A stretch of DNA of 36,409 nt from Cryptosporangium minutisporangium (GTDB lineage: Bacteria; Actinomycetota; Actinomycetes; Mycobacteriales; Cryptosporangiaceae), in the NCBI RefSeq assembly GCF_039536245.1, contig NZ_BAAAYN010000023.1, positions 458,194 to 494,602 on the forward strand. Direction: 5' to 3'. A model generated the notes under the pieces. The model was not told the DNA's origin, searched no databases, and saw only the letters and a program-made list of their open reading frames with translations. This document shows positions 1-36,409 of the stretch, piece by piece. A program made the position numbers and the translations under genes. Positions within the stretch are counted from its first letter, which is position 1, and each line of letters starts with the position of its first letter.

Positions 1-749
1 TCATGCGGTACCTGGACATGACCGGGCAGCACCTGCGGCTCCGGCTGCGGTGCTCCGCCGCCGGGGCCGACCGGCTGCACGAACGGATACCCGAACTGAC
101 AGCGCTACTCGACCGACTACCGGACACCGGTTCCGGTCCTCGCTTGGTGCCGGGCAGCGCGGCGTACGGTGCGCCGGGTGCCCGGCGTGTCCGCTCCTCG
201 TTCTACTCCCCCGAGCTGCGCAAGTACGGCGGCAGCGCGGGCGTGACGCTCGCCGAGGACCTGTTCACCGCCTCGACCCGCTGGTACCTCGAGCACGACG
301 TCGGCGCGCTGGACCCACTCGGTGAACGTGCGGGTTTGGCGGTCCATCTGCTCCAGTGCGCGGTCGAGGCGGCTCTGCCCGGCGAAGAGGGCGATTTCTG
401 GGCCGCTCACCGTCGGCAGTGGGGGTTCCACCTACGTGGCGCGGTCAGCGGGAACGAGGAGCTACGGCAGTTGAGCCGGGTGGCCGCGGCCGCCGTGGAG
501 ACGTCCGCATCGGCGGTCAGCCGCCTCGACGCCGAAGTCCGGGAGCACGCGGACCGGATTCGCGCGACGGCGGACGCCGCGGTCGCCGCCGGGGTCGCCG
601 TGCCGCGCGCACGACTGGTCCTCGACTACCTCCACCTGGACCTGAACCGGTGGGGCTTCCTCCCGCCGGAGGAGTGCTTGCTGGGATCGATCGCCGCCGC
701 ACGCTTTCCGCATCGGCAAGCACTTGCAACAGTGGAAAGTGCTCGGTAG
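1..749 (+). CDS. Thiopeptide-type bacteriocin biosynthesis (SpaB C-terminal-like) protein, 5' end outside window
   Basis: This is the C-terminal part of a protein of the SpaB_C / thiopeptide-type bacteriocin biosynthesis family, the glutamate-elimination part of split or full LanB-type dehydratases that make dehydroalanine/dehydrobutyrine in RiPP peptides. The visible frame opens with RYLDMTGQHLRLRLR, the family's conserved 'RY.D..GhHLRLR' core. It continues with YSPELRKYGG (family 'Y.PE..RYGG') and ends with a YLHLDLNRWGF segment like the family's conserved 'LiHMh.NRLG'. The family normally has about 30-40 residues before the RYxD motif, so the ATG at 3 is almost certainly internal and the real start lies upstream of the window. 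A stop at 747-749 is followed 34 bases later by an ABC transporter gene, a plausible export or immunity partner. The family call is fairly sure. Whether this is a stand-alone small subunit or the end of a full-length dehydratase cannot be seen. Confidence 0.75.
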   Translation, partial: MRYLDMTGQHLRLRLRCSAAGADRLHERIPELTALLDRLPDTGSGPRLVPGSAAYGAPGARRVRSSFYSPELRKYGGSAGVTLAEDLFTASTRWYLEHDVGALDPLGERAGLAVHLLQCAVEAALPGEEGDFWAAHRRQWGFHLRGAVSGNEELRQLSRVAAAAVETSASAVSRLDAEVREHADRIRATADAAVAAGVAVPRARLVLDYLHLDLNRWGFLPPEECLLGSIAAARFPHRQALATVESAR

Positions 750-783
750 CGTCGAGGTCATCACAGTCCGGAAGGAGAACGAG

Positions 784-1743
784 ATGCCGACAGAGCGAGT
801 CGTCAGCTTCAGGAACGTGACCAAGACCTACGAGGGCTCGTCGGGCCGGGTGCAGGCGCTTCGCGGTGTCGACCTGGACGTCGAACGCGGCGAGATCTTC
901 GGATTGCTCGGCCCGAACGGGGCGGGCAAGAGCACGAGCATCGAAATCCTGGTCGGCCTCCGCCGGCCGACCTCCGGGACCGTCGACGTCCTCGCCATGG
1001 ACCCGCTCGCCGACGGCCCGCGGCTGCGCGAGCGGGTCTCGATCCAGCCCCAGCACGCTTCGGTGTTCCAGCAGCAGACGGTGGCCGAGCTGCTCCGTAC
1101 CTGGGCCTCGTTCTACCGGGCTCCGCGGGACCCGGAGCAGCTGCTGACCGATCTGGGGTTGCGCGAGAGCCGCGACATGCGCGTGGGCAAGCTCTCCGGT
1201 GGCCAGCAGCAGCGTGTCCTGGTCGGGCTCGCGCTGGTGGGCAATCCGGAACTGCTGGTGCTCGACGAGCCGTCCACCGGCATGGATCCCAACGCCCGCG
1301 CCGATCTGTGGCGCTTGCTCCGCGAGTACCGACGCAACGGAGGCACGGTGCTGCTCTCCACCCATGCGATGGAGGAGGCCGAGCAGCTGTGCAGCCGCAT
1401 CGCGATCATGTTCGGTGGTCGAGTCGTGGCGACGGGTACGCCGACCGAACTCGTGCACGCCCACGCTCCCAGCCGCACCCTGTCGTTCACGGTCGACTCG
1501 GTGACCGGGCTGTCCCGGCTGGACGGCATCGCCACCGTCGTCGACACCGAACCGGCCGCCGGTGGGGCCACTCGCGTCCACGTCGACTCGCTCGACTCCG
1601 ACGCCACGATCGCGATGCTGGCCGGAACCCTCGGGGCCCGGGACATCGACGTCCGCAGCGGAGGGCTGGACGGAGTGTTCCGGCGCCTCACCGGCCACGA
1701 ATACACCGTCGAATCGCCCGTTCTCGAGGGGAGCATGTCGTGA
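784..1743 (+). CDS. ABC transporter ATP-binding protein
   Basis: This 319-residue ATPase of an ABC-2 type transporter energises the permease encoded directly downstream. It shows the full nucleotide-binding set in order: Walker A GPNGAGKST (about residue 42), Q-loop near SIQPQH, signature LSGGQQQR, Walker B LLVLDEPSTGMD and the H-loop LLSTHAMEEAE. After the ATPase core there is a C-terminal extension of about 100 residues, typical of the drug/lipid exporter (DrrA/CcmA-like) class. I place the start at ATG 784 because GAAGGAG at 771-777 gives a good ribosome site. An in-frame ATG at 724 would overlap the preceding gene and lacks such a site. The stop overlaps the GTG of the permease (GTGA, 1740-1743). 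Beside the RiPP dehydratase it may export or confer immunity to the peptide; that role is inference. Confidence 0.93.
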   Translation: MPTERVVSFRNVTKTYEGSSGRVQALRGVDLDVERGEIFGLLGPNGAGKSTSIEILVGLRRPTSGTVDVLAMDPLADGPRLRERVSIQPQHASVFQQQTVAELLRTWASFYRAPRDPEQLLTDLGLRESRDMRVGKLSGGQQQRVLVGLALVGNPELLVLDEPSTGMDPNARADLWRLLREYRRNGGTVLLSTHAMEEAEQLCSRIAIMFGGRVVATGTPTELVHAHAPSRTLSFTVDSVTGLSRLDGIATVVDTEPAAGGATRVHVDSLDSDATIAMLAGTLGARDIDVRSGGLDGVFRRLTGHEYTVESPVLEGSMS

Positions 1744-2504
1744 ACCGCCCGCTGTTCAACCGAGAGATGGTCCGCCTGCAAGCGCGGGAGCTGCTTCGCG
1801 ACAGCCGGTACTTCTGGTTCGCGCTGATCTTCCCCTTCTTCATGCTGGGCCTGTTCCTGTTCCTCAGCAGCGTGGTGCCGAGCAACCCGGGCGGCCCCGA
1901 CCTCAAGCCGGTCGTCGTACCGATCGCGTTGTTCCTCGCGGCCAGCAGCGTCGGACTCACGATCACCGCCGGGCCACTCGCCGGGCTCCGCAGCCGCGGC
2001 ACCCTCCGCCTGCTGGGCACCACACCGCTCGGCGTCGGCCGGTTCCTCGTGACGCACGTGTCGGTGCGACTCGCCTTCGTGATCGTTCAGATCTGTGCGC
2101 TGCTCGCCGTCGCGATGGCGTTCGGGTCCATCCGGGTGACACAGCTCCCGGCGTTGCTGGGGGTGTCGCTGCTCGGAACCGTGCTGTTCGGCGCGATCGG
2201 CTACCTGATCGGCGGACGCCTGCGCTCTCCCGAGGTCGCCGCCAACGTCGGGACGCTGATCCAGCTCGGGGCGCTGTTCATGAGCGGGCTCGCGTTGCCG
2301 CCCCAGATCCTGCCGTCCGGGGTGCGGACGTTCTTCGAGTGGATTCCGTCCAGCTCGCTCGGCGACCTCTTGCTCCACCTGGTGCCCGCCGGCAGTCCGA
2401 GTCATCCTGCCTGGGTGTCGGTGCTTGTGCTGGTCGGTACCACGGTCGCGTTCGCCGTCGCGACCCTGGTCACGTTCCGCTGGGACGACGGCGCCCGTGT
2501 CTAG
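1740..2504 (+). CDS. ABC-2 type transporter permease
   Basis: This 254-residue integral membrane protein is the partner of the upstream ATPase. About six hydrophobic segments are visible: FWFALIFPFFMLGLFLFL near residue 22, VVVPIALFLAASSVGLTI, the LAFVIVQICALLAVAMAF region, the LLGVSLLGTVLFGAIGYLIGG region, the LIQLGALFMSGLALPP region, and a final stretch around VLVLVGTTVAFAVATLVTF. The polar N-terminus and the arrangement match ABC-2/DrrB-type permeases of 240-260 residues. The GTG start at 1740 overlaps the ATPase stop by four bases, implying translational coupling and 1:1 production. No motif gives the substrate; export of a RiPP, lipid or drug are all possible. Confidence 0.9.
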   Translation: MNRPLFNREMVRLQARELLRDSRYFWFALIFPFFMLGLFLFLSSVVPSNPGGPDLKPVVVPIALFLAASSVGLTITAGPLAGLRSRGTLRLLGTTPLGVGRFLVTHVSVRLAFVIVQICALLAVAMAFGSIRVTQLPALLGVSLLGTVLFGAIGYLIGGRLRSPEVAANVGTLIQLGALFMSGLALPPQILPSGVRTFFEWIPSSSLGDLLLHLVPAGSPSHPAWVSVLVLVGTTVAFAVATLVTFRWDDGARV

Positions 2505-2526
2505 GATCGACGAGGAAGGTGAGGAC

Positions 2527-2982
2527 ATGACCGAGGCCAGCCCCCGTCAGATGCTCGATGCCGCCACCGGTGCCGCCCAGCGCGCCCGCGCGCAACGCCA
2601 CTACCGCGCGGCCCCGTTCGTCCTCCTGGGCGTCGTCGAGATGCTCGTGGTCGTGCAGCCCTACCTGTGGCGGCGGATCGCCGACATCGACGTCCTGCCG
2701 GGGCTGATCCCCACACTCGCGGTCATGGTGCTGGTCGTCGCCGGCGTCTACGGCGGAAGCCGGCCCAGCACACCGCGTCACGGTCGAGCCGCCTTCGGCA
2801 TCACCGCCGGGGTCACGGCGGCGATCGTCGCACTCACCGTGACCGTCGGCGAGACCGCGCTGCCGGACTCGGCGGCCTGGTGGATCGCGGGCGCGGTACT
2901 CAGCGGTGTCCCGATGGTGGCGCTGGGCGCCTTCGTCCGGAACCGTTCGGCCGTGGGGGACGACGGCCGGGCGCGGTCATGA
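2527..2982 (+). CDS. Small membrane protein of unknown function
   Basis: A 151-residue protein that I do not recognise. After a polar N-terminal stretch of about 40 residues rich in Ala, Arg and Gln it has four hydrophobic segments: FVLLGVVEMLVVVQ, LIPTLAVMVLVVAGVYGG, a segment around ITAGVTAAIVALTVTVG, and WWIAGAVLSGVPMVALGAFV. It ends in a short charged tail. Start ATG 2527 is chosen for the purine-rich site GAGGAAGGTGAGG just upstream; it lies 22 bases after the permease stop. Its stop overlaps the ATG of the winged-helix gene (ATGA, 2979-2982). Small four-helix membrane proteins often sit beside ABC-2 transporters and winged-helix regulators in actinobacteria, but nothing in the sequence shows a function. 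Confidence 0.85.
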   Translation: MTEASPRQMLDAATGAAQRARAQRHYRAAPFVLLGVVEMLVVVQPYLWRRIADIDVLPGLIPTLAVMVLVVAGVYGGSRPSTPRHGRAAFGITAGVTAAIVALTVTVGETALPDSAAWWIAGAVLSGVPMVALGAFVRNRSAVGDDGRARS

Positions 2983-3293
2983 CCGAGGCGCACCCACGGC
3001 ACTCGCTGGATCCGCTCATCCACCGACCGGTCGCGCTGTCGATCGTCGCGGCCCTGGACGCCGTCGACGAAGCCGACTTCGCCACCGTCCGCGATCTGGT
3101 CCTGGTGTCGGACTCGACGCTGTCCAAGCAGGTCGCGGCGTTGGAGGCGGCGGGCTACGTCGCGGTACGCAAGACGTTCGTGGGGCGCCGGGGCAAGACC
3201 TACCTGTCGATGACACCGGCCGGCCGGAACGCCTTCCGCGCCCACATGGACGCGCTGCTCAAGATCGCCGGTCGCACGGCCCGATCGACATGA
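2979..3293 (+). CDS. Winged-helix DNA-binding transcriptional regulator
   Basis: This 104-residue regulator consists of little more than one winged-helix domain of the HTH_27/MarR-like type. Diagnostic stretches are LDPLIHRPVALSIVAAL at the N-terminus, the recognition-helix region SDSTLSKQVAALEAAGYV and the wing KTFVGRRGKTYLSMTPAGR. Small proteins of this class are usually dimeric repressors or activators, often coded next to the membrane or transport genes they control. It overlaps the preceding membrane protein and the following GPP34 gene by four bases each (ATGA at 2979-2982 and 3290-3293), so it is made with them. Its target is most likely the promoter of this operon; that is inference, as no operator was identified upstream of 784. 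Confidence 0.88.
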   Translation: MTEAHPRHSLDPLIHRPVALSIVAALDAVDEADFATVRDLVLVSDSTLSKQVAALEAAGYVAVRKTFVGRRGKTYLSMTPAGRNAFRAHMDALLKIAGRTARST

Positions 3294-3892
3294 ACGGCGA
3301 GCTCGTGGTCGGCGAGGAGATCGCCGTGGTCGCACTGGACGAATCCGGGCGGCTCAACGTACAGCGCACCAAGTTCGACTTCCATCTCGCCGGAGCGGCG
3401 CTCGCCGAGCTGCGCCACCAGAACCGGGTGCAGGCCGACGATCGCACGCTCCGCGGATGGGACGTCGAGCCGACCGGACACCCGGTGCTGGACGAGGCCG
3501 TGCGCCGGCTGGGGCGGCCGGGTCCGAACGTCCGCATCGAGCGAGCGATCGCCACGGTGGCCGGCACTGCTCGCCGAGCGGTCTTCGGCCACCTCGTCGA
3601 GACCGGGACGCTCACCGTGCAGCCGGGCGGCTTCCTGCGGGCCACGCGCTACACGACGGTTCGCCGGTCGGCCGACGGCGTCCGGACCGACCTGCTCCGT
3701 GCGGAAGCGGGTGACCCGACCGCCCACGAACGGTCGCTCATCGCGTTCCTGCGGAGCCTGGGCTGGCTACCGGAGATCCTCCGGCTGCCGCCCACCGATT
3801 CCCGGCTCGACTCGCTGACCCGGTCGGCCGCCGACGAATGGGGCCCGAGCGCAGTGCGGCGAGCGCTCGATTTCTTCCGGGCGCCGCACTGA
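3290..3892 (+). CDS. GPP34 family (GOLPH3-like) phosphoprotein
   Basis: This 200-residue protein matches the GPP34/GOLPH3 family. The pattern is an N-terminal 'E.I..VALDE.GRL' strand, then LAGAALAELRHQNRV, the 'PTGHPVLDEAVRRLG' segment, and a helix-rich C-terminal half with GHLVETGTLTVQPGGFLRATRY. Eukaryotic GOLPH3 binds phosphatidylinositol-4-phosphate at the Golgi. The bacterial members are common in actinobacteria and their role is largely unknown. Start ATG 3290 overlaps the regulator stop (ATGA), and it is the last gene of the run that begins at 784. Its coupling to a winged-helix regulator and an ABC exporter suggests a membrane-associated or lipid-binding job in the same process; that is inference. 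Confidence 0.8.
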   Translation: MNGELVVGEEIAVVALDESGRLNVQRTKFDFHLAGAALAELRHQNRVQADDRTLRGWDVEPTGHPVLDEAVRRLGRPGPNVRIERAIATVAGTARRAVFGHLVETGTLTVQPGGFLRATRYTTVRRSADGVRTDLLRAEAGDPTAHERSLIAFLRSLGWLPEILRLPPTDSRLDSLTRSAADEWGPSAVRRALDFFRAPH

Positions 3893-3962
3893 TTCCCCAG
3901 GCGTCGGATCGGGCACCCGCGACTGACCTACGGTCGGCACCGAGACGAGCGCGGAGGTTCCC

Positions 3963-4010
3963 ATGACGCCACCGGACGGTACGACGGGACCACGCATGAG
4001 CCTCCGGTGA
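3963..4010 (+). CDS. Short leader ORF upstream of MFS exporter
   Basis: A 15-codon ORF, MTPPDGTTGPRMSLR, begins at ATG 3963 with a strong ribosome site (GCGGAGG at 3951-3957, five bases before the ATG). Its TGA at 4008-4010 overlaps the GTG start of the MFS gene at 4007. The MFS start itself has no purine-rich site in front of it, so ribosomes finishing this ORF may be what loads the exporter gene. It could be a regulatory leader peptide of the kind seen before antibiotic-resistance genes, or simply a translational-coupling device. No protein family applies. Confidence 0.5.
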   Translation: MTPPDGTTGPRMSLR

Positions 4011-5434
4011 GCGGGACGACGTCGTCGGTCCGGGCCCGCGTCGGGCTGCGCTCGGACCGTGGGCCGGTCCTGCTCGCGATGATGCTCTCCACGGCGCTGA
4101 TCGCGCTCGACTCGACGATTCTCGCGACCGCGGTCCCGTCGATCGTCGCCGACGTCGGTGGCTTCGCCGAGTTCCCCTGGCTGTTCTCGGTCTACCTGCT
4201 GGCGCAGGCGGTGACCGTGCCGCTCTACGGCAAGCTGGCCGACCAGTTCGGACGCAAGCCGATCATGCTCGTGGGCATCGGGTTGTTCTTGCTCGGCTCC
4301 GTCCTCTGCGGACTGGCGTGGAACATGGGCACCCTGATCGGGTTCCGGGTGATCCAGGGCCTCGGCGCCGGCGCGATCGCCCCGATGACGATGACGATCG
4401 CCGGCGACATCTACACGACCGAGGAGCGCGCGAAGGCCCAGGGTTACCTCGCGAGCATGTGGGGCGTCGCCTCGGTCGTCGGACCGACGCTCGGCGGTGT
4501 GTTCAGCGAATACACCTCGTGGCGGTGGATCTTCCTGGTCAACGTCCCGCTGTGCCTGCTCGCGGCGGCGATGGTGATGCGCAACTTCGCCGAGCGGGTC
4601 GAACGCGTCCACCCGAGGATCGACTACACCGGGGCCACGCTGCTCACCGGCGGACTCACGCTGGTGATCCTGGCCCTGCTCGAAGGTGGGCAGTTGTGGC
4701 CGTGGACGTCGCCGGCCGGGTTGGGGATCGCGACCGGGGGCCTCGTCCTCTTGGTGGCGTTCGCGTTCGTGGAGCGGAGTGCGGCCGAGCCGGTGCTGCC
4801 GCTCTGGGTGTTCCGGCGTCGCCTGTTGGTCAGCAGTGGGGTGGCCTCCGCCGCGATCGGCGCGGTGGTGCTGGGGCTCACGTCCTACATTCCGACGTAC
4901 GTGCAGGAGGTCCTCGGGTACGGACCGCTGGTCGCCGGATTCGCGCTGGCCACGCTGTCGATCGGGTGGCCGGTCGCGGCCTCCCAGTCCGGCCGGATCT
5001 ACCTGCGGTTCGGCTTCCGCGTCTGCGCCCTGATCGGCACGTCGATCGCGTTCGGCGGATCGCTGCTGCTGCTCCTGCTGGACGAGCACACGAGCGTCTG
5101 GCAGGTGGCCGGCACGTGCCTCCTGATCGGCGTCGGCATGGGGCTCACGAACAGCCCGACGCTGATCGCGGCGCAGTCCAGCGTCGGGTGGGGAGAGCGT
5201 GGGGTGGTCACCGCGAACAACATGTTCCTGCGTTCGATGGGCAGCGCGGTCGGAGTCGCGGTCTTCGGTGCGCTGGCCAACGCCGCCCTCGGAAGTGGCC
5301 ACCGCACTCCCGAGGCGCTCACCGACGTCGTCCAGCACATCGCGGTCGTCATCGTCGGCCTGGCCCTCGTGCTCCTGCTGGCCGTCGCGGCGCTCCCCCG
5401 CTCGCTTCAGGACTTGCGTGCGACAGCCGCGTAG
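4007..5434 (+). CDS. MFS transporter, DHA2 (EmrB/QacA) type drug exporter
   Basis: This 475-residue proton-driven exporter of the major facilitator superfamily has about 14 predicted membrane helices, as in the DHA2 family. Motifs visible: LIALDSTILATAVPSIVADVG in helix 1 (motif D1), the loop 2-3 motif A GKLADQFGRKPIM, the R in GFRVIQGLGAGAIAP (motif B), and the antiporter motif C region VASVVGPTLGGVFSE followed by WRWIFLVNVP. The GTG at 4007 is the first possible start in frame and overlaps the stop of a short leader ORF. It stands alone: the next gene is convergent, with a hairpin between them. Likely substrates are hydrophobic drugs or siderophore-like molecules, but the sequence does not say which. 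Confidence 0.92.
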   Translation: MSGTTSSVRARVGLRSDRGPVLLAMMLSTALIALDSTILATAVPSIVADVGGFAEFPWLFSVYLLAQAVTVPLYGKLADQFGRKPIMLVGIGLFLLGSVLCGLAWNMGTLIGFRVIQGLGAGAIAPMTMTIAGDIYTTEERAKAQGYLASMWGVASVVGPTLGGVFSEYTSWRWIFLVNVPLCLLAAAMVMRNFAERVERVHPRIDYTGATLLTGGLTLVILALLEGGQLWPWTSPAGLGIATGGLVLLVAFAFVERSAAEPVLPLWVFRRRLLVSSGVASAAIGAVVLGLTSYIPTYVQEVLGYGPLVAGFALATLSIGWPVAASQSGRIYLRFGFRVCALIGTSIAFGGSLLLLLLDEHTSVWQVAGTCLLIGVGMGLTNSPTLIAAQSSVGWGERGVVTANNMFLRSMGSAVGVAVFGALANAALGSGHRTPEALTDVVQHIAVVIVGLALVLLLAVAALPRSLQDLRATAA

Positions 5435-5507
5435 AACCAGCGCGAGCCCTCGTCGTCGGCGGCCTCCGTCACCGCGTCTCGGACTCCGTGCGGTGACCAG
5501 CCCTGCT

Positions 5508-5545
5508 CCCCCGGCCGGCCACGGGGTGCCGTCGCCGACCGGGGG
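5508..5545. terminator. Bidirectional hairpin terminator between convergent genes
   Basis: An 11-bp stem with one mismatch (arms CCCCCGGCCGG at 5508-5518 and CCGACCGGGGG at 5535-5545) and a 16-base loop lies between the convergent MFS gene and secreted-protein gene. There is no T-run, as is usual in high-GC actinobacteria. Confidence 0.5.
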
Positions 5546-5569
5546 CCTGGATCGTGGGGTCGCGGTAGG

Positions 5570-6079
5570 TCAGCAGTAGCCGGTCGGGCAGCGGATCCAA
5601 GCGCTCCAGCCGAGGCCGGTAGCGCCCGACGTGATCCAGAGGTCGTTGGCGCCGATCCGCACTATGACCTCGTGCCAACCGTCCTGCCGGGTACGGATCT
5701 TGTAGATGTCGTCAGCGATGCCGGGGCCGGCGCTGGCGGTATCCATCTGCCTCCAGGCCGTCCACGTGGACCAAATGTGGAAGACCTTGCGGTCCGTACC
5801 GATCCCGAAGCACTCGTCCTCGCTGCCGTTACGCTCCCAGTCGACGATGAAGACCCGGGAACCCGGACGGAAGGTCCCGATGCGACCGAAGCAGTTCGCC
5901 TGGTAGCGGGGCGCTTTGGGTGTGTAAATCCGGAGGCCGGGTGCCACGGCCGCCGCCTCGGGCACGGACGCCGAAACCGCGGCCGAACCCGTGGCCGAGG
6001 CGGGCGCCGGCGCGGCGATAGCCAGGCCGCCAGCCACCAGGGTCGTCGCGAACAACCAAACAATTGCTCTCCGTAACAT
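5570..6079 (-). CDS. Secreted protein of unknown function
   Basis: This 169-residue exported protein has a clear Sec signal peptide: MLRRAIVWLF, a hydrophobic core LVAGGLAIAAPAPASA, and a probable cut after ASA near residue 30. The mature part of about 138 residues has four cysteines (in NCFG, DECFG and RCPTGYC), enough for two disulfides. It contains the stretches RIGTFRPGSRVFIVDWERNG and DGWHEVIVRIGANDLWI. The pattern of many Trp/Gly and Ser/Thr residues suggests a small beta-rich extracellular domain; I do not recognise a family. Start 6079 is preferred because it begins the signal peptide and has GGAG just upstream. In-frame Met codons further up would bury the signal peptide. It is convergent with the MFS gene and monocistronic. 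Confidence 0.8.
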   Translation of the reverse strand: MLRRAIVWLFATTLVAGGLAIAAPAPASATGSAAVSASVPEAAAVAPGLRIYTPKAPRYQANCFGRIGTFRPGSRVFIVDWERNGSEDECFGIGTDRKVFHIWSTWTAWRQMDTASAGPGIADDIYKIRTRQDGWHEVIVRIGANDLWITSGATGLGWSAWIRCPTGYC

Positions 6080-6330
6080 GGGTCTCCGATCTGGGGAGGA
6101 TCCGGGAGCTCGCTCGTTCGACGGCATTCGCCGCCTTTGGTGCGCATTGAGTGCACCATTTGCGGCGCGCGCGTGAGACCGACGTGGTGTCCCGAGATGA
6201 GGCCCAGAGAGGGACATGGTGGCCATTACGTTGCCTGGTCTTTATCGCTAGCGGCGCAATTGTCTTCCCGGCCGGGCGGGTGCCGAGCAGCGCTACGCGG
6301 GCGGCGCCGGCCACGGCCGAACAGCTCGTG

Positions 6331-6346
6331 TCGGCCGAGCGGCCGA
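6331..6346 (-). terminator. Short hairpin downstream of enoyl-CoA hydratase gene
   Basis: A perfect 7-bp inverted repeat (TCGGCCG at 6331-6337 and CGGCCGA at 6340-6346) lies 27 bases beyond the stop of the leftward enoyl-CoA hydratase gene. The stem is short and lacks a T-run, so this is a weak call. Otherwise 6080-6373 shows only the upstream region of the secreted-protein gene. Confidence 0.25.
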
Positions 6347-6373
6347 ACGGAGGTCGTTCAGTCCGTCCAGTGC

Positions 6374-7132
6374 TTACGGAGTCCCGGCGGACCGGCGCAT
6401 CGACCACATCTGGGCCGGCCGCTCGTACTGCATCGCGACATCCCAGCCCACCGCGCCGTTGACGACCTCCTTGCGGAAGTTGCCCACGGCCGTTCGGGCC
6501 AGGTCCGGATCAGCCGCGACACGACCGGCCAGCTCTCGCGCGCGGGACTCCACCATCTCGTCGTCCACCGCCTCCCACGCCAGCCCCAGCTGGGCGGCGC
6601 GCGTGCCGTTGATCTCCTCGCCGAACAGCGCCATCGCGGCCGCCGCTTCGCGGCCGATCAGCCGCGACAAGATCACGAAGTGCCCACCACCCGGGTGCAA
6701 CCCACGCTTGAGGAACCCGCACAGCAACCGCGCATTCGAGGCGACGATCCGGAGGTCGGCGGCCAGCAGCATGTTCATGCCGGCCCCGACCGCCGAGCCG
6801 CGGACCGCCGCGACCGTCGGTACCCGCACCTGTCCGAGCCGGTAGAAAGAGTCGTAGATCGTGCCCATGCCCTCGTATGCCGCTGGCGCTGCCGGGTCCT
6901 GGCCGGCCGAGGTCAGCGTCGCGATGTCACCGCCGGCGCAGAATGACTTGCCGACCGCCGTGATGACCAGCGCGCCGACGTCGGACCGGCCGTCGACCTC
7001 GTCGAACGTCGCGATCAGCTCCGTCGCCATCGCCGGCGTGAGCGCGTTGCGGCGGTCCGGCGCATTGAGCGTCACCACCGCCACCCCGCTCTCGACCTCG
7101 AGCAGGACCTCATCGGAGTCGGTCACGAGCAC
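6374..7132 (-). CDS. Enoyl-CoA hydratase/isomerase family protein
   Basis: This 252-residue crotonase-fold enzyme has the oxyanion-hole and substrate-binding elements in order: RRNALTPAM near residue 27, GKSFCAGGDIATL near residue 61, and VAAVRGSAVGAGMNMLLAADLRI near residue 107. The position often holding the first catalytic Glu of true hydratases is in NARLLCGFLKRGLHPGGG, without an obvious Glu pair. It may therefore be an isomerase or other crotonase-family enzyme rather than a classical beta-oxidation hydratase. The GTG start at 7132 has AAAGGG upstream; a second GTG two codons later is an alternative. It stands alone between the leftward diguanylate-cyclase gene and the secreted-protein gene, so no pathway can be assigned. 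Confidence 0.85.
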   Translation of the reverse strand: MLVTDSDEVLLEVESGVAVVTLNAPDRRNALTPAMATELIATFDEVDGRSDVGALVITAVGKSFCAGGDIATLTSAGQDPAAPAAYEGMGTIYDSFYRLGQVRVPTVAAVRGSAVGAGMNMLLAADLRIVASNARLLCGFLKRGLHPGGGHFVILSRLIGREAAAAMALFGEEINGTRAAQLGLAWEAVDDEMVESRARELAGRVAADPDLARTAVGNFRKEVVNGAVGWDVAMQYERPAQMWSMRRSAGTP

Positions 7133-7353
7133 GCCCTTTCGCAGAGACGAACATTAGACGACGTGGGTCAATGCCGACCACGAGGCGTCGGGACACGCGC
7201 GCTGCGGTACCTGGCAATGCTCGGCATCCTCGCAGTCCTCCTCGCCATGGACCTACGCTGCTAACGCGTGCCGAACGGGTCACGCAGCCTGATCCTCTCG
7301 GCAGAACCGGGCGGCGCGCGGCTCGCCGCCACGACCACTGGGCCGGATCTCGG

Positions 7354-8949
7354 TCAGATCGCGTTTACGAGCTCCGCCGCCGACGCCGTCTCGCTCCGAT
7401 TCCGGCCGCCGTCCTTCGCCCGGTAGAGCGCCCGGTCGGCGCCTTCGAGCAGGGTCTCCGCGTCGAAGCGTCCGCTGCCCGCGGCGATGCCCGCGCTGAA
7501 CGTGACCCGCAGCGTTCCGTCGTCGGCCGTGAACCGGCGCGCGGCCACTCGCTCCCGCAGCGCCTCGACCCGCGCACGGCCCTCATCCGCCGTGGCGCCC
7601 GGAAACACCAGCACGAACTCCTCGCCGCCGTTCCGCGCCACTACGACACCCGGCGGCTGTCCCTCGGCCAGCTCCTGGGCGACGCCCACCAGCACGTCGT
7701 CGCCGACCGCATGGCCGTACGTGTCGTTGACGCGCTTGAAGTGGTCGACGTCCACCAAAGCGAGGCAGATCGGTTCCCCCGTGGTGTCCGCCGAGCGCAT
7801 GGCCAGCGCGTCGGTGAGGTAGCGGCGGTTGTGCAGCCCGGTCAGCGGATCGCGGACGGCCTGCTCGGCGAGTTCGGCCCGGAGCGCCTCGATCGTGTCG
7901 AGCTGAGTACGCAGCCGGTCGTTCGCGGCCTCCAGGCTCCGCTGCTGCCGGTTGGCCGTTGTGACGTCGCGGCTGACCATCGCCCACCCGACGCAGGAGC
8001 CCGCACGGTCGCGAAGGACGATCAGCCGGGTCTCGAGATCGATCCCGAGGACGGTGGCGTCCTCGACCAGCCTGGTGGTGTCGCGCTCCGGGTCCGGGTG
8101 CAGGCCCAGCCCGAAGTCCTCGATCCGGACGTCGTGCCGCCGGTCCGAACCTGGGGCGAGGCGCGCCAGCAGCTGCCGGGCCGCCCGGTTGAGGTCCCGG
8201 ACGTAGCCGGCCCGGTCGACGATGCAGAAGTAGTCGGAGAGTTCGTCGATCACCTGTTCCCTTGCCACCGGAAGCAGGTCGAACGAGTGGCGGTCCAGCG
8301 CGATCCGGAGCACCACGACCGTGGACGCCATCCCGATCAGCGTCAACTCGACACCGAGCGCGAACACCTCCAACGCGAGGAGGTTCACGGCGATCGGCGG
8401 TAGCGCGATCGCGAGCATCCAGCCCAGGTGCCGGTTCTTCTTCTGCGGCGCCGCGGGGTCGGCCAACCCGAACTGCAGCGTGCTCCAGATCGTCAGGAAG
8501 TACAGGAACATCATGTGCGCCCAGTAGAGCGGGCCGAGCTGGACGACCCACACGTCGAGCGGGCTCAGCGTGACCTCACCGAAGAACAGATGGTGCCATC
8601 CGTCGGTGGCCGCCAGCGCGGTGGAGACGACCGGTTCGACCGACAGCAGCGCGATCCGCCGCCGAGTCGGCCACGACGGGTCGCCGATCGTCCAGACCAG
8701 TGCGGCGTACGACGCGATCAGCGCGCCCTGCGGGAGGATGCCGGCGATCGCGAGGATCCGCAGCGTCGAAACGTCGGTGGTCAGCGTGGACGCGCAGGCG
8801 AGAACGGCCCACAGCCCGATGCCGGCGGCGAGGCCGGCAAGGGGCCGTGCGCCCGTGCGGTGTGCGCGCATGTGCCACGCCGCCACCACCGTGTGTGCGC
8901 CGATGGACGCAACCAACCCGTAGGCGAGCGTCATCAGTTGCGGCCACAT
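7354..8949 (-). CDS. Membrane-bound diguanylate cyclase (7TM–PAS–GGDEF)
   Basis: This 531-residue protein synthesises the second messenger cyclic di-GMP from two GTP. The N-terminal half has about seven hydrophobic helices (from MWPQLMTLAYGLVASIG to about residue 215), like the 7TM sensor of histidine kinases. A PAS-like region follows (ELSDYFCIVDRAGYVRDLNRAARQLL), then a short coiled linker (RQQRSLEAANDRLRTQLDTIEALRAELAEQ). The C-terminal GGDEF domain starts at DPLTGLHNRRYL and has DVDHFKRVNDTYGH and the active-site variant GGEEF at residues 441-445, which is normally active. The RxxD inhibitory site is absent: PPGV stands where it is expected. Start 8949 opens directly into the first helix; upstream in-frame residues look non-coding. 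The downstream gap 7133-7353 holds no convincing gene. Confidence 0.9.
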   Translation of the reverse strand: MWPQLMTLAYGLVASIGAHTVVAAWHMRAHRTGARPLAGLAAGIGLWAVLACASTLTTDVSTLRILAIAGILPQGALIASYAALVWTIGDPSWPTRRRIALLSVEPVVSTALAATDGWHHLFFGEVTLSPLDVWVVQLGPLYWAHMMFLYFLTIWSTLQFGLADPAAPQKKNRHLGWMLAIALPPIAVNLLALEVFALGVELTLIGMASTVVVLRIALDRHSFDLLPVAREQVIDELSDYFCIVDRAGYVRDLNRAARQLLARLAPGSDRRHDVRIEDFGLGLHPDPERDTTRLVEDATVLGIDLETRLIVLRDRAGSCVGWAMVSRDVTTANRQQRSLEAANDRLRTQLDTIEALRAELAEQAVRDPLTGLHNRRYLTDALAMRSADTTGEPICLALVDVDHFKRVNDTYGHAVGDDVLVGVAQELAEGQPPGVVVARNGGEEFVLVFPGATADEGRARVEALRERVAARRFTADDGTLRVTFSAGIAAGSGRFDAETLLEGADRALYRAKDGGRNRSETASAAELVNAI

Positions 8950-9130
8950 GGTCGTCCTACCAGCTCCCCTCAAGGCGTCGTGCACCCCGCATCGGCAGCC
9001 GCGCGTCCGAACTGAGCGCACCTGCACGGCCGGAAGTGCCGGAACAGCAGTCGACGAGCCGATCCCGGGTGAGTTCGCGGTCGCGGCGATCGCCCGGACG
9101 CTGCTCAGCCGGCTGGGGTGAGGTCCCGCG

Positions 9131-9664
9131 TCACATCCGTTCGGCGGTGAAGACGATCAGTCCGCCGTACTGCTGGTGGGTGACCTGGACGACCATCTTC
9201 TTCCCGTCCCACGTGACCGGCACCGTGAAGCCGTCCTGGTCGTAGCTCCACGACGCGCTGAAGTTCTCCTTGTCGGACACCTCGTTCGGAACCGAGGTGG
9301 CGGTACCGATGTTCGGCTCGTCGGACTCGTCCCGTTGCACCGAGACGGTCAGCACACCGGCGTCGAACTGGTACGTGCCGTAGAGCGAATCGTTGAGCAG
9401 GCCGCTGTCCTGGCCGGGGGGCGAATTGCCTTCCAGCGTCCACTTGCCGTCCTCCACGGCCAGCACGCCGGTGCCGCCCTCGGCGCCCACCTTCCACTTC
9501 CCCTTGGCGAACGCCGTCAGCATGGCCTTCTTCGGGCTGCCGTCCGAGTCCGATCCGTCGCCGCCGCACGCGCTGAGCGTCGCGGCGATCAGGCCCAGCC
9601 CGGCGTACTTGAGCGCGGTCCGGCGTCCCACGACGGCCGATAACTGGCGAAACTCTTGGATCAT
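9131..9664 (-). CDS. Putative Tat-exported lipoprotein
   Basis: This 177-residue protein has a signal peptide carrying both a twin-arginine stretch (VVGRRTALKYAGLGL) and a lipobox (ATLSAC), followed by an acidic Ser/Asp/Gly linker. It is therefore probably exported folded by Tat and lipidated on the Cys near residue 33. The remaining roughly 140 residues are beta-rich with alternating charged and hydrophobic residues (GKWKVGAEGGTGVLAVEDGKW, then an SASWSYDQDGFTVPVTWDGKKM stretch). I do not recognise the family. A strong AGGAGG lies upstream of the ATG at 9664. It is divergent from the membrane protein gene at 9806, and the shared 141-base region probably carries both promoters. Confidence 0.82.
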   Translation of the reverse strand: MIQEFRQLSAVVGRRTALKYAGLGLIAATLSACGGDGSDSDGSPKKAMLTAFAKGKWKVGAEGGTGVLAVEDGKWTLEGNSPPGQDSGLLNDSLYGTYQFDAGVLTVSVQRDESDEPNIGTATSVPNEVSDKENFSASWSYDQDGFTVPVTWDGKKMVVQVTHQQYGGLIVFTAERM

Positions 9665-9793
9665 CCGTCCTCCTGGCCCCCGTGGTAGTCGTCGGCAACC
9701 TACCCGCGCCGTCAAAATCCTTTTTGGACGAGTACGCCCGCGGGACGGGCGCGCGTTCGCGCTACGTGCCGGAGGCCATCCAGGTGGCGGTCG

Positions 9794-9799
9794 TAATAT
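9794..9799 (+). promoter_or_regulatory. -10 element for a leaderless gene
   Basis: TAATAT at 9794-9799 is a near-consensus -10 hexamer ending six bases before the ATG at 9806. Transcription would start at or next to the A of the start codon. There is no Shine-Dalgarno sequence in front of the gene, which fits a leaderless mRNA. No clear -35 element is visible. Confidence 0.45.
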
Positions 9800-9805
9800 C
9801 TGCCG

Positions 9806-10675
9806 ATGACGTCCACCTGGCCCGGTCAGTTCCCCATCGTCCTGGGAGTCCTCGTCGCGACGATCCTCGCCGTGATCGGTGGCGCGCTGGCGTCCTGGCG
9901 TGCTTGGGAGGCCGCGAGCCCACTGCCGACGGCCGCGGAGCTCACCGAGCTCGGGCGGCTGGTGAGCCCCGACGACGCGGCACCGTTCGCAGGCGCCGAC
10001 CCGGTACGCGACGACATCGCCGACACCGGGACGCTGGTGCCGATCGTGAGGTACGGCACCAGCGCGCCGGACCCGAACCGGTCGATCGATCCGATCCGGG
10101 ACCGGATGAGGGCGGCTGGCTGGGAGATCGTCGAGGAGGCCGACCACACGCACGTCGTCGTGGAGTCGAGGTACCGCTCGACCGAGACGTACTTCGTGGC
10201 GAGGAAGGGCCATCTGCGGGTGTTCGTGATCGACGAGTACTGGTCCAGTGCGGGCGAGGGCGGCGGCGGCCTCACGGCCAAGGTGCTCCGGGAGCAGACA
10301 CCGCTGGTGAAGGCCGCCGGGCTCGGCGGCGCGCTCGCCGGTGCCGCACTCGGGCTGGCACTGGTGAGATGGGGGGCCCGTCGCACGCGCGGACACCTGC
10401 TGTGGCGCGGTGCCCTTCTCGTGCTCCTCGGCACCACGGTCGTCCTGCTGGTCCCGGGCCTGGCCTGGACGCTCTACCGGATGCTGCCGGACGGGGTCAC
10501 CACCGCGCACAACTACGTCCAGGAGCCGTTCTGGCGCGGTCTGACCGGCGAGCCCAGAGCAGTGCCCGCGCTGTATCCCGCGGCCGTCGCACTGGTCCTG
10601 CTGCTCCTGCCCATGCACCGGCTGACCTCGGCGAAGGCGTTGACGCCGGAGCCGGAGCCGTCCGGCGTCGGCTGA
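9806..10675 (+). CDS. Membrane protein of unknown function
   Basis: A 289-residue protein that I do not recognise. It has an N-terminal anchor (IVLGVLVATILAVIGGALASW), then an extracytoplasmic region of about 130 residues containing IRDRMRAAGWEIVEEADH and TETYFVARKGHLRVFVIDEY, with no Cys. Three further hydrophobic segments follow: VKAAGLGGALAGAALGLALV, GALLVLLGTTVVLLVPGLAW and YPAAVALVLLLLP. This suggests a sensor-like or structural extracytoplasmic domain held between anchors. The ATG at 9806 lacks a ribosome site and sits immediately after a TAATAT -10 box, implying leaderless translation. It is divergent from the lipoprotein gene, and both face the same compartment, so they might act together; that is inference. 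Confidence 0.82.
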   Translation: MTSTWPGQFPIVLGVLVATILAVIGGALASWRAWEAASPLPTAAELTELGRLVSPDDAAPFAGADPVRDDIADTGTLVPIVRYGTSAPDPNRSIDPIRDRMRAAGWEIVEEADHTHVVVESRYRSTETYFVARKGHLRVFVIDEYWSSAGEGGGGLTAKVLREQTPLVKAAGLGGALAGAALGLALVRWGARRTRGHLLWRGALLVLLGTTVVLLVPGLAWTLYRMLPDGVTTAHNYVQEPFWRGLTGEPRAVPALYPAAVALVLLLLPMHRLTSAKALTPEPEPSGVG

Positions 10676-10776
10676 TGCGAGGCGACACGACGCGTTCACC
10701 TACGGCTCGCACGCCTGACCCCCCGGGCCCGAATACGGTGGCGTTCGAATGCACTCAAGCCTCGGAGGCGTTGACC

Positions 10777-11628
10777 ATGACCGGTGACCTCACCGGCAAG
10801 ACGATCGTGATCACCGGCGCCACGTCAGGAATCGGAGCGTCCGCGGCGCACACCCTGACGCAGCGGGGCGCGACGGTCGTCCCGACCGGACGTTCACCCC
10901 AGCGGGCCGCCGCGCTGTCCGAAGAGCTCGGCTTGGAGGTACTGACCGCCGACTTCGCTCGGTTCGCCGACGTCCGGGCACTGGCCGAGCGAATCCTCGA
11001 CCGCTGTCCGCGCATCGACGTCCTCGTCCACAACGCCGGCGGCATGGTGCCGGTGCGCTCGGACACCACGGATGGCCACGAGACAACCCTTCAGACCAAC
11101 TACCTCGCGCCGTTCCTCCTGCAGTCCCTCCTCCACGACAGGCTGGCCGAATCCCGGGCCCACACGATCGTCACCAGCAGCGTCGCGCACCGGGCCGGGA
11201 AGATCCGACTCGACGACCTCGAATTCCGGGAGCGCCGCTACTCCGCCGGCGCCGCGTACGGCGCGGCGAAACTCGCCGACCTGCTCTTCAGCCGTGAGAT
11301 CGCACGACACGCAGAACAGACCGGCATCACGTCGGTCGCGTTCCACCCAGGCGCCGTAGCCTCCGACTTCGGTCGCGGCGCGACCGGCCCCGCCGGACTC
11401 GTGTACAACACCGCGCTCGGGCGACGTCTCTTCACGATCGACAACGACGAAGGCGCCCGCCCACTGGTCCATCTCGCCGCCGACACGGACCCCCGCACGG
11501 TCAACGGCCAGTACTTCAACAAGCTCAAGCCAGACGCCTCGACGTCGGCGCAAGCGCGCGATGCCGATCTCGGCACGCGGCTCTGGGCAACCACCGAGGA
11601 ACTGCTCAGACCGCCCGTGACACGTTGA
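10777..11628 (+). CDS. Short-chain dehydrogenase/reductase (SDR)
   Basis: This 283-residue NAD(P)-dependent oxidoreductase of the classical/retinol-dehydrogenase-like SDR group has the cofactor-binding motif TGATSGIG at residues 12-19 and NAGG near residue 87. A catalytic Ser lies in VTSSVAHRAG, and the active-site YxxxK appears as YGAAK. The Arg in PTGRSPQR after the second strand is compatible with NADPH preference. Start ATG 10777 follows CTCGGAGG (10761-10768) at good spacing. The C-terminal part (ARPLVHLAADTDPRTVNGQYF) resembles the substrate-lid region of WW-domain-oxidoreductase-like SDRs. Its stop lies 22 bases from the stop of the convergent truncated UvrA-like gene. Substrate unknown. 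Confidence 0.92.
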   Translation: MTGDLTGKTIVITGATSGIGASAAHTLTQRGATVVPTGRSPQRAAALSEELGLEVLTADFARFADVRALAERILDRCPRIDVLVHNAGGMVPVRSDTTDGHETTLQTNYLAPFLLQSLLHDRLAESRAHTIVTSSVAHRAGKIRLDDLEFRERRYSAGAAYGAAKLADLLFSREIARHAEQTGITSVAFHPGAVASDFGRGATGPAGLVYNTALGRRLFTIDNDEGARPLVHLAADTDPRTVNGQYFNKLKPDASTSAQARDADLGTRLWATTEELLRPPVTR

Positions 11629-11650
11629 AGCCCGGGTGTGGCGTGGCCGG

Positions 11651-12163
11651 TCAGGACGAAGGCGTCCGCCCGGCCTCGTTCAACGACCGGCTCCGATCGA
11701 TGACGGCGTCGACGTCGAGGGCGGCGTGCCGCCCGGTGCCCTCGCAGTCGGGACACATTCCGGCGGCGGCGTTGAACGACAGGGCATGCGGTCCGGGAAC
11801 GGGTGGGCTGCCGTGAGTGGCGTAGAGCTGGCGCAGCAGGGACCACGCGTCGGTGGCGGTGCCTACGGTGGAGCGCGGGTTGGCGCCCATCGGCGCCTGG
11901 TCCACGACGATCGACGCGGACAGCCCTTCGAGGGTGTCGACGTCGGGGCGGGGAAGGTGCGGCAGGAGGTTCTGCACGAACGCCGGGTAGGTCGCGTTGA
12001 GCAGCCGCTGGGACTCCGCGGCGACCGTGTCGAACGCCAGCGACGACTTCCCCGACCCGGACACCCCGCTGAGCACAGTCAGCCGGCGTTTGGGGATGTC
12101 GACGTCCGCGCCGCGCAGGTTGTTCGTACGGGCGCCACGCACCCTGATGTGGTCTTGAGCCAT
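11651..12163 (-). pseudogene. Truncated UvrA-like (DrrC/excinuclease A family) ATPase, N-terminal fragment
   Basis: Only 170 residues remain of a UvrA-like ABC ATPase that normally has about 750-800 residues. The start is intact: GAGGAG upstream of ATG 12163, then the conserved RVRGARTNNLRG opening and Walker A GVSGSGKSSLAFDT at about residue 33. Next come SQRLLNATYPAFVQN, the VDQAPMGANPRSTVGT region and a first zinc-type CPDC. Homology stops abruptly after IDRSRSLNE, just where family members continue with the rest of the first half, and a TGA follows seven codons later. There is no signature motif, Walker B or second ATPase. The adjoining DNA is the convergent SDR gene, so a deletion has probably removed about three-quarters of the gene. 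It follows the MFS gene with a 23-base gap. Confidence 0.75.
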
Positions 12164-12186
12164 CGTGAGCTCCTCGTGGACGCTGG

Positions 12187-13659
12187 TCAGTGCTGGTGGG
12201 TGGCGGCGGTCTTGGGAAGCGCGAGCATCACGGCTGCGGCCAGGAGGTAGGCGGCGACCTGCCAGGGCAGAACCTGCGCGAGGGCGTGCCCGAACACCAC
12301 GGCGGTGTCCCCCGCCGTCGAGCTGTCGGTGGGGACGAGGGCGTTGAAGAAGACGGTTCCCAAGACGGCGACGCCGACGGCTCCGCCGATCTGGTTGACG
12401 GTGGACAGCACCCCGCCTGCGGCGCCGGCGTGCCGATCGGGGACGCCGGCGAGGACGACGTTGACCAGGATCGGAGCGCCCAGCCCCAGCCCGAGTCCGC
12501 CGAGGAGCATGACCCCGGCCAGGGACCAGTAGCCCGGAGTGCCGCCGTCGCGGACGAGGAGCCACAGCAGGCCCTGCGATGCGGCCAGGATGAGGGACCC
12601 GGTGACGAGCAGGGCGCGGCCGGCCTTGCCCGCGAGGGCGACTCCGGCCCCGGAGGTGATCATCGACCCGAGCGCGTACGGCAGGAGCACCAGGCCGGTG
12701 TCCCAGGCCGAACGTCCGGTACCGGCTTGCAGGTAGATCGACAGGACCAGGAAGAACGCGGCCAGTGCCCCGAAGAACAGCACCGACGCCGCGAGGCCGG
12801 CGGTGAACGGGCGCACGGCCAGCAGCGCGGGCTCCAGGACCGGTTGCCCGCCGCGCGACGTGACGCGCCGCTCGTGAGCCACGAAGACGGCGAGCAGGAC
12901 CACCCCGGCCGCGAGGAGGGCCCACCCCCACCACGGCCAGCCCCAGTCCCGGCCCTGCACCAGCGGCAGCAGGACCAGCACGACCGCGGCTGCGGCGAGG
13001 ACCGCACCGGTGAAGTCCAGGCGTGCCCGCACCGGTGCGGTGGACTCCGGCAGCACCCGCGCTCCCAGCAGCAGGGCGACGGCGGCGACGGGGACGTTGA
13101 TCCAGAAGATCGTGCGCCAGCCCAGGCCCCACAGGTCGGCGTCGACGAGCGCGCCGCCGAGCAGTGGCCCGGCGACCGCGGCCAAGCCTTGCACGGCGCC
13201 GAACGCGCCGAACGCCTTGGCCATCGCGGCCGGCTCGAACGAGGACCGGATGATCCCGAACACCTGCGGGACCATGAACCCGCCCGCCAGGCCCTGCACC
13301 ACCCGGACCGCGATCAACGCCTCGGCCGACGGGGCGAGAGCGCACGCCGCGGACGCGACCGCGAAGCACGCCAGGGAGACGAGGAACACCTTGCGGCGGC
13401 CGTAGTCGTCCCCGATCCGTCCGCCGATGATCAGGCCCGATCCCAGGGCCAGGGTGTAGGCCGCGAGCGTCCACTGCAACTGCGCTTGCGTGGCGTGCAG
13501 ATCGGTGGCGATGTCGGGGGCGGCGACGGTGACGATCGTGACGTCGAGCAGGTCCATGAACGAGGCGAACAGCACGACGAGCAGCGCCAGCGACGCGCGT
13601 CGGCCCGCGACCGGCGCGGACTGATCAGACGAAGCGGGAGGTGAGGAAATCTGCGTCAT
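12187..13659 (-). CDS. MFS transporter, DHA2-type drug exporter
   Basis: This 490-residue exporter has about 14 membrane helices. Motifs: SFMDLLDVTIVTVAAPDIA in helix 1, loop 2-3 motif GGRIGDDYGRRKVF, VRVVQGLAGGFMVPQVFGII, and AVQGLAAVAGPLLGG in the motif C position. A characteristic WRTIFWINVPVAAVAL begins helix 6. Start ATG 13659 is chosen because upstream in-frame sequence is Arg-rich and runs across the operator palindrome. It is transcribed leftward with the UvrA-like fragment and is divergent from a WYL-domain regulator 62 bases away. MFS plus UvrA-like plus regulator is a known self-resistance type grouping for DNA-damaging or intercalating compounds. Here only the exporter is still whole. 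Confidence 0.92.
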   Translation of the reverse strand: MTQISSPPASSDQSAPVAGRRASLALLVVLFASFMDLLDVTIVTVAAPDIATDLHATQAQLQWTLAAYTLALGSGLIIGGRIGDDYGRRKVFLVSLACFAVASAACALAPSAEALIAVRVVQGLAGGFMVPQVFGIIRSSFEPAAMAKAFGAFGAVQGLAAVAGPLLGGALVDADLWGLGWRTIFWINVPVAAVALLLGARVLPESTAPVRARLDFTGAVLAAAAVVLVLLPLVQGRDWGWPWWGWALLAAGVVLLAVFVAHERRVTSRGGQPVLEPALLAVRPFTAGLAASVLFFGALAAFFLVLSIYLQAGTGRSAWDTGLVLLPYALGSMITSGAGVALAGKAGRALLVTGSLILAASQGLLWLLVRDGGTPGYWSLAGVMLLGGLGLGLGAPILVNVVLAGVPDRHAGAAGGVLSTVNQIGGAVGVAVLGTVFFNALVPTDSSTAGDTAVVFGHALAQVLPWQVAAYLLAAAVMLALPKTAATHQH

Positions 13660-13680
13660 GACCGCACCGTGACATCGATA

Positions 13681-13699
13681 GCGGCCACGGAATGGCCGC
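13681..13699. promoter_or_regulatory. Inverted repeat, likely operator between WYL regulator and MFS genes
   Basis: A perfect 7-bp inverted repeat, GCGGCCA (13681-13687) and TGGCCGC (13693-13699), is separated by five bases. It lies 21 bases upstream of the MFS start and between the divergent regulator and exporter genes, where a regulator controlling both would bind. The right arm overlaps an ATG at 13692 that could otherwise be read as the regulator start. Confidence 0.5.
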
Positions 13700-13721
13700 C
13701 ATTTCTGCGACGGTGGAACTC

Positions 13722-14735
13722 GTGGCCGACACCTCCGCACGGATCTTGCGTCTGCTGTCCCTACTCGAGGCGCGGGTGGAGTGGCCCGGAGCCGAGCTCG
13801 CCGAGCGGCTCGACGTGTCGGCTCGCACCTTGCGGCGCGACGTCGACACGCTGCGGGAGCTCGGCTACCCCGTCGACGCCGCCAAGGGCCCCGGCGGCGG
13901 GTACCGGCTCGGGCGTGGAGGAAAGCTCCCCCCGCTCGTCCTCGACGACGACCAGGCCATCGCCATCGCCTTGGCTCTGCAGACCGCGCCGGCGACCGTC
14001 ACCGGAATCGACGACGCCGTCACCCGCGCGCTGACCACGCTGCGTCAGGTCATGCCCACCCGGCTGCGAGCCGCGAGCGAAGCCTTCGAGGTGACCAGCC
14101 TGCGCAACTACTGGGAGTTCTCGGCCCCACCCATCGACATCGCCACCCTGCAGACCGTCGGCGCCGCGATCCGCACCAGCCGCGTCCTACGCTTCGACTA
14201 CCGCGACCCGACCGGCGCGATCCCCGCGCCCGGTCAGCCCGGCTTCCGCCCACCCCGAGAGGTCGAGCCCCACCACCTGGTCGTCTGGGCCGGCCGTTGG
14301 TACCTCATCGCCCGCGAGCACCGGCACCGGACCTGGCACACCTACCGCGTCGACCGGATCCACCACCGCTCCCCCGCCGGCGTGGCCTTCACGCCCCACC
14401 CCCTCACCGACGACGACCTCACCCGACTCGTCGTGCAGAATCCCGACCGCGGCGACACTCCCGGTCCCTGGCAGTGCGTCGGGTCAGCGACCCTCGAGCT
14501 ACCCGCCGGCGTCGTCGCCCGCTGGGCACCCGGCGGCTCCGTCGTTCAACCGCTCGACCCCCACCACAGTCGGCTCACCCTCTGCGGTTGGTCCTGGACC
14601 GGGGTCGCCGGCCTCTTCATCACGTTCGACACGGGCCTGAGCGATGTCGAGCCACCGGAACTCGTGGCCGCGTTGGGGCGGATCGGTCAGCGACTACGAG
14701 CCACAGCCTCCCAGCCGACCAACCTCTCCGGCTGA
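13722..14735 (+). CDS. WYL-domain transcriptional regulator (HTH_11–WYL)
   Basis: This 337-residue regulator has an N-terminal helix-turn-helix of the DeoR/HTH_11 type (TSARILRLLSLLEARVEWPGAELAERLDVSARTLRRDV, roughly residues 3-45) and a winged loop with the typical GGGYRLGRGGKLPPL. A WYL effector-binding domain begins near residue 140 and includes RVLRFDYRDPTG, EPHHLVVWAGRWYLIARE and TYRVDRI. WYL domains sense small ligands, sometimes nucleic-acid-derived. I choose GTG 13722, which gives the family-like opening VADTSARILRLLSLL. The ATG at 13692 lies inside an inverted repeat and adds residues without family similarity. It is divergent from the MFS/UvrA-like pair and most likely controls it. 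Confidence 0.9.
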   Translation: MADTSARILRLLSLLEARVEWPGAELAERLDVSARTLRRDVDTLRELGYPVDAAKGPGGGYRLGRGGKLPPLVLDDDQAIAIALALQTAPATVTGIDDAVTRALTTLRQVMPTRLRAASEAFEVTSLRNYWEFSAPPIDIATLQTVGAAIRTSRVLRFDYRDPTGAIPAPGQPGFRPPREVEPHHLVVWAGRWYLIAREHRHRTWHTYRVDRIHHRSPAGVAFTPHPLTDDDLTRLVVQNPDRGDTPGPWQCVGSATLELPAGVVARWAPGGSVVQPLDPHHSRLTLCGWSWTGVAGLFITFDTGLSDVEPPELVAALGRIGQRLRATASQPTNLSG

Positions 14736-14860
14736 ATCGCCTGGCCGAACCGACGCGCACTGAGGCCGTTTGCCCGCAGCCCCGACGCGGCCACTCAGGT
14801 CATCAGGATTTAACCCGCCGGGACCGCTTCCGGAACACATGGACACCACCCTCTACGCCA

Positions 14861-14882
14861 TTACCTATCGATTGACAGGTAA
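14861..14882. promoter_or_regulatory. Near-perfect 22-bp palindrome, candidate operator of the guanidine/urea operon
   Basis: Arms TTACCTATC (14861-14869) and GACAGGTAA (14874-14882) are complementary at eight of nine positions around a 4-base centre. The site lies 26 bases before the permease start, and a TTGACA hexamer (14872-14877) falls inside it. Its length and symmetry fit a TetR-family operator, and the only regulator in this operon is the TetR gene at 23268. Direct evidence of binding is lacking. Confidence 0.55.
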
Positions 14883-14908
14883 ACCTGGCCGCTCTGGAGG
14901 GTGGAGTC

Positions 14909-16492
14909 ATGAGCGCAGCCGAGTCCGCGCCCATCTTGGGGACGGAACACAGCACGGTCCGCGGTCCCATCGGCTACAAGCAGGAGTTGCACCGCGGGGT
15001 GGGGACCTTCGCTTCCTTCGCCGCCGGCTTCTCGTTCGTTTCGATCCTCACGACCGTGTTCCAGCTGTTCGGGCTGGGCTTCCTCCTCGGGGGCGCGTCG
15101 TTCTTCTGGACCTGGCCGGTGGTCTTCGCCGGCCAGCTCTGCGTCGCCTTCTGCTTCGCCGAGCTCGCCGGCCGCTGGCCGGTGTCGGGCGCGATCTTCC
15201 AGTGGTCCAGCCGCCTGGCCGGCACGACCTGGGGCTGGTTCACCGGCTGGATAATGGTCATCGGCCAGATCTTGACGGTGGCGGTGGCCGCGATCGCCAT
15301 GCAAGCCGTGCTGCCCGCCATCTGGTCGGGTTTCCAACTCGTGGGCGGCTCCGGCGCCGACCCGTCGATTCTGTCGCCGACCGGCGCGAAGAACGCCGTC
15401 ATCCTCGGCATCATCGTGCTCGTCTTCACCACCCTGGTGAACATCGTCGGCATCCGCCAGATGGCCGCGACGACGAGCGTCGGCGTCGCCATCGAGATCG
15501 TCGGCGTCGTCGTGCTCATCGGCGTGCTGTTCGCGCTCTCCGAGCGCGGCCCGTCCGTGGTGCTGCACAACACCGGCTGGGAGGGCACCGGCCACTACTT
15601 CTTCGCCTGGCTGGCGTCCTCGCTCATGGCCGCATACGTGATGGTGGGCTTCGACTCCGCCGGGGAGCTCGCCGAGGAGACCTACGCCCCTCGCAAGACG
15701 ACGCCCAAGACGATCATCCGCGCCCTGGTCATCTCGGGTATCGGCGGCGCCCTGCTCATCCTGGGTGCGCTGATGGCGGCACCGAGCCTGACCGACGGCA
15801 ACCTGTCGACGTTCGGCCTCTCGTGGGTCATCACCGAGCGCCTCGGCGACGTACTGGGCCGGCTGATGCTGTGCTGCGTCGCGGTCGCGGTCTTCGCCTG
15901 CACGCTCGCGGTCCAGACGTCCGGCGCGCGGATGATCTACTCGATGTCCCGGGAGCGCGCGTTCCCCTTCTCCTCCGCGCTCGGGAGAGTCTCGCCGCGC
16001 ACCGGCACGCCGGTCGTCACCTCGATCGTGGTCGGTGTCGGCGCCGCGCTGGCCCTCGCGGTCAACATCAACTCGACGACGATCTTCACGGCCCTGTCCA
16101 GCATCTGCATCGCCATGCTCTACATCGCCTACCTGGGCGTCACGCTGCCGCTGCTCGTCGTGCGGATCAAGCACCGCGCGACCGACCACTTCCCGGCCGG
16201 GCACGACGAGGACGGCGCGCCGCTGTTCTCGATGGGCCGATTCGGCATCGCCGTCAACGTCCTCGCCGTCGTCTATGGCGCGATCATGGTGGTCAACCTG
16301 ATGTGGCCCCGGCCGGAGATCTACGACCTCTCGACGAACGGGAACTGGGCGCTCCAGTACAGCGCGCTGTTGCTGGTCGGCCTGACCGTAGCCATCGGCG
16401 CCGGCTACTTCGGCTACCGGCGACTGCACACCCGCATCGACCTGGTCCACGTTCCGCACACGCACGTCGCCACCGAGGGGGCGGACGCGTGA
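14909..16492 (+). CDS. APC-family amino acid/guanidine-type permease
   Basis: This 527-residue secondary transporter of the APC superfamily has 12 or more hydrophobic helices. Features: FASFAAGFSFVSILTTVFQLF in the first helix with the broken-helix Gly, FCFAELAGRWPVSGAIFQW with the family E-x-x-x-x-x-P element, and GFDSAGELAEETYAPRKTTPKTI in the conserved helix 6-7 loop. ATG 14909 follows GGAGGG closely. It heads the operon, and its stop overlaps the GTG of the next gene (GTGA, 16489-16492). Permeases of this group are commonly found with urea/guanidine carboxylase genes. Uptake of guanidine, urea or a related nitrogen compound is therefore likely from context, not from the sequence itself. 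Confidence 0.9.
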   Translation: MSAAESAPILGTEHSTVRGPIGYKQELHRGVGTFASFAAGFSFVSILTTVFQLFGLGFLLGGASFFWTWPVVFAGQLCVAFCFAELAGRWPVSGAIFQWSSRLAGTTWGWFTGWIMVIGQILTVAVAAIAMQAVLPAIWSGFQLVGGSGADPSILSPTGAKNAVILGIIVLVFTTLVNIVGIRQMAATTSVGVAIEIVGVVVLIGVLFALSERGPSVVLHNTGWEGTGHYFFAWLASSLMAAYVMVGFDSAGELAEETYAPRKTTPKTIIRALVISGIGGALLILGALMAAPSLTDGNLSTFGLSWVITERLGDVLGRLMLCCVAVAVFACTLAVQTSGARMIYSMSRERAFPFSSALGRVSPRTGTPVVTSIVVGVGAALALAVNINSTTIFTALSSICIAMLYIAYLGVTLPLLVVRIKHRATDHFPAGHDEDGAPLFSMGRFGIAVNVLAVVYGAIMVVNLMWPRPEIYDLSTNGNWALQYSALLLVGLTVAIGAGYFGYRRLHTRIDLVHVPHTHVATEGADA

Positions 16493-17334
16493 CGACCCGC
16501 GGCGAGCACCTGACCGACAGCGTCCGCAACGCCCGCGCCGACGCCCGCGCGCAAACCGGTCTGACCAGCGAGTGGATGCCCTACCTGCCGGCGTCCGGCA
16601 GCCCGTTCGCGCCGGCCGGCGTGGACCCGGCCGACCTGGTGTGGGCCGAGACCGTGGCGCCGGGCGGCTACACCCACAAGGTCCTCGCCAGGGGAACCCG
16701 CCTGCGCCTCGACGACCCGACCGGCGACGCGTGCGCGCACCTCGTCGTCCACAACGCGCTCGAACCCGTCGAACGGCTCAACGTGGCCGACACCCTGAAG
16801 ATCCCGTGGCAGGCCTACCTCGGCGCCGGACACCCGTTGCTGTCGGGCGAGGGACGGGTGCTCGCCACGATCGTGGCCGATACCTCGGCGCACCACGACG
16901 CGTTCTGCGGCACGACCACCGAGGCGTGGAACGACCGCAAGTACGGCGACGCCCGCCCGGAGGGACCGTCCCCGGCCGGGCGGAGCCTGTTCGTCAAGGC
17001 CGCGGCCAAGCACGGCCTGAGCCGGCGGGACCTGCCGCCGAGCGTCTCGTTCTTCCAGGGCGTCCGGGTGGGGGCCGACGGCAGCTTTACGTGGCTCGGC
17101 TCGGCCGGGCCCGGCACCTCGGTCGAGCTGGTGGCCGAGCTGCCGCTGCTGGTGCTGCTCGCGAACGTCGCCCACCCGCTCGACCCCCGCCCGGAGTACG
17201 TCGTCGGTCCGCTACGCGTGCACGCGTGGCGCGGCCCGGCCACCGGCCCGGGCGACGAGCGGTTCACCGCCACGCCCGAGCGGAACCGCGCGTACCTCAA
17301 CTCGATCGACTACGCGGAGGCACGAGGCCTGTGA
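16489..17334 (+). CDS. cgdA: Carboxyguanidine deiminase subunit / urea amidolyase-associated protein UAAP1 (DUF1989)
   Basis: This 281-residue DUF1989 protein, formerly 'urea amidolyase-associated protein 1', belongs to a pair shown in other bacteria to form carboxyguanidine deiminase. That enzyme turns carboxyguanidine into allophanate plus ammonia. Family stretches: AETVAPGGYTHKVLARGTRLRLDD, DACAHLVVHNALEPVERLNVADT, QAYLGAGHPLLSGEGRVLATIVADTS, CGTTTEAWNDRKYGD and ANVAHPLDPRPEY. It has Cys in FCGTT but lacks the NCP...NPC cysteine pair of its partner, so the two subunits are probably not equivalent. The GTG start at 16489 overlaps the permease stop, and its stop overlaps the next GTG (17331-17334). 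The subunit letter is assigned by order and length only. Confidence 0.85.
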   Translation: MTTRGEHLTDSVRNARADARAQTGLTSEWMPYLPASGSPFAPAGVDPADLVWAETVAPGGYTHKVLARGTRLRLDDPTGDACAHLVVHNALEPVERLNVADTLKIPWQAYLGAGHPLLSGEGRVLATIVADTSAHHDAFCGTTTEAWNDRKYGDARPEGPSPAGRSLFVKAAAKHGLSRRDLPPSVSFFQGVRVGADGSFTWLGSAGPGTSVELVAELPLLVLLANVAHPLDPRPEYVVGPLRVHAWRGPATGPGDERFTATPERNRAYLNSIDYAEARGL

Positions 17335-17996
17335 CCGTGGAAACCGCCGCACCGGATTCCCCCTTCGACTGGAGTGCACCGCTCGTCCCGGGCACCGTCG
17401 TGCTCGACGACCGGATCGCCCCGAACGCGCCCTGGTCGGGCGTCGTGACGCGGGGGCAGGTGCTGACGATCGTCGACGTCGGCGGGAATCAGTCCGCCGA
17501 CTGCCTGATCTACAACGCGCACGACTTCGCCGAGCGCTACAGCGTCCCGGACACCGTCGCCTGGCAGGGCAACGCCTACGTGCGCACCGGCACCGTGCTG
17601 CGCAGCAACGAAGGCCGTCCACTGATGACCGTCGTGGCCAACGAGATCGACCGCCAGGACACGATCGGCGGCGCCTGCGGCAAGGAGTCCAACACACTGC
17701 GGTACGGCCACCACGTCGGATACCAGCACGGCTGCCGGGAGAACTTCCTCGCCGAGGGGTCCCGGCGCGGTCTCGACGCCCGCGACCTGGTGTCGAACCT
17801 CAACTGGTTCATGAACGTTCCGGTCGAGGCGGACGGCGCCCTCGGCATCGTCGACGGCATGTCCGCGCCCGGCAAGCGCGTCGCCGTGCGCGCCGAGATG
17901 GACGTGCTCGTGCTCGTCTCCAACTGCCCGCAGATGAACAACCCGTGCAACGACTTCGATCCGACGCCGCTGCGGATGATCGTGGTGGAGCCGTGA
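17331..17996 (+). CDS. cgdB: Carboxyguanidine deiminase subunit / urea amidolyase-associated protein UAAP2 (DUF1989)
   Basis: This 221-residue DUF1989 protein is a paralogue and presumed partner of the preceding gene product. Family blocks are very clear: PWSGVVTRGQVLTIVDVGGNQSADCL, VLRSNEGRPLMTVVANE, DTIGGACGKESNTLRYGHH, HGCRENF, VSNLNWFMNVPVEADGALGI and LVSNCPQMNNPCNDFDPTPLRM. The conserved Cys, His and Glu residues look like metal or catalytic ligands, which suggests that this subunit carries the deiminase active site. That is inference from conservation. Both junctions are GTGA overlaps (17331-17334 and 17993-17996), so it is translated in step with its partner and the carboxylase. Confidence 0.87.
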   Translation: MTVETAAPDSPFDWSAPLVPGTVVLDDRIAPNAPWSGVVTRGQVLTIVDVGGNQSADCLIYNAHDFAERYSVPDTVAWQGNAYVRTGTVLRSNEGRPLMTVVANEIDRQDTIGGACGKESNTLRYGHHVGYQHGCRENFLAEGSRRGLDARDLVSNLNWFMNVPVEADGALGIVDGMSAPGKRVAVRAEMDVLVLVSNCPQMNNPCNDFDPTPLRMIVVEP

Positions 17997-20900
17997 ACAC
18001 CGTCCTGGTCGCCAACCGCGGCGAGATCGCCCGCCGGATCATTCGGACGGCCCGCGAACTCGGCATGCGGTCCGTGGCGGTCTTCTCCGACGCCGATCGC
18101 GCGGCGCCGCACGTCCGGGAGGCCGACGCCGCGGTCCACCTCGGCCCGGCACCGGCGCGCGAGTCCTACCTGCGCCACGACGTGATCCTCGAGGCTGCCC
18201 GGAAGACGAACGCCGACATCATCCACCCGGGATACGGATTCCTCTCGGAGAACGTCGACTTCGCGCACGCGGTGGAGGCGGCCGGGATCCGGTTCGCCGG
18301 CCCGGCCCCGGACCAGATCACCGCGTTCGGCACGAAGCACACGGCGCGGGCACTGGCCGAGGCCGCCGGCGTCCCGCTGCTCGCGGGTACCGGCCTGCTT
18401 TCCTCCGCCGACGAGGCGGCAGCCGCCGCGGAGGCGATCGGGCTCCCGGTCATGCTGAAGGCCACCGGCGGAGGCGGTGGCATCGGCATGCAGGCGTGCG
18501 CCACAGTGGATGACGTCCGGGACGCATACGCACGGGTCGCCGCGCTCGCCGCGGCCAACTTCGGCTCCGCCGGCGTCTTCCTCGAGCGACTCGTCCGGCC
18601 GGCGCGCCACGTCGAGGTCCAGGTCTTCGGCGACGGCCACGGGCGCATCGCGATCCTCGGGGACCGGGACTGCTCGCTCCAACGGCGCAACCAGAAGGTC
18701 ATCGAAGAGGCGCCCGCACCTGCCCTGCCCGCGCACGTCCGCGCGTCACTGCACACCGCGGCACGCGACCTGTTGGCCACCGTCGACTACCGCAGCGCGG
18801 GCACCGTCGAGTTCGTCTACGACCCGGTTCGCGAGGAAGCCTCGTTCCTCGAGGTCAACACCCGGCTGCAGGTCGAGCACCCGGTCACCGAGGAGGTCTT
18901 CGGCGTCGACCTAGTCGCGTTGATGCTTCTCCTGGCCCGCGACGGGGTGGTGGACGAGGACGTTTTCACGCGGCCCTGGACGCCCCGCGGCTTCGCCGTC
19001 GAGGCACGGGTCTACGCCGAGGATCCCGCGAAGGACTCGCTGCCGTCCTCGGGCCTGGTCACCCGGGCGGTGTTCCCTGCCCTGCCCGGCGTGCGGGTGG
19101 ACGGCTACGTCGAGACCGGCCTGGACGTGTCGCCGTTCTACGACCCCATGCTCGCCAAGGTCATTGCGGTCGGCGACACCCGCGATGACGCCCTCGACCT
19201 GCTCGGCGAGGCGCTGGACGCCACCCGCGTCGACGGGATCGTCACCAACCTGGGGTTGCTGCGCGCGCTCACCGACGAGGTCGACTTGCGCGCCGCCATC
19301 CACTCGACCAGCACGCTGACGCACACCACCGATCCCGACCCGCGGATCGACGTGCTGGCGCCCGGCCCCCTCACCACCGTCCAGGATCTCCCCGGACGCC
19401 TGGGGTACTGGCACGTCGGCGTCCCGCCGAGCGGTCCGTTCGACCCGGTCTCGTTCGCCGAGGCGAACCTCGCGGTCGGCAACCCCGCGGAGGCGCCCGC
19501 GCTCGAGGTCACCGCGGGAGGCCTCACGCTCCGGTTCTCCACGCCGTCGGTCGTCAGCGTCACCGGTTCGGACCTTCCGGTCACCCTCGACGGCGCGGAG
19601 GTCGAGCTCTGGACCGCGATCGACGTGCCGGCGGGCGGCACCCTCACTCTGGGCACCGCGAACGGCCCCGGCCTACGAAGCTACGTCGCCGTCCGCGGCG
19701 GCATCGACGTCCCCACCTACCTCGGCAGCGCCTCGACGTTCACGCTCGGCGCCTTCGGCGGCCACGGGGGCCGGGCGCTGCTCGCCGGCGACGTCCTGCG
19801 GCCAGGTTCGCCGGACTCCGCCGACAACGCCGCACTGGGCCGGGTACCCGGACCGACGCCGGCCGACCGACGCCCGTTCCTCACGTCCACCTGGCAGATC
19901 GGCGTCACCGAGGGTCCGCACGCGGCACCGGAGTTCTTCACCCGCGACGACATCGACACGCTGTACGCCACGGCCTACGAGGTGCACCACAACTCCGCTC
20001 GCACCGGCATCCGGCTGATCGGTCCGAAACCGACCTGGGCCAGGCCGGACGGCGGCGAGGCGGGCCTGCACCCGTCCAACATCCACGACACCCCGTACGC
20101 GATCGGCGCGCTGGACTTCACCGGGGACACGCCGATCATCCTGGGCCCGGACGGGCCCTCGCTCGGCGGTTTCGTCTGCCCCGCGGTCGTGGCCAGCGGC
20201 GAACTCTGGAAACTCGGACAGTTGCGGCCCGGCGACAGCGTCCGGTTCGTGCCCGTCAAGGAGGTCGACGCCGCCACGCTCGTCGACGCGCGCAGCGCAC
20301 CGGCCTTGCTCTCGTCCGGCGGGGACGGCGACGACGGAGTTCTGGCGCGGATCGGGCCCGGCGACGACCGGCCGTCGGTGACCTACCGACGCGACGGCGA
20401 CGACAACGTGCTCGTCGAGTACGGGCCGATGGCGCTCGATCTGGCCCTGCGTATGCGGGTGCACGCGCTGCAGGAGACGCTCGCCCGGCACGCGCCGGAC
20501 GGCATCGTCGACGTCACCCCCGGCATCCGCTCGCTGCAGATCCACACCGACGCGCGCAAGCTCAAGGCCCGGGACATCGCAGGCCTGCTGCAGGACCTCG
20601 AGGCGGAGGTGCCCCCGACGCACGAGCTGGTCGTGCCCTCCCGCACAGTCCGGCTCCCGTTGAGCTGGGATGATCCCGCCACGCGGCTGGCCATCGAGCG
20701 GTACGTGGCCGGCGTTCGCGACGACGCTCCCTGGTGCCCGTGGAACATCGAGTTCATCCGCCGGATCAATGGCCTGGACACCGCCGACGACGTCTACCGC
20801 ACGGTCTTCGACGCCAGCTACCTCGTGCTCGGACTCGGCGACGTCTACCTGGGCGCGCCCGTCGCCACGCCGCTGGATCCGCGGCACCGCCTGGTCACCA

Positions 20901-21580
20901 CCAAGTACAACCCGGCCCGGACCTGGACGGCCGAGAACTCCGTCGGCATCGGCGGCGCCTACCTCTGCATCTACGGCATGGAGGGCCCCGGCGGCTACCA
21001 GTTCGTCGGCCGCACCGTGCAGATCTGGAACCGGTTCCGCCGAGGAGGGCTCTTCGGCGGGAACCCGTGGGCGCTGCGATTCTTCGACCGCATCGAGTGG
21101 TACCCCGTCACCGCGGACGAACTGCTGGAGTTGCGCGCCGAGACCGACGCCGGCCGGGGGAACTTCGCGACGGCCGACGGCACGTTCTCCCTCGCCGACT
21201 ACCAGGCGTTCCTGACTGAGAACGCGGACTCGATCGCGGAGTTCCGGACCCGCCAGTCGGCCGCCTTCGAGGCCGAGAAGGAACGCTGGCGCGCCTCGGG
21301 CGAGTTCGACCGGCGCGACGATCCCGACCCCGTCGCGGCCGATGCCGTCACCGTGCCGACGGACGCGACCGCTGTCATCGCGTCCTTCCCGGCGACGGTG
21401 TGGCAGTTGGCCGCCTCTCCGGGCGATAGCGTCGCGGCCGGCGACACGATCATGTCCTTGGAGGCGATGAAGATGGAGATGACCGTGACCGCACCAATCA
21501 CCGGCACCCTCGTCGAGCTGTACGTCCGCTCCGGGGAGCAGGTGGCGCCCGGCCAGATCGTCGCGGCGGTGCGGTCGTGA
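17993..21580 (+). CDS. Biotin-dependent guanidine/urea carboxylase
   Basis: This 1195-residue multidomain enzyme carboxylates guanidine (or urea) using ATP, bicarbonate and biotin. Domain order: biotin carboxylase, about residues 1-450 (VLVANRGEIARRI, IHPGYGFLSEN, KATGGGGGIGMQ, EVNTRLQVEHPVTEE); a carboxyltransferase built of KipA-like (VQDLPGRLGYWHVGVPPSGPFD, about 460-760) and KipI-like modules (VEYGPMALDLALRMRVHALQ, about 800-890); a urea-carboxylase-specific region (RRINGLDTADDVYRTVFDA, KYNPARTWTAENSVGIGG); and a C-terminal biotin carrier domain with the biotinyl Lys1160 in EAMKMEM. It has no fused allophanate hydrolase; that is the next gene. Asp708 in GALDFTGD appears to align with an Asn used by urea carboxylases, which together with CgdA/CgdB favours guanidine as substrate. 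GTG 17993 overlaps the previous stop. Confidence 0.92.
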   Translation: MNTVLVANRGEIARRIIRTARELGMRSVAVFSDADRAAPHVREADAAVHLGPAPARESYLRHDVILEAARKTNADIIHPGYGFLSENVDFAHAVEAAGIRFAGPAPDQITAFGTKHTARALAEAAGVPLLAGTGLLSSADEAAAAAEAIGLPVMLKATGGGGGIGMQACATVDDVRDAYARVAALAAANFGSAGVFLERLVRPARHVEVQVFGDGHGRIAILGDRDCSLQRRNQKVIEEAPAPALPAHVRASLHTAARDLLATVDYRSAGTVEFVYDPVREEASFLEVNTRLQVEHPVTEEVFGVDLVALMLLLARDGVVDEDVFTRPWTPRGFAVEARVYAEDPAKDSLPSSGLVTRAVFPALPGVRVDGYVETGLDVSPFYDPMLAKVIAVGDTRDDALDLLGEALDATRVDGIVTNLGLLRALTDEVDLRAAIHSTSTLTHTTDPDPRIDVLAPGPLTTVQDLPGRLGYWHVGVPPSGPFDPVSFAEANLAVGNPAEAPALEVTAGGLTLRFSTPSVVSVTGSDLPVTLDGAEVELWTAIDVPAGGTLTLGTANGPGLRSYVAVRGGIDVPTYLGSASTFTLGAFGGHGGRALLAGDVLRPGSPDSADNAALGRVPGPTPADRRPFLTSTWQIGVTEGPHAAPEFFTRDDIDTLYATAYEVHHNSARTGIRLIGPKPTWARPDGGEAGLHPSNIHDTPYAIGALDFTGDTPIILGPDGPSLGGFVCPAVVASGELWKLGQLRPGDSVRFVPVKEVDAATLVDARSAPALLSSGGDGDDGVLARIGPGDDRPSVTYRRDGDDNVLVEYGPMALDLALRMRVHALQETLARHAPDGIVDVTPGIRSLQIHTDARKLKARDIAGLLQDLEAEVPPTHELVVPSRTVRLPLSWDDPATRLAIERYVAGVRDDAPWCPWNIEFIRRINGLDTADDVYRTVFDASYLVLGLGDVYLGAPVATPLDPRHRLVTTKYNPARTWTAENSVGIGGAYLCIYGMEGPGGYQFVGRTVQIWNRFRRGGLFGGNPWALRFFDRIEWYPVTADELLELRAETDAGRGNFATADGTFSLADYQAFLTENADSIAEFRTRQSAAFEAEKERWRASGEFDRRDDPDPVAADAVTVPTDATAVIASFPATVWQLAASPGDSVAAGDTIMSLEAMKMEMTVTAPITGTLVELYVRSGEQVAPGQIVAAVRS

Positions 21581-23238
21581 ACGGCACCGTCGCCGAGCGG
21601 GTCGCGGCCGCGTTCGACCGGATCGAGGCCGCCGACCGGCCCGAGGTGTGGATCTCGGTACGCGACCGCGACGAGGTGCTCCGCGAAGCCGCCTCGGTCG
21701 ACCCCGAACTCCCGCTGGCCGGTCTGGTGTTCGCGGTCAAGGACAACATCGACGTCGCCGGCCTGCCGACCACCGCCGCGTCCGCGTCCTACGCCTACTG
21801 GCCGGCCGCCGATGCGACCGCGGTCCGGCGGCTCCGCGACGCCGGCGCCCTCGTCGTCGGCAAGACGAACCTCGACCAGTTCGCCACCGGTCTGGTCGGC
21901 ACCCGCAGCCCTTACGGCGCGGTACGCAACGCGTGGGACCCGGCGCGGATCTCCGGCGGATCGTCGTCCGGCTCCGGGGTCGCCGTGGCGCTCGGCCTGG
22001 TCGACTTCGCCCTCGGCACCGACACCGCCGGCTCCGGACGCGTCCCCGCAGCCCTAAACGGCATCGTCGGGATCAAGCCCACCAAGGGACTCGTCCCGGT
22101 CACCGGCGTGGTTCCCGCCTGTTACAGCCTCGACTGCGTCACGGTCTTCGCGCGCGACCTCGCGCTGGGCCGTGCCGTGGCCGAGCTGATGGAGGGAGTC
22201 GACCCCGCCGACCCGCTGTCGCGCGTCGCGCAGCCTACGGCCGCGGCACCGGCCCGCCCGCGCCTCGCCGTACCCGCGGCCGAGCACCTCGACGGGCTCG
22301 CGCCAGGGTGGAAGGACGCTTTCGCGGCGGCCGTCCGGCGCTTCGCGAGCGTCGGCGCCGAGATCGTCGAGGTCGACATCGCACCGCTGCTCGAAGCGGC
22401 GGCTCTGCTCTACGGTGGCGCGTTCGTCGCCGAGCGCTACGCCGCGGTGGGCGCGCACCTCGAGAAACATCCGGAGTTGATCGGGACCGACCTGGACCCG
22501 ATCGTCGCGGGCATCGTTCTCGGCGGAAAGGACAAGACGGCTGCCGACTGGGCCGACGACACCGCACGGCTGGCCGCGCTCGGCAGTGCCGGCCGGGCCG
22601 CGCTCGCGGGCTGCGTCGGCCTTCTCACGCCGACGACGACCGGGCACCCGACACTGGCCGACGTCGCCGCGGATCCGATCGGCGCCAACGCGCGCATGGG
22701 TCGCTACACGAACTACGCCAATCTCCTGGACATGGCGTCACTGGCCGTCCCTGCGGGCTTCGTCGACGGGTTGCCGTTCGGCGTGATGCTCACCGGTCCC
22801 GCGTTCAGCGACCGCGCGTTGGCCGAGCTCGCCGGCCGGTTCGCCAACCCCGGCATCGACGTTTTCGTCGTCGGCGCCCACCTCGCCGGTCAGCCCCTCA
22901 ACGTCGAGCTGGTCACCGCCGGCGGGACCTTCGTCGCGTCGACCAACACCGCCCCGGCGTACGCGCTGCACGCGCTGGCCACCGAACCGCCCAAGCCCGG
23001 CCTGGTTCGGGTCGGCAGCGGCGGGAGCAGCATCAAGGGTGAGCTGTGGCGGCTGCCAGCGAGCGGATTCGGAGCGTTCGTCGCGGCGGTTCCGGCGCCG
23101 CTGGCGATCGGCACGGTCGTCCTCGCCGACGGATCCTCGGTCAGCGGCTTCGTCGCCGAACCCGCGGCGCTGCAGAATGCGCCCGACATCAGCCACCTCG
23201 GCGGGTGGCGCGACTACCTCGCGACCGCCACCCAGTGA
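21577..23238 (+). CDS. atzF: Allophanate hydrolase
   Basis: This 553-residue amidase-signature enzyme hydrolyses allophanate to ammonia and CO2, the last step of the operon's pathway. The Lys-cisSer-Ser triad is visible as K55 (VFAVKDNID), S129 (ISGGSSSGSG) and S153 (GTDTAGSGR), with the 24-residue Ser-Ser spacing seen in characterised amidases. After about residue 430 comes the C-terminal domain specific to allophanate hydrolases (FVVGAHLAGQPLN, LVRVGSGGSSIKGELWRLP, then a DGSSVSGFVAEPAAL stretch). Its presence separates this gene from general amidases and from Glu-tRNA amidotransferase subunit A. The GTG at 21577 overlaps the carboxylase stop (GTGA). The length is slightly below the roughly 600 residues usual for the family, with no sign of damage. 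Confidence 0.93.
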   Translation: MNGTVAERVAAAFDRIEAADRPEVWISVRDRDEVLREAASVDPELPLAGLVFAVKDNIDVAGLPTTAASASYAYWPAADATAVRRLRDAGALVVGKTNLDQFATGLVGTRSPYGAVRNAWDPARISGGSSSGSGVAVALGLVDFALGTDTAGSGRVPAALNGIVGIKPTKGLVPVTGVVPACYSLDCVTVFARDLALGRAVAELMEGVDPADPLSRVAQPTAAAPARPRLAVPAAEHLDGLAPGWKDAFAAAVRRFASVGAEIVEVDIAPLLEAAALLYGGAFVAERYAAVGAHLEKHPELIGTDLDPIVAGIVLGGKDKTAADWADDTARLAALGSAGRAALAGCVGLLTPTTTGHPTLADVAADPIGANARMGRYTNYANLLDMASLAVPAGFVDGLPFGVMLTGPAFSDRALAELAGRFANPGIDVFVVGAHLAGQPLNVELVTAGGTFVASTNTAPAYALHALATEPPKPGLVRVGSGGSSIKGELWRLPASGFGAFVAAVPAPLAIGTVVLADGSSVSGFVAEPAALQNAPDISHLGGWRDYLATATQ

Positions 23239-23267
23239 CGGCGGCGCGCCGTGGAAGGATGACGCCC

Positions 23268-23963
23268 ATGGCGCAGCACGCCCGACCGGGACGGCCGAGG
23301 CACACGTCGGCGTCGACCGCCTCGGCCGATGCCTCCCCGGCCGGCACGGCGCGCGAGCAGATCCTCGACGCCGCTGCGGCGCTCTTCGCCGAGCACGGCT
23401 TCGCCGCCACCACGACGCGCATGATCGCCGAACGGGTCGGCGTCCGCCAGGCCTCGCTCTACTACCACTTCGCCGGCAAGGACGAGTTGCTCATCGAGCT
23501 GCTCACCACGTCGGTGCGGCCGAGCCTGGAAGCCGTCCGGGGCATCGAGTCGCTGGTCCCGGACACTGCGAGCGCGGCCGCGGCGCTCTACCTTCTGGCC
23601 AGCGTCGACGTCGAGACCCTCGGCCGCACGCCGCACAATATCGGGACGCTGTACCTGCTCCCCGAGGTGCAGCAGGAGCGATACGACTCCTTCCGCACCG
23701 AACGCCAGGAGCTGCAGGAAATCTACGGTCGCCTGGGGTTCCGGGCAGCGCGGGCGGAGGTCCGTGCCGCCATCGCCGAACCGCGCCTCGGCGAGCTCCT
23801 CATCCAAGTCGCCGAGGTGGTCATCCAGATCCGCCGCACGCGCAGTCCGGACGCCGCCGATGCCGACGCCGTCGCCTCCTCCTGCCTGCGGCTGTGCGGC
23901 TGCTCCGAAGCGGCGATCGACGAGGCGCGGTCGGACGCCCGCTCGCTGCTCGTCGGAGCGTGA
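23268..23963 (+). CDS. TetR-family transcriptional regulator
   Basis: This 231-residue regulator has a classical TetR helix-turn-helix near the N-terminus: REQILDAAAALFAEHGFAATTTRMIAERVGVRQASLYYHFAGKDELL, about residues 30-77. A helical ligand-binding domain of about 150 residues with two adjacent Cys (CLRLCGC) follows. The first 25 residues form a Ser/Ala/Arg-rich tail. I choose ATG 23268 because GGAAGGA (23253-23259) is well spaced for it; the ATG at 23259 overlaps that site. It lies 29 bases after the allophanate hydrolase stop with no terminator visible, so it is probably cotranscribed. It is the natural candidate to bind the palindrome at 14861-14882 and repress the operon until the substrate or a product appears. 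Confidence 0.9.
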   Translation: MAQHARPGRPRHTSASTASADASPAGTAREQILDAAAALFAEHGFAATTTRMIAERVGVRQASLYYHFAGKDELLIELLTTSVRPSLEAVRGIESLVPDTASAAAALYLLASVDVETLGRTPHNIGTLYLLPEVQQERYDSFRTERQELQEIYGRLGFRAARAEVRAAIAEPRLGELLIQVAEVVIQIRRTRSPDAADADAVASSCLRLCGCSEAAIDEARSDARSLLVGA

Positions 23964-24071
23964 GCCGCGAGCGTCGTCAGCCGGTCGCTGTCCTGGGCCG
24001 AGTCGGCCACATACGGCGACACCAGAGGGCCCGCCCACCATCTCGTTGAACCGGGTAAGTAGAAATGCGGG

Positions 24072-25091
24072 GTGACCACTGATTCCCTCCGGAGCGCCGT
24101 GGCTGGCGTCGCGGTGACCCTCGCGATCGTGCTCACCGGGTTCCTGCTCGCGCCGTTCATCTCCGGCATCGAGCCGGTCGGCGTCACCCCGGGCGGTCAC
24201 GGCGGGCCGATCGATCTCGCGGTCAAGGACGGCCAGCAGATCCGTACCGCCGACACCACGATCACCGTGCCGGAGAACGTCACCGACGCCACTGTCACCG
24301 AGTTCCGGGGCGGCTTCCTCGGCTTGCAGTTCGCCACACTCACCTGGATCAGGCCGGACGCGTCGACCGAGGTGGTCGCCGACGAGGTGCGGACCTACGT
24401 CGTCGACAACACCGGCACCCGAGTCGCGTGGCGTGCCGGCCCGTCGATCGGCCGGGCAGAGCTGCGGAACGGCCGCCTCGTCAGAGAGCGGAGACCGATC
24501 AACGAGATCCCGGAAGACGCCCAGCCGTATCTCCTCACCGGCGCCGAGTTGGTACTGCGCCGACCCGGGACGGGGACGTTCGGACAGGAAGGCTACGTCG
24601 CGCCGAGCTTCGGATTCGTCCCGTGGGACGGTGGCACCTCGATCTGGCCGACCGACCTGGCCGCCGTATTCGGTTCCGTGCTGAACGACACATACGTGCT
24701 GGAGCAGATGCGAACGACCGGGGATCAGTCGGCCCGGACCGGTTGCCTGACCTACTCGGTAGCCCCGGCGTCGGCGCCGACGCAGCAGCGGTGCGACTTG
24801 AACCTGCGTCTGGACCTGCAACGCTGGTCGCTCTCCCCGAGCGGCCGGTACTTCGGTGACGCCGCCGGGCCGACCGACGCGCCCTACGGTGTGCTGTTCA
24901 CGGTGGGCGAGAAACTCACGAGCGCCGTCTGGCGGCGCGGCCCCGTGCCGGACCGGGCTCCGCTCTGGGACGACGACACAATGGTGTTCACGTCCAACGA
25001 GCAGCTCTACCTGTGGAGACCGGGCCACGATCCGGAAAAATTGGACGGGTTCGACCAGGACACGCTGATTCCTCGACCGTTCGAACGGTGA
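24072..25091 (+). CDS. Membrane-anchored extracytoplasmic protein of unknown function
   Basis: A 339-residue protein that I do not recognise. The N-terminus is an uncleaved signal/anchor (AVAGVAVTLAIVLTGFLLAPFI), followed by a soluble region of about 300 residues with many Asp, Thr and Gly. Visible stretches are DTTITVPENVTDATVTEFRG, SFGFVPWDGGTSIWPTDLAAVFG, and a Cys pair in RTGCLTYS and QRCDLN that could form a disulfide. The C-terminal half has a repeat-like pattern of W/Y plus D/G (LSPSGRYFGDAAG, then LWDDDTMVFTSNEQLYLWRPG) reminiscent of beta-propeller blades, but this is weak. The GTG at 24072 lacks a ribosome site; TAGAAAT just upstream could be the -10 of a leaderless transcript. It stands alone. 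Confidence 0.78.
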   Translation: MTTDSLRSAVAGVAVTLAIVLTGFLLAPFISGIEPVGVTPGGHGGPIDLAVKDGQQIRTADTTITVPENVTDATVTEFRGGFLGLQFATLTWIRPDASTEVVADEVRTYVVDNTGTRVAWRAGPSIGRAELRNGRLVRERRPINEIPEDAQPYLLTGAELVLRRPGTGTFGQEGYVAPSFGFVPWDGGTSIWPTDLAAVFGSVLNDTYVLEQMRTTGDQSARTGCLTYSVAPASAPTQQRCDLNLRLDLQRWSLSPSGRYFGDAAGPTDAPYGVLFTVGEKLTSAVWRRGPVPDRAPLWDDDTMVFTSNEQLYLWRPGHDPEKLDGFDQDTLIPRPFER

Positions 25092-25211
25092 GTCCCCTGA
25101 TGCCGGCGCCGCCCGGCCCACTTCCCGTTGCGAACCATACGCACATGCCAGCCGCGTGGCGAACCGAGAAGAGAATGCCCCCATCCGATGGCGCTCGTTG
25201 GCCTCGTCAGC

Positions 25212-25416
25212 ATGGAAATCGATGCTGTCGCGCTTCGGCCGATTCGGGAATCGGATCTGGACATGCTGTGCCGATTCGATGTATAGGCGGGCCTGACTAG
25301 GCCAAACTGGTACGGCGTTCGCGACGCAGCCAGGCAGCGCCGGCGGTTTGAGAGCGATGGATGGCTCGGCGCCGAGGACGGCAGATGCTACGGAAATGCC
25401 ATTTCGTGGCCCTGCT
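25212..25416 (+). pseudogene. GNAT-family acetyltransferase remnant (N-terminal, with in-frame stop)
   Basis: One reading frame from ATG 25212 reads MEIDAVALRPIRESDLDMLCRFDV, stop TAG (25284-25286), then NWYGVRDAARQRRRFESDGW and LGAEDGRCYGNAISW. This matches the first part of small GNAT acetyltransferases, which open with 'LRPIRE.DLD.L.RFD' and continue 'F...G.RD...RRRF.EDGWLG..DG'. Similarity continues on both sides of the stop in the same frame, so a nonsense change rather than a frameshift broke it. The acetyl-CoA-binding core (Q/RxxGxG/A) is absent: after about 25416 the sequence passes into a PAS-domain remnant in another frame. This is a decayed gene, with no expected product. Confidence 0.6.
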
Positions 25417-25759
25417 GGCTCGGGCTAGCGCATATTTCTACACCACACACATCTGTCCCCAGTTGTTCCTGGAGGGCGAGGTTCGCGAACTCGCGATCGA
25501 TGTGGCCGGTGCCGACGGCCAACGGCTGCCCGCACTTGCGAACCTGACCCTGATACGAGATGAGTCGGAGAGTCCGACACGAATTCAGATGGTGGTCTTC
25601 CCAGTTGAACGACGGCGACGACATGAGCGTCATCTGGTGGCCGGCCGACAAGCCCTGGCGCAGCGGTTGGCCGAACGAATGCCCGACGGTCCACAGAGCA
25701 ATTCGGCGGCGGGACTGCTGATTCCGAGTGCCGGAAGCGACACAACAGCGTCCACATGA
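25403..25759 (+). pseudogene. PAS-domain remnant of a SpoIIE/PP2C-type phosphatase
   Basis: An open frame of up to 132 codons (from 25361) contains, from about 25403, FVALLARASAYFYTTHICPQL, then FLEGEVRELAIDVAGADGQR, LPALANLTLIRDESES and FPVERRRRHERHL. This closely follows a PAS-like domain found in actinobacterial PP2C/SpoIIE phosphatases ('...YETH.APLL..QG.VREIALDLV.ADGRRLPVLVN..L.RDE.G.P...R..VFDAT.RRRYE.EL'). The domain's beginning has been replaced by the GNAT remnant. The catalytic phosphatase domain is missing: the frame drifts into low-similarity sequence and stops at 25757-25759. It could still be translated as a short fusion, but I consider it a remnant. From 25760 to 25988 I see no further gene. 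Confidence 0.55.
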
Positions 25760-25988
25760 GCACGAGCAGCTGAGGGCACCGACGCCCGACCACGGCTCTC
25801 GTTCTCGCCGCCCGCAGACGGCCTCTCATGTAGCCGCTTCCCACGCGTCACGGCGGCCCGGCTCGAAGTGGATAGGAGTCCAGGAGCTGCGGAAGGCAGC
25901 GCCCCAGGACGCTGCGGTGGCCGGCCGCCGTAGCCCACCGGCACAGCATCGACCGGGACGTCCGACCCAGCCTGGGCACGAACAGACC

Positions 25989-26020
25989 GAAGGGCCGGCC
26001 GCAGATGCGGCCGACCCTTC
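25989..26020 (-). terminator. Strong hairpin downstream of glsB-like gene
   Basis: A 15-bp stem (25989-26003 with 26006-26020) with a single G·T-type mismatch and a very tight centre lies 45 bases past the stop of the leftward GlsB/YeaQ-type gene. There is no clear T-run. It is the strongest hairpin I noticed in the 25-30 kb region and probably ends that transcript. Confidence 0.6.
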
Positions 26021-26064
26021 GCGCCAACCCCTCCAGGGGATTCGTGGCGACCCAAAACTCCGGA

Positions 26065-26349
26065 TCAGTGCGTACGTGTGCGGTGCGTACGGCGCCCGTA
26101 GAGACCAGCGACCAGCGCGACGCCGACGGCGGCGAGCGCGATCTGGAAGATCAGCTCGATCCAGTCGAAGCCCTTGGTATCGGCCACCCCCAGGCCGCGG
26201 GCGATCGCAGTGCCCAGCAGCGCCGCGACGATGCCGACGACGATCGTGAGCCAGATCGGGAGATTCTGCTTCCCGGGCACGACCAGCCGCCCGAGAGCGC
26301 CAATGATGAGACCCACGATGAGCGCGGTGATGATGCCGGTGACGGTCAC
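26065..26349 (-). CDS. GlsB/YeaQ/YmgE family stress-response membrane protein
   Basis: This 94-residue protein of the transglycosylase-associated (YeaQ/YmgE/GlsB) family is a small three-helix membrane protein linked to stress response. It has TGIITALIVGLIIGALGRLVVPGKQ with the family G-x-x-x-R-x-x-x-P-G-K element, then LTIVVGIVAALLGTAIARGLG and LIFQIALAAVGVALVAGLYGRR. I place the start at GTG 26349: the in-frame ATG at 26370 is followed by AAGAAGGAG, which is itself a strong ribosome site nine bases before that GTG. Starting at the ATG would make the ribosome site part of the coding sequence. The gene is monocistronic with a strong hairpin behind it. Confidence 0.88.
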   Translation of the reverse strand: MTVTGIITALIVGLIIGALGRLVVPGKQNLPIWLTIVVGIVAALLGTAIARGLGVADTKGFDWIELIFQIALAAVGVALVAGLYGRRTHRTRTH

Positions 26350-26358
26350 GGCGGCGTA

Positions 26359-26367
26359 CTCCTTCTT
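26359..26367 (-). promoter_or_regulatory. Shine-Dalgarno site deciding the GlsB-like start
   Basis: On the minus strand AAGAAGGAG occupies 26367-26359, nine bases before GTG 26349. It lies directly after the ATG at 26370, so it favours the GTG as the true start and argues against the longer reading. Confidence 0.6.
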
Positions 26368-26653
26368 CATGCGCCGCGGTGCTGCGGCGACCTACCTATG
26401 AGGTGCCCGAACCAGCCGTCCCAAAACAGCACCCGAAGGCAGCATTTAGAGCGGACGGCAGGCGACGCCGTACCCCCGCGAGGGTCAACAAGGGTTTCAA
26501 CCTGCAGGCGGTAACCCCACGGTCGGGACGATCAGGCCTTCGTGTGGGGGTCGGTGATGGTTAGGCGCCGGGTGATCCGGTCGAGGTAGTAGATGGCCAG
26601 GGTGTAGGAACGCTGGCTGGTCCGGGAACACGTGATGCCGTCACCTCGCGTCC

Positions 26654-26785
26654 TCGACGCGTCAGGGATCCGCACCCGACCGGCCGTTCGACGCGATCGT
26701 CGTCGGCGAATACGAACGCGCCTTCGCCGGCCACCAACTCCACGCGCTCATGCCCCTGCTCGACGCGCTCGGCGTCACCCTCTGG
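26654..26785 (+). pseudogene. Serine recombinase remnant
   Basis: A 44-codon stretch reads STRQGSAPDRPFDAIVVGEY, then ERAFAGHQLHALMPLLDALG and VTLW. This is the core of the resolvase/invertase catalytic domain of large actinobacterial serine recombinases, whose consensus is 'FDAVVIGE..RAFYG.Q......L...GV.LW.PE'. Similarity begins abruptly and ends abruptly after VTLW, where an intact protein would continue to a PE motif and the helix connecting to the DNA-binding part. There is no start, no catalytic Ser region and no C-terminal domains. It is probably a trace of a lost integrative element. Confidence 0.5.
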
Positions 26786-26868
26786 CCAACGTTCCCGGTC
26801 TACGTCCTGGCCGCCAGGTGCAGCAGTGGCCGACCCTCCCCCGGGCCGTGGTGGCGCGGTGCGGGCCA

Positions 26869-28446
26869 TCAGTCGGCGCGCACCTGCCGACCCAAGCCAG
26901 CCAGCGCCTCCGGGCGAGAGATGCGCACCATGCCGGCCCAGACGAGGCCGATGAGAAAGCCGCCGGCGATGCCCACCGGAATCAGCCAACCGTAGGTTTG
27001 GCCTGCTGGCAGCTGGGCGGGCAGCCGAACGGTTCCCACGACCACGACGAACCCCGTGGTCAGAAAGGCGAACATCGCCGCGACGAGCCTGCCCTCCCAG
27101 CCGAAGAAGCCGGCCTCTCCTTCATCAGTGCGTAAGAGCCAAACGACTGTTGCCAACGAACTGATGGTGAGCACTGCGGTGATGGCCAACCCACCCCCGA
27201 CCAACAGATAGAGGACGACCTGCGAGGGCCGACCGGCGGCAGCTAGCAAGGCGACGGCGCCCGCGGCCAGCGGCGCGATCAACCCAGCGGACAGCGGAGC
27301 GCCCCCGTCGAGCCGTGGCTGTAGCCGCGCTGTCATCACTCTGTCTCGGGACAGGCCGCTGAGCTGACGGGCGACGACCTGACAGAAGATCACGGCGCTG
27401 GCCAGGCCACCGAGGATCAGCACCCTGGTCAGAGCGTTCACGACGGCGTCGAGGTGGTCTCCCCCGACTGCCTGCCTCGCCACAGTGACCGTGAACGGCT
27501 CCCCGGATCCCCCGGTGCTGCCTTCCAGCTGCCCCTGGGCTGCGGCGACGATTTTGTCCGGTCCGACGACGACGCTGGTCGCCCACGCACTGATCACCAG
27601 CGTCGCCGTGGTGAGGGCGTAGCCCGCGAGCGTCGCCCGGGGAACGGTTCGGCTCGGTGTGGCCACCTCCTCGGAGAAGTTGGGGCCGATCTCCGATCCG
27701 ACGAAGTTCGTGACCGCCACGCAGAGAGCCAGCGAGAACGATCCGGTCAGAAGGCCCGCGGGATCCAGCGCTGCGGCGGCGGCAGTGTCGTCCGCAGGGT
27801 GGAGGACGGCCAGCGCACCGAATGCGAGCACCACCGCAGCTTGGAGGATGACGACTACGACCACACATCTCGTGAAAACGCGCAGGGGAACAAATTCCAA
27901 GGCGATCAGCACGACGACGAGAACCACGACGAGTAACGAAATCGGGGCGTCGAGGCCGATCGCATCGGAAAGCTGCCCGGTCAGACCGCCCGCCAGCACA
28001 ACGAGAAAAGCAGCCACCAGTCCGACATATCCCGCAAGGGACAGGGTTGCCACTCCGAGTCCGGGAATCGGGCCTAACGCCTGGGAAACGAGGGCGTAGT
28101 GTCCACCACGGTGTCGAATTCGACCGGCGATGCCCGTATTGCCGACCGCGAAAGCGCAGAGACACAATCCGGCGATAGCCATGACCAAAGGCACGCCCTG
28201 GGAGCCGGAGAACTGGTAGCCCGTGGGAATCGCACCCAGCATGAGCACGACTGGCCCGTGCGATGCGATGACAATGCAGAGTAGCTGCCTCCCGCTCAGC
28301 GCCGCGGCGGACGTCGCGGCTCTATGGCGTCTTTCGGGATTCCCGTGGGTGGACATCGCTCTTTGCGTCGCGGACGGGAAGTGGGGGCCCGACCTGCCGC
28401 TCGAATTCGATTCTTGACCATGAATACCCCACGCATCATTGCGCAC
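26869..28446 (-). CDS. APC-family amino acid permease
   Basis: This 525-residue transporter of the amino acid–polyamine–organocation superfamily has about 12 membrane helices. Recognisable features are the first helix region HGPVVLMLGAIPTGYQFSGSQG with unwound-helix glycines, GGHYALVSQALGPIPGLGVA, and NFVGSEIGPNFSEEVATPSRT, the conserved helix 6-7 loop with E and P. GTG 28446 is chosen because AGGAGG (28452-28457, minus strand) stands five bases upstream. The internal ATG at 28356 lacks such a site. The extra N-terminal 30 residues are hydrophilic and cytoplasmic. No partner genes are adjacent; substrate unknown. It is intact despite being surrounded by decayed genes. Confidence 0.88.
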   Translation of the reverse strand: MRNDAWGIHGQESNSSGRSGPHFPSATQRAMSTHGNPERRHRAATSAAALSGRQLLCIVIASHGPVVLMLGAIPTGYQFSGSQGVPLVMAIAGLCLCAFAVGNTGIAGRIRHRGGHYALVSQALGPIPGLGVATLSLAGYVGLVAAFLVVLAGGLTGQLSDAIGLDAPISLLVVVLVVVLIALEFVPLRVFTRCVVVVVILQAAVVLAFGALAVLHPADDTAAAAALDPAGLLTGSFSLALCVAVTNFVGSEIGPNFSEEVATPSRTVPRATLAGYALTTATLVISAWATSVVVGPDKIVAAAQGQLEGSTGGSGEPFTVTVARQAVGGDHLDAVVNALTRVLILGGLASAVIFCQVVARQLSGLSRDRVMTARLQPRLDGGAPLSAGLIAPLAAGAVALLAAAGRPSQVVLYLLVGGGLAITAVLTISSLATVVWLLRTDEGEAGFFGWEGRLVAAMFAFLTTGFVVVVGTVRLPAQLPAGQTYGWLIPVGIAGGFLIGLVWAGMVRISRPEALAGLGRQVRAD

Positions 28447-29078
28447 GGTCGCCTCCTGCTCGATTCGGCATATCCGTCGCCAGGGCAAGGCTCGACCAAG
28501 ACGTCGACGCACTATTCCGAATTGGCGAAACGCGGCATGAACGAGGGCCTAGGCTAGCCCTTACCGCACCTACTGCAACATGAATCGCTATTCGTCTTAC
28601 CAATAGCTGTTATCCGCACCGGGAATACACTGTCGAGCGTGGGGTTACGGCGCCGTTTTCCGCCCCAGGCGGGGGACGCCGGTCAGCCACCGGTCCGGGT
28701 CGGCTGCCGTATGCCCTGGGATTCACCGCCTTGATGGCCGTCAGCCGAACGGCGCGGCGTCCCTCGCGGCGGCGACCCCAGCAGCTCTCCCCGCAGCTAG
28801 ACGTGCCCGGGTCCGGTCGCGGCGGGAGTGCCGGAACGCCGACTGCCGCAGCGACCGCCCCACGAGCCCTCCCACGCCTTCACCGGGATACCGGTGGCCG
28901 GACAGCGTCGACGCCAGGCTTCTTTCAGGCCTGGGCCGTCCGGATAGGCTCGTCGGCAGGCCTCGCCGATGGGCTTGGTGTCGTCGCCGCCAGGTGGAGG
29001 GGTCAACCGAAGAGTGATCGTCGTGTTGAACGTCGAGGTGGAAGGGGATCGGCGTCCGCGCGGATGACTCCGATACGG
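28447..29078. other. Intergenic region without a recognisable gene
   Basis: The first part is the upstream region of the APC permease and includes a noticeably AT-richer patch around 28565-28630, where its promoter is likely. On the minus strand 28797-29006 is open for 69 codons and includes PIGEACRRAYPDGPGLKEAW and RRRCPATGIPVKAWEG. It has no ribosome site and no family I recognise, so it may be another gene fragment or chance. I see no repeats or hairpins of note. Confidence 0.45.
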
Positions 29079-29507
29079 TCACGAGCTGCCGCTCGGGTAG
29101 TCCGTGGACAGTGATACCTCGCGCCAGCTCGCGAGTTCGCCGGCGACGTGAGCCAACTTGTACGCCACGAGCTCGACGCTGTCGCGCCCCAGCGGCCGGC
29201 ACCGTGGGGGTTGGGTGAGTCGACGAGGCCGCGGACGCTTCGACGGCCCGCTGGGGATCCCGGGCTCGTGACCGTCGAACGTGGAGGCCGCCTGTATCAA
29301 TGTCCCGACCGTATCGAGGTAGTCGGCGCTGGAGCCCATGGTGACGATGTGCCCGGCGCGTTGTCTGCGCAGAACCGGGAGCGCCGCCCGGGTGAGGTTC
29401 AGCAGACCCAGGACGTTGGTGTCGAACAAGGCCCGGACCCGTTCGCCCGGGGTCTCTTCGATGGAGCCGAAGACCCCGTAGCCGGCGTTGTTCACCAGGG
29501 TGCATAT
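29079..29507 (-). pseudogene. SDR oxidoreductase remnant with N-terminal and internal deletions
   Basis: The frame (high to low coordinates) reads LVNNAGYGVFGSIEETPGER, then FDTNVLGLLNLTRAALPVLR and GHIVTMGSSADYLDTVGT, which is the middle of a classical SDR. After a short unrelated stretch it resumes with PLGRDSVELVAYKLAHVAGE and LASWREVSLSTDYP, the C-terminal end typical of the same SDR subgroup ('PLG.DA...R.KL..V..EL..WE.VS.STD'). The Rossmann motif TGxxxGIG at the front and about 100-130 residues with the catalytic YxxxK are missing. The pieces stay in one frame, so an in-frame internal deletion plus loss of the 5' end explains it. The product could not be an active dehydrogenase. From 29508 to 29712 I recognise no gene. 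Confidence 0.65.
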
Positions 29508-29712
29508 GCCGGCTCCGCTCCGCCTTCTTCGGCTGGGAGAGAAGATCGTCGAGGGCGACGGTTCCGTAGCGATGGGTCGTTACGGTTCCTTCGACATCAT
29601 CCGCGCTATGTCATCCTCGTTGCCGGCTTCGGTGCTGAGGTAGTAGGTCGCGCCGACGATCGCGTCACGGCTGACTTCTTCCGGTAGATCGCTCGGTCGC
29701 CGCGGCTGCGTA

Positions 29713-30459
29713 CTACACGTAGATGAGGCGGTTGACGCGGACCAGGAAGTCCTTGCCGAGCTCGCTGGTGGGGTCCCCCATCAGTTCGGCGATGACGTGC
29801 ATCGCCAGGTCCCGGCGCTTCGGGGAGCGTTCGGCGATGGCCTTCCCGAGGGCGCTGGGCATCTCCTCGGCGGTGAGGTCGGTGCAGTAGACGGGAGTGC
29901 CGGGCTGCTGGCGCCATGAGTCGGTGATGCTGCCGGCGTCGAAGCCCTCGAAGCCCGTCTGCTCGACCAGCGACATGCCCAGGGCCCGCTCGTCATCATC
30001 GTCCGCGGCGACGGGGATCGCGATCCGGCCGGGGGTACCGCTCGGGCCGGCGTAGGCAACGAAGGACTGTGCCGTGATGGCGTTCCAGGCCTTGACGACG
30101 CGACGGCCGAGGTGCTCCTCGACCCAGCGGCTCTCCACCTGTCCGCGATCGAGGGCCTCGATGTGCCCGTCGCGAGCCGGGTAGTAGTTCGAGGTGTCGA
30201 TGACGACGGCGCCGGCGGGCAGGTCTTCCAGCAGCGGCTTGAGGTCGGGCACCCGGACCAGGGGGACCGAGGTGATGAGGACGTCCACGTCCGCGGCCAC
30301 CTCGCCCGCCGACACCGCTCGGGCGCCGGTGGCGAGAACCTCGGCCGGGATCGTCTCAGGCCCGCGGGAATTCGCGATCTTGACCTGGTGGCCGGAGGCG
30401 CTCAGCCGCTGGGCCACCACGCCGCCGATACTGCCTGCTCCCAAGATGCCGATCTTCAT
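29713..30459 (-). CDS. F420/NADP oxidoreductase-like NAD(P)-binding reductase
   Basis: This 248-residue protein has an N-terminal Rossmann fold typical of the F420-dependent NADP reductase family (PF03807). It opens with KIGILGAGSIGGVVAQRLSASGH and continues with IANSRGPETIP, where the S-R pair usually binds the NADP 2'-phosphate. Further family stretches are DVLITSVPLVRVPDL, VIDTSNYYPARDG and VVKAWNAI. ATG 30459 is chosen for AGAGGAGAG just upstream and because the glycine-rich motif begins at residue 3. It lies 29 bases after the monooxygenase gene and is transcribed with it and with the MFS exporter. It may supply reduced cofactor to the flavin monooxygenase or act on the same compound; that is inference. 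Confidence 0.87.
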   Translation of the reverse strand: MKIGILGAGSIGGVVAQRLSASGHQVKIANSRGPETIPAEVLATGARAVSAGEVAADVDVLITSVPLVRVPDLKPLLEDLPAGAVVIDTSNYYPARDGHIEALDRGQVESRWVEEHLGRRVVKAWNAITAQSFVAYAGPSGTPGRIAIPVAADDDDERALGMSLVEQTGFEGFDAGSITDSWRQQPGTPVYCTDLTAEEMPSALGKAIAERSPKRRDLAMHVIAELMGDPTSELGKDFLVRVNRLIYV

Positions 30460-30488
30460 CAACTCTCCTCTGCGTGATGTTCTGCTTG

Positions 30489-31571
30489 TCACTGCTCAGC
30501 GCTGGTGCTGCGTGGGTCGAGTCCGTACTGGTAGGGCACGCCGAGGTTCGCGCGCAAGGTCGTGCCCGGGTACTCGGTGGGGTAGATGCCGCGTTCCTGC
30601 AGGATCGGCACGACCTCGTCGACGAAGGCGTCGACGCCGTCCTCGTAGATGTCGGGCGTGACCCAGAAGCCGTCGGCGGCTCCCGCCTCGAACCACTCCT
30701 GCAGATGGTCGGCGTGCAGCTCCCCCGGGCCCACGACCGTGGCGACGGTGGTCATGACGCCGGGAAAGTACTTGATCTCGTCGGGGTCGCGGCCAGCTCG
30801 GCGTGCCGCGTTCCGCACGAGCTGGCGTTGGGCGCGGGCCTCCTCGATCGTCCACACCTCGGCGATGAAGCCGCTGGCGTAGCGGCCCGCGATCGACAGC
30901 AGGTGCGGGCTGGGGCCACCGGAGGTGAAGACGACGGGCTGGCCCTGCTCCGAGGGTGGGATCGCCAGGGGGCCTCGCGACGCGACGTACTGGCCCTGCA
31001 GGTTGATCGGTTGCAGCTTCGACGGGTCGATGAAGCGGTCCGCTGCCTGGTCCTTGACCCACGCGTCCTCCTGCCAGCTGCCCCAGAGCGCCTGGACGAT
31101 CTGGATGGCCTCGTGTGCGCGCTGGTACCGCTCGTTGCGGTCGGCGATGGGTCTGCCGTAGTTGGCGGCGACGGCAGGATCGCTCGTCGTGACGGCGTTC
31201 CAGCCCATACGGCCGTGGCTCAGGACGTCGAGGGCCTTGAACTGGCGTGCGGTGTTGAACGACTCCTGGAAGGTCGTCGACCCGGTCACGACGAAGCCGA
31301 TGTTCGTCGTCTCGCGCGCAACGGCGGACAACTGGATCAGCGGGTCCATGAGGTTGCTGATCGTCGAGTGTTCGACGTTGCCGCGCACAGCGGGGAAGTC
31401 TGGGGTGAAGAGGAAGGTGAACCTGCCACGCTCGGCAGCTTTCGCATGACGCACGGTGGCGTCGACGTCGGCGTAGGTCCCGGGGTCCACGTGCGGGGCG
31501 CGCCAGGCGCCGTGCAGGCCACCGTATCCGTCGATCAGCGCCATACCGAGGACGAGCTTCTTGTCCGTCAT
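30489..31571 (-). CDS. FMN-dependent monooxygenase, LLM class (NtaA/SnaA/DszA type)
   Basis: This 360-residue member of the bacterial luciferase-like superfamily belongs to the nitrilotriacetate/dibenzothiophene-sulfone monooxygenase branch. Motifs: LGMALIDGYGGLHGAWRAP at the N-terminus, FTFLFTPDFPAV, GFVVTGSTTFQESFNTARQF, the strongly conserved SHGRMGWNAVTTSDPAVAAN, YGRP and ALWGSW. Such enzymes use FMNH2 supplied by a separate reductase to oxidise C-N, C-S or ring positions of small molecules. It follows the MFS gene by two bases. A GTG at 31577, which overlaps the MFS stop (GTGA) and is better spaced from AGAAGG, is an alternative start. The downstream reductase and divergent nitroreductase fit a flavin-dependent detoxification set. 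Confidence 0.92.
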   Translation of the reverse strand: MTDKKLVLGMALIDGYGGLHGAWRAPHVDPGTYADVDATVRHAKAAERGRFTFLFTPDFPAVRGNVEHSTISNLMDPLIQLSAVARETTNIGFVVTGSTTFQESFNTARQFKALDVLSHGRMGWNAVTTSDPAVAANYGRPIADRNERYQRAHEAIQIVQALWGSWQEDAWVKDQAADRFIDPSKLQPINLQGQYVASRGPLAIPPSEQGQPVVFTSGGPSPHLLSIAGRYASGFIAEVWTIEEARAQRQLVRNAARRAGRDPDEIKYFPGVMTTVATVVGPGELHADHLQEWFEAGAADGFWVTPDIYEDGVDAFVDEVVPILQERGIYPTEYPGTTLRANLGVPYQYGLDPRSTSAEQ

Positions 31572-31573
31572 GG

Positions 31574-33142
31574 TCACCGGGCCACCTTCTCCCCGACCGC
31601 TCCGTCGGTGGCGGTCGTGTCGGCCACCGTCTCGACGGTGAGCGGCGCAAAGGCGACCGGCGCGTCGACGACTGTCCCTTCGGCGGCCGGAATCGGTGTC
31701 CGACGGACGAAGAACGCTCCCAACAACACGATCAGGCCGACGACCCCGGCGGTCAGGAAGGCCGCGTGTCCGGCGGACGTGGCCTGGTCGGTGCTGAGCA
31801 CGCCGGCGTCCCGGACACCGGAACCGATGGTGTAGGCGGAGATGAACACCGCACCGAATGCGGCACCGGCGAGCTGCTGGGCGGTGGCGAACGCCGAGGC
31901 ACCGTGCGGGTAGAGCTCGGGGCGCAGGCCGCCCATCGCACTGGTCGTGAGCGTCGCCCACATCGCGGCCTGCGCGCTGGTGAAGACCAGCCATGCCACG
32001 ATCAGCGCGACCACGCTCGTGCTCTCGTCCACCCGGCTGAGGAACCACAGGACGGCCAGCCAGACGATCGCAGCGGGGATCATCAACGGGCGTGGGCCGA
32101 AGCGGTCGTACACCCGTCCGCTCGCAGCCGCCACGATCGAGATCGCCGCCCCGCCAGGGATCAGGAAGAGGCCGAGCTGCAGGGTGCTCAGGCCGGTGAC
32201 ATCGGTCAGCACCAGCGGGAGCACGACCAGCAGGCCGATCCCATTGCCCGCGACGAAGAGCATCACCAGGAGAGGCGCGGTGAACGACCTCCGCAGGAAG
32301 ATCCGCATGTCCAGGAACGCGCTGTCGCGACGCTGCAGGGGAATCTGCCGCAGGACGAACGCCACCAGGCCTACTAGACCCACCGCGAGCGGCAGGTACG
32401 GCGAGATCGAGGTGTGCCCGGAGGACGCCTCGCCGATCAGGGAGAGCCCGTAGACCAAGCCGCCGAACCCGAACGCGGACAGCAGCAGCGACGGCACGTC
32501 CAGGGCCGCCGGCTCCGGGGTGGTGGTGTCGCGCAGCTTCCACGCGCCCAGTGCCAGGGCAGCAACCGCGAACGGCAGCATCATGATGAACAGCCAGCGC
32601 CAGTTCAGTGTGGACAGCACGAGGCCCGACAGCGCCGGCCCGACCGCCGGCGCCACGGCCGGGACGGCCGTGGTGATTGCCATCATCTGGCCGCGGCGAC
32701 CGACCGGGACCAGGCGCATGGTCGTGGTCATCAACAGAGGCAAGAAGACGGCGGTGCCGGACGCCTGGACGATCCGGCCGGCCACCAGGACACCGAACGT
32801 CGGCGCGATCGCAGCGAGCGTCGTCCCGGCGATGAACAGCGACAGCGCGACCAGGAAGACCGTTCGCATGCGGAACCGCCGCATCACGAAACTGCTGGCC
32901 GGGATCAGCACGGCCATGGTCAGCAGGAAACCGGTCGTGACCCACTGCCCGGTGCTCGGGGTGACCCCGAAGTCCTCGATCAGCGTCGGGAGTGCGACTC
33001 CCAGGAGCAACTCGTTGAGGAAGACGATGAACGTCGAGACGATCAGGATCCCGATGACCAGGGCGACGCCCCGGGGGAGCCGGTTGCCGGAGTGGACCGT
33101 CGGTGCCGGAGCGGCGACGTCGAATTCCGCTGGGGCGGTCAT
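31574..33142 (-). CDS. MFS transporter, DHA2/EmrB-type exporter
   Basis: This 522-residue exporter has about 14 membrane helices. Motifs: FIVFLNELLLGVALPTLIEDF in helix 1, FVMRRFRMRTVFLV in the 2-3 loop (a degenerate motif A lacking the usual G-x-L-a-D), GRIVQASGTAVFLPLLM, AVPAVAPAVGPALSG in motif C and WRWLFIMMLPFAV. Start ATG 33142 has only a weak ribosome site, and an ATG at 33190 is possible. It is the first gene of the leftward monooxygenase operon and is divergent from a MerR regulator, with a palindromic site in its promoter region. Export of a toxic compound or its oxidation product is likely. Confidence 0.9.
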   Translation of the reverse strand: MTAPAEFDVAAPAPTVHSGNRLPRGVALVIGILIVSTFIVFLNELLLGVALPTLIEDFGVTPSTGQWVTTGFLLTMAVLIPASSFVMRRFRMRTVFLVALSLFIAGTTLAAIAPTFGVLVAGRIVQASGTAVFLPLLMTTTMRLVPVGRRGQMMAITTAVPAVAPAVGPALSGLVLSTLNWRWLFIMMLPFAVAALALGAWKLRDTTTPEPAALDVPSLLLSAFGFGGLVYGLSLIGEASSGHTSISPYLPLAVGLVGLVAFVLRQIPLQRRDSAFLDMRIFLRRSFTAPLLVMLFVAGNGIGLLVVLPLVLTDVTGLSTLQLGLFLIPGGAAISIVAAASGRVYDRFGPRPLMIPAAIVWLAVLWFLSRVDESTSVVALIVAWLVFTSAQAAMWATLTTSAMGGLRPELYPHGASAFATAQQLAGAAFGAVFISAYTIGSGVRDAGVLSTDQATSAGHAAFLTAGVVGLIVLLGAFFVRRTPIPAAEGTVVDAPVAFAPLTVETVADTTATDGAVGEKVAR

Positions 33143-33233
33143 GTGCGTACCCGCCGCATCATCTGCGGGATCACGCTCTGCGGGCAGCATCGTGCGAGGT
33201 TGTGGGTCCAAGCCATGCGACCATGCTGCAACC

Positions 33234-33248
33234 TTCACATGGTGTGAA
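33234..33248. promoter_or_regulatory. Perfect palindrome next to -35 of the MFS operon, candidate MerR operator
   Basis: TTCACA (33234-33239) and TGTGAA (33243-33248) form a perfect 6-3-6 palindrome. On the minus strand a consensus -35 hexamer TTGACA occupies 33254-33249, immediately before it. The palindrome therefore falls in the spacer after the -35, the typical place for a MerR-family activator site. I could not define the -10. Confidence 0.55.
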
Positions 33249-33286
33249 TGTCAACTCTGTGCGACGAGCCATCGCTCACATCCGGA

Positions 33287-33306
33287 AACCTTGACATGGT
33301 GGTAAC
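33287..33306. promoter_or_regulatory. Second, degenerate copy of the operator motif before merR
   Basis: AACCTTGACATGGTGGTAAC at 33287-33306 repeats the motif around the upstream palindrome (AACCTTCACATGGTGTGAAT at 33230-33249), 57 bases apart, with most positions identical. It carries a TTGACA on the plus strand (33291-33296) and lies 19 bases before the merR ATG. This suggests autoregulation by the same protein. Confidence 0.5.
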
Positions 33307-33324
33307 GTCCAGCCGGGGGTGATC

Positions 33325-33705
33325 ATGAAGATCGGTGAGCTGGCGAAACGCACCGAGGTCCCGACGCGCATGCTGCGCTACTACGAGGAGCAAGGGCTGA
33401 TCACGCCGCGGCGGCAGCAGAACGGTTACCGAGAGTACGACGAGTACCTGGTGGATCGGGTGAAGAAAATCCGCGGTCTGCTCGACTCCGGAATTCCCAC
33501 CCGCATCATCGGCGACATGCTGCCGTGCCTCAACCAGCCGCAGGAGATCGTGGTCGCCGATCCGGACCCCGAGCTACGCGCGATGCTCGTGCGTGAGCGC
33601 GACCGGATGGTCGAGCGCATCGCCCTGCTGGAGCACCATCGCCACGCCCTCACCCAGTACATCGCCGCCATGGACCGATCACTCGACGCCACTACTGGAC
33701 CGTGA
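33325..33705 (+). CDS. MerR-family transcriptional regulator
   Basis: This 126-residue regulator opens with the MerR winged-helix signature: KIGELAKRTEVPTRMLRYYEEQGLITP, residues 2-28, with the invariant R-Y-Y-E-x-x-G-L. NGYREYDEYLVDRVKKIRGL follows, then a dimerisation helix (ELRAMLVRERDRMVERIALLEHH). It lacks a large C-terminal ligand domain. It has a Cys in MLPCLNQP but no metal-binding Cys cluster, so a drug/redox signal is likelier than a metal. ATG 33325 fits the GGGGGTG stretch upstream; a GTG at 33319 is possible. It is divergent from the MFS–monooxygenase operon and upstream of a nitroreductase in the same direction (64-base gap), so it probably controls both. Confidence 0.92.
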   Translation: MKIGELAKRTEVPTRMLRYYEEQGLITPRRQQNGYREYDEYLVDRVKKIRGLLDSGIPTRIIGDMLPCLNQPQEIVVADPDPELRAMLVRERDRMVERIALLEHHRHALTQYIAAMDRSLDATTGP

Positions 33706-33769
33706 TCATCGGCCCGAGAACCTGTGCCCCCCATACCCCGCCAGTCGCACGTTGTCGGCTGGCTGCTCA

Positions 33770-34411
33770 ATGACGGGAACGACCTTGCTCGATCTCACCC
33801 CGGACCAGTTGCTCTCCACCACGCGGGCGGTCCGCAAACGTCTCGACTTCACCCGGCCGGTGCCCGACGACACGATCCGCGAGTGCGTGGCGATGGCCCT
33901 TCAGGCCCCGTCGGGGTCGAACATCGTGACCATGCGGTTCGTCGTGATCCGCGACGAGGCGAAGCGGCGGGCGGTCGGCGACGTCTACCGCGAGGTGTAC
34001 GCGGGCTACAAGGCCTCACCGGGTTACCCCGGCAATCCCACCGGTGACGAGGCCCGCGACGCGGTGCAGCGGCGGGTGGCGACCTCGGCCGACTACCTGG
34101 GCGAGCACATGGGCGACGCACCCGTATTGGTGCTGGCCTGCAACGAAGGCCCCAACCGGGCGTGGGCGGAGGCCGGCATGAGCAACGTCATCCCTGCCAC
34201 GTGGAGCTTCATGCTGGCCGCCCGGGCCCGCGCGCTGGGCACCGCGTGGACGTCGATGCACCTCGCCCGCGAGCGGGACGTGGCGGAAATCCTGGGACTC
34301 GACTACGAAACGGTCGCACAGGCGGTGCTCACGCCGGTGGCCTACACGAAAGGTACGGATTTCCACCCGGCTCGGCGACCCGCTCCGGACGAGGTCATCC
34401 AATGGATCTAG
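33770..34411 (+). CDS. Nitroreductase family protein
   Basis: This 213-residue FMN-dependent nitroreductase-fold enzyme has family elements in order: STTRAVRKRLDFTRPVP (phosphate-binding Arg residues), MALQAPSGSNIVTMRFVVIRD (the 'AP.g.N.Q...f' element), an APVLVLACNE strand and ATWSFMLAARARALGTAWTSM, the helix before the FMN site. It ends VAQAVLTPVAYTKGTDFHPARRP, as in the family. ATG 33770 is the start that gives the family-like opening; no strong ribosome site is present, so coupling to merR translation may matter. Nitroreductases reduce quinones, nitro compounds or flavins. Next to a MerR regulator and opposite an FMN-dependent monooxygenase, it could also supply reduced FMN; that is inference. 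Confidence 0.9.
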   Translation: MTGTTLLDLTPDQLLSTTRAVRKRLDFTRPVPDDTIRECVAMALQAPSGSNIVTMRFVVIRDEAKRRAVGDVYREVYAGYKASPGYPGNPTGDEARDAVQRRVATSADYLGEHMGDAPVLVLACNEGPNRAWAEAGMSNVIPATWSFMLAARARALGTAWTSMHLARERDVAEILGLDYETVAQAVLTPVAYTKGTDFHPARRPAPDEVIQWI

Positions 34412-34531
34412 GTGTGGTCACGGCGACCGGGAACGAGGAGGCCGGAGCCGCGACCGGTAAGAGGGTCGAGGAAGGCATGCACGCCGTCCATGCAGACGAG
34501 CCTGCGCGACGGCCCGCTCTCCGGCTGGCGG

Positions 34532-34645
34532 CTAATGGCGGCGGTCCCGAATCAAGCAGGCCAACGCGGCCAGCGACGAAAGGGTACGGGTGACGTTCCA
34601 GGCGTTCCAGGTGTCCTCGTAGCCACACTGCCTGGCACGCACCAT
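34532..34645 (-). pseudogene. Short C-terminal remnant, possibly DUF1772-like
   Basis: A 37-codon frame on the minus strand ends TAG at 34532-34534 and contains GYEDTWNAWNVTRTLSSLAA then LACLIRDRRH. The pattern 'W..WN..RT..s.aAL..L' resembles the last helix of DUF1772 (anthrone-oxygenase-like) membrane proteins. The three upstream helices of that family are absent, and there is no ribosome site before the ATG at 34645. I treat it as a gene tail left behind. The rest of 34412-34703 shows only the hairpin beside the substrate-binding protein gene. Confidence 0.3.
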
Positions 34646-34650
34646 GGCGA

Positions 34651-34682
34651 CGGGCCGACAGGCGTCATATCCCGTCGGCCCG
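34651..34682 (-). terminator. Hairpin terminator behind the substrate-binding protein gene
   Basis: A perfect 9-bp stem (CGGGCCGAC at 34651-34659 and GTCGGCCCG at 34674-34682) with a 14-base loop lies 21 bases after the stop of the leftward substrate-binding protein gene. There is no T-run, as usual in this type of genome. Confidence 0.55.
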
Positions 34683-34703
34683 GCCAGGTGCGCGGGTGTT
34701 CAG

Positions 34704-35936
34704 TCAGCTCCCGGCGAGCGCCTCGGCGAACTGACCGAGGAACGCGTCCTGGACGATCGTCGCGCCACCGGGCACGTCGGCTGGACGGTAGATGAAGCTG
34801 TACAGGCTGGGCGAGCGGCCCAGCGTGAACCCGTCGATCGGCACCAGCAGCCCACCGGTGTCGACCATCTTCAGACCCTCGAACGCGTCGAGCACGCCCT
34901 GGCGGGTCAGGTCACCTTTCTTGCAGGCCGCGTCGAGCACCTGCTTCATGACCTCACCCATGCCGTAGCCGAAGATCACGCCGGCGCTGGCGCTCTTCTC
35001 CTTGGGGTAGGCCTTGGTGTACTGCTCGTAGAGGTCGGGGTGAGCCTCGAAGGTGGACGTCTGCGCCGCCACGTAGAGGTGTGACTTCAGCCAGGGGGCG
35101 GTCGGCCCGGCGAGCAGACCCGGCGCGAACACCGGGGCGCTGGAGACGATCGGCACGTCGAGCCCCTGGGCCTGGGAGGCCGCCGCGACGGATGCGAGCT
35201 GGGTCGGTGCGACGGTCAGCGCGATCGCGTCGACGCCGCGGGCCTTGAACTGGCTGATCTGGGCGCTCATGTCCTGGTCGGTGGGCTTGATCTGGGCTTC
35301 GACGACCTGCAGCTTCTTCACCTTGGCGACGTGGGTGGTGCCCTCCAGGCCGGTCTCGCCGTACTCGCCCTCGAAGTAGATATGGCCGACCGTGTCGCCC
35401 TCCTTCAGCATGTTCTTCCGGAAGAGGTAGTCGAGCCCGTTGGACATCTCGACGTCGTAGGTCGGGCCGAGCACCGCGGTGCCGGGGATCTCGGTGAGCC
35501 CCTCCCCCAGCGCCGACGGGAAGTTGACGATCTTGTCGGCCACGAAGTCCTTGGCCAGCGCCGCGTTGATCGGGGAGCCGATCGTCTGCTGCATGGCCAG
35601 GACGTCCGACTTCATCGAGCTGTAGAGCTGGACGCCCTGCTGGGGCACGTACTGGGTGTCCTGCACGTCGAGCTTCACGGTGTACTTGTCGCAGACCTTC
35701 GCGGTCTTCCAGTACAGCGAGTTGCCGTTGGTCATGTCCTTACCGATCGAGGCGAAGACGCCGGTCAGGTCGGTGAGCACACCGAGGGTGATCGTGTCGC
35801 CCTCGACGCCGACATCGGTGGCGACGTCCCCGGACCCTCCGTCGGAGCCGTTCTCGGCCTTACTGCTGCACCCGGTGACGATCATCGAGAGCGCGGCCGC
35901 GATCGCCGCCACTCGGATCAAGGCTGGTCTTCTCAT
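34704..35936 (-). CDS. Branched-chain amino acid-type ABC transporter substrate-binding lipoprotein
   Basis: This 410-residue periplasmic-binding protein of the LivJ/Peripla_BP_6 type has a lipoprotein signal (RRPALIRVAAIAAALSMIV then lipobox TGC at about residue 22) and a Ser/Gly/Asp-rich linker. The ligand-binding core opens ITLGVLTDLTGVFASIGKDM, which is the first strand and the Ser/Thr loop that holds the amino-acid group. Later stretches include GPTYDVEMSNGLDYLF, VGHIYFEGEYGETGL and FKARGVDAIALTVAPTQLASV. ATG 35936 has GAAGGGG eight bases upstream. Its first 77 bases overlap the end of the LivM gene in another frame. The ligand cannot be fixed; these systems also carry amides, urea or aromatic acids. 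Confidence 0.92.
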   Translation of the reverse strand: MRRPALIRVAAIAAALSMIVTGCSSKAENGSDGGSGDVATDVGVEGDTITLGVLTDLTGVFASIGKDMTNGNSLYWKTAKVCDKYTVKLDVQDTQYVPQQGVQLYSSMKSDVLAMQQTIGSPINAALAKDFVADKIVNFPSALGEGLTEIPGTAVLGPTYDVEMSNGLDYLFRKNMLKEGDTVGHIYFEGEYGETGLEGTTHVAKVKKLQVVEAQIKPTDQDMSAQISQFKARGVDAIALTVAPTQLASVAAASQAQGLDVPIVSSAPVFAPGLLAGPTAPWLKSHLYVAAQTSTFEAHPDLYEQYTKAYPKEKSASAGVIFGYGMGEVMKQVLDAACKKGDLTRQGVLDAFEGLKMVDTGGLLVPIDGFTLGRSPSLYSFIYRPADVPGGATIVQDAFLGQFAEALAGS

Positions 35937-36409
35937 CAGGTGTGCCCCTTCGCACGTGAGCGGAACGGAATCGGAAGCGGTGGGCGAGTCCGGCAAGGCC
36001 CGCCGGCTGGAACAGGACGACCAGGACGATCGCGAGGCCGTAGAGGTAGCGAGCGGCCTCTCCGGCGGCCAGACCGTCCCCACCAGCGCCGGTGACCAGC
36101 GGCAACTCGTCCGCATAACGCTGGAGAACCAGTGGCAGGGCCGTCACGAACGCCGCACCCAGGACCGCGCCACCCAGCGACCCGAGGCCGCCCAGGATGA
36201 CCATCGCGAGGTACTGGATGGAGACGAAGAGTCCGAAGGACTCGGGTGCGACGCTGCCGATCGACAGCGCGTACAGCACGCCGGAGAGCCCGGCGAAGGC
36301 GGAGCTGACCAGAAAGGCGCCGGCCTTGTACCGCTGAACGTCGACACCCATGACCGACGCGGCGATCTCGCTGTCGCGGACGGCCTGCAGCGCGGTGCCG
36401 GGGCGGCTG
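35860..36409 (-). CDS. livM: Branched-chain amino acid-type ABC transporter permease (LivM), 5' end outside window
   Basis: This is the C-terminal part (about 182 codons) of a LivM-type permease; the gene enters from beyond the right edge. The conserved 'R.G.AL.A.RDSE.AA..MGV.V..YK' cytoplasmic loop is visible at once as RPGTALQAVRDSEIAASVMG then VDVQRYK. It is followed by FLVSSAFAGLSGVLYALSIG, then SIQYLAMVILGGLGSLGGAV, a last helix (YLYGLAIVLVVLFQPAGL) and the usual LAGL..R end. After that, where the family normally stops, about 35 further Arg/Asp-rich residues are read until TGA at 35860, inside the substrate-binding protein gene. The extension looks like an unselected read-through tail. 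Operon with the following gene. Confidence 0.88.
   Translation of the reverse strand, partial: SRPGTALQAVRDSEIAASVMGVDVQRYKAGAFLVSSAFAGLSGVLYALSIGSVAPESFGLFVSIQYLAMVILGGLGSLGGAVLGAAFVTALPLVLQRYADELPLVTGAGGDGLAAGEAARYLYGLAIVLVVLFQPAGLAGLAHRFRFRSAHVRRGTPDEKTSLDPSGGDRGRALDDRHRVQQ

Follow-up and report, generated by a model that had tools for sequence, protein, structure and literature searches.

Organization of the locus

The window analysed here, a stretch of 36 409 nt from Cryptosporangium minutisporangium, carries six genes on the + strand at positions 14909–23963, with a 4-nt overlap at every junction, and an inverted repeat upstream of them (Table 1). The first-pass annotation had described a six-gene same-direction operon; all of the genes were found at its limits and their domains agreed with it in Pfam and NCBIfam. 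The same gene block recurs in relatives, so the arrangement is not due to chance. The real start of the AmtR gene is perhaps at a later Met codon. No tRNA was found in the window, and scans of 14700–24100 gave no sigma-70 promoter (0.2 expected) and one terminator-like site (2.1 expected).

Table 1. Features of the locus, in window coordinates
Feature	Position	Strand	Evidence
22-bp inverted repeat TTACCTATCGATTGACAGGTAA, proposed AmtR operator	14861..14882	.	inverted repeat; held-out model score
APC-superfamily permease, proposed guanidine importer	14909..16492	+	PF13520; TIGR03428 632 bits
UAAP1, DUF1989 protein, proposed carboxyguanidine deiminase subunit	16489..17334	+	PF09347; TIGR03425
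UAAP2, DUF1989 protein, proposed carboxyguanidine deiminase subunit	17331..17996	+	PF09347; TIGR03424
Probable biotin-dependent guanidine carboxylase (annotated urea carboxylase), D708 + D950	17993..21580	+	TIGR02712; 5i8i alignment; relatives' residues
Allophanate hydrolase, unfused to carboxylase	21577..23238	+	PF01425 + PF21986; NF006043, TIGR02713; 4gyr
TetR-type repressor, AmtR family	23235..23963	+	TetR_N; profile match 5e57; Foldseek

Carboxylase and its specificity residues

The carboxylase contains biotin carboxylase, CT_A_B, CT_C_D and biotinyl domains (Pfam), lacks an amidase domain and matches the NCBIfam model TIGR02712 (urea_carbox) with 1754 bits (cut-off 1304) and a full-length domain set. 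When it was aligned with the urea amidolyase of K. lactis (PDB entry 5i8i), the D of its GALDFTGD motif (residue 708) fell opposite N1330 of the yeast GAINFTGD. This alignment had been proposed in the first-pass annotation, which placed Asp708 at the position of the yeast-type Asn; the placement was borne out and favours guanidine. K. lactis position 1584, located by counting along the 5i8i row of the alignment, corresponds to D950. Guanidine carboxylases were called in PMC11410670 by Asp at K. lactis 1330 together with Asp at 1584, and both are thus present here.

The identity of the first residue was compared with gene content in a survey of 49 loci. Where a DUF1989 pair was present, 38 of the 41 readable carboxylases had Asp at the specificity position; Asn was found in five of the six loci without the pair, and the contig of the sixth begins 145 nt upstream. 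The pair-bearing exceptions were L104, a Hyphomicrobium MAG where N occurs along with the DUF1989 pair and riboswitches of the guanidine-I and guanidine-II classes, as well as L194 and L195, each with I at this position and two DUF1989 genes. Asp at the 1330 position is not fully diagnostic for guanidine, as these three loci illustrate. One genome (G104) encodes both kinds of carboxylase, D with the pair and N without it.

The annotation itself implies a urea amidolyase pathway, with urea as the substrate of the carboxylase and the DUF1989 proteins as accessories. The NCBIfam family names still refer to urea, and homologous mycobacterial genes are treated as serving urea use in PMC4222082 and PMC3662644. 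This is nevertheless very improbable: Asp replaces Asn at the 1330 position, the DUF1989 pair is absent from all three loci with Asn-type carboxylases among 15 fetched relatives, and the binding of M. smegmatis AmtR was unaffected by urea (PMC4222082). A gene for the urease alpha subunit is also present in the genome, so the operon is not necessarily required for using urea. Guanidine rather than urea as the probable substrate is well supported by D708, D950 and the co-occurrence of Asp with the DUF1989 pair, in agreement with the earlier proposal of nitrogen scavenging from guanidine.

DUF1989 pair, hydrolase and permease

The two PF09347 proteins are encoded by adjacent genes and are of one kind each, as expected for carboxyguanidine deiminase (CgdAB): UAAP1 scored 292 bits against TIGR03425 (cut-off 206) and UAAP2 316 bits against TIGR03424 (cut-off 285). 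In PMC11410670 the two subunits are defined by the clades, CgdA and CgdB, into which they fall in a tree of PF09347 proteins. The zinc ligands of the DUF1989 protein TMAO demethylase are C263, C279 and C343 (PMC12560246). Alignment to its structure (PDB entry 9q59), together with spacing, puts C116, C135 and C199 of UAAP2 at these positions, so that at least one subunit of the pair carries the zinc cysteines; in UAAP1, aligned with UAAP2, all three are replaced (T, G and V). The hydrolase combines Amidase and AH_C domains, scored above the cut-offs of NF006043 and TIGR02713 and matches PDB entry 4gyr (E = 2e-153), which identifies it as AtzF-type.

The permease scored below the cut-off of TIGR03428, 'permease, urea carboxylase system' (632.2 versus 740.45 bits). 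At the guanidine loci of nitrifiers, guanidine is predicted to enter through APC permeases (PMC11410670). In one relative the place of the permease is taken by an SSF symporter that has operator sites of its own, so homology does not settle which compound is imported. This variation of the importer would suit an operon for a substituted guanidine or another amidine (methylguanidine, guanylurea) handled by the same chemistry. Such a substrate is nonetheless given only a small chance, since the six genes fit the pathway for bare guanidine and include none of the additional ones described for methylguanidine (dioxygenase, lyase; PMC12508155).

Regulator and proposed operator

The TetR-type protein is related in both sequence and fold to a solved AmtR. 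A profile of 23 homologues matched AmtR (PDB entry 5e57) with E = 1e-79, and the top Foldseek match was M. smegmatis AmtR, with a TM-score to 5e57_B of 0.89 normalized by target length and 0.74 by query length. No NCBIfam model above its cut-off names the protein, the name AmtR coming from the profile search only. The actinobacterial version with its own TetR had been described in the first-pass annotation as less studied; this did not hold, as the cluster was published in 2013 as an AmtR operon (PMC4222082), and the idea of an unstudied regulator was dropped once the profile match and that paper had been found. Of 201 genomes of one family (f8), 129 have both AmtR and UAAP2, 13 have only AmtR, three have only UAAP2 and 56 have neither.

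The palindrome at 14861–14882 ends 26 bp before the start of the permease gene. A model derived from families other than its own gave it 27.1 bits, the top of its 17-kb stretch (runner-up 7.4), and held-out models ranked the candidate operator first in all 25 loci. The operator pattern had one match in the window at ≤3 mismatches (shuffles, 0/100). It was also found in three of three named records outside the model and at distant permease genes in all four f18 genomes with UAAP2. The AmtR operator of Streptomyces avermitilis and relatives is given as TAtCTGTCa-n2-cGACAGATAT (Chen 2013, cited in PMC8864220). It has the same length as the present sites, which share its TGTC-N4-GACA core and lie upstream of the operon that they would control; the window site differs in its flanks and in its left half, which reads TATC. 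The palindrome is likely to be an AmtR operator. Neither it nor the identity of AmtR figured in the first-pass annotation.

The 9.23-Mb genome returned four rows for the operator pattern, two being the same palindrome on both strands and two others having 3 mismatches (reversed-pattern control, 0), and a broad nitrogen regulon of the Corynebacterium kind was not seen by this search. Against control led by AmtR, it is GlnR that governs the nitrogen response of the related mycobacterial operon, with AmtR secondary (PMC4222082).

Riboswitches and genome context

No guanidine riboswitch was found in the window (0 Rfam matches), which does not class the operon as riboswitch-controlled; this and the permease score are points against reading the locus as a guanidine operon under AmtR. 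The same scan detected guanidine-I in eight of 14 loci, so the method works. Outside the Actinomycetota, guanidine-I was present in seven of ten D-type loci scanned and no guanidine riboswitch in two N-type loci without the DUF1989 pair. None was found in L055–L065, L069, L235 and L237 (14 loci, whole operons), in L183–L188, L193 and L194 (eight loci; only RNase P found) or in L117. Elsewhere in the genome a guanidine-III riboswitch lies upstream of a SugE-like exporter, so the cell probably meets guanidine.

Proposed pathway and closest known systems

The route through guanidine carboxylase, carboxyguanidine deiminase and allophanate hydrolase is credited to Schneider 2020 and Sinn 2021, as cited. 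The observed gene set, residues, co-occurrence, AmtR kinship and conserved palindrome are, with high probability, best explained by a single transcription unit through which the cell assimilates the nitrogen of guanidine, repressed by AmtR through the palindrome. By analogy with characterised relatives for chemistry, transport, binding and repression, the permease would take up guanidine, the carboxylase would convert it with ATP and bicarbonate to carboxyguanidine, the UAAP1/UAAP2 pair would deiminate this to allophanate and ammonia, and the hydrolase would release ammonia and CO2, a net yield of three ammonia per guanidine. AmtR, the product of the last gene, would bind the palindrome, 26 bp ahead of the permease start codon, repressing the whole unit, amtR included.

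Enzyme set and specificity residue are like those of the guanidine carboxylase pathway, and APC permeases also occur at the nitrifier loci (PMC11410670). The model guanidine operons (PMC12186494, PMC12508155) have guanidine-I/-II riboswitches and ABC importers, whereas the operon here combines an AmtR repressor with an APC permease, and Rfam finds no riboswitch in the window. Also close are the AmtR gene clusters of Kineococcus radiotolerans (Krad_0901–0906) and M. smegmatis (msmeg_2184–2189), labelled as urea genes in PMC4222082; like the operon here, they comprise a permease, two unknown reading frames, a 'urea carboxylase', an amidase and AmtR, and the K. radiotolerans cluster has the same overlapping GTGA/ATGA junctions. 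M. smegmatis AmtR binds upstream of the permease gene msmeg_2184. These clusters differ in being presented as urea-related, with enzyme functions termed highly speculative. The string 'guanid' occurs nowhere in the main text of PMC4222082, and the passages located there by 'motif' and 'palindrom' do not give the AmtR site sequence. No paper connecting AmtR with guanidine was found in a literature search. The operon type is already known; what is new is the testable idea that the effector of AmtR may be guanidine.

Candidate effector of AmtR

The AmtR repressors, for which structures have been solved and no effector of small-molecule type is known, here accompany a probable guanidine pathway in several actinobacterial families. 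Riboswitches are named in a 2025 review as the only known guanidine receptors besides transporters and enzymes, with regulatory proteins expected (PMC12186494). AmtR of these operons could tentatively be a protein sensor of guanidine or carboxyguanidine, its conserved D125, E144 and E194 holding the guanidinium cation; Corynebacterium AmtR would then be derived, with the ligand site lost and the protein rewired to PII. The failure of urea as an effector in 2013 would be explained by the operon never having served urea, and a group of actinobacterial nitrogen-regulation genes now labelled 'urea' would need a new name.

About an even chance is given to AmtR sensing neither guanidine nor any pathway compound and being released by PII/GlnK signalling or out-competed by GlnR. 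Adenylylated GlnK has been proposed to release AmtR in C. glutamicum, where the available text of PMC8864220 and PMC4617892 reports no small-molecule effector; GlnR is needed for nitrogen control of the M. smegmatis operon, and AmtR binding there responded neither to urea nor to amino acids (PMC4222082). Residue conservation argues the other way. Of 92 AmtRs from pathway genomes and records, 91 retain the ligand-domain residues D125, Y140, E144, Y164 and E194 (the remaining one is E144D), and E144, Y164 and E194 are lost in all eight AmtRs of g288, a genus without a UAAP2 match; as g288 is one clade, this contrast possibly reflects a single evolutionary event. Two further groups count against the contrast: among five other genomes with AmtR and no UAAP2 match, three keep all five residues (one E144V, one Y140C), as do two of five second AmtR copies (two E144A, one Y140F + Y164H).

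C. glutamicum AmtR (PDB entries 5dxz and 5mqq) belongs to the same family and fold (profile E = 4e-59, Foldseek E = 5e-9) and is a central nitrogen regulator. C. glutamicum is one of the named control genomes, and DUF1989 matches among the controls were confined to B. subtilis and C. vibrioides, on the assumption that the 14 genomes searched for DUF1989 are that same named set. At the positions of E144, Y164 and E194, C. glutamicum AmtR has I, F and M.

Operon organization

Six genes, each overlapping the next by 4 nt, form an operon in the window (G000:C23:458194-494602 of a 9.23 Mb genome), and domain and family searches bore out the gene-family calls made for all six in the first-pass annotation. 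The carboxylase carries no fused hydrolase, the hydrolase being a separate two-domain protein. The operon is of an already known kind: in PMC4222082 the gene set is a conserved operon co-occurring with amtR in ten actinobacterial genomes, and its enzyme functions are termed highly speculative. The closest named record examined with the whole operon is a Streptomyces chartreusis plasmid (L235), in which the gene order is identical, with the TetR gene last, and UAAP2 and the carboxylase are 85% and 81% identical to the window proteins. The two upstream neighbours are probably an unrelated pair.

Coordinates of the features described in the text
Feature	Position	Strand	Remarks
Upstream neighbours	window 12190-14735		Divergent MFS transporter and WYL-domain regulator
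Candidate AmtR operator	window 14861-14882		Inverted repeat, 22 bp
Operon	window 14909-23963	+	Six genes
Permease	window 14909-16492	+
UAAP1	window 16489-17334	+	DUF1989
UAAP2	window 17331-17996	+	DUF1989
Carboxylase	window 17993-21580	+
Allophanate hydrolase	window 21577-23238	+
TetR (AmtR)	window 23235-23963	+
Guanidine-III riboswitch	L054:4904-4972 (G000:C29:80903-80971)		15 nt upstream of an SMR gene
Operator-like site	L069:7579 (G104)		30.6 bits; within the carboxylase gene, which has an apparent insert close by
Sodium:solute symporter	L202:2309-3826 (G104)		PF00474; in the permease's place, two operator sites upstream
Operator-like site	L197:4753 (G068)		34.2 bits; far from the operon, between genes without clear link

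Carboxylase and substrate

In a phmmer alignment to the K. lactis urea amidolyase (5i8i), D708 of the carboxylase falls on the specificity position N1330, as the first-pass annotation had proposed. PMC11410670 identifies guanidine carboxylases from Asp residues at both 1330 and 1584, and PMC12186494 gives the same Asp/Asn rule; counted along the 5i8i alignment, position 1584 corresponds to the Asp of LGLGD, D950 in the window carboxylase. In a set of 15 loci whose carboxylase is full-length, the residue at 1330 is Asp in all 12 that have the DUF1989 pair (UAAP1 and UAAP2) and Asn in all three that lack it, and one genome (G104) carries both kinds, an Asp enzyme with the pair and an Asn enzyme without. 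Across 49 loci including the window, those with the pair gave 38 Asp, one Asn, two Ile and two unreadable residues, and those without it five Asn and one Asp, the last on a contig that begins 145 nt upstream of the gene. The pair was scored as one tblastn match per DUF1989 protein; because UAAP1 and UAAP2 cross-match in tblastn, the placement of the two genes was also inspected at several sets of loci. Guanidine is a well supported prediction for the substrate of the operon from these comparisons, and since a urease alpha-subunit gene lies elsewhere in the genome, urea use need not rest on it.

A Hyphomicrobium MAG locus (L104) has Asn at the specificity position despite the pair and both guanidine-I and guanidine-II riboswitches, so an Asn there may not be a strict bar to guanidine.

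In an alignment to TMAO demethylase (9q59), C116, C135 and C199 of UAAP2 fall on the three zinc cysteines, whose spacing of 16 and 64 in the 9q59 row agrees with C263, C279 and C343, whereas UAAP1 has T, G and V at these positions. This difference suggests that UAAP2 is probably the metal-binding subunit of the pair.

A guanidine-III riboswitch elsewhere in the genome scored 41.1 bits (gathering score 36); the downstream SMR gene product is SugE-like at 113 bits, under the model's cut-off of 126. A scan of the window found no guanidine riboswitch with the catabolic operon. The cell thus appears, as judged from these elements, to handle guanidine in two ways, by an exporter controlled by an RNA sensor and by a catabolic operon without one.

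Regulator and candidate operator

The TetR protein scored above no NCBIfam cut-off. A profile of 23 homologues, its own sequence among them and each taken from a locus that carries the UAAP pair, found AmtR at the top (M. smegmatis 5e57, E 1e-79; C. glutamicum 5dxz, 4e-59), and 5e57 was also the best Foldseek match of its AlphaFold model (mean pLDDT 84.8). In family f8, 142 of 201 genomes have AmtR (E 1e-30), 132 have UAAP2 (E 1e-40) and 129 have both (Fisher p 3e-33, kinship ignored), with UAAP2 at most 10 kb away for 27 of the best 30 AmtR matches. Distribution of the pathway is patchier at phylum level, UAAP2 (E 1e-45) occurring in 14 of 396 evenly drawn genomes.

Seed sites for the operator matrix came from 25 loci and were core matches at most 350 nt upstream of a gene for the permease, UAAP1 or TetR. 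Because the seeds had been selected near these genes, each locus was rescanned whole with a matrix from other families only; the top site lay in one of these upstream regions in 25/25 loci (15.0-40.5 bits), being in L191 and L193 a neighbour of the seed in the same gap. Among the best four sites per locus, the strongest outside these regions reached 13.8 bits, L069 (see table) excepted, and the maximum in 18 control loci without AmtR-type TetR was 13.2 bits. Three named records outside the matrix scored 29.5, 38.9 and 29.5 bits, with sites directly upstream of permease or UAAP1. The candidate sites agree with the 22-bp AmtR consensus quoted for Streptomyces and relatives in PMC8864220, and PMC4222082 showed AmtR bound upstream of msmeg_2184.

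L236, one of the three named records, has a second site (36.0 bits) upstream of its divergent permease. In family f18, 4/4 genomes with UAAP2 have a separate site at the permease, which lies about 7 kb away from the other operon genes; in L186 a site is present without an adjacent regulator, AmtR being on another contig of the same genome. Close to the L197 site, judged by eye, is an ABC substrate-binding protein.

Effector of AmtR

According to PMC4222082, AmtR binding was unaffected by 0.5-5 mM urea or amino acids. Ligand-domain residues were compared in 92 AmtRs from pathway-bearing genomes or records: a first set of 23, 24 new among the best 30 f8 matches, 5 others and 40 from lower in the f8 list, added since top-ranked matches are biased towards the profile. 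The sample spans 72 of the 129 f8 genomes having both AmtR and UAAP2. D125, Y140, E144, Y164 and E194 are all present in 91/92, the sole exception being L264 (E144D). In genus g288, whose genomes span 2.0-3.0 Mb and gave no UAAP2 match, 8/8 AmtRs have lost E144, Y164 and E194, with D125 replaced by E or Q; C. glutamicum AmtR has the same losses, so g288 is probably Corynebacterium, as far as shared residues indicate. The loss may have been one event, and three of five other AmtR-only genomes retain all five residues. The pattern fits a putative cation-binding site that is conserved along with the pathway; alternatively, the residues could be structural. Literature searches, judged partly by title, found no link between AmtR and guanidine, and papers on guanidine, TetR and urea carboxylase, judged by title, had nothing on AmtR. 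The new element here is that the two literatures are joined, at a point that is directly testable.

Carboxyltransferase-only relatives

Two carboxyltransferase-only genes (L194, L195) have Ile at the specificity position and two adjoining DUF1989 genes; the accompanying permease is only 28-29% identical, and neither AmtR nor an operator was found at either locus. Another such protein (L024-L031), with Met at that position (AYPVGGIMLSGDTPV), has a DUF1989 match and an allophanate-hydrolase-like amidase as neighbours and perhaps belongs to a related pathway with a different substrate. In f8 loci (L018-L023, L183, L184, L186, L188, L191, L193, L196) an Asp-type carboxylase adjoining the pair matches over the carboxyltransferase part only (Pfam run on L184 and L191), and another source must supply the biotin carboxylase and biotinyl parts.
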